From: Thermococcus sibiricus MM 739
GTDB taxonomy: Archaea; Methanobacteriota_B; Thermococci; Thermococcales; Thermococcaceae
NCBI RefSeq assembly: GCF_000022545.1
Contig: NC_012883.1
Span: 860,276-924,275, forward strand
Direction of reading: 5' to 3'
DNA: 64,000 nucleotides
Shown here piece by piece: positions 1 to 64,000 of the stretch (its first letter is position 1; every line of letters starts with the position of its first letter). The position numbers and the translations under genes are program-made. The notes under the pieces are model-generated. The model was not told where the DNA came from and ran no database searches. It saw only the letters and a program-made list of their open reading frames with translations.

Positions 1-1668
1 CCATCCATAATCCTTAACCTTTAAAGCACTTCCTCTCTTTATCATAATGTAGTCAATGTTTTCTATATCCACATTGCCCCAGTTGAAAGTGTATGGAGGT
101 CTTTCTGGGAATGCATCATAATACTCCATAAGAAGTATCTCTATCGCTTTTTCGTGCAGTTCCGCATTTGTATCACCTAGGATTATTTCAGCTACTGGAT
201 CTTTTAGTGCCATTTCTAAAAGTTCTTCTGCCTGTAATGCCCTTTCTTCTGGATAAAGGCCCATGTGAACATTTATAAGAACGAATCCATTACTCAACAC
301 CTTGACTTTTTGAGCTGGTCTTGCCTGCCCAAGGCTTTTAAGGTTCCTTTCTTCTATGGGCTCTAGTGGCCACCTGGAAAATGTTGCGACTCCATAAGTA
401 CCTTCAACAGCAGGGCTATATTCATAATAATACCCAAAATATGCTGACAAAAGAACGGGAACATCTTGGTAACCATTCCCTATCATACCACCAACTACTT
501 CCTGACTTGCCATAACATCTGGACTGTAGGTTTTTAGAAGTTTTACCAGCTCGTTTCCATTGAAGGCCCCTTTATATGGGGCAAAACCTTGATGAATGTT
601 ATAACTCCATACTATAATTTCATCTTTGGTTTCTACGTCTACTGGACGGACATGAAAAGCGGAAACTACGACGAGAGAGGCAATTATCATGCCAGCTATT
701 GGAACTCCCATCTCTCTCATGTTGGGCCGCTCAACAACCAAAGGCCTAGAAGATAGAGTATAGATCACTGTACTGAAGAATATTAAAACTTCTAGATGGT
801 CTTCCATAAAGGGGATTCCTATGTCTCTCCCCACATAAGCTCCAATGGCAAGTACTGAGACAATTACAAAATATAGTGCACCAATAACTCCAAAACGGCC
901 TTTTTTCACACTTTTGAGCAATGCAAGAGCTGAAGTGAGTGCGATGGGAATTCCTACAATGCCAAATGGTGGAACAAAGAGAGTAAACACGCTAGCAATC
1001 AATAATAGAGGGGTAAATTTGTTGCCTGCTAGATATGGTGAAATAAGAATGGCCAGGGTCACTACAAATGAGTATCCCACAAAATGAAGCAAATAGTATG
1101 TTTCAAATCCTGAATAGCGCATTATTGCGTTTGGGTAGATAAAACCCAAGTTTAGTAAGGCAGCAAAGGCATAAATACCAAATCCGGGGCTTTTTAATTG
1201 GCCTTTCTCTTTCCATAACACATATGAAGCGCCTAAAATACAAATCACAAGCAAAATCCTTGTATGAATAAAATCAATTGGTTCTCCCCCAACTGCAAGC
1301 ACCCTGAGTGCTAAGTCCATCACAAGCCCGAGAATAATGTACTTTACTTTAACCTCTTTTACGAGAGATAGAGCTACTGGCAATGCAAAGGCTGCTATTA
1401 AGTGAATATACTCCGTGGCATCAGTTGTTAAAGAAGTTATTGCATAAGCAGTTACTATAATTGCACCTGTCTTTCGCTGCATCTTACCAACAATGAAAGA
1501 AGCAATCAAAAATAAGATTATTCCAAGGGCTGATGGGAACGTGGCTCCATAGAAAAAGGTTTTTTCAAGACTTGCATATGCCCCTGAAACAAAAATTCTC
1601 ATAGAAGAGGCCAGTAAAACACCAGCTCCAATTCCTAAGATCATGTTTTCTTGTTCTGATAATTTCAT
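1..1668 (-). CDS. Multi-pass membrane protein with C-terminal endonuclease/exonuclease/phosphatase domain (3' end cut by window edge)
   Basis: The minus-strand frame stays open from an ATG at 1668, preceded by GGTGA, to the left edge; 556 codons are present and the C-terminus is missing. The first ~300 residues are a series of hydrophobic segments (roughly ten). From about residue 350 the EEP (DNase I-like) signature appears in order: NIHQGF (~354), SQEV with the metal-binding Glu (~386), INVHMGL, GDTNAE (~494) and DIENIDYIM near the edge. Known family members hydrolyse phosphodiester or phosphomonoester bonds using a divalent metal. The membrane module suggests an anchored, probably outward-facing hydrolase acting on lipid, nucleotide or nucleic acid; the substrate cannot be read from sequence. 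It diverges from GAPDH. Confidence 0.72.
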   Translation of the reverse strand, partial: MKLSEQENMILGIGAGVLLASSMRIFVSGAYASLEKTFFYGATFPSALGIILFLIASFIVGKMQRKTGAIIVTAYAITSLTTDATEYIHLIAAFALPVALSLVKEVKVKYIILGLVMDLALRVLAVGGEPIDFIHTRILLVICILGASYVLWKEKGQLKSPGFGIYAFAALLNLGFIYPNAIMRYSGFETYYLLHFVGYSFVVTLAILISPYLAGNKFTPLLLIASVFTLFVPPFGIVGIPIALTSALALLKSVKKGRFGVIGALYFVIVSVLAIGAYVGRDIGIPFMEDHLEVLIFFSTVIYTLSSRPLVVERPNMREMGVPIAGMIIASLVVVSAFHVRPVDVETKDEIIVWSYNIHQGFAPYKGAFNGNELVKLLKTYSPDVMASQEVVGGMIGNGYQDVPVLLSAYFGYYYEYSPAVEGTYGVATFSRWPLEPIEERNLKSLGQARPAQKVKVLSNGFVLINVHMGLYPEERALQAEELLEMALKDPVAEIILGDTNAELHEKAIEILLMEYYDAFPERPPYTFNWGNVDIENIDYIMIKRGSALKVKDYGW

Positions 1669-1752
1669 AATATTCACCAGAATAGCGAATACACGTTAAA
1701 GGATTTAAATCTTTTTCACTTTAGTGCTTCAGTCTACTGCAGTTCTTATTCC

Positions 1753-1781
1753 TCACTTTCAGTGAAAGCAATCTTTAAGTA
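1753..1781 (+). promoter_or_regulatory. GAPDH promoter: TGM-like operator core and TATA box
   Basis: TCAC-N5-GTGA at 1753-1765 matches the core of the Thermococcales glycolytic motif (TATCAC-N5-GTGATA, bound by TrmBL1/Tgr) but lacks the outer TA bases. It lies just upstream of a candidate TATA element TTTAAGTA at 1774-1781. A site upstream of the TATA box is the arrangement known for activated gluconeogenic genes. The regulator assignment is inferred. Confidence 0.45.
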
Positions 1782-1813
1782 TTTCACATATATAAAATAA
1801 TCTGGTGATTAAG

Positions 1814-2818
1814 ATGAAAGTTAAGGTGGGAATTAACGGTTACGGTACTATAGGAAAAAGAGTGGGTTATGCAGTATCAAAACAGGCTGATATGGAATTA
1901 GTGGGTGTTGCAAAAACAAAACCAGATTTTGAGGCTTACCGAGCTAAAGAGCTTGGGATACCCGTTTATGCCGCATCGCCTGATTTTGTTCCAAGATTTG
2001 AGAAAGTTGGGTTCGAGATTGTTGGAACCCTTGAAGATCTCCTCGAGAAAGTGGATGTAATTGTGGATGCTACTCCCGGAGGGATGGGCGAGAAAAACAA
2101 GGCCCTCTACGAGAAAGCAGGAGTTAAGGCAATATTCCAAGGCGGAGAAAAGGCAAGTGTTGCTGAGGTTTCATTTGTTGCTCAGGCAAACTATGAGAAA
2201 GCTTTGGGCAAAGACTATGTTAGAGTAGTTTCTTGCAACACTACAGGTTTAACAAGAACTTTGAATGCAATAAAGGACTACATTGACTACGTATATGCTG
2301 TGATGATTAGAAGGGCCGCAGATCCCAACGACATCAAAAGAGGTCCCGTTAATGCCATAAAACCCAGTGTTGAAGTTCCTTCCCATCATGGACCAGATGT
2401 ACAGACCGTAATTCCAATAAACATTGAAACAATGGCCTTTATCGTACCAACAACCCTCATGCACGTCCACAGTGTAATGGTGGAGCTCAAAAAGCCCCTT
2501 ACAAGGGAAGATGTTATTAAGATTTTTGAAAACACTACAAGAGTTCTGCTATTTGAGAAGGAAAGGGGCTTTGACAGTACAGCCCAGTTGATAGAATTCG
2601 CCCGTGATTTGCACAGGGAGTGGAACAACCTCTATGAGATAGGAGTGTGGAAGGAAAGCATTAGCGTAAAGGGTAACAGGCTATTCTACATCCAAGCGGT
2701 TCATCAGGAGAGTGATGTGGTTCCAGAAAATATTGATGCAATAAGAGCTATGTTTGAATTAGCGGACAAGTGGGAGAGTATCAAGAAGACTAACAAAAGT
2801 CTCGGTATTTTGAAGTAG
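1814..2818 (+). CDS. gap: Glyceraldehyde-3-phosphate dehydrogenase, phosphorylating, archaeal type
   Basis: A 334-residue cytosolic enzyme interconverting glyceraldehyde-3-phosphate + Pi + NAD(P)+ and 1,3-bisphosphoglycerate. The N-terminal Rossmann motif [11 protein letters not shown] and the catalytic Cys141 in SCNTTG are visible. In Thermococcales glycolysis proceeds through GAPOR, so this enzyme mainly serves gluconeogenesis. The ATG at 1814 is preferred over the in-frame GTG at 1805, because that GTG lies inside the GGTGAT ribosome binding site and the 334-residue length matches Pyrococcus enzymes. The TGM-like site upstream fits gluconeogenic control. Confidence 0.95.
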
Positions 2819-2861
2819 AAAACCTTTTATATTTGCTTTTTGACCTTTTTTGGTGGATGTT

Positions 2862-3683
2862 GTGAAATGTAGGGTATTTAAATTAGATGCTTTTACTAAC
2901 CAAGCATTTAAAGGAAATCCTGCAGCAGTTGTTCTTGATTGCCCTGAACTGGATGCAGAAATTATGTTGGCAATTGCTGGTGAGCTTAATCTTTCAGAGA
3001 CTGCTTTTGTCTGGCCTGAGAAAAAGGGATTCCGAGTGCGATTCTTCACACCCGGGGACGAAATTCCTCTTTGTGGACATGCAACCGTTGCGACATTTTA
3101 TTTACTCTGGCGTTTAGGCATGGCTAAAGAAGGCATGAACAAAATGATTTCTAAGGTCGGAGAGCTTGACATCCTTATCAAAGATAAGAAAGTATGGCTC
3201 AAGCAACTGCCACCAAAAATTATTGGTGAACTTAATATAGAAGAGCTAAAGAGTATTCTCGGTGTTAAAGAGCTTGTGGGCCCTGCCCTAGCTATGACGA
3301 CAGGAACACCCGAAGGTATCGTTGGCATTCGGACGTTTAATGAGCTTATGAACATCAAACCAAACATGGAGACATTAGCCGAGTTTTCCAAAGAAAACGG
3401 AATAATTGGAGTTTACGTTTACACACTCGACTCGAAATTTGATGCAGCTGGAAGGTTTTTTGCTCCTGCAGTTGGTGTTCCTGAAGATCCCGTAACGGGA
3501 ACGGCTAGTGGAATTCTCGCAGGTTACCTTAGGCTCACGGACAAGCTAACGAAAGATAGCTACATCTTTGAGCAGGGGCATGCTCTAAAGAGAGAGGGAA
3601 AAGCATACGTAAAGTTTGAAGGTAATTACCCTTGGGTCGGAGGAGAGGCCAGAATAATCCTTGAAGGACAGCTTGAATTCTAA
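2862..3683 (+). CDS. PhzF family isomerase-like protein
   Basis: This 273-residue protein shows the PhzF/epimerase-like fold: FKLDAFT at the start, the GNPAAVV loop, SETAFV with the conserved Glu that acts as general acid/base in PhzF, and CGHAT and EDPVTGTASG motifs. Family members isomerise or epimerise small acidic metabolites; phenazine synthesis is not implied in this archaeon. The GTG at 2862 is chosen since GGTGG lies 5 nt upstream; the frame could also begin at TTG 2850 or GTG 2853. A TATA-like TTTTATAT lies at 2823-2832. Confidence 0.82.
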   Translation: MKCRVFKLDAFTNQAFKGNPAAVVLDCPELDAEIMLAIAGELNLSETAFVWPEKKGFRVRFFTPGDEIPLCGHATVATFYLLWRLGMAKEGMNKMISKVGELDILIKDKKVWLKQLPPKIIGELNIEELKSILGVKELVGPALAMTTGTPEGIVGIRTFNELMNIKPNMETLAEFSKENGIIGVYVYTLDSKFDAAGRFFAPAVGVPEDPVTGTASGILAGYLRLTDKLTKDSYIFEQGHALKREGKAYVKFEGNYPWVGGEARIILEGQLEF

Positions 3684-3716
3684 AAGCTTTTTAACCTTCT
3701 TACCTAATCTTTTATC

Positions 3717-4073
3717 ATGGAAATTGAGGAATATCTCATTGTAGTTGGGTTGCTTTTGGTACTTGGCTTCTTTATTTACCCGAGTGAAAGCCTATCTAAA
3801 ACTTTCTGCGAAGGAAGCTTTGGAACTCTTGGAAGTTATGAAATAAGCGTTCAAGGAGGCTTTCTAAAAGTTTATCATAAAGGTGAGGAGGTATTCACTG
3901 TAAAAGAGGAACAGATCTTTGTTAAAAAAGTGAACATAAACTACTCGTATTCTGAGGGATGTTATACGGTCATAATAAGAGAAAAACCTGAAAAAGCGCT
4001 GTATCTCTTTATTGGAGGCATGCTTTTAATCGGAGTTGCGTTTTACTACATGGCGTTTCTGCGTTATCGATAA
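3717..4073 (+). CDS. Small membrane protein, two transmembrane segments
   Basis: A 118-residue protein of unrecognised family. A hydrophobic segment at residues ~6-25 is followed by an ~65-residue soluble part with two cysteines (about 31 and 82), then a second hydrophobic segment at ~93-114 ending in RYR. The layout suggests an extracytoplasmic loop between two helices, where the cysteines could pair. The gene ends tail-to-tail with the DUF167 gene, overlapping it by 10 bp. No function can be assigned. Confidence 0.6.
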   Translation: MEIEEYLIVVGLLLVLGFFIYPSESLSKTFCEGSFGTLGSYEISVQGGFLKVYHKGEEVFTVKEEQIFVKKVNINYSYSEGCYTVIIREKPEKALYLFIGGMLLIGVAFYYMAFLRYR

Positions 4074-4348
4074 ATTTTGAGTTTCTTTTTAACTTCCTCT
4101 ATGCTGATCCCCCTTATCAAAAGGTCTTTTTCTCGTGAGGTTTCTCCTTTGATGAGGCTTGCCTCAGCTCCAAGGAGCTTGGAGAAAAACTTCACAACTT
4201 CTTTATTCGCTTTTCCTTCAACAGGTGGGGCTTTGATTTTGACTTTAAGTCTGCCACGCCACTCATCAACGCCTTCAATTTCGTTCGTATTTGCCTTCGG
4301 TTGCACATAAATTTGAAGTATTACACCTTCTTTGCTCTCTTTTATCAT
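4064..4348 (-). CDS. DUF167 / UPF0235 (YggU-like) protein
   Basis: At 94 residues it has the usual length of the family and its diagnostic features: IYVQPKAN near the N-terminus, the basic core KVKIKAPPVEGKANKEV, and LIKGETSREKDLLI. YggU-like proteins are conserved in bacteria, archaea and eukaryotes but lack a firmly established biochemical role. The gene has its own TATA-like TTTAAATA (minus strand, around 4382-4389) and GGTGGTTGG just before the ATG. The 3' end overlaps the convergent membrane-protein gene. Confidence 0.85.
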   Translation of the reverse strand: MIKESKEGVILQIYVQPKANTNEIEGVDEWRGRLKVKIKAPPVEGKANKEVVKFFSKLLGAEASLIKGETSREKDLLIRGISIEEVKKKLKIYR

Positions 4349-4443
4349 CCAACCACCATAAGGTATTTTAGATACGTGCCTATTTAAACGTAAGGGGGCT
4401 CAATGAGGGCCAAATTCTAGCGGTTCTGGCCATTTTAATAACT

Positions 4444-4953
4444 CTATGAAGGAGAAAGTGAGTACTCCCAAACTACATCCGGAGGGAATGTACCCTCTCT
4501 AAATTTTTTAATGATTTCTTCCGCTTTTGAATAGGCAAAGTCAAATGTTTCCTTATCAATCAATCCATAGTTAAGGGCCATTTCCAGTTCTTCTTCATCA
4601 AGAAGGAATGCTTCTCCATTTGGGAAAATAAAAATATCCAAAAACAGATCCAGCATCTCCAGATTATCGCCTTCTCTTTTAGTATACGCTAGAACGTCAA
4701 TGTAAATACCCTTAAAGTTACCTTCTCTGTCATAAACTTTTAGTATATCATACTTCTCTCCAATAAAGGCAAAATAGATCATTTTGTAACCATTATCAAT
4801 GACTTTGGCCCCGTTAACAAAAAGTGGAGTAATCATCCCCTCAAATTTTGATTTTGCCACAATTATATCACCTAGATCTGCTATGAGTTCATCTTCTCTC
4901 TCAAGAATCCTATTTGGAATGCGCCTGTAAATGAGGTGAATTTTTCTAACCAT
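4444..4953 (-). CDS. DUF402 domain protein
   Basis: This 169-residue protein reads as a stand-alone DUF402 domain: YDILKVYDREGNFKGIYIDV, then LEMLDLFLDIFIFPNGEAFLLDEEELEMAL, where the acidic DLFLDIF and DEDE-rich stretch are typical. In the larger archaeal FAU-1 proteins a DUF402 domain is joined to RNA-binding parts, and several stand-alone members are nucleoside phosphatases. The S1/RNase E-like portion is absent here, so phosphatase or RNA-related activity are both possible. It lies downstream of glyS on the same strand. Confidence 0.75.
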   Translation of the reverse strand: MVRKIHLIYRRIPNRILEREDELIADLGDIIVAKSKFEGMITPLFVNGAKVIDNGYKMIYFAFIGEKYDILKVYDREGNFKGIYIDVLAYTKREGDNLEMLDLFLDIFIFPNGEAFLLDEEELEMALNYGLIDKETFDFAYSKAEEIIKKFREGTFPPDVVWEYSLSPS

Positions 4954-5018
4954 TGGTAATTCACTACATTTTGAGATATATTAATCCTTCGGTACAAGAC
5001 AATGAAGAAAAGAGGAAA

Positions 5019-6722
5019 TCATCCAAATATAAGCTCCCTTAACTTCTCTGGAAGCTCCTCTATTTTCACCCTAATCTGCTCTCTCGTATCTCTGTCTCTG
5101 ATTGTTACAGTGTTATCTTCAGGGGTTTGATTATCTATTGTCACACAATAGGGAGTTCCTATCTCATCATACCTTGCATATCTCCTCCCAACGGTGTCTT
5201 TTTCATCATAAACTACTATGAATCCCTCTTTCTGTAGTGTTCGAAAGATCTCATAGGCTATGCTCGTAAGAGGTTCTTTTGCTACTAATGGTAGAACTGC
5301 AACCTCAATTGGAGCCATATCCTTCTTTATCTTTAGATAGACTCTACTATCTTCATCCATAACTATTGAATTCTCCAAAAGGAGATAGAAAGGCCTATCA
5401 ATACCAAAGCTTGGTTCCAGCACGTGGGGTACTAACTTTTCACCATGTACTTTTTCTTCCACTTCTTTGATTATGAAGTCCTCTTTTTCAAGCTCATAGC
5501 CATCTAGAAATACTTTTCCAATTTTTTCAAGGCCTTCAAATATCTTCTTAAGCTCTTCTTGAGTCATCTCTTGTAGCTTCTGGTTGATCCTCTTTGCATC
5601 TCCTTTGAGTTTGGGCCCAACTCTTTTCATGTTAAGGGAAATTTTGAGCTTCTTAATTATTTTAGGTTCCTTGTAGTGTATCATAACAGTTAAGTCGGCC
5701 CCACTTTCTTTTACATGCCTGCTCAAATCATAGTTGCCTCTGTAGGCTATACCCACGCACTCTATCCATCCAAATCTTTCACTGTGAATCTCCACATCCC
5801 ATGTATCACTTGAGTAGTGGGCCCTTTCCTCCGGTAATTGCTGTCTGAATCGTATTTTATTTGCTGGAATACCAATATCAAGAAGGATTCTTTTAACCAT
5901 GGCCATATAGTAAGCAAAAAATGTGTTCATAACATATCCTTTCTTAACTGCCTCGTCAAGTGTGAGTTCAATCATTCCGAGGTTTTTAAGTTGATTCTCT
6001 ATTGGATAGAATCTTAAAACTTCGTCTTTAACTTCTTCGAAATGTGGATGCTCCTTTTGTTTAGGATCAAAGAAAATCTCCACTTCTGCCTGAGAAAACT
6101 CTCTAAGTCTTAACATCCCCTGTCTAGGAGAAATCTCGTTTCTATAAGCTTTTCCTATCTGGAAGACCCCAAAAGGTAATTGATTTCTGGCGAAGTTGTT
6201 TAAGCGTTTGAAGTTTACAAATATGCCCTGAGCAGTTTCAGGCCTAAGATAACCTTTTTTATCTTTATAAGGTCCAATATAAGTCTCAAACATCAGGTTG
6301 AAGTACCATACATCAGCCAATTCTCCCCCACACTCAGGGCATTTTATATCATGTTCCCGGATTAGTTGAGTGAGATGTTCGGCGCTTAGTCCTTCAGTGT
6401 CAATCCCAAGTACCTCTTCAACAATGTGATCTGCTCTAAACCTTGACCCGCATTTTTTACACTCAGTCAAGGGATCTACAAACTTGTCCACATGACCAGA
6501 AGCTATAAAAACCTCTTCTGGAGTGATATCAGGAGTCTCAATCTCAAAGAAACCCTCTCTTATAAAAGCCTCTCTAATCTTTTTCTCAATTTTCCTTTTT
6601 ATTATAGCTCCAAGAGGACCATAATCGTAAAAACCTCTCGCTCCACCATAGATTTCAAAACTACTCCATACAAAACCTCTCCTTCTCATTAAATCTTGAA
6701 GAGCCTCATACTTGTCCACCAT
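5019..6722 (-). CDS. glyS: Glycyl-tRNA synthetase (alpha2, class II)
   Basis: A 567-residue class II synthetase charging tRNA-Gly. The N-terminal RRGFVWSSFEIYGGARGFYDYGP segment is diagnostic of the archaeal/eukaryotic alpha2 enzyme. A zinc-like pair CKKC (around residue 88) and CPEC (~131) follows, then class II motif 2 (YRNEISPRQGMLRLREF), motif 3 (EPSFGIDRPFY) and a C-terminal anticodon-binding domain beginning near IEVAVLPL. The ATG at 6722 is preceded by GGTGGTG; the frame could be extended three codons to GTG 6731, but that lies within the ribosome binding site. Confidence 0.96.
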   Translation of the reverse strand: MVDKYEALQDLMRRRGFVWSSFEIYGGARGFYDYGPLGAIIKRKIEKKIREAFIREGFFEIETPDITPEEVFIASGHVDKFVDPLTECKKCGSRFRADHIVEEVLGIDTEGLSAEHLTQLIREHDIKCPECGGELADVWYFNLMFETYIGPYKDKKGYLRPETAQGIFVNFKRLNNFARNQLPFGVFQIGKAYRNEISPRQGMLRLREFSQAEVEIFFDPKQKEHPHFEEVKDEVLRFYPIENQLKNLGMIELTLDEAVKKGYVMNTFFAYYMAMVKRILLDIGIPANKIRFRQQLPEERAHYSSDTWDVEIHSERFGWIECVGIAYRGNYDLSRHVKESGADLTVMIHYKEPKIIKKLKISLNMKRVGPKLKGDAKRINQKLQEMTQEELKKIFEGLEKIGKVFLDGYELEKEDFIIKEVEEKVHGEKLVPHVLEPSFGIDRPFYLLLENSIVMDEDSRVYLKIKKDMAPIEVAVLPLVAKEPLTSIAYEIFRTLQKEGFIVVYDEKDTVGRRYARYDEIGTPYCVTIDNQTPEDNTVTIRDRDTREQIRVKIEELPEKLRELIFG

Positions 6723-6844
6723 TATCACCACCTTAATCCATGAGGGTGAATCATCTAAAAAAGTTTTGCCCCAATCTTTGAAAAAATGATAAAAGAGTTG
6801 AGCTCTCTCAAGATAAAACCAGACTTTTCAGTTTGGATATCAGC

Positions 6845-8470
6845 TCAAATCGTTTTTATATCCTCTTTTAATCCCATAAGACCCTTCTTAAATAGTCTTT
6901 CATCCATTTCGTCTAGTTTTCTACTAATTTTGGGTTGGAACTGCATCCTATCTAGGATGTCTTTGTCTACATCAATTCCCGGGGCATACTCCTCAAGAAC
7001 AAGCCCTTTCTCTGTAAGTCTAAAAACTGCTCTTTCTGTAATGTAAATAACCTCTTGCCCTTTTTCCAATCCAAGTGCCGCATTATACACTATTTTATAC
7101 ACATTTTTAACAAACTTCTCAATCTCTCCATCCTTCACTATTTTGAGCTTTCCATTTCTTATCTCCAACTTCTTTTCACCTGCTGTAAAGTGGCCGGCAA
7201 AAAACATTCTTGGCGAACCATATGAAATTACAGGGAACCCTCCTGGACCCGGTAACCTACCAGGGAGCAGAGAGGGATTTACATTTCCCTTTTCATCTAC
7301 TTCCATAAACCCTAGACTCGCTGCATCAATTACTCCCCCCTCATAGTTGGCAAATTGATCGGGCTGAGAAATTATGGCAAAAGGCCCAATAGAAGCTCCA
7401 AAGTCTGGTCCTTTTAGTGCAATCCCTCCAAATGGCCCAGATTCAACTGTTGTTAATACATACTCTTGAAGTCCTTCTTCTGTTGCAATTTCAGCAACTT
7501 CAGTGGGTATTCCTATGCCCAAGTTGACCAAAATTGGTTTTCCAAGCTTTTTCACAAGGTTTATCATTTCTAATAGAACCCGTCGTGCGATAACCTTCCG
7601 AGTATTTAACGGAGATTTTAAAGCCGGGTTCGAAGTAATTGGAGGAATGAGCTCTCCTGAGACTCTAGGATCGTAATGAATATTTGCACTTTGCATGTGG
7701 AACTCAGGAGGAGCCACAACAACATAATCTACAAGAGGGCCGGGTACTTTAATGTCTTGAGGATTTAAAGAGGGATATCGGGCAATTCTTTCCACTTGAG
7801 CGATTACAATACCTTTATTTGGTTCAGCTTTTGAAGCTTGAGCTAAATTAAGTATCTCCGTGAAACTTCCCTCTTTTTCTGTTGTGATATTCCCAAGTTC
7901 ATCTGCTGTCGTACCCCTAATAAGAGCTACGGTTGGCTTGGGGGCCTGGTATAGCAGATATTCCCTCCCCTGAATGTTAACGACCTCAATCTTACACCTC
8001 TTTCTCTTTTTGGCCAATTCATTCAAATATCCTCCGTCCTCTCTTGGATCAAGAAATGTTCCAAGTCCAACCCTAGTTAATACACCAGGTAATCCCCTTG
8101 CAACTTCCCTGAAAAACCAAGAGGCTGTTCCAATCGACCAGGTGTACCCTTCGATTCTATTTTCTTGGATCATCTTTTGTAGTGTTGGAGACCAGCCAGG
8201 ATAAGTAACCAAGATTCCGGACAAAAACTCTTGGTCAGGATCGTTGTATAGCTCTGTTGCGATCTTATCAAGAACTCTCCCTGGAGCTGTTGGTATTGGA
8301 TTCACTTCAAGGAAGAGGCCTTTTGGATGGCCTGTTTGTTTATACCTCTCATAAAGTTTTAAAATGAGGTATTCCGGAGCCACTAAAAGGTTAAAACCTG
8401 AAATCGCGACTACTGAATTATCCGAAATTTTTTCAACGGCTTCTTCACTTTTTAGTATTTTTCTCATCAT
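6845..8470 (-). CDS. Family I acyl-CoA:carboxylate CoA-transferase, fused alpha/beta subunits
   Basis: A 541-residue protein carrying both halves of a family I CoA transferase in one chain, as in propionate CoA-transferase/YdiF. The N-terminal half holds the SISGF-type CoA loop (VVAISGFNLL). The C-terminal half has LVNLGIGIPTEVA and TVESGPFGG, whose glutamate is the expected CoA-thioester-forming nucleophile. It would move CoA between acyl-CoA and a short-chain acid such as acetate; exact substrates are unknown. The ATG at 8470 is chosen over 8485 because GGAGG lies 8 nt upstream of it. Confidence 0.85.
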   Translation of the reverse strand: MMRKILKSEEAVEKISDNSVVAISGFNLLVAPEYLILKLYERYKQTGHPKGLFLEVNPIPTAPGRVLDKIATELYNDPDQEFLSGILVTYPGWSPTLQKMIQENRIEGYTWSIGTASWFFREVARGLPGVLTRVGLGTFLDPREDGGYLNELAKKRKRCKIEVVNIQGREYLLYQAPKPTVALIRGTTADELGNITTEKEGSFTEILNLAQASKAEPNKGIVIAQVERIARYPSLNPQDIKVPGPLVDYVVVAPPEFHMQSANIHYDPRVSGELIPPITSNPALKSPLNTRKVIARRVLLEMINLVKKLGKPILVNLGIGIPTEVAEIATEEGLQEYVLTTVESGPFGGIALKGPDFGASIGPFAIISQPDQFANYEGGVIDAASLGFMEVDEKGNVNPSLLPGRLPGPGGFPVISYGSPRMFFAGHFTAGEKKLEIRNGKLKIVKDGEIEKFVKNVYKIVYNAALGLEKGQEVIYITERAVFRLTEKGLVLEEYAPGIDVDKDILDRMQFQPKISRKLDEMDERLFKKGLMGLKEDIKTI

Positions 8471-8594
8471 CCTTAATTCCTCCATAAGATGATAAACAAC
8501 TGCTGAAGATGGTTATAATATACGCCAAAAGGAGTTTATATATTCATCCTTTAAACTCTTCTTCCAAGGGTTGAGAAACATTACCAAAAGAATA

Positions 8595-8671
8595 TGGTGG
8601 ACCGGGCGGGATTTGAACCCGCGGCCTCTGGCTTGCGAAGCCAGCGCTCTCCCAAACTGAGCTACCGGCCC
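8595..8671 (-). tRNA. tRNA-Ala (anticodon CGC)
   Basis: Read on the minus strand it folds as a full cloverleaf: acceptor GGGCCGG pairs with CCGGTCC, giving the G3:U70 wobble that is the alanine identity element. The anticodon stem CTGGC/GCCAG encloses loop TTCGCAA, so the anticodon is CGC, and the T arm holds GGTTCAAATCC. CCA is encoded in the DNA. No intron is seen. Confidence 0.97.
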
Positions 8672-8717
8672 ATCCCGATTTTTATCTTTAAGGCCAACTT
8701 AAAAAGTTTTCCATCCA

Positions 8718-9374
8718 TTAAAACCTCTCAAGAGTTATATCCTTCACTCTTTTCTCATTCTCATCAAAGTCTATTATAGCATAATGTCCTCTTGATAAAG
8801 GCCCAGGGTTTACAATAAGGGTTCTTCCGATCTCATCTATACCCATGGCCTCATGTATATGCCCACATATAACCAGTGGAGGGTGCTTCTCTTCAATAAA
8901 CTTTCTTAAGGATTTGCTTCCTGCATGAGTTCCAACAAAAGTTTTGTCGACTTTAGTGTTCCTAGGTGGAGCATGGGAAAGTACTATGTCCCCGTCTTGG
9001 TAGTTTTCAACTAAGATTTCCCAGATTTCGTTTTCACTGAGTTCCCATATCGTGGAAAAGGGCGTTATGTTTGAGCCGCCTATTCCAGTAATGCCGACGC
9101 CGTTGAACTCTATCCTTTTGCCATGGAGATTTACATTGAGTTCCTCCAGCAGTTCGAGTGTATCTCTGCCATCGCAGTTCCCCATGACGGCATAGAAGGG
9201 TTTTTCAAAGCTTATGAACTCTTTTAAGATATTGTAAGCCGCTTCTTTGCCCCCAAAATGGGTTATGTCGCCGGCTATCAGGATAAGGTCAAACTCTTCG
9301 CCTTTAAGATGCTCCAAGATCTCTTTAACTTTATTCGCTCTGCCATGGATGTCTGTTATTGCTATTATCTTCAT
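8718..9374 (-). CDS. Calcineurin-like metallophosphoesterase
   Basis: This 218-residue single-domain protein has the five metallophosphoesterase blocks in order: ITDIHGR (DxH), LIAGDITH (GDxxx), VMGNCDGRD (GNCD), LSHAPPRNT and CGHIHE, ending with VNPGPLSRG. Such enzymes hydrolyse phosphomonoesters or phosphodiesters with two metals; the substrate is not predictable. The start is placed at the ATG before KIIAITDIHG (9374) with GGGTGG upstream. The 25 residues that an upstream in-frame start would add do not resemble the family. Divergent from the next gene. Confidence 0.88.
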   Translation of the reverse strand: MKIIAITDIHGRANKVKEILEHLKGEEFDLILIAGDITHFGGKEAAYNILKEFISFEKPFYAVMGNCDGRDTLELLEELNVNLHGKRIEFNGVGITGIGGSNITPFSTIWELSENEIWEILVENYQDGDIVLSHAPPRNTKVDKTFVGTHAGSKSLRKFIEEKHPPLVICGHIHEAMGIDEIGRTLIVNPGPLSRGHYAIIDFDENEKRVKDITLERF

Positions 9375-9455
9375 TCCACCACCCTTACAAAATACACGGA
9401 GAGGCTTAAATGTTTGGCGGTTAAATTTAAAACTTGAATTCCAATTCATAAATGT

Positions 9456-9785
9456 ATGAGTGGGTGGAAAGAAATCCTAAAGAAAGAGGGAATTCTTGAG
9501 GTAGGGGATTTTATAATTGAGGTTAGCATAGAGTCCGAATGTCCATGCAAAGACGATAGTATTTATCCAGCAGTTCTTATATATGACATCAAGAACGAGG
9601 AAGTTTACTATCTTGATGAATCCTTCGAGCCCGTAAGCAACTTCAAAGAGGCCCTTGAGCAGGTCTTTGAATGGTTTGAACGGTATATAAATGGAGAGAA
9701 GCCTTTAATGAAGAGAAGCCCCAAGAAGAGCGCTCCGAAAGAGGTTATTCATAGATTCATGGAAGCCATAAAATCACTCAAGTAA
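9456..9785 (+). CDS. Conserved-looking hypothetical protein, 109 aa
   Basis: A soluble acidic protein with no recognised domain. Residues 1-75 alternate hydrophobic and charged positions compatible with an alpha/beta fold, including a CPCK pair at ~30-33. The last ~30 residues are basic and helical (MKRSPKKSAPKEV...). The start ATG has no clear Shine-Dalgarno, and a TATA-like TTAAATTTAAAA sits about 30 nt upstream, suggesting a nearly leaderless mRNA. It ends 48 bp before deoxyhypusine synthase on the same strand and may be cotranscribed. Confidence 0.6.
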   Translation: MSGWKEILKKEGILEVGDFIIEVSIESECPCKDDSIYPAVLIYDIKNEEVYYLDESFEPVSNFKEALEQVFEWFERYINGEKPLMKRSPKKSAPKEVIHRFMEAIKSLK

Positions 9786-9809
9786 AGAAAAAACTTTAAG
9801 TTCTCATAA

Positions 9810-10847
<1,038 letters not shown>

Positions 10848-10860
10848 TTGCAAGCTCTTT

Positions 10861-12201
10861 TTAAACTTCTTTAAAGTCCTTCAAGTCCCACACGAGCAAG
10901 CCTTCGTTTTTTAGCTCTTCTTTCCCTTTTATCCTTTTTGCCACAAGCCCATAAAAGTTCTCCCACTCTTCAAGCCCAACCAGTTTTGCTTTCCTCTCCA
11001 GATCCTTCAAAATACCTCTGGCTTCTCTCTCGCTTAGTTCTTTCCACTTAACTTCAACCAGCAAACCCTTCCTCTCGCGCTCGTTCAGAGCCAGCAAATC
11101 GACTTCCTCACTCTTATACCACCAGCGGCCGATTTTCATAAAGCGGAAAGGCAACTTTTTAGCTTTGTTCAGCTCAACAAGGAACTGCTTTGCAATCTTC
11201 TCGAAAACAGGACCGAGGTAGTGGTTGTAGTCCCGCTGTATCTCACTTACATCAAATACGCCCTCCTCTATGAGCGAGAGGTTTGGATAGATGAAGCGAA
11301 ACCAGAAGGCGATGAAATTATCTGCAACGTAGTAACGGCCCCGCTTGGAGTTTGGTTTTTCCGTCAGGGGTACTTCTCGCACAACTAGACCAGTCTCGAT
11401 TAGATTCCTGAGGTATGGGGTTATCTCCGAGTGCTTCATCCCCGTGAAGTCCCTTATCTCTTTGGGCGTCGTCTTGCCGAGGGCTATGGCTTCGAGTATT
11501 CTCCTGTATGTTTTTGTCTCCGTGAACTCGTACCTCAGCAGGAAATCGACCTCGTCACGGAAGAAGCTCACGGGGCTCTTCAGCTCCCGGTCGAGCCACT
11601 CCCAGAAGGGAAGTCTGACCTGTGCTATGTAGAAGGGAATCCCATCCGTCATGCCGTAGACCTCTACAAGCTCCTCCCAGCTTGCGCGGGGAAAGAACCC
11701 CTTGAGGTGGAAGAACTTCAGCGGTTTGAGCTTCATGGAGCCCGTTCTCCTGCCGTAGAGGGGGCTTTTGTAGCTGAGGACTTTCTCCGTCATCATACTC
11801 ACAGAAGATCCTAGGAGGATGAGCTTCGTGTTTGAGTTAACCAGTTTGGTATCAATGACTCTCTGGAATATGCTCAAAACTGCGGGGTTTTCATTTATGA
11901 GGTTTGGGAACTCATCTATGATAATGATTTTGTCCCTTAAAGCGTGAAGAAGCGCCTCCCAATCCTCATGGACATACCTTATCTCCGGAAAGACCCTTTC
12001 GGCGGTTTCCTTGAAGTGCCTCAAGTTGTCGCCTTCAACGGCGAGATAATAAACGTGGGGAAAGTCTCTCACGGCTTCAAGGACTAAGCGAGTCTTCCCA
12101 ACACGCCTCCTGCCGTAGATAACGATGAGTTCAAACCCATCGCTTGAGAGCCTCTCTTTAATTGCCTTGAGTTCTTCCGTCCTATTCACGAAGTTAGCCA
12201 T
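10861..12201 (-). CDS. STAND-like archaeal ATPase with DUF234 nuclease-like C-terminus (copy 1)
   Basis: A 446-residue protein of the MJ/PH/SSO-type ATPase group. Walker A is YGRRRVGKTRLV (~residue 29), Walker B is IIIDEFP (~93), and GSSVSMM is a sensor-like motif. The middle (~240-305) looks like a winged helix. The C-terminal part (~330-446) matches DUF234, with EVDLLALNERERKG and LLVEVKWK giving the D...ExK arrangement of PD-(D/E)XK nucleases. Its role is unproven; such families multiply in archaeal genomes and are suspected in DNA-related stress or mobile-element biology. Two palindromes lie directly upstream. Close paralogue of the gene at 16174-17556. Confidence 0.88.
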   Translation of the reverse strand: MANFVNRTEELKAIKERLSSDGFELIVIYGRRRVGKTRLVLEAVRDFPHVYYLAVEGDNLRHFKETAERVFPEIRYVHEDWEALLHALRDKIIIIDEFPNLINENPAVLSIFQRVIDTKLVNSNTKLILLGSSVSMMTEKVLSYKSPLYGRRTGSMKLKPLKFFHLKGFFPRASWEELVEVYGMTDGIPFYIAQVRLPFWEWLDRELKSPVSFFRDEVDFLLRYEFTETKTYRRILEAIALGKTTPKEIRDFTGMKHSEITPYLRNLIETGLVVREVPLTEKPNSKRGRYYVADNFIAFWFRFIYPNLSLIEEGVFDVSEIQRDYNHYLGPVFEKIAKQFLVELNKAKKLPFRFMKIGRWWYKSEEVDLLALNERERKGLLVEVKWKELSEREARGILKDLERKAKLVGLEEWENFYGLVAKRIKGKEELKNEGLLVWDLKDFKEV

Positions 12202-12290
12202 ATGATAATCACCATTATGATAATTGATATTATCATTTTAAACCTTTTGCTAAAGTGATAAGTGGGATTATGATAATTGTGATTATCATG
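12202..12290. promoter_or_regulatory. Tandem palindromic operators upstream of ATPase copy 1
   Basis: Two perfect inverted repeats ATGATAAT-N4-ATTATCAT occupy 12217-12236 and 12270-12289, 53 bp apart (about five helical turns). A further half-site ATGATAAT at 12202-12209 overlaps the ribosome binding site (GGTGATTATCATATG on the minus strand). TGATAA occurs again at 12256-12261. Repression by the protein's own winged-helix segment is a natural inference. Confidence 0.7.
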
Positions 12291-12320
12291 TTGTAAAAAC
12301 CTGCAGAACTCTTTTTATTC

Positions 12321-13427
12321 TTATTCTGTTTTTTCTTTCTCAGAAGGAGCACTACTAGTTTTTTCTTGAGCTTCAGTTATGACCCGAGTTTGTTCTTGTT
12401 GGAGAAGCCAAGATTCATATTTAGGATTAGGCTGGAATTCGTAGAACTCCCAGAAGTGCTTTTTAGTCTTCTTAATAGTAATCCATGCAAGTATTTCCAA
12501 GAATTTTTGACTATACTCATCTATTTGTAATTTCTCAGATTTGTAGCGTAGTTCATCAGCAAGCTCAAGAAGTTTGTACAATTGAGTTTTCAAAATATTG
12601 CTTGCTTCATGTTTGTTAGAGTACGGGATAAGCCATAAAAACACTATAAAATACACAGCTGCCATGACTATAATAGCAACACCAACGTTACTATTGTTTT
12701 TAAGATTCTGGTAGGTTATGCGGAACCATAGAAAAAGACCTATCGCGAGGAGGATTGTTGAGATGCCCAACAGCAAGTTTACTAGGGATTTGGATCTTAC
12801 TACTGGCTTACTCTTATGGGCTTGATTGGGAGAGAGCATGTCTGAAATTTGATATCCAACGAAATATCCTTGTATGGCACCTAATATATGGATACCCACC
12901 ACAGTAAGGATGTACCATTCAATAAGTCTTTTGACTTCATTTTGGCCAGTGACCAACAATGCAAACACTATCCCTCCGAGAATCACACTAATAGACAAGT
13001 ATAACAAAGAAATCCACTTGATTGGAACTATGAACTGAAGTTTGTTAAGGTCCGAAATGAGTTTCTTGTATCTTTGAATGGAATTTCTACGTTCTTCATT
13101 ACGTAAAGATACATTAATGAGGTCCTTCAAGAGTATTATGGAAAATACGAGATAATAAAGGAGCATCGCAGCTAGAATTGATGTCAATACGTTTAACATG
13201 TTAACTACAACCTGAAAATTCGCCATGAACGGGGCAATAGATATTAGAGTTGTGATGAGTGTTATCAAATACCGGTTGGGGCTCTCCGTTTCAATGAGCC
13301 GAACTTTTAGAGAAAGATAATGAATTTCTTTTTCAATTTCGGCTAACAACTCCTCTTTCGTCATGCTCAGGCAAGGCCTGTTCTCTATGTCTGTTCGTTC
13401 GTTTAAGTCGATTTGTTTCCACCCCAT
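12321..13427 (-). CDS. Multi-pass membrane protein, unknown family
   Basis: A 368-residue protein with about six hydrophobic helices in three pairs (roughly residues 55-105, 140-185, 212-265). They are separated by charged, helical segments, and the polar Glu/Gln/Lys-rich C-terminal tail is about 100 residues. The N-terminal ~45 residues are acidic and probably cytoplasmic. I do not recognise the family. It sits head-to-head with the rhomboid gene at 13475 with a 47-bp gap, so the two probably share a divergent promoter region and may act together at the membrane. Confidence 0.65.
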   Translation of the reverse strand: MGWKQIDLNERTDIENRPCLSMTKEELLAEIEKEIHYLSLKVRLIETESPNRYLITLITTLISIAPFMANFQVVVNMLNVLTSILAAMLLYYLVFSIILLKDLINVSLRNEERRNSIQRYKKLISDLNKLQFIVPIKWISLLYLSISVILGGIVFALLVTGQNEVKRLIEWYILTVVGIHILGAIQGYFVGYQISDMLSPNQAHKSKPVVRSKSLVNLLLGISTILLAIGLFLWFRITYQNLKNNSNVGVAIIVMAAVYFIVFLWLIPYSNKHEASNILKTQLYKLLELADELRYKSEKLQIDEYSQKFLEILAWITIKKTKKHFWEFYEFQPNPKYESWLLQQEQTRVITEAQEKTSSAPSEKEKTE

Positions 13428-13474
13428 ACCTTTGTATATAAACCCTTATAAATCCTTTACGCTAAGGTTTAATT

Positions 13475-14320
13475 ATGTCCATACTTAGCAGAGAAAGACG
13501 ACACTTTGTAATCATGTACCTTATGATACTTCTTACGCTTATCTCTCTGCACTTAGCTCCTTTTACTCTCCAAGAAAAGCTTGTAATGAACTACCAAGAG
13601 TTCTCTTTTTCAAATCCAGGAGACTGGATTAGATTATACACAACGCACTTTGTTCATGTGAACTTTGGTCATTTGCTAGGAAATTTAATCATATTCATAG
13701 TGATCTTCCCAACTCTATACTTCTTGGCCGAAGCTGGAAAAGATGTAGGACTTTTCAAAAGGTTCTTAGTTTTCGTTTTTCTAATCCTCCCCCCAATACT
13801 CTCTATTGTCGATTTGCTTGTAATGAGACGATATGATCTCCGCTATGGAATGGGATTTTCAGGGATAGATTCTGCACTGATTGGGGCTGTTCCATATTTT
13901 TCATCAAATATGCTGAGTAGGAAATTCAACTTCAAACTTCCACCATTGATGTTCTCAAACTCGTTTATGCTCATTACAGGTGGTTTAATCTCCATCATCT
14001 ACTCCATTTTTGTGATCGGTATTCCACTGCTTATTGGAGGCATCCTCTTGTTAGTTTATACTGTTTCAAAGGCCTTCAGGGAGTACGATTGGAATTCCTT
14101 GGGCAAAGAAGCTCAAAAGAGAAAAGTTGTTATTAGAAATTTCATTCTGGCAATCTCTCTCTTGATCGTCGGAGCAATATGGGCAGCATTCCCAAGAAAT
14201 CTACTCGGAGAAGCTGGCTTGGTAAATATTTTCATTCATTATCTTGGATTAGTGAGCACTCTCTATCTGTTTCCGGTAATAGAGGAACTCCATACTAAAA
14301 ACTTAATAAAAAGGAGCTGA
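13475..14320 (+). CDS. Rhomboid-like intramembrane serine protease
   Basis: This 281-residue membrane protein carries the rhomboid signature: HVNFGHLLGN (His66 and Asn70, second-helix HxxxN), GFSG with candidate nucleophile Ser129, and a late-helix His255 in NIFIHYLGL. The Ser-His dyad is therefore complete. Rhomboids cleave transmembrane segments of membrane proteins inside the lipid bilayer. An unusually long segment separates the Ser and His helices, including a charged cytoplasmic loop around residues 198-222. The neighbouring divergent membrane protein could be a substrate or partner, but that is speculation. Confidence 0.82.
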   Translation: MSILSRERRHFVIMYLMILLTLISLHLAPFTLQEKLVMNYQEFSFSNPGDWIRLYTTHFVHVNFGHLLGNLIIFIVIFPTLYFLAEAGKDVGLFKRFLVFVFLILPPILSIVDLLVMRRYDLRYGMGFSGIDSALIGAVPYFSSNMLSRKFNFKLPPLMFSNSFMLITGGLISIIYSIFVIGIPLLIGGILLLVYTVSKAFREYDWNSLGKEAQKRKVVIRNFILAISLLIVGAIWAAFPRNLLGEAGLVNIFIHYLGLVSTLYLFPVIEELHTKNLIKRS

Positions 14321-14334
14321 ATGGATAGTGACTT

Positions 14335-15525
14335 TCAGTACAACACCACCCAGACCTCTTCCCCTTCTTTGTATCCTTCGCTGTCCTCGGGGATCTCAAG
14401 GTAGGCGTTGCTCTCAACTAGTGCGCTCATTATTCCGCTTCCCTTCTTTTTGATAGGCACTGCCTCGCCGTTTTCATAGTAAACCTTCACGAATTCATGT
14501 CTCCCGAGAGATGACGGGACTTTTTCTTTAAGTCTCGCCTTAACTTTCGTAGGTTTATAGTTTGCTCCGGAGAGCTTTGCAAGGGCATATTTAACGTAAA
14601 GGTGGAACTGGGCAAAAACCGCTGCCGGATAGCCGCTCATCACGAAGATCCTCTCGCCGTAGCCTATTGGTCTTCCCGGTTTTATTGTCGTTCCGTGGAA
14701 GAGCAGGTTAACGAATTTATGGGCATAATCTTTTTCCCCAAAGGCGCTGCCCCCAGTTATGAGAACGAGGTCGCATTCACATTTTGCCCTTTCGAGAGTT
14801 GCTCCAATTAGCTCTTCATCATCTGGTATTACACCATAAAAGATGGACTCGCCGAAATACTGTCTAATAAGGGCCTTCAGCATCGCAGAGTTGCTCTCTA
14901 GGATTTTTCCCTCGTTTAAGGCCTCTTCATCGGGTTCTTCAATAAGCTCATCGCCCGTTACTATTATTCCTACTTTGGGCCTCCTTTTTACTGTGACCCT
15001 CTTAATTCCAATCCCCTTTAGCAAACCTAAGTCTTGGGGTCTTAAAATCTGGCCTTTCTTGAGAACGACTTCTCCTTTCTTCACGTCTTCTCCTTTGAAA
15101 GCAACGTTTTGTCCCGGGGCCACGGGTCTAAGAACGTAAATCTTATTCCCTTCTCTCTTCACCTTCTCCTGCTCGATGACCGCATTGGCCCCTTTTGGCA
15201 TTTTGTTGCCAGTCATGAGTTTTACCGCTTTTCCATTGCTAACTTCTTTTTTGCTTTCCATTCCCGCTGTTATCTCGTCAATAACTTCAAGTTCTACAGG
15301 AGAATATTCCCTGGCTTGAAAAGTATCTTCTGCCCTAACTGCATACCCATCAACTGCAGAGCGATCAAAGGGAGGTAAGTCTATCAGAGAAATAACGTCC
15401 TCAGCAAGAACCCTCCCAAGAGCATCGTCAAGGGGAAGTTCTTCGATTTCCTCAATCTCCTTTATGTCGTTTAACATCATCTCAAGAGCTTCTCTGTAGG
15501 GTGTTAGCTGTTTAAATTCCCTCAT
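14335..15525 (-). CDS. moeA: Molybdopterin molybdenumtransferase MoeA
   Basis: A 396-residue enzyme inserting molybdate or tungstate into adenylylated molybdopterin. Seen: LGRVLAEDVISLIDLPPFDRSAVDGYAV at the N-terminus, MTGNKMPKGANAVI, the MoCF-binding core GIIVTGDELIEEPDE and LITGGSAFGEKDYA, and a C-terminal beta domain. In Thermococcales the pterin serves tungsten enzymes such as the AOR encoded at 58055-59872. It lies 43 bp downstream of moaB on the same strand, probably one operon. Confidence 0.94.
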   Translation of the reverse strand: MREFKQLTPYREALEMMLNDIKEIEEIEELPLDDALGRVLAEDVISLIDLPPFDRSAVDGYAVRAEDTFQAREYSPVELEVIDEITAGMESKKEVSNGKAVKLMTGNKMPKGANAVIEQEKVKREGNKIYVLRPVAPGQNVAFKGEDVKKGEVVLKKGQILRPQDLGLLKGIGIKRVTVKRRPKVGIIVTGDELIEEPDEEALNEGKILESNSAMLKALIRQYFGESIFYGVIPDDEELIGATLERAKCECDLVLITGGSAFGEKDYAHKFVNLLFHGTTIKPGRPIGYGERIFVMSGYPAAVFAQFHLYVKYALAKLSGANYKPTKVKARLKEKVPSSLGRHEFVKVYYENGEAVPIKKKGSGIMSALVESNAYLEIPEDSEGYKEGEEVWVVLY

Positions 15526-15568
15526 ACCATCACCTTCTAACTTTTAAGTTATAAGTTAAAACTTCCAA

Positions 15569-16078
15569 CTATTCCCTTGCATGCTTTAGAATATGGTAAG
15601 CTTCTCGTTTTATTATCTCAAGAGCAGTTTTCACAGCATTTAAACTTCCTGGGAGGCAAAAAACAATTTTGCTCTCCTTGTCTCTTATTATTCCAGCTGT
15701 TGCTCTACTTAGCACTGCTGCAGTTCCTACCTCTTCATAACTTTTCAATCTAAAAATCTCACCAAAACCCACAAATTCTTCATCAAAAAGAGGCCTCAAA
15801 GCCTCAATTGTAATATCCCTTCTCGTTATCCCTGTTCCACCAGTAGTTATCACAATGTCGGCCTTTTCTAGGGCTTCAATTACGGCTTTTATTATCTTGA
15901 GCTTCTCATCAGGGACAACTGCATAGTAAACGTTATCATTTCCCTCTTTTTTCAATTCCTCAATTATGTAATATCCACTCAGATCCTCTCTCTTTCCGAG
16001 GCTTGCCGTGTCGCTGACGGTTATAACAGCAAACTTAAACTTCTTAGGGGCCTTTGCCTTGTGTTCCTCATGAGACAT
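15569..16078 (-). CDS. moaB: Molybdenum cofactor biosynthesis protein MoaB/Mog
   Basis: A 169-residue MoCF-fold protein, expected to adenylylate molybdopterin ahead of metal insertion by MoeA. Motifs visible: FAVITVSDTASLGKREDLSG, VITTGGTGITRRDITIEA and FCLPGSLNAVKTAL. The ATG at 16078 is used because GGTGGTGTAAAA directly precedes it; seven extra residues from an upstream start would overlap that site. First gene of the moaB-moeA pair. Confidence 0.93.
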   Translation of the reverse strand: MSHEEHKAKAPKKFKFAVITVSDTASLGKREDLSGYYIIEELKKEGNDNVYYAVVPDEKLKIIKAVIEALEKADIVITTGGTGITRRDITIEALRPLFDEEFVGFGEIFRLKSYEEVGTAAVLSRATAGIIRDKESKIVFCLPGSLNAVKTALEIIKREAYHILKHARE

Positions 16079-16173
16079 TTTTACACCACCGTTTAACATT
16101 ATGCAGAAAGTTTAATAATCTTTTCACATTGGATTGCTTCTTGAAAACCTCACCCATTAAAGTGAAAAGCAAA

Positions 16174-17556
16174 TCAGGTCCTAATCAAAGCTTCAAAATC
16201 TTCCAAATCCCAAACAAACCATCCTTCACTTCTTAATTTGTCTTTTTTCTCAATACTTCTTCCAACCAGTCCATAATCCTCCTGCCAATTTTTTAAATCC
16301 AGAAGTTGGGCTTTTTTTGTTAACTCTTTCAAAATCTTCCTGGCCTCACCTTCACTTACATCCTTCCATTTAACCTCAACAAGCAAAGCCTGTCTTTCAC
16401 GTTCATTTAGTGCAACAAGATCGATTTCCTCGCCCTTATACCACCACCGACCAATTTTAGTAAAGCTGAGAGGTAACTTATCCATCTTGTTAAGCCTAGC
16501 TAAGAACTGTTTCGTGACTTCTTCAAAAACTACGCCGAGATACTGATCAATATCCTCCATGACTAATTTTACTAATGCATTTCCCTGTTCCATCTCAATC
16601 AAGTCAATATTGGGCTGAACATAGCGGAACCAAAATGCAAAGTAGGGGTCGTTTATGTAATATTTTCCTTTCCTGCTCTTCCAGCTTGCTGTTACTGGTA
16701 CTTCCCGCCTCACAAGATCGAGATCGATGAGGACTGAAAGATATTTCCCCACAATAGCCCTATTAAGTCCAGTTTCACTCATAATTTCTCCAAGTGAAGT
16801 TTTTCCTTTTGCTATTGCTTCCATAATGGCAAAATAATTTCGAGGTTCATCAAGCTCTTCCCGTAGAATGAAGGGGGCATCTTGATATAAGAAAGAATCA
16901 CTTCTGAAGTAATTTAGGAGATTCTCTTCAATGCTCTTCTTTCCATCAAACTCGAGCAAGTACGCAGGACTTCCTCCAAGTACCCCATAGGCCCTCAAAA
17001 AGTTCTCAGGAGAATATTTGGGCAAAAATTCTCTCGCATTGAAGAAATCCATTGGCTTGAGCTTAAGTTGGGCAGTTCTCCTACCATATATCGGGCTCTT
17101 ATAACCAAGAAGCTTCTCCATCATGCTTACAGATGATCCACATATTATCAGAAAAATCTTGCTTTTGGAGAGTTTTAAATCCCAGTATTCTTGAAGAATC
17201 GATGGGAGGGCTTTGTTGCCCTTTACAAGATATGGAAATTCGTCTATAGCAACAATGATTCTTTCTTTTGACTTTTGATGCAGGTACTCAAAGAAAGCAT
17301 CCCAACTTTGGAAGGGATTTTTTCTAAGAATATCATCATTAAAGTAATTCGCTAGTCTATCAGAAAAACGTCTCAAATTCTCAGTCTCACTTGTCTCTCT
17401 CGCTAGGAGATAAATTCCTCCATATCGTCGGATCAGTTCTAAAATAAGTGCAGTCTTACCTATTCTTCGTCTTCCATAAAGCACCACAAATTCTGCCTTG
17501 TTACTTTTTACTCTATCGGCAAGAAGTTTAAGCTCTGCCTTCCGATTTATGAACAT
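16174..17556 (-). CDS. STAND-like archaeal ATPase with DUF234 nuclease-like C-terminus (copy 2)
   Basis: This 460-residue paralogue of the 10861-12201 protein has Walker A YGRRRIGKTALIL, Walker B VAIDEFPYL, a GSSVSMMEKLLGYKSP segment, a central winged-helix region (~245-300), and the DUF234 end with KIGRWWYKGEEIDLVALNER plus LLVEVKWK. The last ~120 residues are nearly alignable with copy 1, while the middle differs more, as expected if the DNA-recognition part diverged. The ATG at 17556 follows GGTGAGTAAATA. It lies between moaB and a methyltransferase with no obvious functional link. Confidence 0.88.
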   Translation of the reverse strand: MFINRKAELKLLADRVKSNKAEFVVLYGRRRIGKTALILELIRRYGGIYLLARETSETENLRRFSDRLANYFNDDILRKNPFQSWDAFFEYLHQKSKERIIVAIDEFPYLVKGNKALPSILQEYWDLKLSKSKIFLIICGSSVSMMEKLLGYKSPIYGRRTAQLKLKPMDFFNAREFLPKYSPENFLRAYGVLGGSPAYLLEFDGKKSIEENLLNYFRSDSFLYQDAPFILREELDEPRNYFAIMEAIAKGKTSLGEIMSETGLNRAIVGKYLSVLIDLDLVRREVPVTASWKSRKGKYYINDPYFAFWFRYVQPNIDLIEMEQGNALVKLVMEDIDQYLGVVFEEVTKQFLARLNKMDKLPLSFTKIGRWWYKGEEIDLVALNERERQALLVEVKWKDVSEGEARKILKELTKKAQLLDLKNWQEDYGLVGRSIEKKDKLRSEGWFVWDLEDFEALIRT

Positions 17557-17558
17557 TA

Positions 17559-17589
17559 TTTACTCACCAGTAATTTACTTGTAAGTAAA
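17559..17589. promoter_or_regulatory. Palindromic operators upstream of ATPase copy 2
   Basis: TTACT-CACC-AGTAA (17560-17573) covers the ribosome binding site, and TTTACTT-GT-AAGTAAA (17574-17589) follows immediately. Together they form four alternating half-sites of a (T)TTACT type. The motif differs from those near the other two ATPase genes but holds the same position relative to the start codon. Confidence 0.6.
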
Positions 17590-17725
17590 CTATTTAAAAG
17601 TTTCTATTTTTCTGAGTCAACTAGAGCTTAAAATTCTAACTCTTCTCGTCGTGAAAGGTAATGACTTCAAAACGAGAAAGTAAGTCTTTTAAGCAATTAA
17701 AACCTCATAAATTAAAGGTGGTTCT

Positions 17726-18475
17726 ATGCATGAGCTTTATACTGTTTTAGCTGAGTACTACGACGCCATTTACCGAAGACGGGCCGAGAGAGTTGGAGAC
17801 GAGATTGACTTTGTTGAAGAAATATTCAAAGGGGATGCCAAGCGAGAGGTGAAGAAGATTTTAGATCTGGCCTGTGGTACAGGAATCCCAACACTGGAAC
17901 TTGCTAAAAGAGGTTACGAAGTTGTAGGCATGGATCTGCATGAAGAGATGCTTGAAGTTGCAAAGAGAAAAGCCAAAAGAGAGGGATTAACCATCGAGTT
18001 CATTCAGGGGGATGCCCTTGAGGTAAATTTTGAACAAGAATTTGATGCAGTGACAATGTTCTTCTCCAGCATTATGTACTTTGACGAAAAGAACCTCAAA
18101 AAACTGTTTAACTCAGTGATCAAGGCCCTTAAGCCCGGAGGGGTCTTTGTTGCAGATTTCCCCTGCTGGTTCTATGGAGGGAGTGATGGCCCAATAGTGT
18201 GGGACGAGAGCACAGATGAGGAGAAATTAGTGATCACAGACTGGCGAATAGTCGAACCAGGACTCCAAAAACTACACTTCAAGCGGCTTGTCCAAATACT
18301 CAAGCCAAACGGAGAAACCAAATCATTTTTTGTTGATGATATACTCAACATATACACTCCAAGGGAAATAAGGCTACTTGCTAAGGAATCCTTTAATGAT
18401 GTCAAAATCTATGGCCACTTAAAAAGAAGACTTGATCCAAATGACAGAAGGTATTGGCTTATTGGAATAAAGTAA
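17726..18475 (+). CDS. Class I SAM-dependent methyltransferase
   Basis: A 249-residue Rossmann methyltransferase. Motif I is ILDLACGTGIPTLEL (~47-61), the acidic end of strand 2 is VVGMDLHEEMLEVA, motif III-like QGDALEV, and DAVTMFFSSIMYFDEKNLKK forms motif IV/V. The last third (cap/substrate region) has PCWFYGG and DWRIVEPG but no recognised substrate signature. Target could be a small molecule. The ATG follows GGTGG with 4 nt spacing. It stands alone between ATPase copy 2 (divergent) and valS. Confidence 0.82.
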   Translation: MHELYTVLAEYYDAIYRRRAERVGDEIDFVEEIFKGDAKREVKKILDLACGTGIPTLELAKRGYEVVGMDLHEEMLEVAKRKAKREGLTIEFIQGDALEVNFEQEFDAVTMFFSSIMYFDEKNLKKLFNSVIKALKPGGVFVADFPCWFYGGSDGPIVWDESTDEEKLVITDWRIVEPGLQKLHFKRLVQILKPNGETKSFFVDDILNIYTPREIRLLAKESFNDVKIYGHLKRRLDPNDRRYWLIGIK

Positions 18476-18667
18476 ACTTTTTAAACTTCAAACTCTCTTT
18501 ATTTTCTGGTGGTGCATATCGTCAATCAGTACATCTATTGTTAAATTTACTGAAAAAAGATTCTTGTTTTTCTGGTTAGTGAACTTTTTATCAGCACCAC
18601 CAAGAGGATTAACCTTTTTAAGGCACGCTTTTGATAGGTTAAACATCTTCAAAAGAGGTGAAAGAAG

Positions 18668-21328
18668 ATGCTTTCAAAGAGCTATGATCCAAATGAAATA
18701 GAGTCTAAATGGCAGAAATTCTGGCTTGAAGAGGGAATATACAAATACAGGCTCGACGAAAAGAGGCCGGCCTATTCTATAGACACTCCTCCCCCGTTCA
18801 CGAGCGGAACGCTGCACCTCGGGCACGTGCTTAGTCATACGTGGATAGACATAGTAGCTAGATACAAGAGAATGAGAGGTTATAATGTCCTCTTTCCGCA
18901 GGGTTTTGACAACCACGGCCTTCCAACGGAACTCAAAGTAGAGAAAGAGTTCGGAATAAGCAAAGATCAACCCGAAGAGTTCCTTAAGAAGTGTATAGAA
19001 TGGACCTGGCAGGCCATTGAGGCCATGAGAAATCAGTTCATCAGAATAGGTTATTCAGCAGATTGGGAATTAGAATATCATACGATGGATGATGAGTACA
19101 AAGCTTTAGTGCAAAAGTCCCTTCTTGAGTTCTACAAGAAAGGCCTTCTTTACCAGGACAAACATCCCGTTTATTGGTGTCCAAGGTGTAAGACAAGCTT
19201 GGCAAAGGCTGAAGTAGGGTATGTGGAAGAGGATGGTTACCTTTACTACATCAAGCTCCCAATTGCCGGGGAAGAAGATTACATTCCAATAGCTACTACA
19301 AGGCCCGAGCTTATGCCGGCATGTGTGGCTGTCTTTGTCCACCCAGAAGATGAGCGCTATAAGAATAAAGTGGGTAAAAAGGTAAAGCTCCCAATTTTTG
19401 AGAGAGAGGTACCAATAATAGCTGATGAAGACGTGGATCCTGAATTTGGTACCGGAGCCGTTTATAACTGTACCTATGGTGATGAACAAGACGTATTATG
19501 GCAAAAACGTTACAACCTGCCTGTGATTATAACCATAAATGAAGATGGCACTATGAATGAAAATGCCGGCAAGTATAAGGGACTAACAGCAGAACAAGCA
19601 AAAGAAGCGATAGTGAAAGATCTGGAAGAAATGGGCCTCCTTTATAAGAAGAAGCAGGTGCACCACCGTGTTCTTAGACACACTGAAAGAAGTTCATGCA
19701 GGGCCCCTATCGAACTATTACCCAAGAAACAGTGGTTTATAAAAGTAAAAGAGCTTACCGATGAAATAGTGAAGGTGTCAGAGCAAATAAGGTGGTACCC
19801 ACCAGACATGTTCCTAAGACTAAAGGATTGGGCCGAGAGTATGGATTGGGACTGGGTAATAAGCAGACAGAGAGTTTTTGGGACTCCAATTCCATTTTGG
19901 GTATGTAAAGACTGTGGCGAGATAATCCCTGCAAGAGAGGAAGACTTACCAGTGGATCCAAGATTCAACGGAGCACCTGTAGATAAATGTCCCAAATGTG
20001 GAAGTACCAACCTAGAAGGGGTAAAAGACGTTCTTGATTGTTGGGTGGATTCATCTATAACCCCGCTTGTAATAAGCAAATGGCAAAAAGATGAAAAATG
20101 GTTCAGTCACAACTTCCCCACATCCCTAAGACCTCAAGGGACAGACATCATACGAACATGGGGTTTCTATACAATCTTCAGGACTTACATTCTAACTGGA
20201 GAGAAGCCTTGGGACGATATACTCATCAATGGTATGGTGGCAGGCCCAGATGGAAGGAAAATGAGCAAGAGTTATGGAAACGTGGTTTCACCGGAAGAAG
20301 TGATTCCAAAATATGGTGCTGATGCATTAAGACTTTGGACAGCCCTGGCCCCACCTGGAGAGGATCATCCATTCAAGTGGGAAATCGTGGACTACAACTA
20401 CCGCTTCCTCCAAAAGTTATGGAACATCTTCCGTTTTGCAGAAAGACATATCAAAGACTTTGATTACGAAGAGTACAAAGATATAGAACTCGAACCCCTT
20501 GACAAGTGGATACTCTCTAGACTTCACCGTTTAATAAAATTTGCCACCGAAGAACTCGAAAAGTACCGCTTCAACCTTCTCACTAGAGAATTAATGACCT
20601 TTGTATGGCACGAGGTTGCAGATGACTACATAGAGATGATAAAGCACCGCCTATACGGAGAGGATGAGGAGAGCAAGTTAAAGGCCAAGATGGTTCTCTA
20701 CGAGCTCCTGTACAACATAACACTGCTCCTCGGACCCCTTGCACCCCATATAACGGAAGAGCTCTACCAAGAGATGTTTAAAGACAAGGTCGGAGCCAAA
20801 AGCGTGCACCTCCTAGAGTGGCCAGAATACAGAGAGGACAGAGTAGATGAAGAAGCAGAGAGGATCGGAAAGTTTGCCAGTGAGATAATTGGAGCAATGA
20901 GAAGATATAAGAACTCCCATGGACTGGCTTTGAATGCTAAACTCAAACACGTGGCAATTTATGCAACGGACAGCTACGAAATATTGAAAGCCCTCGAAAG
21001 GGACATTGCTGGAACAATGAACATCGAAAAGCTCGAAATAATCAAGGGCGAGCCAGAACTTGAGGAGAAGATTGCCGAAATCAAGCCGAACTTCAAGACC
21101 GTTGGACCAAAATACGGAAAGCTCGTGCCAAAGATAACAGCTTACCTCAAGGAGAACGCCGAGGAGGTTGCAAAGGCTCTCAAGGAGGTAGGAAAGGTAG
21201 AGTTCGAGGTCGACGGACAAAAGGTAGAGCTTGGCAAGGATGACATCGTGCTCAGGAAGGCAGTGTTCAGTGAAGGGGAAGAGGTAGAGACCGCGGTAGT
21301 AGAGGACGCGGTCATAGTGTTCTTCTGA
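18668..21328 (+). CDS. valS: Valyl-tRNA synthetase
   Basis: An 886-residue class Ia synthetase. HIGH appears as HLGH in TSGTLHLGHVLSHTW, KMSKS as GRKMSKSYGN (~residue 535). The editing domain lies between, with ATTRPEL. Zinc-type cysteine pairs occur in CPRCKTSLAKAEVG and in CKDCGEII...CPKCGSTN. The C-terminal tail is acidic/hydrophobic and short, as in archaeal ValRS. The start has AGAGGTG upstream. A 190-bp leader region lies before the gene, in which nothing convincing was identified apart from a weak inverted repeat. Confidence 0.97.
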   Translation: MLSKSYDPNEIESKWQKFWLEEGIYKYRLDEKRPAYSIDTPPPFTSGTLHLGHVLSHTWIDIVARYKRMRGYNVLFPQGFDNHGLPTELKVEKEFGISKDQPEEFLKKCIEWTWQAIEAMRNQFIRIGYSADWELEYHTMDDEYKALVQKSLLEFYKKGLLYQDKHPVYWCPRCKTSLAKAEVGYVEEDGYLYYIKLPIAGEEDYIPIATTRPELMPACVAVFVHPEDERYKNKVGKKVKLPIFEREVPIIADEDVDPEFGTGAVYNCTYGDEQDVLWQKRYNLPVIITINEDGTMNENAGKYKGLTAEQAKEAIVKDLEEMGLLYKKKQVHHRVLRHTERSSCRAPIELLPKKQWFIKVKELTDEIVKVSEQIRWYPPDMFLRLKDWAESMDWDWVISRQRVFGTPIPFWVCKDCGEIIPAREEDLPVDPRFNGAPVDKCPKCGSTNLEGVKDVLDCWVDSSITPLVISKWQKDEKWFSHNFPTSLRPQGTDIIRTWGFYTIFRTYILTGEKPWDDILINGMVAGPDGRKMSKSYGNVVSPEEVIPKYGADALRLWTALAPPGEDHPFKWEIVDYNYRFLQKLWNIFRFAERHIKDFDYEEYKDIELEPLDKWILSRLHRLIKFATEELEKYRFNLLTRELMTFVWHEVADDYIEMIKHRLYGEDEESKLKAKMVLYELLYNITLLLGPLAPHITEELYQEMFKDKVGAKSVHLLEWPEYREDRVDEEAERIGKFASEIIGAMRRYKNSHGLALNAKLKHVAIYATDSYEILKALERDIAGTMNIEKLEIIKGEPELEEKIAEIKPNFKTVGPKYGKLVPKITAYLKENAEEVAKALKEVGKVEFEVDGQKVELGKDDIVLRKAVFSEGEEVETAVVEDAVIVFF

Positions 21329-21350
21329 ACCATACTTTTTTATTTGGTGG

Positions 21351-21381
21351 TACTGTAAGTAGCTTACGGGGGCATAAGTCA
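21351..21381. repeat. Direct repeat, left copy, at the 3' end of ATPase copy 3
   Basis: A 31-bp element containing GTAAGTA-N-CTTACGG followed by CATAAGT. It matches 22445-22475 at 24 of 31 positions in the same orientation. Each copy contains an inverted repeat (perfect in the right copy). The two copies bracket the ATPase gene exactly. Confidence 0.65.
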
Positions 21382-21385
21382 AGGG

Positions 21386-22438
21386 TCAGCTTTTCAACAT
21401 GGTCGCCACAACGGGATCCGCTATTTTGTATCTCTCATCTTCTTCAACTATCCAGCTCATCTTTTTTAAATTCTCAATAAGCGCATACAACCGGGGATCA
21501 GATATGTTGTCCCCCCTAACCTTTAAATAGTCCCTTATGAGGCTCCATCTGTTGTAGCCGAGGGCTATGCTCTTCAAGATCTCAACATACCTGGGACTTC
21601 TTTTCTTCAGTTCCTTTAGTTCTCCAACTACAAGGCCTCTTGCGATTTCAAATGTTCTCTGAATGGCCTTTTCAAAGTTCCCATTTTTTAAGTATTCCAC
21701 TCCAAAGATTACGAGCCAGCCCGGTACCCCATCCAAAATCTCCACGGCTTTTTTTATTTCCTCTTCATCAATCTCAACTTTGGCTTCGTTAAATCCATAC
21801 TTAAGGAATTCGATGGACGTTTTTTTGTCAAATGGCTTCATTATAATCTCTCCGCCGGGTCTTCCATAAAGGGAACTCTCATAGTTAGTTATACTGAGGA
21901 AGTCATGAAGAAGCCCGATTTCTGAGCCTGTTAGTATAAGTCTCAAGTTTGGAAGGTTATCATATGCGTAGGCAAACAATGCTAAAAGTTCTCTTCCACC
22001 CCTCGATCCATAAAATCGAAGGTATTGAGCCTCGTCAAAGGCTATTATGAATTTCCCTGTTTTTTCTCCAATTCTGTTTAACTCTTCGAAGATCTCTCTT
22101 AAAGAAAGCTCTCCGGGCTCTATTGTTAAGAACTTCAAGTTAACTGATATTTTAAATTTTGATGTTATCTTATTTAGCAATCCTGCTTTTGATTGAAGGT
22201 TTCTTATGAGATCTTCCTTCGTTAGATATCCGCTTTCTGCGTACAAATTTCTGCAGTCAATTAAAATTCCGGGATTTTCATTGAGATATGCTCGCAGAAT
22301 AGAACTCTTTCCAACTCTCCTAATGCCCAATATGATAGTCATTGGATACACTTCTACGCTTTTTTCGAGATCTTTAAACTCTTTTTCTCTATCAAATATT
22401 TCCTCTCTTCTGTTCTTTGGTCTCAGATCAAACAACAC
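21386..22438 (-). CDS. Archaeal STAND/AAA-like ATPase (copy 3, shorter type)
   Basis: A 350-residue ATPase of the SSO/PH type. Walker A is LGIRRVGKSSILRA (~36-48), Walker B FIIAFDEAQYL (~128), sensor-like LILTGSEIGLL, and the conserved SLYGRPGGEI motif. The C-terminal ~80 residues look like a winged helix (SIALGYNRWSLIRDYLK...). Unlike the other two it lacks the DUF234 nuclease tail. The start is GTG 22438 or TTG 22435; GGTGG is 4 or 7 nt upstream. It is bracketed by two copies of a 31-bp repeat, the upstream copy overlapping the likely promoter and ribosome binding site. Confidence 0.85.
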   Translation of the reverse strand: MLFDLRPKNRREEIFDREKEFKDLEKSVEVYPMTIILGIRRVGKSSILRAYLNENPGILIDCRNLYAESGYLTKEDLIRNLQSKAGLLNKITSKFKISVNLKFLTIEPGELSLREIFEELNRIGEKTGKFIIAFDEAQYLRFYGSRGGRELLALFAYAYDNLPNLRLILTGSEIGLLHDFLSITNYESSLYGRPGGEIIMKPFDKKTSIEFLKYGFNEAKVEIDEEEIKKAVEILDGVPGWLVIFGVEYLKNGNFEKAIQRTFEIARGLVVGELKELKKRSPRYVEILKSIALGYNRWSLIRDYLKVRGDNISDPRLYALIENLKKMSWIVEEDERYKIADPVVATMLKS

Positions 22439-22475
22439 TTACGCCACCGTAAGTAACTTACGGTATCATAAGTTA
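22437..22475. promoter_or_regulatory. Palindromic operator and right copy of the direct repeat, upstream of ATPase copy 3
   Basis: ACCGTAAGT-A-ACTTACGGT is a perfect 19-bp palindrome at 22446-22464. It is preceded by another ACTTACG half-site (22437-22443) overlapping the start codon and followed by CATAAGT (22467-22473). The 22445-22475 portion is the direct-repeat copy matching 21351-21381. Confidence 0.7.
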
Positions 22476-22500
22476 TAAATCTTTCGAAATTTACATGTAA

Positions 22501-23637
22501 TTAACAGTTATAGCAGAGCATCATAGCTCTTTTCAGCAGAATAACCCTGTAAAGCTTGCCGTTGATTATCCTAGGGCTTGAAATCTTGTTTAGTTGCTGG
22601 ATTCTTTTCCTCTCAAGGGCTACGAAGTTGAGCTCCCTTAAAACCTGGACAAAATCTTCCCACCTTATGTTGAGCCACTTTGAGTATTCATTGAAGAGCT
22701 CCTTTTCAACGACCAAGAACTTCTTTCCGTCTATTAAAAACCTTTTCTTGTGTTTTGGCAGCTCTTTCCTTAACCTCCACTTTGCGTGAAGTGGTGACTG
22801 GACTTCCAGAACTGCATCATCCATGGGTTTACCCTCCAGAATCATTTTGAGAACAATCTCGAGAATGAGGTTTATTCTATCGGGGACACCAATTATATCC
22901 CCCCTCAGCGAAATCTTTCTTCTCAGGACTTTTATTCCCCTCTTTTCAAGCTCTTCTCCTATTTTAGGCGTGGTTTTCTTCTTTGTTCCCCCGGTATCGA
23001 CAATTCCCCCAATTATAAATGCCTCAGTGGAGAAATCGTTTTCACTAAGGTCTTTGTCAGCCCATGGGTCGAGGAGAACAACCCTCTCTATTCCTTCTTT
23101 TTTGAGAAACTCCCACGTTGCTCCCTCGTAGGCGGTAACCTTCTCTAAGGGGAAGTTTGCTAGTTCCTTAAATTCCTCGTTAACCCATGTAAGCGCTAAC
23201 CTGTCTCCCCACAGGTAGTCTCTTATTATACCATAGCTTTGAGATGCTTGAAGGGCCACTTTCTTCTTTTCTTTCTCTCTGTGCTTTTCCCAATGCATGA
23301 AGTCAATTATAAAATACGGCCACTTTTGCTGGCAAAGTCTTTCTCTGAGGTCTTTACCTTCAACAACAATTTCAAACTTTTTTAGATGCGAGGAATTTAA
23401 TGGCAGATATGCAAAAAGAGCACCTTTTGTTGGCTTTCCTTCCAAATCCCAGGCTATCGTCGTTGGCTCATTTACCTTCACGATTACGCCTTTTCCCTCA
23501 AGAACCGCTATGGCTATCTCTTGCAGTGGTCTGCTGGAGTCTCTCTTGGGGATTCTCCTCGATAGGCTTCCGACCTTGTCAATTCCCTTTTCCTTGAGAA
23601 GTTCTTTGAAAACATCACTGAGCTTTTTCATGGCCAT
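22501..23637 (-). CDS. trm10: tRNA (guanine-9/adenine-9 N1)-methyltransferase, archaeal Trm10 type
   Basis: A 378-residue protein whose centre holds the Trm10 SPOUT block: VVLLDPWADKDLSENDF followed by FIIGGIVDTGGTKKKTTP. The second half includes PDRINLILEIVLKMI typical of the family. The archaeal Thermococcus enzyme methylates N1 of A9 and G9 in tRNA. The N-terminal ~100 residues and C-terminal ~90 residues would be the extra tRNA-binding domains. Start ATG at 23637; another ATG two codons on is also possible. It lies behind ATPase copy 3 only by position, not by function. Confidence 0.85.
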   Translation of the reverse strand: MAMKKLSDVFKELLKEKGIDKVGSLSRRIPKRDSSRPLQEIAIAVLEGKGVIVKVNEPTTIAWDLEGKPTKGALFAYLPLNSSHLKKFEIVVEGKDLRERLCQQKWPYFIIDFMHWEKHREKEKKKVALQASQSYGIIRDYLWGDRLALTWVNEEFKELANFPLEKVTAYEGATWEFLKKEGIERVVLLDPWADKDLSENDFSTEAFIIGGIVDTGGTKKKTTPKIGEELEKRGIKVLRRKISLRGDIIGVPDRINLILEIVLKMILEGKPMDDAVLEVQSPLHAKWRLRKELPKHKKRFLIDGKKFLVVEKELFNEYSKWLNIRWEDFVQVLRELNFVALERKRIQQLNKISSPRIINGKLYRVILLKRAMMLCYNC

Positions 23638-23690
23638 CGTTTTGAGCTTGGAAGAGAGTTTTTAAGGCTTTCTCTCGAAAGGTTGAATGA

Positions 23691-24698
23691 CTATTCATTC
23701 CTTAACACTATTGCCTGAACGTATTCTCCAAAATCTTCTTCCACTTTTTGGAGGGTCTCTCTGCTGAAGTTTGGAACGTAAATAAATACCAGATGTTCTT
23801 CCTCCTCTGCAAGGTACCCTTTTTCCTTTGCAATTGCCAAGATTTCCTGATTAAGCCTCGTCTGGTTATGTCCATACTTTTCAAAAAACTCCCATGGGTA
23901 AAGGTAAACGTAAGGGCTGCCAATCACTTCGAGCGCTTCTTTTGGAGGAACCGCATAAAGAACCTTAACCCAACCATCTCTGTAAATATACATCTCTTCT
24001 CTTTTCTCGGAGTCTTCGTGAAGAACCCAGAGAGGCTTGTGAGAGAGGTCAAAGGTATATACACCTGTTCTTTTTCCGGTCCAGCTATCTGCCAGAACGG
24101 TTACCTTAACTCTTTGGTAGTCTTTCAAAAACTTGATTTCAAATTTTGGAAATGTAAGATCATCGGTACACATAACGGATGCAGGATTGCACTTCCACAG
24201 CTTAAAGGTGAGCTTTAGCTCCTTTCCTTCTTCTTCACACGCCAGCAGCTTGAGATAGTACATCCCGCTTGTTCCAAAGCTTGTGTGTATTATAACATCT
24301 CCATTAATGGTCCCGGCCCGAGTGTGAGTATAATTAATATGGCAAGCAGGTTCAGGAGCCGTGAAATCCTCGTCGTATTCTCCCCGGACTTCTATTTTAA
24401 CGGCCTCTGGAGGAATGCCCATCTCTTCAATGGCTTTCATTAAAGCTTCTTTGTCTCCATAGGGGCTTATTGCAATATGAATGTAATTGTCTCCTGCAAG
24501 GCTATCCTTCCCGAGCCATATAGCCCCGATTCCATAGCTCGAATTCGCCGCTAAACGTTCAATCTTCACCCTCCAGAGAGCAAGATCATTCTCGTCCCAC
24601 GATTGAGAGGTATTATTATCAGTGAAAAATTCCCTAACTACATAGTATGCCGGGAGAAGGAGCAATGCTAAAATGACTACCAACACCAATCGTTTCAT
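23691..24698 (-). CDS. Secreted or membrane-anchored hypothetical protein
   Basis: A 335-residue protein with an N-terminal hydrophobic segment (residues 4-22) preceded by KR, fitting a signal peptide or anchor. The remainder is hydrophilic, with several N-x-S/T sequons (NNTS, NSSY, NYTH, NQTR, NFSR) suggesting an exterior location. Cysteines near the middle could pair. Sequence around GIGAIWLGKDSLAGDNYIHI recalls no family I can name. It is downstream of HtpX on the same strand with a 75-bp gap. Confidence 0.6.
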   Translation of the reverse strand: MKRLVLVVILALLLLPAYYVVREFFTDNNTSQSWDENDLALWRVKIERLAANSSYGIGAIWLGKDSLAGDNYIHIAISPYGDKEALMKAIEEMGIPPEAVKIEVRGEYDEDFTAPEPACHINYTHTRAGTINGDVIIHTSFGTSGMYYLKLLACEEEGKELKLTFKLWKCNPASVMCTDDLTFPKFEIKFLKDYQRVKVTVLADSWTGKRTGVYTFDLSHKPLWVLHEDSEKREEMYIYRDGWVKVLYAVPPKEALEVIGSPYVYLYPWEFFEKYGHNQTRLNQEILAIAKEKGYLAEEEEHLVFIYVPNFSRETLQKVEEDFGEYVQAIVLRNE

Positions 24699-24773
24699 TG
24701 TTCATTCCCAAGCGAAAACTCTCCTTCAAAATATAAAGGGATTTCGATGGCTTCAAGAAAATTAGAAATGAAA

Positions 24774-25652
24774 TCAGAAGGCAATTCCCATGTTTTCTGC
24801 AATCTTCCTAAGCCTTTCAATTCTTTTCTGTGTTGGTGGGTGTGTGGAGAATAACTCTGCAAAGCTGACTCCTCTGAATGGGTTTATTATAAACATGTGC
24901 GCCGTTGCTGGATTACCGTTTTTGATAGGCCTCATTGAAACAGCATGTTCAATCTTCTCAAGGGCCCTTGCCAATGCCCATGGTTTTCCACTTATCTTTG
25001 CTCCTGTTTCATCTGCCAGATATTCTCTTGCCCTGCTTATCGCCATCTGGATGAGCATTGCTGCTATTGGAGCCAAAACTATTAGGAGTATTGCACCTAA
25101 TGCGCCGCTCGCATCTCTATCTCTATCTCTTCCTCCAAACCCTCCGAGCCAGAGCATCCATCCGGCCCATCTTGCTACCATCATTATTGCCCCGGCCATA
25201 ACAGCGGCCAAAGTTTGAATCAAGACGTCCCTGTTTTTGATGTGACTTAACTCGTGAGCTATAACTCCTTCAAGTTCATCTCTGTTTAATATCCTCAAAA
25301 GCCCTTGAGTTACTGCCACCACAGCATTTTTTGGGTTTCTTCCTGTGGCAAATGCATTTGGTGTTTCAGTTGGTACAATTGCAATCTTGGGAGTGGGGAT
25401 TCCAGCTTCCTGAGCCAATCCTCTCACTATCTCATAAAGCTCAGGAGCTTCATCTTCCTCTAAAATTCTTGCTCGATACCAAGTTAAGACGATCTTGTCA
25501 CTATACCAGTAGCTGAAGAAATTCATCACTAATGCGAACATGAAAGCAAACATCATACCAGTTTCGTTACCCAGAACATACCCTATCGCCATTAAGAGAC
25601 CGGTTAAAAAGGCCATAAGCACTCCGGTTCTCAGCCACATGCCTAGACCCAT
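24774..25652 (-). CDS. htpX: Zinc metalloprotease HtpX homologue
   Basis: A 292-residue membrane protease of family M48. Two N-terminal transmembrane helices (~10-28, 33-50) precede [11 protein letters not shown], the zinc motif [10 protein letters not shown] (HExxH, ~142), another helix pair (~155-170, ~195-215), the third-ligand region [13 protein letters not shown], and the terminal [14 protein letters not shown]. Family members degrade misfolded membrane proteins. Its start overlaps the fap7 stop by 10 bp, implying one transcript and translational coupling. Confidence 0.94.
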
Positions 25653-26197
25653 TCATCATCACCTCCAAGATTGAGATATGGGATTATATCATCATAAACT
25701 TTACCCCAGTCCACAATACCTATTTTTCTTTTTATTCCTCTTTCCAGTAAACTCAAGATCTCATTAACCACTTCCTCGGGGGTTTTGTTAGTAGTGTCCA
25801 CTTCTATAATAGCTTCATTCTCATCAAGGGCTTCTAAAAGGCACACATCAACAAGTTCAGCTTCCACATTTTCACTTATCTTCTCCTTGGTGTATCCTCT
25901 TTCTTTTAACCGCTCTCCAATGAGTTTGGGATGTGCCCGGAGTATGATAATCTGATCTACTGGCATTAAATGGCTTAAGTGTCCGTCTAATACAGTGTTC
26001 CGATTTTTTAGTTTTTCCTTCACATAATATGCAAGTTTATCGAACTCGATCTCCAACTCATCTCCTCTTATCTCGCCAATTCTATGCTTAAGAGCAAATT
26101 CTCTCAAATCAACGTAATCATAACCCATTTTTTCTGCAAGGAGTTTTGCCACAGTGGTCTTTCCAACTCCCGGTGTTCCACTCACGGCTATGAGCAT
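25643..26197 (-). CDS. Adenylate kinase 6 / Fap7-like NTPase
   Basis: A 184-residue P-loop protein. [17 protein letters not shown] is Walker [10 protein letters not shown] contains the family's DGHxSHL motif, and [30 protein letters not shown] is the lid/NMP region. AK6/Fap7 proteins act in late 18S/16S rRNA maturation with uS11 and have adenylate kinase activity. The ATG at 26197 follows GGAGGTGAGAAA; a start six codons upstream would cover that site. First gene of the fap7-htpX unit. Confidence 0.9.
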
Positions 26198-26334
26198 TTT
26201 CTCACCTCCCACCATAATTTATTAACTTAAGGTTTTTAAAGATATGCTTTTTTACGTTAATTGCCGATTATTTGATAGGCATTAAACGAAAAATTTTTAA
26301 ATGATGAATGCATATATCTTCTGGTGACTGCTTG

Positions 26335-26463
26335 ATGAAAGATGACAAATTGCTGCAAAAAAAGCTTGAAATTATTAAAAAACAAAAGGAGAAACTAATG
26401 CTTGAGGAAGCTAGGATCTTGAGAATCCTTATGCAGAAAAAGATGAAAGGAAGCATAAGTTAA
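26335..26463 (+). CDS. Small basic coiled-coil protein, 42 aa
   Basis: ATG at 26335 with GGTGA 7 nt upstream opens a frame to TAA at 26461-26463. The 42-residue product begins MKDDKLLQKKLEIIKKQKEK and is Lys/Leu/Ile/Met-rich with heptad-like spacing and no Pro or Gly until the end, so one long helix is likely. TATA-like stretches lie 30-45 nt upstream (AAATTTTTAAA, then CATATATC). It ends one base before the metK stop on the opposite strand. The good ribosome site and promoter argue for a real small gene; function unknown. Confidence 0.62.
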   Translation: MKDDKLLQKKLEIIKKQKEKLMLEEARILRILMQKKMKGSIS

Positions 26464-26464
26464 A

Positions 26465-27682
26465 TCAGAAGACGTTGATTTTGTCTTCCAATATCATTTT
26501 TTGGATTTTTGTTATATTTGCTAACCACTCATCTGCTATCTCGTATGTCTGTCTTTCAAATTGTTCAACTTTGTAACCTGGTTTTGGAATAGCTTGTATA
26601 CTTGCCACAAGAGGTTCGTCAATAGGTTTCCCGATCTGGCTGAGAATCCTCACATATACTTCTTGGACACCTTCAACCTCTTCTGCAATATCCCTTGCTA
26701 TTAAGTTGGCAAGAATGTTGTATATTTTACCCACATGGCTAACTGGATTCTTGCCACCTGCTGCTTCCATACTCATGTGTCTGTTTGGAGTTATTAGACC
26801 ATTAACTCTGTTACCCCTTCCAACGCTTCCATCGTCGCCGGCTTCTGCGGAGGTTCCAGTTACTGTTATGTAGTAAATATCCTTATCTGGATCATCCGCA
26901 GTATTAACGTATATGTTCACGTCTCTATTCGTGTATTTAGAAGTTAATTCTTTAATAGCATTATATATACCCTCTTTAACTTCCATATATTCCTGTGGAT
27001 TCTGAACCTCACTATCAACTATTGCAGCCGCTATTGTGAGGTCAATCTCTTCTCCCTTCCTAAGGCCCATAACCTTAATGTCTTCTCCAACAGCTGGCCA
27101 CTTCTTCTTAAACTCCTCACTGTTTAGTAACCTTTCAGTTTCGAGTACTATCTTCTCAGTCTCACTAAGAGGAGCATAACCTACCCCAAATGAGGTATCA
27201 TTTGAAAGAGGAATTGGATTTTCCTTAACCTTATTAAAAACTCCAACTAAATCCACACTCCCCTGACCAATCCTCGAATCGATTATTACATGATTATCAA
27301 CGTCCAAATGTCTAACTCTCTTCTTGAGGTAGTTCTTCGCAGCCCTAATAGCAACTTCATGAACAGGGAACATTTCTTTATCAACAAATTCCACAGCTCT
27401 ACCCGATAGAAGGATATATATCGGCTTTATTACCTCTCCGCCTCCAAATCTTGGATAGGCCCTTCCACCAACAACTTCCACTTGATCTGTGTTGTGGTGG
27501 AGAATAATTCCATATCTTCTTATATATTCCCTTGATAGGGCCCTACTAACAGCCTCAGCAATTCCATCGGCAATACTATCCGGGTGGCCTATTCCCTTTC
27601 TTTCTACAAGCTCCACCTTTTGCATTTCAATTGGAGTCCTCACAAGCTCTTCAACAATGATGTTTCTATTCTTTTTGACCAT
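26465..27682 (-). CDS. mat: S-adenosylmethionine synthetase, archaeal type
   Basis: A 405-residue enzyme forming SAM from ATP and methionine. It belongs to the archaeal family that differs from bacterial Met[25 protein letters not shown] at the N-terminus, [47 protein letters not shown] in the centre, and [20 protein letters not shown] at 27682 is preceded by GAGGTGAT; the in-frame ATG/GTG codons three upstream overlap it. A strong TATATATTT-type box lies near 27735 on the minus strand. Confidence 0.96.
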
Positions 27683-27840
27683 GATCATCACCTCAATGGA
27701 TTCTTCTGTGCATAGCTCTGAAAGTTCCTTTATATATTTTTCGGCATGATATCAGGGCAAATATATAACTGTTAGTTATTTTCTCACAGAAAGCAAATTT
27801 TGAAAAGTTGATTATGGATCTAATCTGCCTGTTTCTGTGA

Positions 27841-27936
27841 GTGAACTATCCCGCCCTTTCGGAAGGGGTCTTTCCGCCCGATGATGAAAATACCTCATAA
27901 GAGGAGGATAAGACAAGCTACATTCACAACTGAAGG
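27841..27936 (+). ncRNA. Candidate structured RNA between mat and the translin gene
   Basis: In the 293-bp gap between divergent genes a GC-richer patch can fold: GTGAA (27841) pairs with TTCAC (27923-27927), CCCTT-TCGG-AAGGG (27854-27867) and CCTC-ATAA-GAGG (27893-27904) form inner hairpins, and GATGATGA (27880-27887) and CTGA (27930-27933) resemble C and D boxes. Internal C'/D' boxes are not convincing. A T-rich run follows. This could be an ncRNA or a mobile-element end; class unknown. Confidence 0.3.
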
Positions 27937-27975
27937 TTTTTATTCCTCTATGTTTAAAATGTTTTGGTGATGCTA

Positions 27976-28596
27976 ATGAATATTTCTGAAATAATCAACG
28001 AAATAAGAAAGGTTCTAGATGAAAAAGATGAGATGCGAGAAAAAGCACTCCGACTCACTAGGGATATTGTTAGGCTAAGTGGTGATTGTATAAAGGCCCT
28101 TCACCGAGGAGATCTCGAAATCGCTGAAGAAAGATTGAAAATGGCTGAAAAGTTGGTGAGTGAATTGAAAGAGATACTCACAGAGCATAAAGATCTTTAT
28201 TTCACCGGTTACGTCCAAAATGCCCATCAAGAGTATGTAGAAGCCAATCTCTTCTACCACTATCTTCTGGATGAAGAATTCCCACATCCAAAAGAAATCG
28301 GAATTCCAGAGACAGCTTATGCCTTAGGTATAGGAGATTTCATTGGAGAGTTAAGAAGGTACTTTCTAAATCTTTTGTTGAATGACAAAATCGAGAAGGC
28401 CCAAGAAGTGTATGCATTCATGGAAAAACTCTACGACGAGCTTGCCACGCTGGAATATCCGAAAGGATTAGTGAATATAAGGCAAAAACAAGATCAAGCT
28501 AGATATATTCTCGAACGAACTCTCGAAGATCTTACCCGTGCCAAAATTAACAAAAATTTAGAGAAAAAACTCGAGGAGTGGAGAAATGAACCTTAA
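27976..28596 (+). CDS. Translin family protein
   Basis: A 206-residue all-helical protein resembling archaeal translin/TRAX. Recognisable parts are a long first helix pair ([20 protein letters not shown]), the middle [38 protein letters not shown], and [27 protein letters not shown] near the end. Translins assemble into ring or barrel oligomers that bind and sometimes cleave RNA or single-stranded DNA. The ATG at 27976 has GGTGA 5 nt upstream. It starts a tight series with endonuclease V and riboflavin kinase (11-bp overlap with nfi). Confidence 0.87.
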
Positions 28597-29149
28597 AAAA
28601 ATTGCAGAGGTCCAGAGAAAGCTAAGTAAAAGAATCGTGGAGAAACCTCAGGATATTTCAAAAATTAAAACTATTGCTGCAGTTGATGTGTCATATAAGG
28701 GAAATAAAGCTAAAGCTGCATTTGTTCTCTGTTCCTTCCCTTCTTGTGAAGTTTTGAAAACAAAGACCATTGAAACAGAAGTCGCCTTCTCATATATTCC
28801 AACTTATTTTTTTCTAAGGGAAACTCGGCCGATTTTGTTATTGTTAAAAGGAGAGCAGTTCGATTTACTAATTGTGGAAGGACATGGAAAAGCCCATCCC
28901 CGCGGATATGGATTAGCTTCCCATATAGGCCTCCTAATTGGGAAACCAACCATTGGAATTGCAAAAAGGCCCCTTCCAAATTCGATAGGGGAATGTGTTA
29001 AAATTGGAAAAGCTTATGTAAGTGTTGGCAACTTAATTGACTTAAACTCTGCGAAAGAGATAGTGAGAATAATAAATGAAGGGGACTACCCAAAACCCTT
29101 AAAGATTGCAGATAAATTTTCCAAAGGTGCTGGAGATGGAGGAACTTAA
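28586..29149 (+). CDS. nfi: Endonuclease V (deoxyinosine 3' endonuclease)
   Basis: A 187-residue repair enzyme nicking DNA or RNA one nucleotide 3' of inosine. [12 protein letters not shown] carries the first catalytic Asp, [18 protein letters not shown] the substrate-gripping PYIP-like wedge and the Glu, and [21 protein letters not shown] the second acidic/basic block, followed by [12 protein letters not shown]. Overlaps both neighbours (11 bp with translin, 14 bp with ribK), so an operon is very likely. Confidence 0.94.
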
Positions 29150-29771
29150 ACTGCTCATATCAATTGCAAAGCGGGGAGGCGTTGGGGAGAAGGTTAGAAT
29201 AACCTTGAGGGAACTTTCTCAAGAAATTGGAACTTCACCACAATCAGTTATGCGGAAGCTTGAAGCTTTGGAAAAAGAAGGATATGTAATCAAAGATACT
29301 TCCGGAAAAAGAACGCTTGTTGAAGTAACTTCTTCAGGAATTCAACTTTTGGAATCTATTTTTGAAGAAATAGGCAAGATACTCTATGGAAACTACATTG
29401 TTGGAGAGGTAGTGTCCGGAGTAGGTGAAGGGAAATATTATGTAGAACAATATAAAGAGAGAATAAGGGAATACCTTGGCTTTAGGCCATATCCTGGAAC
29501 TTTGAACATCTTAGTGGTTTTCCCCAAGACGATTTATGAGGCTCTTTACAATGTTGAGCCCATAACAATACCTGGATTCTCAAAAGATGGAAGAACGTTT
29601 GGAGATGTAAAGGCATACAAAGTAAGAATAAATGGGATTGATGGGGCAATAGTGGTTCCTTCAAGAACAATTCATCCTCCTAAAGTTGCAGAAATTATCG
29701 CCCCCGCATGCCTTAGAAAAAAACTCAACCTAAAAGATGGTTCCAAAGTTAAAGTGGAGGTTATAAAGTGA
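29136..29771 (+). CDS. ribK: CTP-dependent riboflavin kinase with N-terminal HTH domain (RibK/RbkR)
   Basis: A 211-residue fusion. Residues ~1-75 are a winged helix ([26 protein letters not shown]); residues ~85-211 are the archaeal CTP-dependent kinase making FMN ([56 protein letters not shown]). In archaea such fusions are known as RbkR, regulating riboflavin genes while also making FMN. ATG at 29136 is chosen from the GGTG upstream and because translation from it begins directly with the helix. Fourth-base overlap with the next gene. Confidence 0.93.
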
Positions 29772-30292
29772 GAAAAAGGATTCTCTCATCTTTTAGGTAT
29801 AGCGGGCTTGGTTTAACCATAAGTTTCTTGATAATACTCCTTATTTATCCCCCTTATACCTCCACAAGAGAATTACTTCCAATTTATGGATTAGGTCTAT
29901 TCTTCGGTGCACTCTTTGGCCTTTATAAAGGAAAGGCAAATGCGGGGAGGTATGCTTTTATAGTTGGATTTATTCTGACCCTCCTCCTTCATGTACTATG
30001 GATCAAAACAGAATTTTCTTTAACATATTCTTTCTCACTTCTCGTGGTAGTAGTCTTTGTTATGGGACTTATTTCGCCGGAAGATTCTTTAGATATCTCC
30101 ATTGTGCCATTTGCATATTTTGGTGGTTTTATACTTGCCAATTTGTTATTTATGAATTTTAACATGTATGCTATTGATGGAGCCGTTCAAAGCATAATTC
30201 TCACCGGAATCGCTGGAGCCGTAATTGCAACAGTGGTGATTTTTTTGAAATCATTCCTCGAAAATACTGCAAAACTCAGTGCGAAAATTTAA
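29768..30292 (+). CDS. Membrane protein, about five transmembrane segments
   Basis: A 174-residue hydrophobic protein whose GTG start overlaps the ribK stop (GTGA). Hydrophobic stretches lie at about 12-28, 38-50, 60-78, 85-102, 112-132 and 143-160, and the tail is basic. I do not recognise the family. Coupling to ribK suggests, but does not prove, a role near flavin metabolism or simply shared transcription. Confidence 0.6.
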   Translation: MRKRILSSFRYSGLGLTISFLIILLIYPPYTSTRELLPIYGLGLFFGALFGLYKGKANAGRYAFIVGFILTLLLHVLWIKTEFSLTYSFSLLVVVVFVMGLISPEDSLDISIVPFAYFGGFILANLLFMNFNMYAIDGAVQSIILTGIAGAVIATVVIFLKSFLENTAKLSAKI

Positions 30293-30326
30293 AAGGATAA
30301 AGTACGAATTTTAGATGGTGGGCAAC

Positions 30327-30536
30327 ATGGTAATGAGGTTATCAAAGATTTATGGAAAGCAAATATACAACACTGCTGGATATTACATAGGTTACGTTGA
30401 TGAAGTGCTTATCGAAATAGAAGCAGGAGAAAGTAGGATCTTGGCATTAGGACTGCCAGGAGAGAAAGTTGGAATTCCTTATGAAAGAGTATCTGCCATT
30501 GGGGACATAATATTAATAGAAGCAAAGAGAACCTAG
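30327..30536 (+). CDS. PRC-barrel domain protein
   Basis: A 69-residue protein made of one PRC-barrel: MRLSKIYGKQIYNTAGYYIGYVDEVLIEIEAGESRILALGL, then GIPYERVSAIGDIILI. Small stand-alone PRC proteins are common in archaea, some linked to rRNA processing (RimM-like) or division, function here unknown. ATG at 30327 follows GGTGGG; ATG 30315 is less likely. A TATA-like AAATTTAAAAGG around 30287 suggests its own promoter. Ends tail-to-tail with the DHH gene (4-bp overlap). Confidence 0.8.
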   Translation: MVMRLSKIYGKQIYNTAGYYIGYVDEVLIEIEAGESRILALGLPGEKVGIPYERVSAIGDIILIEAKRT

Positions 30537-31996
30537 GCCTCTTTCACGTTAAGTGCCTCTAGGAACTTCTCTGTTATTGCTTCTTCTACTAATTTTAAGA
30601 GGGAGTTTTTATCCTTGGCAAGTTTGAATATTCCAAGATGAATTCTAGCTCCTCCTGATTGTGCATGGCCGCCAGCACTTCCGATGTCTGTAAAAGCTTC
30701 TTTCAAGACTTTTCCTACATTGATCCTTATATCCCGTGTCCTAGCAGATATTTCAATCCTGTCATCAACTATTCCAAATACTAGAACTGTATTCACACCC
30801 TCAAGTCTGAGCAGAAAATCTGCCGACTCTGCAATGGCATCTCTATCTGTTATAAACCCAACATTCGAAATAATAACGTTTTTAAAAGTCTTTCTGTTTA
30901 TGATAGCTCTTGCCAGAACCTCTGCAGTCTCTACAGAAATGTCAGGATACTCTATTCTTTCCAAAATTTCATAATCTACCTTTCCTGCTAGGAATTCCAG
31001 TGCATCAAGATCTGCAGTACTAAATTTTGAAAACTTTTTGGTATCTGTGTATATACCATAGAAGAGGCTGGTTCCTAAAGTACCATTCACCTCCATGTTA
31101 AGGCTTTGAAGGTATTCTGCCATTATAGAAGCTGTGGAATTAACGTCAGGGCGTACATCAACAAATGCATCTCTAGGAAGCATTTCTTCCAAATTTTGCA
31201 AAAGTTGGTGGTGATCTATTAATATCTCTACTTTTTTCAGGTCCTCATCATCCAAAATACTAAGATTTCCATTTGGTTGACAATCAACTAATGCTATCGT
31301 AGAATGCCTTTTGACTTCATAGGAACCAGGAGAAACTTTTCGTATATCTAAGCCAAGTAGGTTAACAAATGCCCTATTCTCATGATGAGTTATCTCACCA
31401 CCATATACTATTGTACTTTTAAGTCCTGTATTTTGAGCGATAACTTGAAGAGCAACAGCACTGGCCATTGCATCTGGATCGGGATTGTCGTGCATCACTA
31501 TTAAGAGAGAATCACTTTTTTGTTTTATTTCTGAGAGTTTTTTAGATAATAAGGTTGCATTTTTCTTTTTACCGAGATTCTTAACTGTGTCCACTATAAC
31601 TTTAATTGTGGCTGCTTTTGGGGAAACGGCATAATCAATCTTAACATCTGTTTCAAATTCTTTCTTTATCTGGGATATAATCTCCTTTACAGTTGTATCA
31701 TCCGGGATTAAAACAAGTATTGGAACTTCAGAATTATTATTTCTTATTGCCTGAATGGTCTTTTTTATTCCATTGACATCCATTATAGTTATCACAACAA
31801 GATCTACTTTTTCAATTCCGGCCTTCAAAAGGGAAGCTGTGTATGAAAAATCACCTTGAATAACGTGAAATCCGCTTTCACTAAGAGATTTTGCTCGAAT
31901 TTCATTTTGTTCTATGATAATAACTTCGAATTCACCTTTCAGAGCCTGTGCAACACTTCTCCCTATACTTCCACCACCTAAGATCAACACCCTCAT
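30533..31996 (-). CDS. RCK/TrkA-N plus DHH-DHHA1 phosphoesterase fusion
   Basis: A 487-residue protein in two parts. Residues ~1-125 are a TrkA-N nucleotide-binding domain (LILGGGSIGRSVAQAL). The rest is a DHH phosphoesterase: MHDNPDPDAMASAVAL (motif I), ALVDCQPNG, the name-giving IDHHQ (~285), DVRPDVNSTASIMAEYL, and a DHHA1 ending with GSAGGHAQSGGARI. DHH-DHHA1 proteins hydrolyse nanoRNA, pAp or cyclic dinucleotides. The RCK sensor suggests a soluble phosphodiesterase controlled by a nucleotide ligand. GGTGAGTGCC precedes ATG 31996. Confidence 0.88.
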   Translation of the reverse strand: MRVLILGGGSIGRSVAQALKGEFEVIIIEQNEIRAKSLSESGFHVIQGDFSYTASLLKAGIEKVDLVVITIMDVNGIKKTIQAIRNNNSEVPILVLIPDDTTVKEIISQIKKEFETDVKIDYAVSPKAATIKVIVDTVKNLGKKKNATLLSKKLSEIKQKSDSLLIVMHDNPDPDAMASAVALQVIAQNTGLKSTIVYGGEITHHENRAFVNLLGLDIRKVSPGSYEVKRHSTIALVDCQPNGNLSILDDEDLKKVEILIDHHQLLQNLEEMLPRDAFVDVRPDVNSTASIMAEYLQSLNMEVNGTLGTSLFYGIYTDTKKFSKFSTADLDALEFLAGKVDYEILERIEYPDISVETAEVLARAIINRKTFKNVIISNVGFITDRDAIAESADFLLRLEGVNTVLVFGIVDDRIEISARTRDIRINVGKVLKEAFTDIGSAGGHAQSGGARIHLGIFKLAKDKNSLLKLVEEAITEKFLEALNVKEA

Positions 31997-32113
31997 GGCA
32001 CTCACCTTATAAGGACAATAATACTTAAATACATGCTTGAATGCAACATTAATAATAGGGGTCTCTCTAAACTTTATTCGACTTTTGATATATATATCTA
32101 ATGGTGGTGAAGA

Positions 32114-33790
32114 ATGGAACTTCCAACGATTACACCCATAGAGGAAAACATTGTGTGCACAAGAAAAGAGGAGCTTTTAAAATTAATGCGGAATGCTCTA
32201 TCGAATCAGGCTTTTAGTGGCCTATTTTTGAAGATATTCGCGAAAGATAAAGCTGAAAAGTACTATGTGACTTTGCTAATGGATAGACGAAAACTTTTGG
32301 CCTTAGAACTCCTACTATTATCTTCCCAGAAAAAAGTAATAGGTGATGAAACGCTGAATATCTTGAAAAAACTTTTGAATTACCCTCTAGTCGTAGACAT
32401 TTACGGCCTAGATGAAATAGAATTGAAGACCTCTATAACAGATAACATAGAGATATATAATACTACACCGAAAGTTGAGATAAATGAAATTTTTGAAGAG
32501 AATATTGTTGAACATGAAGAAATCATTGAAAAAGAGAGGATCTTAGAAAAGATCCTTAAAACAGAAGAAGCGAAAGTTGAAGAAACACATGAAAAACCAA
32601 AACCTCAAAAGAAAGAGAGAGCACCACCAGAAAAAAAAGAAGTTGAAAAAGAAAAGAAACATTTCAAACCAGAAATTATAGTAGAAGTAACGGGTGGAGA
32701 GATCTTCAAGCCTATCCTCGAGGAATATGGAAAAGAAGTCCTAAAGGAGGTGCAGACACTAGAGGATATCTCCCCTGAGCAAGTTAAAATAACCGGAGAA
32801 GTCGGTTCTGGCGTTATATACCTTCATGTGGACTTCTATGGGAGGAGTAACAAAGATCCCACCACATTCCAAACAGCGGAGAGGCAAATATTGTACTTTA
32901 TAAACAAACATTTGCCAATCATCTGGAGAAAGGCAGGGCTTAAACCCATCCTCAGCAGTTCTCACGCAAAGATATCTACCCCTAAAGGATCCTTTGAAAG
33001 TGAAGGAGAACCTACAACCTCTAAAAAACAAATTATTCCTCAAAAAACTGAAAGTAACATAACAGTTGAAGCTCACGAGAGTATTAAGCCATACTTTGCT
33101 ACGTATGCCAAAGCAATTCTCAAAGATATAGAGAATGGAGGAATTGAAGTCAAAAAAATGCACCTTGATATAAAAGGAAGAAGCGAGCATGAGATTAACT
33201 TAATCCTATGGGGCAATGCACCCGGAAAAACCAATGCTCAAGTAAGGGCCCTAGTTGAAGGTATTCTAAGAACACACACCAGAGAGATATCTAAAGCCCT
33301 AAATAAGTACATAACTATTCACCGAGTAGAAATCAACTTAGAAGAAGCTGAAGAAGTTTCAGAGAATGTAAAACAGATATTATCAAAGAAAGAGGAGCTA
33401 GAAAAAGAAATAGAAAAACTCCTTCAAGAGATGGGAGTAGATGACTTGTCTGCCTTAACTGAGGAAAAGAGAAGAGAAGTTGAAGAGAGTCTATTAAAGT
33501 CCAAAGTTGAACTAGCAGTAGAAGATTTAAGAAGACGAGTACAAGAGATGTTTAAAAACCTTCCAAATTCCGTATTTAGATGGATGAGACTGGATTGGGA
33601 ACTTCAGAGAAATGAGATTCTAATAAGTCTAGAAGCAAGCTTTGACAAGAGAGAGAGCTTAATAAAAGCAGTTTCAGACGATAGAATCATAGAAGATGCC
33701 CTTCAAATGCTTAATATGAGCATTCAAGAAATATCCAAGGAACACAACATTCCAATCAAAATCAAAAAGACAAACATTAATGTGAGATGA
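32114..33790 (+). CDS. Large coiled-coil hypothetical protein (DUF2226-like N-terminus)
   Basis: A 558-residue protein conserved-looking but of unknown role. The N-terminal ~105 residues (MELPTITPIEENIVCTRKEE start, then LFLKIFAKDKAEKYYVTLL) resemble DUF2226 of archaeal proteins. A charged Lys/Glu/Pro linker covers ~140-190. Two internally similar alpha/beta segments follow, at ~195-290 (IIVEVTGGEIFKPILEEYGKE) and ~320-420 (ITVEAHESIKPYFATYAKA), then a coiled coil (~430-490) and a C-terminal domain. The paired segments suggest an internal duplication. Divergent from the DHH gene with a 117-bp gap. Confidence 0.6.
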   Translation: MELPTITPIEENIVCTRKEELLKLMRNALSNQAFSGLFLKIFAKDKAEKYYVTLLMDRRKLLALELLLLSSQKKVIGDETLNILKKLLNYPLVVDIYGLDEIELKTSITDNIEIYNTTPKVEINEIFEENIVEHEEIIEKERILEKILKTEEAKVEETHEKPKPQKKERAPPEKKEVEKEKKHFKPEIIVEVTGGEIFKPILEEYGKEVLKEVQTLEDISPEQVKITGEVGSGVIYLHVDFYGRSNKDPTTFQTAERQILYFINKHLPIIWRKAGLKPILSSSHAKISTPKGSFESEGEPTTSKKQIIPQKTESNITVEAHESIKPYFATYAKAILKDIENGGIEVKKMHLDIKGRSEHEINLILWGNAPGKTNAQVRALVEGILRTHTREISKALNKYITIHRVEINLEEAEEVSENVKQILSKKEELEKEIEKLLQEMGVDDLSALTEEKRREVEESLLKSKVELAVEDLRRRVQEMFKNLPNSVFRWMRLDWELQRNEILISLEASFDKRESLIKAVSDDRIIEDALQMLNMSIQEISKEHNIPIKIKKTNINVR

Positions 33791-33829
33791 CCTTCGACCC
33801 CCCATAAGGATAAGAGTTTCAAAAAGTAA

Positions 33830-33886
33830 CCTCAGTACTCAAGATCTTCATCATGGCCAAGCTCAGATCTGCCGAGATCATCACCA
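33830..33886 (-). ncRNA. C/D-box guide sRNA (2'-O-methylation)
   Basis: On the minus strand four boxes occur in canonical order and spacing: C GTGATGA (33884-33878), 11-nt guide, D' CTGA (33866-33863), spacer, C' ATGATGA (33854-33848), 12-nt guide, D CTGA (33835-33832). The D guide complements TACTCAAGATCT; the base paired five nt from the D box would be the C of CTCAA, so position C34 of a tRNA-Leu(CAA) anticodon loop is a good candidate target. The D' guide complements ATCTGCCGAGA, probably in rRNA. It lies in a gene gap between convergent-free neighbours. Confidence 0.88.
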
Positions 33887-33985
33887 TTTAGATTTTCATC
33901 ATTGAATTTTTAAGTGCTGCGGTGATGACATTCAAATCTTTTTCGAAACGTTAAGTTTTTAAATTGAATTTTCATTCCCACATAC

Positions 33986-34855
33986 ATGGATACCTTAATA
34001 GGAGCTCTGTTAGCATTGATAGCTGCATTTGGATGGGGAACTGCTTCAGTTCTGATAAAGCTTGGAATGAGAAATAAAGGTGCTATTACTGTCAATATTA
34101 TCAGACTTTATATTACAACATCTGTCTATCTCTCAATTTTCTTAATCGCTGGCAAGTATAAAGGGATACTATCCCTTTCTCCTGAGATAATTTTGGTAAC
34201 ATTTATTTCGGGCCTCTTTGGTTTTGTTATAGGGGATTACTTTTATTTTAACGCGCTTAAGCTTATGGGTGTTTCCAAGACCGTCCCAATTACTTCGTCA
34301 TACCCACTTTGGACAATGCTTTGGGCGTGGATGTTCTTTGGAAAGAAAATCACCACTCAAACTCTCCTTGGAGCACTTTTCATATTTCTGGCAATTGTTA
34401 TTGTCAGAAAGGGAGGATTAGAGGAACGTCTTAGCCCTAAAGGATTTGTATATGCTATTCTAGCGCCGATTTCTTGGAGCATTGCGATAGTTCTACTTGA
34501 TTTCTTGTCCTTATATATTGATCCCTTTTCACTTGCAGGGCTTAGAATGATATCTGCCGCAATAGGAATCAGTGTCTTCTTACCAAAGCATTCAAAGGAA
34601 CTCAAAGTGGTAACTAAAAATGAAATAGGGGTTCTTTCTGGAGCTGCATTGGTCGGATTAATAATTGGACAATATGCTTTTGTAAAATCCGTTAGTTTTG
34701 TTGGTTCTCATATTTCAACACCTATCAGCGCCATAAATCCAATCATATCTTCTCTTCTGGCAGTTACGCTCCTAAAGGAGCCACCAAACAGCAAGATTTT
34801 TGTTGGATTAATATTGGCAGTTGTGGGGGTCGTTTTAATAAGCACTGTTCATTAA
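33986..34855 (+). CDS. EamA/DMT family transporter
   Basis: A 289-residue protein with ten predicted helices formed by two EamA repeats of five (repeat 1 ~4-140 starting LIGALLALIAAFGWGTASVLIK; repeat 2 ~150-288 starting GFVYAILAPISWSIAIVLL). Such drug/metabolite transporters export amino acids, nucleosides or other small molecules; substrate unknown. The short 5' leader contains a TAAGTTTTTAAATTG TATA-like stretch about 30 nt ahead of the ATG. Confidence 0.85.
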   Translation: MDTLIGALLALIAAFGWGTASVLIKLGMRNKGAITVNIIRLYITTSVYLSIFLIAGKYKGILSLSPEIILVTFISGLFGFVIGDYFYFNALKLMGVSKTVPITSSYPLWTMLWAWMFFGKKITTQTLLGALFIFLAIVIVRKGGLEERLSPKGFVYAILAPISWSIAIVLLDFLSLYIDPFSLAGLRMISAAIGISVFLPKHSKELKVVTKNEIGVLSGAALVGLIIGQYAFVKSVSFVGSHISTPISAINPIISSLLAVTLLKEPPNSKIFVGLILAVVGVVLISTVH

Positions 34856-35029
34856 GACAAGGATCAAAAAGGGTCAGCTTTAGTTTCTTTTATCATTATT
34901 TGTTAGAAATGTTATCAGGATGAAGTAAATGAAGAAAGCTCTGAAGCTACCCTTAAAAATCTGATAAACAGCGTAAAGAATTTAAGGTATTGGGTTCTAT
35001 TATATATCGCCGACAGTGAGGGGACAATT

Positions 35030-35170
35030 AGTCTCCTCGCATGGGCTCGGTATACCCGCCTTCGCAAGGTATCGGGTTCTATGAGCGAAGTGTGCTCACA
35101 CCGAGCCCACAGGGCCGGTGCATCCACCCGCGCGAGAAATGAACGCGGGCCTCTGTTGCCGGCCTACAAG
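35030..35170 (+). ncRNA. H/ACA guide sRNA with two pseudouridylation motifs
   Basis: A GC-rich transcript in an AT-rich gap with TATA TTATATA (35000-35006) and a T-run after it (35171-35176). Motif 1: GGGCTCGG (35043-35050) pairs with CCGAGCCC (35101-35108), then ACA (35109-35111); inner stem CTTCGC/GCGAAG. Motif 2: GGCCGG (35113-35118) pairs with CCGGCC (35159-35164), then TACA; upper stem CCCGCG/CGCGGG (35127-35132/35144-35149) capped by a K-loop with GA and TGA; pocket arms TGCATCCA and CCTCTGTTG, 16 nt from ACA. Targets are not determined. The exact 5' end is inferred from the TATA box. Confidence 0.82.
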
Positions 35171-35207
35171 TTTTTTATTACAGCTGAAGATACTAGGTGA
35201 AAAAATT

Positions 35208-35687
35208 ATGAAGACTAAAATCGATCTTGATAAAATAGATATCAAACTTCTCTCCATGCTACAAGAGGATAGTAATATATCTATTCGAGAGTTATCTAAA
35301 ACTGTTAACTTAAAAATGTCAGAATTACACAAACGAATAAAAAGATTAGAGGAAAATGGAGTAATTAAAAAATTCACAGTACTTTTAAATCCCGAAAAAT
35401 TGGGATTTAATCTGACTGCGTTTATGTTAGCGAAAATTGAAGGCAAGAATAGTAGTTATGTTATTAACAAACTTATAAAAAATCCACACGTGTTAGAGGT
35501 TTATAAAGTGACTGGGGATTATGACATGCTTTTAAAAGTTAAATTTAAATCCATTAACGAATTTCATGAATTTCTCGATACCATTGCAAAGATAGAAGAG
35601 ATTGTAGATAGTACCAGTATGGTTGTTTTAAAAATTCATAAAGAGGTTGTAGAAATACCCCTACGGTCTGAGGAATTCAAATTATAA
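35208..35687 (+). CDS. Lrp/AsnC family transcriptional regulator
   Basis: A 159-residue regulator. The N-terminal HTH (DKIDIKLLSMLQEDSNISIRELSKTVNLKMSELHKRIKRLEENGVIKKF) is followed by a RAM/ASNC ligand domain (~75-150; VYKVTGDYDMLLKVKFKS). The ATG at 35208 has GGTGA upstream; extension to 35118 would read through the H/ACA RNA and is rejected. Its AT-rich codons resemble the next two genes, an aminotransferase and a symporter, which it may regulate in response to an amino acid. Confidence 0.87.
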   Translation: MKTKIDLDKIDIKLLSMLQEDSNISIRELSKTVNLKMSELHKRIKRLEENGVIKKFTVLLNPEKLGFNLTAFMLAKIEGKNSSYVINKLIKNPHVLEVYKVTGDYDMLLKVKFKSINEFHEFLDTIAKIEEIVDSTSMVVLKIHKEVVEIPLRSEEFKL

Positions 35688-35838
35688 TTCTCGAGATCTT
35701 GGACATAAGTAAAAGCATATCTAGCTAAATATATCCTTTACATATCTAATTTTCCGAAGAAATCTATTGAACAAGCCCAAATTAACCGTAGAAAGGTTTA
35801 ATTATAATTTTACGAAATCAAATAAAGGGGTATTTTAT

Positions 35839-37014
35839 ATGACTAAGCTGAATAGTTTTGTACTCTCTAAACGATCCAAAGAGACTCCGCCATCTGGAAT
35901 TAGGAAAATATTCAACAAAGCAATGTTTCTAGAGGATGTTATTCATTTAGAAATAGGTGAACCCGACTTTGACACTCCCCAATACATTAAAGAAGCTGGT
36001 TGTAAGGCGATTTTAAATAAGTATACTCATTATACACATAATGCCGGACTTTTGGAGTTACGAGAAGCCATAGCTGATTATTACAGATCAACTCAAAATG
36101 TTGATATTTCGTTAGAAAATACCTTAGTAAGCATTGGAGGTACTGGAGCATTATTACTTTCCCTATTAGCCATTGTGGATATTGGGGATGAAGTTCTACT
36201 CCCAAATCCTGGCTACCCCCCATACACCTCCATGGTCAAAATGATAGGAGCTATCCCAAAATACTACTCACTAAAGGAAAACGAATCTTTCCTACCAAAT
36301 ATAGAAGAGATAGAAAATATTATCACAAATAACACAAAAGTCATTATCATAAACACTCCTAATAATCCAACTGGTATAGTATATCCCTCAAATATTCTTA
36401 GGAGAATCTCAGAACTAGCTGAAGATTATGATCTTGTAGTAATTTCAGATGAAGTTTATGAAAGGTTGATTTTTGACAACCTCAACCATTACAGTATATT
36501 AAAATTCAGTGAAGAAGGAAATGTGATAGTGATAGGAAGTTTCTCCAAGTCATATGCCATGACCGGTTGGAGAGTAGGCTTTGCGGTGAGTAACAACGTT
36601 AAAATCATCAAATCCATGACCGAATTGCAAGAACATGTTGCTATATGCGCACCTGCAATGGCTCAGAAAGCTGCTTTTGTTGCCTTAAGCGAATCACAAG
36701 AAGAAGCCGAAAACATGGTTAAACAATACGAAAAACGTCGTAATTTGGTAGTTTCCCTTTTAAATGAATTCCCAAACGTATCCTTTGTTAAACCTCAGGG
36801 TGCATTCTACTTATTTCTAAATATCTCTCATTATTCCAAAGACTCGTACAAATTTGCAGAAGAATTACTCCTAAAAAAGAAAGTGGCTGTTGCTCCGGGT
36901 GCAACATTTGGTTCATTAGGAGAGGGATACGTGAGGATTTCATTCGCAAATTCTGAAGAAAATATAGAAGAAGGAGTGAAAAGACTAAAGGAATTTTTAA
37001 TGGAGCTAAAATAG
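35839..37014 (+). CDS. PLP-dependent aminotransferase, class I/II
   Basis: A 391-residue fold-type I aminotransferase. Markers: IHLEIGEPDFDTP near the start, the GGTGALLL cofactor loop, NTPNNPTG (substrate and PLP binding), ISDEVYE (Asp that holds the pyridine N), and SFSKSYAMTGWRVGF with the Schiff-base lysine; a C-terminal Arg lies in GEGYVRISFAN. Specific amino donor unknown. ATG at 35839 follows AAAGGGG; the upstream frame extension is unlike the family. Flanked by an Lrp regulator and a Na+/solute symporter: an amino-acid uptake and catabolism unit is likely. Confidence 0.9.
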   Translation: MTKLNSFVLSKRSKETPPSGIRKIFNKAMFLEDVIHLEIGEPDFDTPQYIKEAGCKAILNKYTHYTHNAGLLELREAIADYYRSTQNVDISLENTLVSIGGTGALLLSLLAIVDIGDEVLLPNPGYPPYTSMVKMIGAIPKYYSLKENESFLPNIEEIENIITNNTKVIIINTPNNPTGIVYPSNILRRISELAEDYDLVVISDEVYERLIFDNLNHYSILKFSEEGNVIVIGSFSKSYAMTGWRVGFAVSNNVKIIKSMTELQEHVAICAPAMAQKAAFVALSESQEEAENMVKQYEKRRNLVVSLLNEFPNVSFVKPQGAFYLFLNISHYSKDSYKFAEELLLKKKVAVAPGATFGSLGEGYVRISFANSEENIEEGVKRLKEFLMELK

Positions 37015-37067
37015 TGAATATAACTCACTGCAATCTTTGTTATCTAACCTTTTGGAGGTGAAAAATA

Positions 37068-38447
37068 GTGATAGATGAAGCAATATTTGCTCTATATATG
37101 CTGGTGCTTTTGGGAATAGGAATTTGGACATACACAAGAGCTAAAACAGTCGAGGAATTTTTTGTCGCTGGTAGGAGACTAAAAACATGGTTAGCTACTG
37201 CAACAATCGCTGCTACTTGGATTGGAGGAGGAATCACCATTGGAGTCGCTGCTAAGGCATATGCCGGTAAAGGTATTTCCCTATGGGCAACCACACTTGG
37301 TCTTGGGAGTACTTTGATTCTCGTGGGTCTGTTTTATGCAAAGCCTTTGAGAAAAATGAAGCTATTAACTCTTGCGGATTTCTTTTCCGAGAGATTTGGA
37401 GGCAAAAAAGGTCTTAGCGGAACTGTAGGGTTCATTCTAGCATTGGCATACATTTTTGCTATCACTGCCCAAATAGTTGCCGGAGCTAGACTCATTCAAG
37501 TGGTTTTAGGATGGGACTATAAAACAGCAGCTATAGTCTCAGGGTTGATTGTCACGTTTTACACTATTCTAGGAGGACTTTGGTCAGTATCGCTAACAGA
37601 TTTTATCCAGTTGATCCTAGTCTTCGTAGGTGTCTTTGGTGCACTCATAATAGGAATTAATGCAGTCGGATTTGAAGCAACAGTTACCAAAGCAGAAGAG
37701 CTTGGGCTATTAGACTTTGGAAAAATAATTTTAGCATTTGACTTTTGGGCTCTTTTCATAGTGTTTGCTTTAGGAGATATTCCCGCGCCAGACTTAATGC
37801 AAAGGATCTTTGGATCAGATAGTGAAAAAACTGCTCAAATATCCTCCCTTCTGGGTGGAATATCATATTATGTGATGGGTATTCTCGCATTGTTGTTAGG
37901 TTCAATAGCTGCAGTGAAATTCCCAAACCTAAGTGATCCAGAACTTGCATTACCAATGCTTGTAAAATCTATGCTACCAGCGGGCATATCGGGCTTGGCA
38001 CTTGCTGGCCTAATGGCAGCTGTCATGAGTAATGCAGATAGTATGCTCCTAGCCCCAGGAACTTTAATTGCAAAAAACATATACAGAGACATTATTAATC
38101 CTCAAGCTAGTGATGAAGATGTCCTAAAAGTTTCTAGAATTTCCTTACTTGTCATAGGGATCTTTGCACTTATTTTATCTACTACAAGGTCAGGAATAGT
38201 AGAGTGGCTATATTTAGCATGGGACGTCATATTTGCTACAGCTTTCTTCCCGCTGACTCTTGGTCTCTGGTGGGACAAAACCACATATAAAGGAGCATTT
38301 GCAGGAGTAGTAGGAGGAGGTATTGCAAGAATTATCTTGGAAGCATTGACTCTTTCAGGTGCAATCTCACAGTGGTGGGTCGCAAGTTTAGGAGCCCCAT
38401 TAATTAGCTTGGTTCTTACAATAGCCCTTTCGTTCACTTCTGAATGA
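37068..38447 (+). CDS. Sodium:solute symporter (SSS family)
   Basis: A 459-residue membrane protein with roughly 12-13 helices. The family pattern includes VEEFFVAGRRLKTWLATATIAATWIGGG near the N-terminus, YTILGGLWSVSLTDFIQ in the middle, and GLALAGLMAAVMSNADSMLL with the conserved sodium-site Ser/Asn region. GTG at 37068 follows GGAGGTGAAAAATA. Substrate may be an amino acid, given the aminotransferase 53 bp upstream, but proline/acetate-type substrates cannot be separated by sequence alone. Confidence 0.9.
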   Translation: MIDEAIFALYMLVLLGIGIWTYTRAKTVEEFFVAGRRLKTWLATATIAATWIGGGITIGVAAKAYAGKGISLWATTLGLGSTLILVGLFYAKPLRKMKLLTLADFFSERFGGKKGLSGTVGFILALAYIFAITAQIVAGARLIQVVLGWDYKTAAIVSGLIVTFYTILGGLWSVSLTDFIQLILVFVGVFGALIIGINAVGFEATVTKAEELGLLDFGKIILAFDFWALFIVFALGDIPAPDLMQRIFGSDSEKTAQISSLLGGISYYVMGILALLLGSIAAVKFPNLSDPELALPMLVKSMLPAGISGLALAGLMAAVMSNADSMLLAPGTLIAKNIYRDIINPQASDEDVLKVSRISLLVIGIFALILSTTRSGIVEWLYLAWDVIFATAFFPLTLGLWWDKTTYKGAFAGVVGGGIARIILEALTLSGAISQWWVASLGAPLISLVLTIALSFTSE

Positions 38448-38598
38448 GATTTACTACTGTCTTGCCTTTTAATTTTGTTTTTCCATGAAATTTGAAACTA
38501 TTAATCTAAAACTTCAATCAGGCACATGTATATGCAAAAGATCATCAATGCAAAAATTCTTATACTCACTCTTCTAAAGCATTTTAGAGAGGGATACC

Positions 38599-41500
38599 AT
38601 GACTACACTAATAATCGCAGAGAAACCCAATGTTGCCAAGAAAATTGCATATGCACTTGCTGAACGGAAACCAATTCGAAAAACAATTGGAAAAGTGCCC
38701 TATTATGAGCTTACTCGAGACGGGAAGAAAATAATAGTTGCTCCTGCAGTGGGCCATCTTTTTTCTCTCGCTCCAAAAGAGAGAACTTATGGATATCCTG
38801 TCTTTGATATTGATTGGGTACCAGTTTATTTAGCAGAGAAAGGGAAAAGCTATACAAAGGATTACATAAAAGCCCTCAAAGAACTAGCCAAACAAGCAGA
38901 TGAGTTTGTGATTGCATGTGATTATGATACAGAGGGTGAAGTGATCGGTTACACCGCATTAAAGTATGCGTGTGGGGTTGAACCCTCAAAAGCAAAAAGG
39001 ATGAAGTTTTCTGCTCTAACCAAACAAGACCTTCTAAGAGCTTGGTATAATCTCGAGCCCACAATAAACTTCGGAATGGCTGATGCAGGGATAACTAGAC
39101 ATATTTTAGATTGGTACTGGGGTGTAAACCTGTCAAGGGCCTTAAGTTCTGCTATACGGAAGAGCAGTGGGAAATGGCATGTTCTCTCTACCGGTAGAGT
39201 CCAGGGCCCTACTCTCAAATTTTTAGTGGATAGAGAAAAGGAAATCGAAAACTTTGTCCCCACTCCTTACTGGGTCATAAAAATGATTCTCGAAAAAAAT
39301 GGGGAACAATATACTGCAAATTATGAAAAAGATCGTATTCTAAACGAAGAAGAAGCCAAAAGAATTGTTGAAGAGGCTAAAAAAGGCCCTGCCTTTGTAG
39401 AGAAAATTGAGATTACTCAACAAAAGAGAAGCCCTCCATATCCATTTGACCTAGGGACCCTTCAAAGAGAGTCCTATTCCGCCTTTGGTTATAGCCCCAA
39501 AAAAACATTAGAGATAGCACAGAAGCTCTATGAGAAAGGTTACTGCCTTCACCCAGATTCGCTCATACCAACTCCCAAGGGAGTGAAAAAAATCGAAGAG
39601 CTACCCAAGGAAGGTGAAGTCTTCGCCCTTGACTTTGACCTCAAGTTGTCAAGGGCACGATACAGGCTACTCGAAAGGGATGCAGACGAGCTCATGTATA
39701 AGGTTACCCTTAGCGATAGAACTGAGCTTTATCTAACAGGGGATCATCCAGTTCTGGCTTATCGGGATGACAGGCTAATATTCGTGCCCGCTGAGGAACT
39801 CAAAGATGATGACCAGGTAGTGCTTCTCATAAACCCTTGGAAGTTCCAGAGTGCGAGCGAAACTCCAAAGCTGTTTGATTTTATCCTCAAAAACGCCTCC
39901 TCCATGAAGGATTACATTCTCTATGATCAATCATTTGGTTCCGTTATAAGGAATAGGATAAAGAAAGCTGGATTGAAAGTGGAAATCCTGTGGAAGTTCA
40001 AAATTAAGGAACCTACATATTACAAATATCTCAGAGGCAAAATGCCAGTTCCTGTATTTAAGTTCCTTATAGAGAGAGGGGTAATCTCAAAGGAAGAAGC
40101 GAGAGAAGTTTTTAAAGGATTCTCATACAGTACCTCATTATCTGCGGTTTCGTTTGAGTTCAATGAAGACTTCTGGTACTTGTATGGCTTTGTAGTTGGG
40201 GACTGCCATCTTGATAAAAGGGGTCAGATAACAATAGGCGCCAGGGATAGAACAGAAGAAACTATAATGGCTATTCAGGAAGTTGCGAATTCTATAGGTG
40301 TTCGATTTGCTTATGATTCAAGATACAAGATAATACGCCTCGGTAGCAAGTCTCTGGTGAGACTGTTTGAACTCCTTGGCTGTCCATATGGAAACAAAAT
40401 GAAAATATTTGAGATTCCCGGTGAGGTAATGGCAAAACCCGGATGGATGGCTTCGTTCTTAGCTGGCTACTACGATGCTGATAGTCACATTGGAACCAAG
40501 TCAACAGGCGGTAGAAAATCACTGTCTCCTCAAATCGTTTTAACCTCTAAGAACAGAAGAGCAATATACACAGTTAAACTCATGTGGCAGTTGCTCGGTG
40601 TTGGCACCTATCTGTGGGAGAGAAAAGACAAAAATGGGAATCTCATGGCCTACGAGCTTAAAGTGTATTCGCGGGATTCTCTCAAGTTCTATGAGATTAT
40701 GAAGGACCACCTACGAGTGAAAAGGTGTGATTTGGAAAAGGTTCGAAATGCTGCGATCAGGAAGAGAAAATCTTATTCCCATCACTACAGTGTGCTGAAG
40801 GTTACAGACTGGAATGGCAAGCTAAAGAGCAATAAAAAGCTTTGGAAAGAGTTTGACATTTCCAACCAAACAGCTCACGGGAGGGGGATAAGTCTCGACA
40901 AGCTCAGAAGGATCAGAGATTACCTGACCGATGAAGACCTCCGCAGGATTGCCACGGGGGACGTTTACATTCTTGGGATAAAGTCCATCGAGAAGTTTCA
41001 CTATTGTGGTAAGGTCTACGACCTTGTCGTTGAGGATTATCATAACTTCATCGCCAATGGTGTCGTCGTTCACAACTGTTCCTATCCGAGGACAAGCTCT
41101 CAAAAGCTCCCAAAGAACCTAAACTTCCGCTCTATAATCCAAAACCTGGCAAAAATTCCAGAGTATAAACCTCACGCTCATGAGCTCTTAGGAAAAGGAA
41201 TTTTAAAACCAGTTGAAGGCAAGAAAGATGACCCTGCCCATCCAGCCATATACCCAACAGGTGAAGTACCAAAGCCAGGAGACTTAAACAAAGACGAACA
41301 AAATCTCTATGATTTGATTGTTAGACGATTTCTTGCAGCATTTGCAGAACCAGCGATTAGAGAGAGTATGAAGATTATTATAAATTCAAACAAGCATCAT
41401 TTCATTCTTAACGGCTCAAGAACAATTAAAGAGGGATGGCTTAAGATTTATGGAAAATATGTAAAGTTTGATGAAGTTATTCTCCCAAAATTTGAGAAAG

Positions 41501-42285
41501 GAGAAAAAGTGAATGTCATTCAGATAAAAAAAGAGAAAAAGAAAACCAAACCTCCTGCAAGGTATTCTCCTGCTAGCATTATTAAAAAAATGGAAGACTT
41601 GGGAATCGGAACAAAAGCAACAAGAGCTCAGATTCTGGAAACTCTTTACTCCAGAGGATACATAGAGGGGAAAAAGAAAATAAAAGTCACTCCTCTTGGT
41701 ATAAAAGTCATTGAGGCCCTAGAAAATAATGTCCCAGATATCATAAGTGTTGAACTTACAAGGGAATTTGAACAAAAAATGGAAGAGATTATGGCAAGAA
41801 AACTAAAAAAAGAGAGGGTAATTGAAGAATCAAAAACAGCCCTAATCAAAGTACTAAAAGAGTTCAAAAACAAAGAAGGTGAGATCGGAAAGAAACTCCT
41901 TGAAACTTTCCTCGAAAATGAGAAAAACAAGAAGAGCAAAAGAAAGAATGTAAAAGAACTAAAGCCAGAGGAAGAAAAAGTCATACAAGTGGAAGCGGAT
42001 TTTGAGAACAAAGGAAAAGAGAAGATAATAGTGGGGAGCTGTCCCAAGTGTGGAGGGGATCTGGTTGTTAGATATAACAGGAGAACTGGAAAAAGGTTTG
42101 TAGGCTGTTCTAATTGGCCAAATTGTAATGTGACATACCCCTTACTTCAAAGGGGGCAGATAATACCAACTGGAAAAACTTGTTCAGAATGTGGAAATGC
42201 ACCAATAATAAAAATCAAGGAACGTAATAGGGAATATGAAGTCTGTCTTGATATGAACTGCAACAAAAATAGGAAAAAGAAATGA
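38599..42285 (+). CDS. topA: DNA topoisomerase I (type IA), precursor containing an intein
   Basis: The 1228-residue precursor yields a 717-residue topoisomerase after removal of a 511-residue intein. N-extein: Toprim domain with [19 protein letters not shown] and the metal-binding [13 protein letters not shown]-extein begins CSYPRTSSQ; its Tyr829 (precursor numbering) is the DNA-linking catalytic tyrosine. Two C-terminal zinc fingers occur ([10 protein letters not shown]...CSNWPNC and CSECGNAP...CLDMNC). The enzyme relaxes negatively supercoiled DNA. Interruption directly beside the active site means no activity before splicing. ATG preceded by GAGAGGG. Confidence 0.95.
39544..41076 (+). other. 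Topoisomerase I intein with LAGLIDADG homing endonuclease
   Basis: The intein spans precursor residues 316-826 (511 aa). Splicing blocks: Cys316 with [20 protein letters not shown] (block A), [10 protein letters not shown] (block B, TxxH type), [16 protein letters not shown] (block F) and VVVHN at the end, with +1 Cys827. Two dodecapeptide motifs, [12 protein letters not shown] (~528) and [12 protein letters not shown] (~620), identify a DOD endonuclease with both acidic residues present, so it may be active. The insertion site lies two residues before the catalytic tyrosine. Confidence 0.95.
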
Positions 42286-42296
42286 ATTAAAAGAAG

Positions 42297-43490
42297 TTAG
42301 AGAAGCTCTTTAAGAAGTGCAATTCTTCTTGGACTCATTAACACTTTTGGGTGTTTAAGCAGTGTTTTAATGACCTCCGAGTAGCGGCCTCCTGCAATTT
42401 TCTCCGCATCTATACCACTGAGTGTTTGTATAAAAACGTCTAGATCTTCATCTGTTAGGTGTTCTACCACCTTTCTAACTCTTAAAACGCGCTCAAGACG
42501 TTTTCCATCTTTTTCCCACCATTCTGTGGTATAGTTCTTTAGAAGCTCAAAGTTTTCTTCTTTTAGAGCCTCAACTATCCATTTGCTTGCTATTGCTCCG
42601 GCTTCCATAGCCTCCGCCATGCCCCCACCATGCATTGGATTTACCTGTCTTGCTGCATCTCCTACTACTAAAACATTGTTTTTGACAAGTTCCTTCAAGA
42701 AGCCTCCAACTGGAATGACTCCAACGTTTACTTCAAGGATTTTCTTGAATGGTATGTTATTCTCTTTAAGCCACTTGTCAAGGTAGTATTTTGCAGTCAT
42801 TGGGTTGTCAGAATTGATTCCAACACCAACGTTTGCTCTATCTTCGTCCTTTGGAAATACCCATACGTATCCTCTAGGAGCCACATTATTTCCAAACCAA
42901 AGGTGAATTAAATCAGGATCAAACCCTTCTATAAGCATTTCATATTCATAAGCAGAATCAAACTCATGCGGAGGAGCATAAGTGTTAATCCCTGCCTTTC
43001 TGGCTATAGTGCTTTCAACACCATCGGCTGCTACTAATATATCTGCACGTATCTCTATTGGTTCCCCTTCCTTCTTAGCCTTTATCCCAATTATTTTCCC
43101 ATCTTCTCTTATAACATCAGTTGCCTCAGTTCTGGGAAGTACGTCTGCTCCAGCCCTCGCAGCGTAGAATGCAAGCATCTTGTCGAAAACCTTCCGTTCT
43201 AGGATAACCCCACTAACTCTACTGTACCTCATTTCAAGAGTATAACCGCTTGGAGAGTAAAGACGTGCCCCATAAATTTCACGATTAATGAAACGCTTAT
43301 CATAGGGAATGTTATGTTTTTCAAACACACCTATATTAATGCCCTCAGCACACTGTTTTGGTGCACCTATAGCGGGTTTTTTATCTATAAGAAGAACGGA
43401 GTGCCCTTCTTTAGCAACGTTTCTCGCTACAATGGGCCCTGCTATTCCTGCACCAACCACTACTACATCGTATTTCATTATTTCGCTCAT
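42297..43490 (-). CDS. Geranylgeranyl reductase family flavoprotein
   Basis: A 397-residue FAD enzyme: [23 protein letters not shown] (dinucleotide-binding fold), a conserved [10 protein letters not shown] segment near residue 47, VAADGVES, and [23 protein letters not shown]. It probably saturates geranylgeranyl chains of archaeal ether lipids. The ferredoxin gene overlapping its start by 4 bp would supply electrons. The start ATG follows GAGGGG. Confidence 0.9.
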
Positions 43491-43690
43491 GTTTTCCCCT
43501 CCACTACTTCAGCTTCTAATGCTCCAACGGGACATGCTGTTACACATATTCTGCATGAAATACATTTATCTTGAAAGAACTCCCATTTGGAAGAGCTTAC
43601 TTTTATTGCAAGTGAAGGGCAGACCCCCGCACATCCCCCACATAGGTAGCACTTATCCTCATTTACAATGATTCTAATCTTCTCTGTCAT
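43487..43690 (-). CDS. 2[4Fe-4S] ferredoxin
   Basis: A 67-residue protein with two CxxCxxCxxxCP motifs: [12 protein letters not shown] (~14-25) and [12 protein letters not shown] (~43-54). It carries electrons between cytoplasmic redox enzymes. The stop overlaps the geranylgeranyl reductase start, so the two are translationally coupled; electron donation to that reductase is the likely role. ATG follows GGAGGG. Confidence 0.93.
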
Positions 43691-43714
43691 GAAGAACCCT
43701 CCGCTCTATTTCTC

Positions 43715-44389
43715 TTATAGCGCTTCTTTGTCAATCTTAATTATATTCTTTTTTATGATTATCGGTACTACCTTAGAGAGTTCTTCAACTTTTTCTCTTA
43801 CCTCTCTTTCTTTGAGGTTTAATACATCGCTTAGATCCTCAACAGTCGCAGTGTCGTAAAGCAAAAGATAATGGAGGATTGCAAGCTGTGTCATGTCCCC
43901 CACTTCTTTTAGATATTTATCCTTAAGGTTTTTCATAAGGTTATTTCTATAGCTTTCAATATTTTTCAAAGCTTCAATAACCTGTTCGAGTTTTTTGTTT
44001 GCATTAATGAACGCCTTTATCATAGAATGAAGATCCTGTGGAAACTTTTCAAGCTCATTGAGTTTAATTTCTAATTTCTCAAGTTTCTCTGGTTCATCTA
44101 AGTCAAGTCCCTTATACCAAAAAATATTTGGGGTGATTGTTACTAGGAAGGTTTTGGATACTGCTATAGAATAATATTTTCGTGTGGGACCAATAAACCC
44201 TTCTTCTTTTTCATAAGATTTTAGAACTCTTTCTCTCTCCATGATTTTTAAGTGTCTTGAAACTGCTGTGGAAGAAACATTAACCTTGCTACTGAGCAAG
44301 CTGAAATAGCACTCCGTACATGTTAAGTGACTGAGCAAGTCCCTCCTCACCTTGTTGCCCAAGATGTAAAATATATCTGGTTCAGACAT
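43715..44389 (-). CDS. surR: Redox-responsive transcriptional regulator SurR
   Basis: A 224-residue ArsR-type winged-helix protein. The N-terminal HTH contains CTEC at residues 24-27, the CxxC redox switch of SurR, which loses DNA binding when oxidised by elemental sulfur. The HTH continues VNVSSTAVSRHLKIMERERV, followed by a long coiled region and a second HTH-like domain. The pair with the divergent pdo gene is the same as in Pyrococcus furiosus. SurR activates hydrogenase and represses sulfur-respiration genes. ATG 44389 follows GGTGAG. Its own promoter holds an extended SurR site. Confidence 0.92.
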   Translation of the reverse strand: MSEPDIFYILGNKVRRDLLSHLTCTECYFSLLSSKVNVSSTAVSRHLKIMERERVLKSYEKEEGFIGPTRKYYSIAVSKTFLVTITPNIFWYKGLDLDEPEKLEKLEIKLNELEKFPQDLHSMIKAFINANKKLEQVIEALKNIESYRNNLMKNLKDKYLKEVGDMTQLAILHYLLLYDTATVEDLSDVLNLKEREVREKVEELSKVVPIIIKKNIIKIDKEAL

Positions 44390-44439
44390 GTTGCTCACCT
44401 ACCCAAATCTGTATCGTAAAGTTTATATACTGTCATCTT

Positions 44440-44456
44440 AACCTCTGGTTGAAAAC
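44440..44456 (-). promoter_or_regulatory. Extended SurR binding site upstream of surR
   Basis: On the minus strand it reads GTT-TTC-AAC-CAGAG-GTT, an exact fit to GTTn3AACn5GTT. It lies upstream of the surR TATA element (TATATAAAC, about 44421-44430), the position expected for activation. Confidence 0.75.
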
Positions 44457-44511
44457 CCTAAATTTGTAAAGCCTTCGTATGTAGGTTGCACCCGAAGGTT
44501 AAAAAGCTTTA

Positions 44512-44520
44512 GTTTGAAAC
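44512..44520 (+). promoter_or_regulatory. SurR half-site in the pdo promoter
   Basis: GTTTGAAAC is a perfect palindromic GTTn3AAC. It lies between a TATA-like TTAAAAAG (about 44499-44506) and the pdo ATG, overlapping the expected transcription start, a position that fits repression. GGAGGTG follows as ribosome site. Confidence 0.65.
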
Positions 44521-44539
44521 TGGTTGGAGGTGTGTAAGA

Positions 44540-45214
44540 ATGGCACTCATTAGTGATGGAGATAAGAAGATAATTAAGGAGGAATTCTTTTCAAAGCTTG
44601 TTAATCCAGTTAAACTACTGGTATTCATAGGAAAAGACCACTGCCAATACTGTGATCAACTAAAACAGCTTGTTGAAGAGATAAGTGAGTTAAGCGATCT
44701 TGTAACATACGAACTTCATGACTTTGACAGTGAAAAAGAATTAGCAGAAAAGTACAGAATAGACATTGCTCCTGCAGTTGTAATGACACAAAATGGAAAG
44801 GATCTTGGCGTCAGGTATTTCGGGCTTCCTGCCGGCCATGAGTTTGGATCCTTCCTTGAGGATATCGTGGACGTTTCAAAAGGTGAGACTGATCTTTCAG
44901 AAGAAACCAAAGAAGCCCTTAAAGAAATAAACAAGGATGTGCAGATCTACGTTTTCGTTACTCCAACATGTCCATACTGTCCAATGGCAGTAAGAATGGC
45001 ACACAAATTTGCAATTGAGCATGCCCTTGCTGGCAATGACAGAATACTTGGTGACATGATAGAGGCCATTGAATTTCCCGAGCTTGCCGAGCAATATGGA
45101 GTTATGGCAGTGCCAAAAGTTGTTATCAAAGTAAATGGTGAGGACAAAATCTCATTTGAAGGGGCCTATCCCGAGAAAATGTTCCTCGAAAAGCTTCTTG
45201 AAGCTCTCGAATGA
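44540..45214 (+). CDS. pdo: Protein disulfide oxidoreductase (glutaredoxin-like, two thioredoxin folds)
   Basis: A 224-residue protein of two tandem thioredoxin folds, with CQYC (~36-39) in the first and CPYC (~145-148) in the second. The cis-proline loops appear as IAPAVV and AVPKVV. It catalyses disulfide exchange, helping disulfide formation in hyperthermophile cytosol and thiol redox balance with NADPH-dependent reductases. Divergent from surR with SurR sites between them. Confidence 0.95.
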   Translation: MALISDGDKKIIKEEFFSKLVNPVKLLVFIGKDHCQYCDQLKQLVEEISELSDLVTYELHDFDSEKELAEKYRIDIAPAVVMTQNGKDLGVRYFGLPAGHEFGSFLEDIVDVSKGETDLSEETKEALKEINKDVQIYVFVTPTCPYCPMAVRMAHKFAIEHALAGNDRILGDMIEAIEFPELAEQYGVMAVPKVVIKVNGEDKISFEGAYPEKMFLEKLLEALE

Positions 45215-45279
45215 AATCTGTTCTTTTATTATTTTATTCCAAAGAAATAGTTATAGAAAAGAAAATTTTCTAAAATAGA

Positions 45280-46527
45280 TCATTCGATATCCAAGATTTT
45301 CCTTAACTCATCAGTCTTTAGAAATTTTCCATTGTCGTATATTAACTCTCCACCGACGAAAACTTTTTCTACATCACTTCCTTTAGCTGAATAGACAAGA
45401 TGAGAAAGCATATTCTCCCTTGGCAAAAAGTGGAGTTTTCTTGTGTTTATGAGCACCAAATCAGCAAGATATCCATTTTCTATAAGGCCTGCTTTTAGGT
45501 TTAGAGCCTTGGCTCCTCCTAATGTCGCCCAGTAAAAGACATCCTTTGCAGTAGGCATTATCGGATTGTTATTTTTCACTTTATTTAAAATAGCTGCAAA
45601 TTTCATCTCCAGAATCATGTCCATGGAGTTATTAGAAACTGCACAATCATTTCCGAGAGCTATTTTACCACCGAGTTTCCAGATGTCAAGTATGGGCCCA
45701 ACATAACCTTCCAGTTTTGCTAAACTTACAGGACAATGAACCAAAGTTGCATTACTCTTTGCATAGAGTTTAACTTCTTCTTTAGATAGATAAATCCCAT
45801 GAACTCCAATAAAATTGGCTTTTAAAGTCCCTGTGTTTTTTAAGTATTCGACCGGTGAAAGGCCTTCTCTTTCTTTAACTCTAAGTACTTCTTCCCTACT
45901 TTGGGAAACATGCATATGGATTAAAGCCTCTTTCTTCTCTGCCAGTTCTTTGGTTTCCATTAAAAGGTCTTTCGACACTGTATCGGTTGCGTGAGGGGCC
46001 AATGTTGCATTTATGAGACTATCTTTATCCTTCCACTTCTCGAAGAATTTAAAGCCAAGTTTAGGGTCTGCAATTGGCATGTCAACAAGATCCATCATTG
46101 TCTGACCGATAAAGGCCCTAACACCAAGCTTTTTAGCAGCTTTCGCTATTTGCCATGCAAAGAAATAATGATCATTTATAGTTGTAGAACCATTTGCGAT
46201 AGCTTCGGCAATTCCTATTAGGGCCCACTTATAAATTTCCTCTTCATTCCATTCCTTTTCCATAGGCCATATTACATCATTAAGCCACTTATCCAGGGGC
46301 ATGTCATCTCCAAAGCCTCTAAACCTATTCATGGCCACGTGCGTATGAGCATTCGCCAGACCCGGAATTAAAAGGTATCCTTTACCTCCATAAACTTCAT
46401 CAACATCAAATTCCCCTATATTTTTTGAAGAGATTATGTTGACTATTATATCCCCTTCTATTAAAACTGCCACATCTTTTTTGAGTCCATTGACATCAAG
46501 AACATAATCAGCAACAATTGCCTTCAT
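45280..46527 (-). CDS. mtaD: 5-methylthioadenosine/S-adenosylhomocysteine deaminase
   Basis: A 415-residue metal-dependent amidohydrolase: LIPGLANAHTHVAMNRFRGFGDDMPLDKWL (first metal-binding HxH), HMHVSQSREEV, GVHGIYLSKEE, ALGNDCAVSNNSMDMI (Asp ligand), and a C-terminal GYLADLVLI. The family removes the amino group from MTA or SAH, dealing with products of SAM use. ATG follows GGAGGG. Confidence 0.88.
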   Translation of the reverse strand: MKAIVADYVLDVNGLKKDVAVLIEGDIIVNIISSKNIGEFDVDEVYGGKGYLLIPGLANAHTHVAMNRFRGFGDDMPLDKWLNDVIWPMEKEWNEEEIYKWALIGIAEAIANGSTTINDHYFFAWQIAKAAKKLGVRAFIGQTMMDLVDMPIADPKLGFKFFEKWKDKDSLINATLAPHATDTVSKDLLMETKELAEKKEALIHMHVSQSREEVLRVKEREGLSPVEYLKNTGTLKANFIGVHGIYLSKEEVKLYAKSNATLVHCPVSLAKLEGYVGPILDIWKLGGKIALGNDCAVSNNSMDMILEMKFAAILNKVKNNNPIMPTAKDVFYWATLGGAKALNLKAGLIENGYLADLVLINTRKLHFLPRENMLSHLVYSAKGSDVEKVFVGGELIYDNGKFLKTDELRKILDIE

Positions 46528-46640
46528 TTTTATTCCCTCCTGGAAATTAACTTTTGAATGGCAATATATTTAAATTCTATGCCAGACTGACAATTCTAAA
46601 AGCGAAGGTTTTAAATATGATTTTACAAGTTAGTGTTGTG

Positions 46641-46709
46641 ATGAATATGCCGTTAATATTTGAAGTAAAGGGCAGAAAATTCCTTGCAAAAGTTCTCTGG
46701 AATAATTGA
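46641..46709 (+). CDS. Possible leaderless short ORF or gene remnant ahead of asnS (22 aa)
   Basis: TTTAAATA at 46610-46617 is a clear TATA box placed so that transcription would begin at about the ATG 46641; no ribosome site is present. The frame encodes 22 residues starting MNMPLIFEVKGRKFLAKV and stops at 46707. It reads like the first beta strands of a small-domain protein, so it may be a truncated gene, or a leader peptide for asnS 64 bp downstream. Confidence 0.3.
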   Translation: MNMPLIFEVKGRKFLAKVLWNN

Positions 46710-46772
46710 CTCTCTTCTGGGATAAATTAATAAAGTCAACAATGAAAATTCAAGCAAGATTGGAGGTGTTTT

Positions 46773-48068
46773 ATGATGATTGAAAAAATTTATTGCATGG
46801 ATGTAAAGCCTAAAATGGAAGGAGAAAGAGTTAAGCTTGCAGGCTGGGTTTATAGAAAAAGAGAAGTTGGTAACAAAGTGTTTATAGTATTGAGAGACTC
46901 AAGTGGAATAATTCAAACCATATTTATGAAAGACTTGAGTGAAGATGCATATGAAAAAGCAAAGCAAGTGGGAATAGAATCAAGCGTTATTATTGAGGGA
47001 ACTGTAAAAAGTGACTCCAGAGCCCCAACCGGAGTTGAAATTCAAGCAGATAAAATTGAAATACTCCAAAACGTTGAATTCTTCCCCATCACAAAGGATG
47101 CAAGCGATGAGTTCTTACTCGACGTGAGGCATTTACACTTACACTCACCAAAAGTCGGGAGTGTAATGAAGGTCAAAGGCACTTTAATGCAGGCTGCAAG
47201 AGAATGGCTACTCCAGGATGGATGGTACGAAGTCTTTCCCCCAATCCTAGTTACTGGAGCCGTTGAAGGAGGAGCCACACTCTTCAAACTGAAATACTTT
47301 GATAGGGAGGCCTATCTCAGCCAATCGGCCCAACTCTACCTCGAGGCCGCAATATTTGGCCTCGAAAAAGTTTGGAGCTTAACACCAAGCTTTAGGGCTG
47401 AAAAGAGCAGAACAAGAAGACACCTTACCGAGTACTGGCATTTAGAACTTGAAGCCGCTTGGATGGATTTATGGGATCTCCTTGAGGTGGAGGAAGAACT
47501 TGTAAGCTACATGGTTCAAAGAACGTTAGAACTTAGAAAGAAAGAAATTGAAGAGTTTAGGAAAGACTTCACAACCCTCAAGAACAGTGAACCACCATTC
47601 CCGAGAATAAGTTATGACGAAGCTATTGACATTTTACAAAGCAAGGGAGTTAAAATCGAGTGGGGAGAAGACATGGGTGCGGATGAGGAGAGGATTCTAA
47701 CACAAGAGTTCGACAGGCCATTCTTCGTCTATGGTTATCCAAAGCACATAAAGGCATTCTACATGAAGGAGGATCCCGAAGACTCAAGAAAAGCATTAGC
47801 TGCGGACATGCTGGCCCCAGAAGGCTATGGTGAAGTGATTGGGGGATCTCAGAGGGAGGATGATTATGAGAAGCTTGTTCAGAGAATACTCGAGGAGGGC
47901 ATGGACCCAAAGAACTACGAGTGGTACCTTGACCTTAGGAAATACGGTAGTGTTCCACACAGTGGTTTTGGTCTTGGGCTTGAAAGATTGGTAGCTTGGG
48001 TTCTCAAGCTTAACCATATTAGATGGGCCACACTATTCCCAAGAACACCATCCAGAATTTACCCCTAA
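46773..48068 (+). CDS. asnS: Asparaginyl-tRNA synthetase
   Basis: A 431-residue class IIb synthetase. N-terminal OB-fold anticodon domain (~14-105; VKLAGWVYRKREVGNKVFIVLRDSSG), then the catalytic core with motif 2 (TPSFRAEKSRTRRHLTEYWHLELE) and motif 3 (HSGFGLGLERLVAWV). The LAPEGYGEVIGGSQRE loop and the short form favour AsnRS over archaeal AspRS. ATG follows GGAGGTG; a second ATG is adjacent. Confidence 0.93.
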   Translation: MMIEKIYCMDVKPKMEGERVKLAGWVYRKREVGNKVFIVLRDSSGIIQTIFMKDLSEDAYEKAKQVGIESSVIIEGTVKSDSRAPTGVEIQADKIEILQNVEFFPITKDASDEFLLDVRHLHLHSPKVGSVMKVKGTLMQAAREWLLQDGWYEVFPPILVTGAVEGGATLFKLKYFDREAYLSQSAQLYLEAAIFGLEKVWSLTPSFRAEKSRTRRHLTEYWHLELEAAWMDLWDLLEVEEELVSYMVQRTLELRKKEIEEFRKDFTTLKNSEPPFPRISYDEAIDILQSKGVKIEWGEDMGADEERILTQEFDRPFFVYGYPKHIKAFYMKEDPEDSRKALAADMLAPEGYGEVIGGSQREDDYEKLVQRILEEGMDPKNYEWYLDLRKYGSVPHSGFGLGLERLVAWVLKLNHIRWATLFPRTPSRIYP

Positions 48069-48138
48069 AACCCCTTTACTTTTAAATTTTCAAAAAACCG
48101 TAAGATTTATAAATGCAACCGAGCCCAATAAACTCCGA

Positions 48139-48324
<186 letters not shown>

Positions 48325-48351
<27 letters not shown>

Positions 48352-48440
48352 TTAGAATATATTAAGTAAAATTCCCGTTATCAATTTGAAAAAGTTTAAT
48401 TGGGAATATTTAAAAGAGGAAATGTACTAATTAACAATAG
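48325..48440. repeat. Imperfect ~117-bp direct repeat, copy A
   Basis: Aligns with 49752-49870 along its length (by eye about three quarters identical), from CAACTTTGTCTTTGA to TTAACAATAG. Both copies contain AATTCCCG/AATTCTTG, TTTAATTGG, and a TATA-like ATTTAAAAG stretch. Copy A lies directly before the GGTGA of the broken DUF6544 gene, so it holds that gene's promoter. Confidence 0.7.
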
Positions 48441-48449
48441 GTGATAAAA

Positions 48450-48927
48450 GTGAAAAAATGAAAAATCGTCAGCTGTTCTAGTCATTTTGGGAATGGTCCT
48501 TGCTCTGATGGTATCCTCTTATACTCTCGGCAGTCTCATGTTTACAAAAAAGGTAAAAGACGAAGCAAAGGAAATTTTTAGTGATAGTACAGAAATAAAA
48601 CCAGAAGTTGTTACTGAGAAGGATATCGAAGGATTGCCAGAACCAGTTCAAAGGTACTTAAAATACACTCAAATTATAGGCAAGGAGAAAATCAAAACTG
48701 TCAGGCTGAAACAGGGTGGATATTTCCGGATAAACGAGAATAAGTGGAGTCCAATACAAGCAGAACAATACTTTAATGTTGATGGTGTTGAGTTTATCTG
48801 GGTGGCAAAGACAAAATTTGCCCCACTGTTGTCAATATATGCAAAGGATGAATTTATTGATGGCGAGGGAAATTTGGTAGTCATGAGTTTATACCTGCAT
48901 CAAGCTGAATGTGAGGGAATGTTATGA
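48450..48927 (+). pseudogene. DUF6544 family gene, frameshifted and C-terminally truncated
   Basis: GTG at 48450 has GGTGAT upstream, but the frame stops after three codons (GTG AAA AAA TGA). Removing one A from the A6 run gives a continuous frame, through a transmembrane helix (SAVLVILGMVLALMVSSY), into family motifs: LPEPVQRYLKYTQIIGKEKI, VRLKQGGYFR, AEQYFNVDGVEFIWVAK, DGEGNLV. The stop at 48925 comes at about 150 residues, whereas relatives I recall are nearer 270-280, so the C-terminal half is missing. Stop overlaps the Nudix start. It may be decayed or carry a sequencing error in the A-run. Confidence 0.6.
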
Positions 48928-49391
48928 AACATAGGATAAGAGTCGCAGCCATAATTGTTAGAGATGATTCAATATTGCTTGTTAAGCACGTTCATCCAGA
49001 AACAAAATATGAATGGTGGGTACCGCCTGGTGGAGGAGTCGAAAATGGAGACAATTCTATCTTTGATGCCGCCAGAAGAGAAGTTTGGGAGGAAACTGGT
49101 CTAAATGTAAACGTGATTCCAGAATTTAAGTACATAAGAGAGTTTTTTGATAAGGAGAATAATACCCTAAATTTAGAAATATTTGTTGAAGCTGAAATTA
49201 TTAGCGGAGATTTAACAATTAAAAATGTTTGTGGAAATGGCAAAGATGAAGATTATATTAAATCAGTAAAATGGATCTCAAAGGAAGAAGTAGGCGAATA
49301 TGAGATATTTCCAGAAATAATAAAAGAAAAATCATTTTGGGTGAAAAGACAAAGTAAAGTTACTAAGTATCTAGGAAGGCAGACGAGTTAA
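48924..49391 (+). CDS. Nudix hydrolase
   Basis: A 155-residue protein. The Nudix box is complete: GGGVENGDNSIFDAARREVWEETGLNV, matching GX5EX7REUXEEXGU apart from one spacer detail. Hydrolyses a nucleoside diphosphate linked to another moiety; substrate unknown. ATGA overlap with the preceding broken gene. Within an AT-rich accessory region following tRNA-Arg, so probably acquired. Confidence 0.9.
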   Translation: MKHRIRVAAIIVRDDSILLVKHVHPETKYEWWVPPGGGVENGDNSIFDAARREVWEETGLNVNVIPEFKYIREFFDKENNTLNLEIFVEAEIISGDLTIKNVCGNGKDEDYIKSVKWISKEEVGEYEIFPEIIKEKSFWVKRQSKVTKYLGRQTS

Positions 49392-49488
49392 GAGAGCAAA
49401 AGACCTACAAACCCTCAGACGAACACATCGGAAGCACTAGAAACTTTTTTAAGATAGAATTTACATGCTATAGGAGGAGGTGATTAAA

Positions 49489-49656
49489 ATGATGCTACTT
49501 GTTACGTACATTATAATCTTGTTGGGAATATTGTTGACTCTATTTGGTGCTTTAAAAAGAAAAGAAACTTATGGAAAAGTTCTATTAGGCGTAGGAATAA
49601 CAATTACGATATTAGGCATATGTTTTATTTATGTAATTACCCTACCTTTAAGGTGA
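49489..49656 (+). CDS. Small two-helix membrane protein, 55 aa
   Basis: A strong ribosome site GGAGGAGGTGAT precedes ATG 49489. The 55-residue product begins MMLLVTYIIILLGILLTL, has a short basic loop ALKRKETYGK and a second hydrophobic helix GVGITITILGICFIYVI. Helical hairpin in the membrane; no family recognised. The strong Shine-Dalgarno supports a real gene in spite of its size. Confidence 0.62.
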   Translation: MMLLVTYIIILLGILLTLFGALKRKETYGKVLLGVGITITILGICFIYVITLPLR

Positions 49657-49766
49657 AGAAATGCGACGAAATAGCAGACGAGATATCTAAGACCGCTTTT
49701 TCTCAAGGATATGCTCCAATAATAACGGATAAAAAGCCTCACTATAATACCCAACTTTATCTTTGA
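49653..49766 (+). CDS. Short ORF (37 aa), possible gene remnant
   Basis: GTG at 49653 overlaps the stop of the small membrane protein (GTGA) and opens 37 codons (VKKCDEIADEISKTAFSQGY...) to TGA at 49764. Its end, TQLYL-stop, lies within repeat copy B, and copy A encodes a similar TQLCL-stop in the corresponding frame. It may therefore be the 3' tail of a larger gene that was duplicated with the repeat. No function. Confidence 0.3.
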   Translation: MKKCDEIADEISKTAFSQGYAPIITDKKPHYNTQLYL

Positions 49767-49870
49767 CAAACTTCATGCATTCTTTGAACATTAATAAAAT
49801 TCTTGCCATCACATTGGAAAGATTTAATTGGAAAGATTTAAAAGGAGAAAATTTACCAATTAAACAATAG
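49752..49870. repeat. Imperfect ~117-bp direct repeat, copy B
   Basis: Partner of 48325-48440, same orientation. It ends with TTAAACAATAG and lies upstream of the 53-residue ORF and nucleotidyltransferase gene. Its ATTTAAAAGG could act as TATA box for them. Confidence 0.7.
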
Positions 49871-49898
49871 TGAAACTATCTGCAAGAAGATAGTTGGA

Positions 49899-50060
49899 AT
49901 GGGCACGCAGAAATCAGATAACGCAGCATATACGCTACGAGCTAATGCCATTGCCCTTCGGGATATTGCTCACTACGATCGCAACGTCATATATGCTGGA
50001 ATGTTATACACTATTGCTTCAATTCAATTTGCATTAAAATACTTGAGGGTTGGAAGATGA
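49899..50060 (+). CDS. Small protein, 53 aa, coupled to the nucleotidyltransferase-fold gene
   Basis: ATG at 49899 to TGA 50058-50060, overlapping the next start as ATGA. The product (MGTQKSDNAAYTLRANAIAL..., then RDIAHYDRNVIYAGMLYTIASIQFALKYL) has a polar start and an amphipathic or weakly hydrophobic helix in its second half. No clear ribosome site is present, so the true start could differ. The coupling makes it a candidate partner (for example an antitoxin-like or accessory subunit) of the downstream protein; this is inference. Confidence 0.45.
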   Translation: MGTQKSDNAAYTLRANAIALRDIAHYDRNVIYAGMLYTIASIQFALKYLRVGR

Positions 50061-50746
50061 ATGTAAAAATAGAGGAAACTACAAATCATATTGAATATGT
50101 TATTAAAGATGTTCCGTCTCAATATCATGATACATTAAAACATTACTTTTTTACACAAAATGAAGATCAATTTGTAAAATCATATAGAAAGGATACATTT
50201 ATGTTTCCACACAATATTAGTGAAATAGAGTCAAGATTTTCGAAACATCTAGTAGAAATGTTGGAAATAACAAATGGCAATAAGTCTATGGATTGGGAAC
50301 TTTCGCTTAGTAGAACTATAGAAATATTAGATGAAAAGAATATCAAATGGTGGTTAGCAGGGAGTACAGCCTGTGCAATAAGAGGGATTAATATAAAACC
50401 TCGAGATATAGACATTATGACATATAAATCTGAGATTTCTAAAATTAAACATGCTTTTAAAAATTATATAATAGAACCTTTTCATTATATTAATGACTGG
50501 GTCGTGAGTGGGTTTGGTGTAGTCTTTATTGAAGGACGAGTAGACATAGCTTTTGATCCAGTGGAAAGTTGTGATGATAATGGAAGACTAGATTTTGGAT
50601 ACTATGCATCAAATAATTTAGAGACTATCCAATGGAAAGGTAAGCAGATTAAAGTACCACCAGTTGAATTACATATTAAATCAAATGAAATACGGAGAAG
50701 AACTGAAAGAGTTAAGTTAATTAAAGAATACATAGAAAAAAGGTAG
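50057..50746 (+). CDS. Nucleotidyltransferase-fold protein
   Basis: A 229-residue AT-rich gene. WWLAGSTACAIRG (Gly102-Ser103), PRDIDIM with Asp117 and Asp119, and the third acidic RVDIAF (Asp163) form the minimal catalytic set of the polymerase-beta-like nucleotidyltransferase superfamily. The N-terminal ~80 residues are of unknown type, and the end is basic (EIRRRTERVKLIKEYIEKR). Such proteins include toxins, antibiotic adenylyltransferases and sugar-activating enzymes. Coupled to a 53-residue ORF and followed by a TIM-barrel gene 25 bp downstream. Confidence 0.75.
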   Translation: MNVKIEETTNHIEYVIKDVPSQYHDTLKHYFFTQNEDQFVKSYRKDTFMFPHNISEIESRFSKHLVEMLEITNGNKSMDWELSLSRTIEILDEKNIKWWLAGSTACAIRGINIKPRDIDIMTYKSEISKIKHAFKNYIIEPFHYINDWVVSGFGVVFIEGRVDIAFDPVESCDDNGRLDFGYYASNNLETIQWKGKQIKVPPVELHIKSNEIRRRTERVKLIKEYIEKR

Positions 50747-50771
50747 AATCTTTTAAAAGGAGGATTTGTAC

Positions 50772-51557
50772 TTGCTAAATTCGATTTCAATCTGGAATTT
50801 TATTGATGAAGAGAATGACATAGTTGATTTGACAATTCTCTTCACTGAAAATGGTTTTGATGCTGTTTCTTTTACACCTGAATCAATTTTTAGATTGAGT
50901 AAATCTAAGATTAGCAAATTGAAATCAGTTATTGATGAGAAAAGGATACCTGTTACTATTCATGCAGATTTTAACATATCAACAAATGAAATTGATAAAC
51001 TTTTCGATATATTCGATAATTCACTAAAATGTATTTCATTAGATCCGAGATGTAAAATAGATCAGGACGGCAATTTTTTTGAATCTTTAAATGTAATAAA
51101 AACTTTAGAGTATCTTATTGATAAAACTGAAAGTAAAGGGATTTTGTTTGGACTAGAAGATTTCCCATTAGATTCAAACGCATTAAAAAACCATTCAAAT
51201 CAAATGCAAAGAATATTAAAATGTCCGAGATATGGTATATTATTAGATCTAGGCCACATGAATTTAAGAATAAATAATCATGCATATTTTAAAAATAAAG
51301 GAATAATCAAATATATAACGGATATTCCCGTTAAAATTATTGAGTTACATGTACATGATAATGACTCATTAGGAGATAAGCATATGCCTCCTGGTAAAGG
51401 CGTATTGGATTATAATACCGTAGTTAATACATTGAAAGAATTAAAATTTAATAGTATTGCAACACTTGAAATAGCTCCAAAAAGATATAATTCTACACCA
51501 ACAATGGAAATAGAATCAGCTATTCAAGGAGTTCAATTTTGGAGAAACATGTATTAA
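50772..51557 (+). CDS. Xylose isomerase-like TIM-barrel protein
   Basis: About 261 residues. Candidate metal/catalytic residues appear where expected in the AP-endonuclease-2/sugar isomerase superfamily: HADFN (His64), FGLEDFP (Glu129), LLDLGHMN (Asp159, His162), ELHVHDND (His193, His195, Asp197), HMPPGKGVLDY, and ATLEI (Glu233). Either a sugar (phosphate) isomerase/epimerase or an endonuclease IV-like enzyme. TTG 50772 is selected because AGGAGGA lies 7 nt upstream. Low GC like its neighbours, consistent with transfer. Confidence 0.8.
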   Translation: MLNSISIWNFIDEENDIVDLTILFTENGFDAVSFTPESIFRLSKSKISKLKSVIDEKRIPVTIHADFNISTNEIDKLFDIFDNSLKCISLDPRCKIDQDGNFFESLNVIKTLEYLIDKTESKGILFGLEDFPLDSNALKNHSNQMQRILKCPRYGILLDLGHMNLRINNHAYFKNKGIIKYITDIPVKIIELHVHDNDSLGDKHMPPGKGVLDYNTVVNTLKELKFNSIATLEIAPKRYNSTPTMEIESAIQGVQFWRNMY

Positions 51558-51621
51558 ATATTGTAGATAAAATTCGTTAGGCGAAATTGGTTAATTGAAC
51601 AGGAGTAGTTATAGGGCTTTA

Positions 51622-51750
51622 GTGGAAATACACGAGATGAATGATACAGACGAATCCTTTGTTGGAACATGTACACATGTCAATGATGATCTAAAGGTCT
51701 CCCTGGGTAAATATGCTGAGCTGGACCCGTTACTGAGCCTTTTGCTTTGA
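51622..51750 (+). pseudogene. Degenerate coding fragment, possibly from an acetyltransferase
   Basis: A 42-codon open stretch (VEIHEMNDTDESFVGTCTHV..., stop at 51748) sits in the 246-bp gap between the TIM-barrel gene and hycI. FVGTCTHVN is faintly reminiscent of archaeal GNAT proteins that continue for more than 100 further residues. No ribosome site was seen. The match is from memory only and could be wrong. The remainder of the gap has no other visible feature. Confidence 0.25.
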
Positions 51751-51803
51751 TACCTTAACGAAAAAACAGAACATAAATGAAAACTCCATATTATTGCCAA
51801 ACC

Positions 51804-52277
51804 TCAAATCTCCGCCAAAATTCTTTCCAAAATGTTAACGAGCCTTTCTGCACTATCCTTAAGCTCTCTGCTCATCTCAACAAAAAGCCCGGTTTGCTTT
51901 GGCTGGGCTCCTATTAGAATGAACCTGGAATTTATGTTTTGCTTTAGATAACCAACCAGAAGCTTTAGGGGCATCTTGTGGGTTGAAAACGCCTCTCCGA
52001 GAGTTCCCTCGGGATCGGCCAAAACTATCTCACCCGGCTTTCCCTCAAAGTGCACTGCATCTATAAAGACCACATGGGAGGGATTTTCCCTTATTATCTT
52101 ACCAGCGTAGCTTTCCGGCATTTCGCCACAGTTCAGAAAAACCACTTTTTGATTAGAAATCCTTTCTTTCAATTTTTCAACAACATAAACTCCAAAAGCA
52201 TCATCTCCTCTAGTATCGTTTCCAATCCCACAAATCAGAACCCTCTTAGCATCTTTAAAAAATTCCTCTAACTCCAT
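51804..52277 (-). CDS. hycI: Hydrogenase maturation endopeptidase (HycI/HyaD family)
   Basis: A 157-residue protease trimming the C-terminus of a [NiFe] hydrogenase large subunit after nickel insertion. Seen: CGIGNDTRGDDAFGVYVVEKL (the GNxxxxDDG-like motif with the nickel-sensing Asp), NCGEMPESY, VVFIDAVHFEGKPGEI and FSTHKMPL (His ligand). It ends the hypA-hypB-hycI unit. The hydrogenase genes themselves are outside this window. Confidence 0.92.
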   Translation of the reverse strand: MELEEFFKDAKRVLICGIGNDTRGDDAFGVYVVEKLKERISNQKVVFLNCGEMPESYAGKIIRENPSHVVFIDAVHFEGKPGEIVLADPEGTLGEAFSTHKMPLKLLVGYLKQNINSRFILIGAQPKQTGLFVEMSRELKDSAERLVNILERILAEI

Positions 52278-52298
52278 TCAAACCACCATAAATAAAGA

Positions 52299-53024
52299 TT
52301 AAAGGGAATCAGCAACTCTTTCAATCTTTTTGGAGAATTCACTTTTCAATAGCTCCTCAACATTGCCGACTTTCTCGTCCAAGTCTTTGTAAAGAGGAAT
52401 TCCAACTAAATAAGGAACATTGAACTCATTGGCAATTTCCTCAATGTCTTTTTCTTCATCCAGCTTTAAATTCTCCACAAGGCCAACTATCTTGAACTTC
52501 TGCTCTTTTAAGAGTTCAATTAGTTTTTTAATCACATTAATGGCAAGCTTTGAAGGGGTTGCAACAACTATGAATTCTCCCTCCTTAAGAAACCTCAAAA
52601 TATCTAAAAATTGATCTCCCATTCCTGGAGGCATGTCAATGACAAGGAAATCAAGCTCATCCCATCTTGTTATTGCCAAAAGCTCTATTAAAGCATCGCT
52701 TATTTCCATTCCTCTCAATGGGGTGGGCTTATCCTCAGAATAATAAACAATGCTCATAAACTTAATTCCATGAACTTCCGGGGGGATTACTCCTCTATCT
52801 TCCTCTGGAAATTCTTTGGGTTCAAAGCCAAGAATGACATGGTCACTGGCCCCATGGAAGTCCAGATCAAGAAGACCAACTTTATAACCTTTCTTTGCAA
52901 GAACTAAAGCCAAGATAGTAGAAACCATTGACTTCCCTACCCCCCCTTTTCCACTCACTACTGGAATAATCCTGTTTACCTTTTCGAGCCTTGCTTCAAT
53001 GGCCTTTATCCTTGGGTCAATCAT
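52299..53024 (-). CDS. hypB: Mrp/MinD-type ATPase, HypB-like nickel-insertion factor
   Basis: A 241-residue P-loop ATPase: VSGKGGVGKSMVSTILAL (deviant Walker A), GLLDLDFHGASDH, FLVIDMPPGMGDQ (Walker B region). Mrp/NBP35-like by fold; in Thermococcales the ATPase adjacent to HypA takes the place of the GTPase HypB and works with HypA to deliver Ni to hydrogenase. The context (4-bp overlap with hypA, hycI 22 bp downstream) supports this over a general Fe-S carrier role. No CxxC near the C-terminus, as in that subgroup. Confidence 0.88.
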   Translation of the reverse strand: MIDPRIKAIEARLEKVNRIIPVVSGKGGVGKSMVSTILALVLAKKGYKVGLLDLDFHGASDHVILGFEPKEFPEEDRGVIPPEVHGIKFMSIVYYSEDKPTPLRGMEISDALIELLAITRWDELDFLVIDMPPGMGDQFLDILRFLKEGEFIVVATPSKLAINVIKKLIELLKEQKFKIVGLVENLKLDEEKDIEEIANEFNVPYLVGIPLYKDLDEKVGNVEELLKSEFSKKIERVADSL

Positions 53025-53437
53025 TCATCATCACCCTCAACTTTTATTGCTGCTAAGTAGACTCCTCTTCCTTTTGTAACTTCAAAGTCTCTACTTCCAC
53101 AGTTTGGGCAAGCCAAAAAGGCGTGAACAACTTCTGGTATGAAATGAATATCCTCCTTTATTGTCTCGTTAAAGCTTTCTTTTACATCTTTAAGCTTCCA
53201 TTCATTTCCACAGTTTCTACACTTGAATTCTGCTTCTTCAATAATAAATTCGAGTTCTGCTTCCTCTGCAATCGTTCCCTTTTTTATCTCGTTAATAGCA
53301 AACTCTAATATTTCCTGATTAACATCTTGAAGTTCCCCAAGAGATATCCTCATTGCAAGTACTTTTTCTTTCCCATGTTGTCTTGCAAACTCGATTGCAG
53401 TCCTAACTATACCATCAGCAAGTGCCCATTCGTGCAT
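53021..53437 (-). CDS. hypA: Hydrogenase nickel incorporation protein HypA
   Basis: A 138-residue metallochaperone. The N-terminal MHEWALADGIV supplies the Met-His-Glu nickel site; the zinc ribbon has CRNC and CPNC pairs separated by an insert of about 35 residues (DVKESFNETIKEDIHFIPEVV), a long loop typical of the Thermococcales protein. First gene of the operon, with an extended SurR site and TATA upstream. ATG follows GGAGATAGA. Confidence 0.95.
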   Translation of the reverse strand: MHEWALADGIVRTAIEFARQHGKEKVLAMRISLGELQDVNQEILEFAINEIKKGTIAEEAELEFIIEEAEFKCRNCGNEWKLKDVKESFNETIKEDIHFIPEVVHAFLACPNCGSRDFEVTKGRGVYLAAIKVEGDDE

Positions 53438-53467
53438 TCTATCTCCTCCAAAAGAATCTAAACAAGG

Positions 53468-53502
53468 GGGTTTATAAATGGTGATGTTTTGAACAAAGTG
53501 TT
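53468..53502 (-). promoter_or_regulatory. hyp operon promoter: TATA box and extended SurR site
   Basis: The sequence GTT-TTG-AAC-AAAGT-GTT at 53486-53502 fits GTTn3AACn5GTT exactly. The minus-strand TATA box TTTATAAACC occupies 53468-53477, so the site lies just upstream of the core promoter, suited to activation by reduced SurR. Confidence 0.8.
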
Positions 53503-53515
53503 AAAAAGAAAAAGA

Positions 53516-54892
53516 TCAGTGCCACGTAATAGTTTTGTGCTTAACCTTCCCGGCAAGGGCATCCTTTAATGCTTGCTCCATAATCTCCAAGCCCTTTTCT
53601 GCAATTTTTTTCGTTATTACAAGCGGCGGCGTTATTCTTATAACGTTTCCAAACATACCATAACTCGGCAAGATAAGACCAAGTTCAAATGCCCTCCAGC
53701 ATATCTTCCCAGTCAAATCCGGATTGGGAACCTTGGTATTGGGCTTCACTATTTCTGCACCTATCATCAGGCCCTTGCCCCTAACATCTCCAATGACATC
53801 GTAGCTCTCCTTCATCTCAAGTAGGCGTTTCTTTATGAACTCTCCAACCTTCAGAGCGTTCTTAAGGAGGTTTTCCTCTTCTATTATTCTAAGGGTCGCA
53901 TATGCAGCTGCTGAAATGACCGGGTTAGCGGCTGGAGTTAACAGTGCAGAACCGCTTGTCATCTCCATGAGGTGGGCTTTTCCGATTACTCCGCTAAGTC
54001 CCATTCCACTGGCCACGCCTTTTCCAAAGGAAATAAAATCGGGCTCTACTTCAAACCACTCACTTCCAAACCACTTCCCTGTCCTTCCAATTCCTGTCTG
54101 CACCTCATCCATTGCCAAGAGAATTTCCCTCTCATCCAACACTTTTTTGAGCTCTTTGAAGAAGTTATCCGGTGGGACTACTATTCCAGCATCTCCTTGA
54201 ATAGGTTCAGCTAGGAGGATACTCACTTCATCTGGGGGTATAACGTGAGCAAAAACGTAATTCTCGAGATAGTCCAAGAAGGCATTTATTAACTCATCAG
54301 GCTCTTCATATCCATCGATATTCCAGACATTTCTATAAGGATTTGGGTATGGGATCCAGACTACATTTGGAACTAACGGGGAGAAGCCTCTTTTTTGTGA
54401 GCTCTGGAAAGCAGCCACCGAGGTTGCTCCATAGGTTTGCCCATGATATGCTCCAATAAACGCTATGATCCATGGTTTTCTTGTTGCAAAGCGAGCGACT
54501 TTCATGAGCAGATCAATGGAATCGCTCCCACTTAATCCAAAGAGGATTTTTGGGTTCTCTATTGGAGATTTCTCGGCCAAAATTTCTGCAACTTCTATCG
54601 CTCTTTTGCTGTAAGTGTAGCCGATCATCGAGTGCTGTATTTTTGAAACCTGCTCCTGCACTTCTTTAACCAACTTGGGATGAGCATAACCTGTTGAAGC
54701 TGCAGCGGCTCCAGCTAAAAAGTCTATGAAAACATTGCCATCTACATCTTCTATCAAAGCCCCATAACCCCTCTCGGGCACAACGGGAAAGAGTTTAACG
54801 CCCAAACCTTGAGAAATCACCCTTTTTTCTCTTTCTACAAGCTCCTTGGCTTTTGGCCCAGGAGGAGTAACAACCAGCTTTGGATACTCCAT
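53516..54892 (-). CDS. Class III PLP aminotransferase (4-aminobutyrate/ornithine aminotransferase-like)
   Basis: A 458-residue fold-type I enzyme: DVDGNVFIDFLAGAAAASTGYAHP, FGLSGSDSIDLLMKVAR, GAYHGQTYGA, AEPIQGDAGIVVPP, LAMDEVQTGIGRTG (Asp to the PLP nitrogen), and SFGKGVASGMG with the Schiff-base lysine. Thermococcales members of this group act as omega-aminotransferases or as amino acid racemases, which sequence alone does not separate. It precedes a Na+/alanine symporter on the same strand by 46 bp, suggesting work on imported amino acids. Confidence 0.88.
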   Translation of the reverse strand: MEYPKLVVTPPGPKAKELVEREKRVISQGLGVKLFPVVPERGYGALIEDVDGNVFIDFLAGAAAASTGYAHPKLVKEVQEQVSKIQHSMIGYTYSKRAIEVAEILAEKSPIENPKILFGLSGSDSIDLLMKVARFATRKPWIIAFIGAYHGQTYGATSVAAFQSSQKRGFSPLVPNVVWIPYPNPYRNVWNIDGYEEPDELINAFLDYLENYVFAHVIPPDEVSILLAEPIQGDAGIVVPPDNFFKELKKVLDEREILLAMDEVQTGIGRTGKWFGSEWFEVEPDFISFGKGVASGMGLSGVIGKAHLMEMTSGSALLTPAANPVISAAAYATLRIIEEENLLKNALKVGEFIKKRLLEMKESYDVIGDVRGKGLMIGAEIVKPNTKVPNPDLTGKICWRAFELGLILPSYGMFGNVIRITPPLVITKKIAEKGLEIMEQALKDALAGKVKHKTITWH

Positions 54893-54938
54893 TTAGATCA
54901 CCTCATAAAACAATAAAAAGTTAAAAAGTGGGAAGAAA

Positions 54939-56485
54939 TCATGGGTTTGTGGAGAGGAATTCGTTAGTGTATCTCTTGATAACCGTCGCCAAGAGCAAGA
55001 GACCAATGAGGTTTGGTATTGCCATAAGTCCGTTCATCATATCTGAGAATGTCCACACGTTCTCAAGAGCTGTTGTGGCACCTATGAAGATGAAGACGAC
55101 AAAGAGCAGGTTGTAAACTAAGTGGAGCTTTGGATATAGCTTTGCAAACTTCTCTGGGTCTCCCTCAATCCACTTTGCAAGGTACATGACATTTTGTCTA
55201 CCGTAGAAGGACCATGCGAGCACTGTAGAGTAAGCGAAGAATATAACGCCTATAACCACCATAACTTCACCTATGTGACCAAATGCTCTAGCAAATGCTT
55301 CCTGAGTTAGTAGAGTGCTGGTCTTCCCGGTTTCCCAAGCTCCAGTGGCAACAATTGAAATACCCGTGAGGGAACAAATAATAATGGTGTCGATGAATGG
55401 GCCGAGCATTCCTACATGAGCTTGTCTTGATGGGTGGTCTGTTCTTGCAGCAGCATGTGCAAGTGTAGCAGTTCCAAGACCCGCCTCGTTGGAGAAGAGA
55501 CCTCTTGCCACACCCCATCTTATAACAGTACCAACTGCACCACCGGCGACGGCCTTTCCTGTGAATGCATCTCTAAAGATAAGGGCAATTGCGCTTGGTA
55601 GCTGTCCCGCATATTTTATCCATACACCAATTGCGAAGATAAAGTAGATTATTGCCATAAATGGAACCAGTGCTTCTGTAACCTCACCGATTCTCTTAAT
55701 TCCACCAACGATAACTATGAATGTTATGAATGCAAAAAATGCTCCAGTTACCCAATAGGGGACATTGAAAGCCTGTTCCATTCCCAATGCTAAGGAGTTT
55801 GCCTGCGTCATGTTTCCAATTCCAAATGCTGAAATTGCAGCGAATATTGCAAAGAGAATCGCAAGTGTTTTTCCAATGCTTGGAAGAGAGCGTCCTGAGA
55901 GAAGATATAAGGCTAGTATTAAGAACAAGATTGCAATTATTGCTGCAAGGATCATAAGTCCTCCGCCTAGCTTTGTAGCTTCATAACCTACAAAGAGTGC
56001 AAACAGTATTACAAATATCCCAGCTATCGTTCTCCAAGTTGGCGAAATTTCCTCTTCAGCAAGCCCTCTTTCTAAGAAGTTGAAAGTCCCACCTATCATT
56101 GTGCCATCTGGCAGTTTGCCTCTAAATGCTACACCTAAAAGAGCCTCTGAGTATCTCGTGGCCATCCCTACTAAAGCTGTTACCCACATCCAAAATAGAG
56201 CACCAGGCCCTCCTGCGGCTATAGCAGTTGCCACACCTGCAATGTTTCCTATACCAACCGTTCCGGCAATAGTTGCTGTTAAAGCTTGGAATGGTGTAAC
56301 GTCACCTTCACCTTGCTTTTTCTCCCCTCAAAGAGGGTAAACTTTATTGACCATCCTAGTCTCCGGAACTGAATCCCCCCTAGATACAAGGTCAATAGCA
56401 GGCCAGTACCTACCAGCAAAACCATTATTGGGGGACCCCAAACCATGCCATCCAACCAGTTTATAAAGTCCATAATGGCACTCAT
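54939..56485 (-). pseudogene. Na+/alanine (AGCS) symporter gene with an internal frameshift
   Basis: Two frames together encode one AGCS protein of ~515 residues. ATG 56485 (GGAGGTG upstream) encodes the first helix (FINWLDGMVWGPPIMVLLVG) and LGWSIKFTLFEG, then runs out of frame. Continuing one base back from an A5 run (T5 at 56317-56321 on plus) gives KKQGEGDVTPFQALTA..GTVGIGNIAGVATAI and the remaining helices including NEAGLGTA. A single missing A explains the break; mutation, sequencing error and -1 slippage are alternatives. The promoter has a TATTTAAC box near 56545. Confidence 0.85.
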
Positions 56486-56651
56486 CTTAGCACCTCCAAA
56501 GAGCACTGTACAGTGCATTATAGCATTAGGAATAATGTCAAAGAACTATTTAACCCTTTCCCAACATATTTGTAAAGTTAAGGAATAAAATCAGAGAAGA
56601 GAGTGCTATTAGTGAATATATCTTCAAAAATTTGTAAAACTAAATAAAAGA

Positions 56652-57770
56652 TTACCAGAACTTTCCGTGTTCTTCTCTGGGTATTGGACATAGAACTATC
56701 CTTCTTGCCCACAAACAATCCCCACAACTTGGCACGTTTCCCCAGCAGTCCATTTTTGAGCCCTTTGCATAGTCACATGCATCAACAACCGGACAATCAG
56801 TACAAGAGGGATAAAGGGAGTTCCTAACGCTGAATCTAAACCATGTGTATTCCCTGCTGGTCCATATTTCTTTCAAGGATTTTTCTTTTACATTGCCGAA
56901 GGAATAAGCCTCAACTTTTTTATGCCGTCCAAAGATGTATTCTGGATATGTGTGAAGGAACCGATAGCAGGGAACAACTTCACCGTCCCACCTAACCACT
57001 GCAACATTGTTTTCAACAAAATCGCAATGTCTTTCGCTTCTAAGTTTGAATTCCGCTATTTTAACAGGAAATCCACGGTATATTTGGGGATAAAGCTTAG
57101 AGAGTGCCTTGCTTATATCAACACTTCCGTCGTAGATTATCATCTCGGCATGCTCCGGTGTAATTGGCATTAGGTTTGAGAAAAGTAGGGCGTCTATGTT
57201 AAACTTAGAAAGATACTTCACAAGCTCTGCCATTTGAGTGTAGTTCTCTTTTGTCAAAACTACCTCAACCCCCACGTGTGGGATCTCTGTATTCTCCTTT
57301 CTCTTTACTTCGGCAAACTTTTTGAGCCGTTCAACTGTAACGCTGGGCATTACGTGTCCTAATCTCGTTGGCTGCGTTGGAATGGCATCTAGCGAAATAT
57401 ATATCAAATCAACTCTAAGCTTCACGAGCTCTTCAATTAGTCCCTCGGTAAGAAGGAAGCCGTTTGTTGAAATACCTACCGCATATCCTTTCTTTTTTAC
57501 TTCCTTTACCATATCCATAAAACGAGGATGCACAAGAGGTTCGCCGATACCACCAAAGTACACCATCTTCAAGTTGGGAAACTCTTCTGTACCATCCAAA
57601 ATCTTCAAGAAAAGGTTGTAATCTATATCTCCCTCCTCATCCTCCCAGTACTGCTTAAAACACATCTCACATCTCAAGTTACAGCGATTCGTTATTTCAA
57701 CATAAAGATACTTCATATCCAGGGCTTTAGGTATAAGAATCTTGGCGTTGTCCCAATGGAACTCGTGCAT
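56652..57770 (-). CDS. cmo: Radical SAM/SPASM protein associated with tungsten AOR (Cmo)
   Basis: A 372-residue radical SAM enzyme: EITNRCNLRCEMCFKQ (CxxxCxxC, Cys32/36/39 region), VYFGGIGEPLVHP, STNGFLL. A SPASM-like C-terminal part has many cysteines (CTDCPVVDAC, CWGNVPSCGDCLWARR) to hold auxiliary Fe-S clusters. In P. furiosus the equivalent cmo gene adjoins aor and is thought to modify or install the tungsten cofactor. ATG starts immediately after the moaD stop. Third gene of aor-moaD-cmo. Confidence 0.88.
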   Translation of the reverse strand: MHEFHWDNAKILIPKALDMKYLYVEITNRCNLRCEMCFKQYWEDEEGDIDYNLFLKILDGTEEFPNLKMVYFGGIGEPLVHPRFMDMVKEVKKKGYAVGISTNGFLLTEGLIEELVKLRVDLIYISLDAIPTQPTRLGHVMPSVTVERLKKFAEVKRKENTEIPHVGVEVVLTKENYTQMAELVKYLSKFNIDALLFSNLMPITPEHAEMIIYDGSVDISKALSKLYPQIYRGFPVKIAEFKLRSERHCDFVENNVAVVRWDGEVVPCYRFLHTYPEYIFGRHKKVEAYSFGNVKEKSLKEIWTSREYTWFRFSVRNSLYPSCTDCPVVDACDYAKGSKMDCWGNVPSCGDCLWARRIVLCPIPREEHGKFW

Positions 57771-58019
57771 TCAACCGCCTCCAACTGGGGGAAATATACT
57801 TACCAAGTCTTCATCTTTGAGTTTGGTATTGAGTTTCTCCAGGTGTTCAATGTTCTTTCCATTAACTAGGATAACGACCCCCTTTTCAAGTTCTTTTTCT
57901 ATTTTAGGATATTTGCTGTATAACTTTTCCAATAGTTCCCCAACAGTGTTGGCCTGGAGTTCCAGTTCGTTCTTTCTAACAATGTTCCTCAATGTAGCAA
58001 AAAATCTCACCCTGACCAT
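57771..58019 (-). CDS. MoaD/ThiS-like ubiquitin-fold sulfur carrier
   Basis: An 82-residue beta-grasp protein: VRFFATLRNIV at the start, VVILVNGKNIEH in the middle, and ending DEDLVSIFPPVGGG, the C-terminal Gly-Gly to be adenylated and thiocarboxylated. It supplies sulfur for the pterin dithiolene. Sits between aor and cmo, so likely dedicated to the tungsten cofactor. Stop abuts the cmo ATG. Confidence 0.92.
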   Translation of the reverse strand: MVRVRFFATLRNIVRKNELELQANTVGELLEKLYSKYPKIEKELEKGVVILVNGKNIEHLEKLNTKLKDEDLVSIFPPVGGG

Positions 58020-58054
58020 TTTTACTCACCCAAAAATAAATAGTGAAAGAAAAG

Positions 58055-59872
58055 TTAATAATACTTATCCAAGTCAAGCCCCTTAAGCTTCTCCTCGGTT
58101 GGATATCCTTTCTCGTCCCAGCCTCTGAGCTTGTAGTATTTTGGAAGGATTTCATGGAGCTTTACAACATGTCCTTTGTTTGGTCCCTCCGGCATTGGCT
58201 CTTCCAAGAACCTCTTGGGTAGGGTGTCGTCCTTTTCTGGGATTAGACCGGCTTTGAGGTTGAAGATTCTCTCAAGGTTCCATACTCTTTCTCCTGCCTT
58301 AAGCCACTCGTCGGTTGTAAACTCAAAGCCTGTTGCGGCGTTTAACATTTCCGCGTAGTCATCCGCTCCGAGTGCAAAGCTTGTGAAGAGACACAATCCA
58401 GCGGAGTCTATGACTGCAGTTAAGTCCTGGAATATCTTAACCCACTTGGCTTTCTCTTCACTCACATCGTGCGGATCGAGCTTTACTGGGACACCAAGGA
58501 TTTCTGGGCTGATCATGTAACCCCTAACGTGACATCCACCTCTGTTTGAGGTAGCGTAGGTAACACCATGGCCCTCTGCACCTCTGGGATCATATGCCGG
58601 AAGCTCTTGCTTTTTAACGCTCATTGAATACTCCGGGTGTCCATAGCTTTCAGCTAAACGGTAGCTTCCTTCAGCGAGTTTGTCACCAAAGCCCTCTCTC
58701 TTCGCAATCTTCTCAATGTAATAGTGGAGTACTTCACTGTTGCCAAATCTCAACGGTGGTGCATCCCCAAGTTCCTCCTGCTTTATGATGCCCTTCTCAT
58801 AAAGCTCCATAGCCGCTGCAAGTGTTCCACCTGTTGATATGGTATCAAGCCCGAACTCGTCACAGAGGTGGTTTGCAATTGTTATGCTCGCCAGATCGTT
58901 TATACCGCAAGTTGCACCGAGCGCCCATATGCTTTCATATTCGGGCCCCTCGGTAACTCCTACAGCTGGGTGATATGAGACTCTTCCACACCCAATTGGA
59001 CATGCAAAACACGAATGGTTTCTCACCAAGTACTTTGCGACCAAAGCCTCACCGCTCTGCTCGTAGGCGTACTTGAATACTCCGGTCTGGAAGTTGTACG
59101 TTGGATAAAGACCGTTTTCGTTGATTATGTTTACCAGAACTGCGGTTCCATACTGTGGAAGTCCTCCCCCGGTAATTGGGTTCTCCTTTATCTTCTTTAT
59201 CTTCTCTTTAACTACGCTCATAAACTTTTCTTTGTCAGCAAGTTCTACCTGATTTGTTCCCCTGACCACAACAGCCTTTAAGTTCTTGCTTCCCATTACT
59301 GCTCCTACTCCACTTCTTCCAGCTGCCCTGTGTTTGTCGTTTATTATATTGGCAAGTCTAACCAACTTCTCTCCCGCGGGGCCTATACAGGCAACTCTCG
59401 CCTTTTTGTCACCAAATTCTTCAAGAAGTTTATCTGTGGTTTCCCCAACTCTCTTACCCCATAGATGAGAGGCGTCTTTAATTTCCACGTCATCGTCTTT
59501 TATGCTTATGTACACTGGATGATCTGCTTTCCCCTCGATAATGAGCATATCATAGCCCGCAAACTTGAGTTCCGGTCCAAAGAAGCCGCCTGAGTTGCTT
59601 GAAGCTATGAATCCCGTTAATGGGGACTTTGTAATTACCATATACCTACCGCCTGTTGGAGCTGTTGTTCCGGTCAAAGGTCCGGTGGCAAAGATTAACT
59701 TGTTCTCTGGGCTGAAGGGGTCAACTTTTGGATCTATTTCTTCTAGAAGGAATTTCGATGCAAAACCCCTGCCACCGATAAAGTTCTTTGCGTCTTCCTC
59801 CTTCAGTTCTTCTACTTTTATTTCTCCCGTTGTTAGGTTTACTCTCAATATTTTTCCCATATACCCAAACAT
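58055..59872 (-). CDS. aor: Tungsten-containing aldehyde:ferredoxin oxidoreductase
   Basis: At 605 residues it equals P. furiosus AOR in length and shares long blocks: GRGFASKFLLEEIDP, TGPLTGTTAPTGGRY, SPLTGFIASSNSGG, AAGRSGVGAVMGSKNLKAV, CFACPIGCGR (two of the 4Fe-4S ligands in CxxC, third further on), GLCLFTSF (last cluster cysteine) and DPRGAEGHGVTYATSNRGGCH near the tungstopterin. It oxidises aldehydes from amino-acid fermentation to acids, reducing ferredoxin. First gene of its operon. AT-rich promoter region upstream (59873-59950). Confidence 0.96.
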   Translation of the reverse strand: MFGYMGKILRVNLTTGEIKVEELKEEDAKNFIGGRGFASKFLLEEIDPKVDPFSPENKLIFATGPLTGTTAPTGGRYMVITKSPLTGFIASSNSGGFFGPELKFAGYDMLIIEGKADHPVYISIKDDDVEIKDASHLWGKRVGETTDKLLEEFGDKKARVACIGPAGEKLVRLANIINDKHRAAGRSGVGAVMGSKNLKAVVVRGTNQVELADKEKFMSVVKEKIKKIKENPITGGGLPQYGTAVLVNIINENGLYPTYNFQTGVFKYAYEQSGEALVAKYLVRNHSCFACPIGCGRVSYHPAVGVTEGPEYESIWALGATCGINDLASITIANHLCDEFGLDTISTGGTLAAAMELYEKGIIKQEELGDAPPLRFGNSEVLHYYIEKIAKREGFGDKLAEGSYRLAESYGHPEYSMSVKKQELPAYDPRGAEGHGVTYATSNRGGCHVRGYMISPEILGVPVKLDPHDVSEEKAKWVKIFQDLTAVIDSAGLCLFTSFALGADDYAEMLNAATGFEFTTDEWLKAGERVWNLERIFNLKAGLIPEKDDTLPKRFLEEPMPEGPNKGHVVKLHEILPKYYKLRGWDEKGYPTEEKLKGLDLDKYY

Positions 59873-60039
59873 AGACTAACACCTCAAGACAAATATCAAT
59901 ATATAATTGTTTATAAAATTTGACGAAAATAAAACAATTTTCAAAAGAGGAGAATGTTAAACAATAATGTTCACAAAAGGGCGTTATGTTGAATAAATTT
60001 TCATCAATAAACCTTTTCCAATAAATGTATGTTCACCAG

Positions 60040-61317
60040 TTATGAGTTTCTACTTTTTCGCACCAAATGTAATGTAATAAAAACTCTAACATTGGTTACT
60101 ACTGCCAGTGTCAGGAAAATCCACTCTATTTTTCCTATCAGACAAAGAATCATTGTTATGAATGTCCTTTCATCCCTCTTTCCGAAAAGGTATTTCATTC
60201 GGGGAATTGTTTTATATATGTTAACAAAATATTCACCTTTGTAACGCTCTGTTGAGTAGCTTACCATAGTGGATCCGAAGAGAGCCAAGGATACTATCGC
60301 CCACCCCCATATATCTGGATTTAAATGGAGGGCGAGTGCCAACAGTACGAAAAAGTCAACATATCGATCCAAAATAGAATCAAAATATCCTCCAAACTTG
60401 CTTGTTTTCATTGCAGCTCTCGCTATCTCTCCATCAACTCCATCGAGGATTGAATTCAGCTGATACAACACTCCACCGAGAGGGGGACTAAAGAAAGCAG
60501 CAACAGCCGCAACTATACCCACAACAAAGGAGAGCATCGTCATGTGAATCGGCTCAACGTAATCAACGAGAAGTTCACTAATCTTTGTAGATATCCTTCT
60601 GTTTAAATATCTAGATACAATCCCATCCCCACTACCTTTTACGGCATTTTTTATCAAGAACTTCTTGGCTTTTTTGATGTCCTCCGGCGTGTCAATGTCC
60701 ATCCAGAAGAGACCGCTTACTTCACTTACTTCCAATTGTGCCTCTTTAACGATTTCAGATAATTCTAAGCTCTCTTTTTCTTGAAGTAGTTTTTCGATGA
60801 TATCAAATATTTCCGCTTCAAGGACAAAGAATCCAGTATCCAAAGCATCATATTCCTCTAAGGTCTTTCCAATGTCCGTTACCCTTCTGTTTTCTATTTT
60901 TACCTTTGTGGCTTCTTCTCTATTTGTGAAACTCCCCTCTTTATCAACCACAAGTCCCTTACCTTTCAAGGCTTCCTTCATAAATACCTCTTCATAAATA
61001 TGGTCGCTCATTACTAAAACGAACTTCTCTGAAACGTGCAAACGAGCAAGATACAAGCTATATCCATTTCCCTTTTCAGGGAAATTGTTAATCACAAGCT
61101 GATATCTGAAGTTGTTTTTCCTTAAGAATTCCTCAAACTTCTCTTTGTACAGCGGGTTAGTAACAATCACAAATTCCTCAATTCCTTGCTTTTCAAGAGT
61201 TTTCATAGTCCTGTAAAGTATTTCCCGTCCCGCAACCTTCATTAAGCCCTTGGGAAGTTTACTGCTAAGTTTTCCCATTCGAGTTCCAAGTCCGGCTGCC
61301 AAAATTACTGCTTTCAT
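60040..61317 (-). CDS. Bifunctional CTP:inositol-1-phosphate cytidylyltransferase / di-myo-inositol-phosphate-phosphate synthase
   Basis: A 425-residue fusion. Residues ~1-225 form a sugar nucleotidyltransferase (AVILAAGLGTRMGKLSSKLPKGLMKVAG; DTGFFVLEAEIF; WMDIDTPEDIKKA). Residues ~235-425 are a CDP-alcohol phosphatidyltransferase membrane domain with LDGVDGEIARA...GGYFDSILDRYVD (D-G-AR-G-D-D). It makes phosphorylated di-myo-inositol phosphate, the heat-stress solute of hyperthermophiles. The C-terminal helices anchor it in the membrane. Confidence 0.93.
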   Translation of the reverse strand: MKAVILAAGLGTRMGKLSSKLPKGLMKVAGREILYRTMKTLEKQGIEEFVIVTNPLYKEKFEEFLRKNNFRYQLVINNFPEKGNGYSLYLARLHVSEKFVLVMSDHIYEEVFMKEALKGKGLVVDKEGSFTNREEATKVKIENRRVTDIGKTLEEYDALDTGFFVLEAEIFDIIEKLLQEKESLELSEIVKEAQLEVSEVSGLFWMDIDTPEDIKKAKKFLIKNAVKGSGDGIVSRYLNRRISTKISELLVDYVEPIHMTMLSFVVGIVAAVAAFFSPPLGGVLYQLNSILDGVDGEIARAAMKTSKFGGYFDSILDRYVDFFVLLALALHLNPDIWGWAIVSLALFGSTMVSYSTERYKGEYFVNIYKTIPRMKYLFGKRDERTFITMILCLIGKIEWIFLTLAVVTNVRVFITLHLVRKSRNS

Positions 61318-61431
61318 TCTGCATCCTTAATATCATCTTCCTATTTTCTAAAAAGCTTTAGTATTTTCAAGCAAGTTTTTTACGTTAAGATGTATATCAA
61401 AAGAATTAAAAACATCATGGACTTAAGTACA

Positions 61432-61490
61432 GAGGGCTGACCTCCTCCCCGTCCTAAAGGGCGAGGCTTCCAACCCGCAAGGAAGGTGAA
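61432..61490 (-). mobile_element. Orphan IS200/IS605-like (TnpB-type) right end / omegaRNA-like sequence
   Basis: On the minus strand it reads GAAGCCTCGCCCTTTAGGAC then GGGGAGGAGGTCAG, closely like the sequence that follows tnpB genes in many archaeal IS200/IS605 elements and that forms the 3' hairpin of omegaRNA. The hairpin CCTCGCCC/ GTCCGGGG-type stem has a TTTA loop and one mismatch. No tnpA or tnpB is present, so this is a solo end or remnant. It lies inside the 5' leader of the carboxypeptidase gene. Confidence 0.55.
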
Positions 61491-61495
61491 GGAAG

Positions 61496-63001
61496 ATGAG
61501 TGATGAAATATTTCAAAAGGAGACCATAAAACAAATTTTGGGACATTATAAAAAGATATGGGCAATAGGGCATGCCCAAAGTGTTTTGGGATGGGACATG
61601 GAAGTTAATATGCCCAAAATGGGAATAACAGAAAGAAGTGTAGCCAGAGGGGAGCTTTCTGTTTTAAGTCAGAGTTTAACGCTGGATCCAAAGTTCCTTG
61701 AGCTGGTTGAAAAAGCCGCAGCTTTGGAAGATTTAAACGAATACGAAAAAGGTGTCGTAAGAGTTCTTCAGAGAGACATAAAAATCGCAAAAGCTTTCCC
61801 ACCAGAGTTCGTTAGGGAACTCAGTGAAGTAAGAAGCAAGGCTACAATGGCTTGGGCCGAAGCTAAAGAAAAAGATAACTTTAGAAAGTTTGAACCTTGG
61901 CTTGACAGGATAATCGAACTCTCAAAGAAAGCTGCGGAATACTTAGAGTATGAAGAATATCCATATGATGCTCTCTTAGACCTCTACGAAGAGGGACTTA
62001 GAACAAGATATCTTGAGCCTATTTTTTCAAAACTTGAGAAAGACCTGAAACCAATATTGGATAAAATTCTCGAAGAAGGCAAAGTTCCAAAAGAACATCC
62101 ATTAGAAACAGAAAAATATGACACTGAATCAATGAAAGAGGTCAACTTGAAAATCCTTGAGCTCTTAGGATATCCATTAGGCGTAAAAGGAAGACTCGAT
62201 ATCTCACCCCACCCCTTCACAACCGAATTTGGAATCCACGATGTTAGAATAACAACAAGATACGAGGGCTTTGATTTCAGAAGGACTCTCCTCGCAGTAG
62301 TTCACGAATTTGGACACGCCCTTTATGAGTTACAGATAGACGAAAAGCTCATGTTCTCGCCAATAGCAGGTGGAGTTTCTCTTGGGGTCCATGAAAGTCA
62401 AAGCAGATTCTGGGAAAATATAATCGGGAGAAGCAGAGAATTTGTAGAGCTTATTTATCCAGTTTTAAAAGAAAAACTGCCTTTCATGAATAAATACTCT
62501 GCAGAGGATCTCTACACATATTTCAATATGGTAAGACCAGATTATATTAGAGTAGAAGCTGATGAAGTCACATACAACATGCACATTCTCCTTAGATACA
62601 AACTCGAAAAAATGATGGTGAATGAATCTGTAAAGGCCAAAGACTTGCCAGAACTCTGGAACGAGGAAATGGAAAGACTCCTTGGGATAAGACCTAAGAA
62701 CTACAAAGAAGGAATCCTTCAGGATATACACTGGGCCCATGCCACAGTAGGTTATTTCCCCACATACAGTCTTGGAACATTGTTAGCAACCCAAATCAAA
62801 AGTTATATATCAAAGGATATGCCTGACTTCTATGAAAAAATAGCAAGAGGAGAATTCGGCCCAATAAGAGAATGGCTCAGGGAGAAGGTACACAAGTATG
62901 GAAGCACTTACCCACCAACTGAGCTCTTAGAGAGGAGCTTTGGAGAGAGTGTAAACCCAGAGTACTTCATCAAATACCTAAAAGAGAAATACTTGGATTG
63001 A
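61496..63001 (+). CDS. Thermostable carboxypeptidase (family M32)
   Basis: A 501-residue metallocarboxypeptidase: VVHEFGHALYELQ (HExxH, ~268), the third-ligand region GVHESQSRFWENIIGRS, and MVRPDYIRVEADEVTYNMHILLRY plus GILQDIHWAHATVGYFPTYSLGT, all family M32 hallmarks. Removes C-terminal residues from peptides, feeding peptide fermentation. ATG follows GGTGAAGGAAG; its leader includes the IS605-like end, so that element may have altered its expression. Confidence 0.95.
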   Translation: MSDEIFQKETIKQILGHYKKIWAIGHAQSVLGWDMEVNMPKMGITERSVARGELSVLSQSLTLDPKFLELVEKAAALEDLNEYEKGVVRVLQRDIKIAKAFPPEFVRELSEVRSKATMAWAEAKEKDNFRKFEPWLDRIIELSKKAAEYLEYEEYPYDALLDLYEEGLRTRYLEPIFSKLEKDLKPILDKILEEGKVPKEHPLETEKYDTESMKEVNLKILELLGYPLGVKGRLDISPHPFTTEFGIHDVRITTRYEGFDFRRTLLAVVHEFGHALYELQIDEKLMFSPIAGGVSLGVHESQSRFWENIIGRSREFVELIYPVLKEKLPFMNKYSAEDLYTYFNMVRPDYIRVEADEVTYNMHILLRYKLEKMMVNESVKAKDLPELWNEEMERLLGIRPKNYKEGILQDIHWAHATVGYFPTYSLGTLLATQIKSYISKDMPDFYEKIARGEFGPIREWLREKVHKYGSTYPPTELLERSFGESVNPEYFIKYLKEKYLD

Positions 63002-63015
63002 GCCCTCTTTTCTTT

Positions 63016-63348
63016 TTATTCTTCGAGAATCGGCTCAATTTCAATAGCAACTACACCATATTTTTTCTCTTCTTCTTCAGTGTAAAATTGACGATAGATT
63101 TTCACTCCTTCTTCAATATTGTGAACTCCTGGCAAAACTCGTTCAATTCCTTCTCTTTCAAGCATCTCCTTAAAGGAAGGATATTTCTTGATAGATTTAA
63201 CCTTCACCTTCAACTTCCCCTCAAAAATTATCACATCTCCAGGATTTATCTGTCTCCGCTTTTCATCGTAAAGCCTTCCCTCGACCTTCTTTTTTCCATT
63301 TCTGATTAGGTCTAAATACTCTTCTTTAAGGCCCATTTCCCATTCCAT
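63016..63348 (-). CDS. ASCH domain protein
   Basis: A 110-residue ASCH (PUA-like) protein: MGLKEEYLDLIRNGKKKVEGRLYDEKRRQINPGDVIIFEGKLKVKVKSI shows the GxKxxExR core of the fold, and YGVVAIEIEP ends it. ASCH proteins are presumed RNA-binding, and some hydrolyse modified nucleosides (N4-acetylcytidine amidohydrolase). ATG follows GGTGAGAGC. Same strand, 8 bp after the next gene's stop, so possibly its operon partner. Confidence 0.82.
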   Translation of the reverse strand: MEWEMGLKEEYLDLIRNGKKKVEGRLYDEKRRQINPGDVIIFEGKLKVKVKSIKKYPSFKEMLEREGIERVLPGVHNIEEGVKIYRQFYTEEEEKKYGVVAIEIEPILEE

Positions 63349-63356
63349 GCTCTCAC

Positions 63357-64000
63357 CTATACAAGATATCTCAAAAGCATTGGGAAAACCCTTAAACCTC
63401 TAGCAAGGAGCTTGGGATTTTTCACAATAGCACTTATGGTCTTTTTATGATCATCAAAGTCGGCATATGTTTCAATAACGTTTTTGGCTTCATCGCTGGA
63501 AAATATCTCAAAGAATTTTTCAATCTGATCCTGATTGAGAGCTTTGAAAAGTCGTCTAATCCTAAGGCCAAAGGAAATTTGTTTCTTTATATCCTTGCAG
63601 AGATCTTCATACATTTTTAGATTTCCTCTTCTAATTGAGTATCTAAGAGCATGAGAGCAAAGCATTCCGTAAACAATTCCTCCTGCAGTTAATGGCTTTA
63701 TTTGAAGTGCTGCATCTCCCACCAGTGCAATATTTCCCTTTACCCAAGGTTTTCTAAAACCTAAACCTACATTGCCTGCTTTTATCTCCACAATATTGGT
63801 TTCTTTAAGAAGTTTAAGTTTCAAAAACCGAAAGAGACGGTCATATGTACCAAAGGTTCCCAATCTGGCATTGAAGTTATTTATAGGGGCTAACCACATG
63901 AAGAATTCGTTATTAATCTCTTTGTTCACCCATATTTCCACAAAATCCGTTCTATTGAAATCTCCAACAACTTCGACTTCGTATCCACTTAAAAACTCAG
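63357..64000 (-). CDS. Geranylgeranyl reductase-family flavoprotein, 5' part outside the window
   Basis: About 214 codons are present, and the frame is open to the right edge (residues such as GYEVEVVGDFNRTDFVEIW precede the first internal GTG). GNIALVGDAALQIKPLTAGGIVYGM is the FAD-binding GD motif of the geranylgeranyl reductase/halogenase group. The rest resembles the C-terminal half of the 42297-43490 protein only distantly. The N-terminal dinucleotide fold lies beyond the edge. Probably lipid saturation or another flavin oxidoreduction. Confidence 0.8.
   Translation of the reverse strand, partial: EFLSGYEVEVVGDFNRTDFVEIWVNKEINNEFFMWLAPINNFNARLGTFGTYDRLFRFLKLKLLKETNIVEIKAGNVGLGFRKPWVKGNIALVGDAALQIKPLTAGGIVYGMLCSHALRYSIRRGNLKMYEDLCKDIKKQISFGLRIRRLFKALNQDQIEKFFEIFSSDEAKNVIETYADFDDHKKTISAIVKNPKLLARGLRVFPMLLRYLV

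Follow-up and report, generated by a model that had tools for sequence, protein, structure and literature searches.

What is encoded on the minus strand within the 195-nt gap between two plus-strand genes of Thermococcus sibiricus MM 739, an open reading frame (ORF) of 558 amino acids and an EamA transporter gene, and on which RNA might its product act? The window that we analysed, a continuous stretch of 64,000 nucleotides (64 kb), carries here a whole C/D element, which extends on the minus strand from the C box at 33884 to the D box at 33832 (Table 1). As expected for an archaeal box C/D sRNA, the C, D', C' and D boxes follow one another in this order and all are perfect (RTGATGA/CTGA/RTGATGA/CTGA), as an earlier note on this DNA had stated without naming the strand. 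The strict motif occurs once on the two strands of the window, at this locus, and is absent from all 60 Markov-shuffled windows, which argues against a chance motif with no gene behind it. That reading, whose probability we put at practically nil, is already refuted by conservation: a sequence model (R1) built from 15 homologues detects the sRNA in 108 of 115 genomes from the class, among them 83 of the 84 of good quality, although this count may include some chance hits at its low-scoring end.

Table 1. Features of the box C/D locus, in positions of the 64-kb window
Feature	Position	Strand	Basis
Box C/D guide RNA core (C box to D box), 53 nt	33832..33884	-	perfect boxes, sole strict match in window
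C box GTGATGA	33878..33884	-	sequence
D' guide TCTCGGCAGAT, 11 nt; core CTCGGCA complementary to tRNA-Leu U9GCCGAG15	33867..33877	-	tRNA ranking, permutation, site ranking
D' box CTGA	33863..33866	-	sequence
D'-C' linker GCTTGGCC, 8 nt	33855..33862	-	sequence
C' box ATGATGA	33848..33854	-	sequence
D guide AGATCTTGAGTA; predicted target tRNA-Leu(CAA) ACTCAAGATC, C34 at -5	33836..33847	-	10 contiguous Watson-Crick pairs
D box CTGA	33832..33835	-	sequence
TATA-like CTTAAAAA, ~22 nt upstream of C box; putative promoter	33907..33914	-	inferred from sequence
T5 run, ~6 nt downstream of D box; possible terminator	33821..33825	-	sequence

The TATA-like element lies at a similar distance in most relatives of the genus, and a scan for bacterial-type terminators found none. 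As transcription signals for a stable small transcript, the TATA-like element and the T-run are only suggestive. The fold of the sRNA does not stand out (z=0.3), which is usual for C/D RNAs. In the linker between the D' and C' boxes, a GC-NNN-GC pattern comes back in several genera (g1, g4, g6).

Which nucleotide would the D guide address? The tRNA-Leu(CAA) gene of the same genome (G000:C1:817201-817285) contains GGACTCAAGATCCAC, and guide bases -2 to -11 form 10 contiguous Watson-Crick pairs with its ACTCAAGATC. C34 lies opposite guide base -5, the fifth base upstream of box D, so that both the length and the register of the pairing are those required of a guide. The earlier note had predicted that the D guide pairs with the anticodon-loop sequence of tRNA-Leu(CAA), that the fifth base rule points to the first anticodon base, and that outer guide bases may stay unpaired. 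All of this is borne out, the unpaired bases being -1 and -12; the note had also proposed aligning the guide with the genome's own tRNA-Leu(CAA), where missing complementarity would have told against the idea, and the complementarity is present. Among the 45 T. sibiricus tRNAs, tRNA-Leu(CAA) ranks first for the D guide. The next in rank, Leu(UAA) and Ser(CGA), each need one G-U pair, which in Leu(UAA) is located at the target nucleotide itself. These results support the prediction that the sRNA should direct a methyl group onto C34, the first anticodon base of tRNA-Leu(CAA): in an RNP with L7Ae, Nop5 and fibrillarin, the proteins that bind archaeal box C/D sRNAs, the D guide would bind the anticodon loop and thereby place a 2'-O-methyl group on this nucleotide.

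The target and its guide are both conserved. ACTCAAGATC is found unchanged in every tRNA-Leu(CAA) that was read, and the D guide is nearly invariant across the class; every Thermococcaceae homologue read has its core GATCTTGAGT, whereas their second (D') guide, linker and flanks vary. A Leu(CAA) guide sRNA of the Thermococcales should have a D guide that fits the anticodon loop of tRNA-Leu(CAA) from the same genome and that is conserved in homologues, and the T. sibiricus sRNA shows both. In two other families of the class the D guide is GATTTTGAGT, which places a G-U pair at G37. Compared at the level of sequence, the homologues show the D guide to be the constant part of the sRNA and the second guide its changeable part. 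The tRNA-Leu(CAA) genes of one other family, f2 (L218, L219, L220, L221, L222), have an intron after position 37. All five introns start with ATC, so the pairing with the D guide also fits the precursor.

The neighbourhood is conserved as well. The EamA gene adjoins the sRNA in most of the Thermococcaceae loci read, including nine named Thermococci/Thermococcus MAG loci. On the other side, the ORF of 558 amino acids (32114-33790, plus strand) adjoins the sRNA in many Thermococcaceae; it diverges fast, down to approximately 30% identity, and has no match in Pfam or NCBIfam. A protein of 490 amino acids with TrkA-N and DHH/DHHA1 domains (30533-32005, minus strand) is found in the neighbourhood of the sRNA in several relatives. 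The H/ACA RNA HgcF (Pab35) of Rfam lies approximately 1.1 kb from the C/D gene (35009-35179, plus strand; 158.5 bits), and the two are also near each other in the locus L122.

Does the second guide have a target too? The earlier note assigned none, and a ranking of possible sites now yields two candidates, the D-arm of tRNA-Leu and a site in 23S rRNA. In most Thermococcaceae the D' core reads CTCGGCA or CTCGGCG, across 23 distinct D' guides. The complement of this core, TGCCGAG, is U9-G15 of tRNA-Leu, and the version with A is fully Watson-Crick paired to U9GCCGAG15. The best matches of the D' guide among the 45 T. sibiricus tRNAs are four tRNA-Leu isoacceptors of the TTGCCGAG type; permutation against the genome's own tRNAs gives p=0.0145 for the T. 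sibiricus guide and p = 0.002 to 0.07 for other versions. For approximately 4600 sites in rRNA and tRNA-Leu we took the duplex energy in 15 genomes, each with its own rRNAs, and ranked the sites by the mean. The tRNA-Leu D-arm is second by mean energy (-16.9 kcal/mol) and leads when sites are compared by their weakest genome (-15.6 vs -14.5 kcal/mol for 23S 1388). This rank is only suggestive, because tRNA contributes 74 of the approximately 4600 positions and a place among the top two would arise by chance in an estimated 3% or so of cases.

It is tempting to hypothesize that, in addition to the D guide on the anticodon loop, the D' guide pairs with U9-G15 in the D-arm of tRNA-Leu, where it might methylate G10 or just anchor the substrate. 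A parallel can be seen in the paralogous sRNA predicted for tRNA-Leu(UAA), whose D' guide pairs over 10-11 bp with the variable arm of that tRNA. However, the pairing with the D-arm is just 7-9 bp, and the predicted nucleotide moves from G10 to U9 in the 12-nt guides of Pyrococcus and some Thermococcus. We know of no 2'-O-methyl at G10. Moreover, four Thermococcus species have a different, CCAGGC-type guide, and the D' guides of other families are unrelated. We regard this addition to the main reading as tentative and rather unlikely. That both guides contact the same tRNA-Leu, at the anticodon and at the D-arm, so that one RNP would recognise two distant sites, we consider slightly less likely still. 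If true, such two-site recognition of tRNA-Leu would contradict the published statement that one guide of tRNA-targeting sRNAs is without a target (PMC7994747). The analysis offers a second contact with this tRNA that can be put to the test.

The CCAGGC-type D' guides (L137, L156, L181, L193) can pair with GCCUGG, which occurs in the D-arms of tRNA-Leu and other tRNAs. They were compared with plus-strand tRNA loci, with T. sibiricus tRNAs as proxy. As proof of tRNA-Leu targeting they are weakened, since D-arms of other tRNAs pair better in two of the four species.

The site with the best mean energy in the ranking is 23S 1388 (T. sibiricus numbering; CCTGCCGGG), at -18.1 kcal/mol over the 15 genomes. 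A D' guide that directs methylation near this position would make the sRNA a mixed tRNA/rRNA guide. Against its lead in mean energy stand several observations: the duplex requires a G-U pair within the invariant core, where a T of the guide lies opposite a G; guides in which CTCGGCA is followed by another A place it against a C of the 23S rRNA, a mismatch; the weakest genome reaches just the -14.5 kcal/mol given above; and the register is off by one in the 12-nt guides. We judge such a mixed guide to be distinctly unlikely. A further 23S match, at 746 within T. sibiricus positions 742-752 (TTTTGCCGAGG), forms as many as 11 pairs with the D' guide most frequent in Thermococcus. This match, whose loop is hypervariable, is refuted as a target because the other aligned genomes, those of relatives, have the guide but not the 23S sequence.

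The D' guide might also be an orphan that has drifted from an older target and has none now. This would agree with the rule for tRNA-targeting sRNAs stated in the review (PMC7994747), and with the fact that the D' guide differs between the families of the class while the D guide is constant; the D' guides of the other families yielded no consistent target. The retention of a six-base core in most of the family, however, is unlike drift, and an orphan guide seems to us possible but doubtful.

Whatever the role of the D' guide, the locus most probably (at a probability of roughly 0.93) is a box C/D guide sRNA gene, likely the orthologue of the Pyrococcus sRNA predicted for tRNA-Leu(CAA). That it is a box C/D gene rests on the motif, on complementarity in the right register within the same genome, on class-wide conservation and on synteny in most of the Thermococcaceae loci read. 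According to a review (PMC7994747), three Pyrococcus species have C/D sRNAs predicted to act on the wobble bases of Leu(CAA), Leu(UAA), Met and Trp. The T. sibiricus gene is therefore ordinary in kind, its function having been predicted already for these three species (PMC7994747; PMC7668247). The present analysis extends the range of the Leu(CAA) wobble guide to the class as a whole, in the 108 of 115 genomes mentioned above, beyond the three Pyrococcus species of the review. In P. furiosus, C34 of Leu(CAA) is listed as predicted and is not among the modifications detected in the analysable tRNAs (Wolff et al. 2020, PMC7668247).

How does the T. sibiricus sRNA compare with known systems? The Pyrococcus C/D sRNA for the wobble base of tRNA-Leu(CAA), credited in the review (PMC7994747) to Gaspin 2000 and Clouet d'Orval 2001, has the same predicted target. 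The Pyrococcus homologues in our set (L158-L166) share the D guide core with T. sibiricus and have the D' guide CTCGGCAGG. They differ in the length of the D' guide (12-13 nt vs 11 nt in T. sibiricus) and of the D'-C' linker (mostly 3 nt vs 8 nt). The genomes G018, G046 and G051 are, we presume, those of P. abyssi, P. horikoshii and P. yayanosii. The box layout is also that of the Rfam family snoPyro_CD (RF00095), whose gathering cut-off is 45 bits. The homologues of the presumed P. abyssi and P. horikoshii exceed it with 56.8 and 51.7 bits, while the T. sibiricus copy, at 28.5 bits, falls below it. RF00095 appears to rest on boxes rather than on one target.

The paralogous C/D sRNA for the wobble base of Leu(UAA), found in Pyrococcus and one other genus (L167-L169, L172-L174), has the same layout, and its predicted target is position 34 of the sister tRNA. 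It differs in its D guide, GATTTTAAGT, and in a D' guide that fits the variable arm of tRNA-Leu(UAA), a pairing that matches the G47 predicted for Leu(UAA) as quoted in PMC7668247. In T. sibiricus, model R1 finds no second sRNA locus. The same nucleotide, C34 of tRNA-Leu(CAA), is modified by TrmL in bacteria and by Trm7 in eukaryotes. These are protein enzymes that work without a guide RNA, in contrast to the archaeal guide sRNA, and C34 would thus be a case of convergent solutions.
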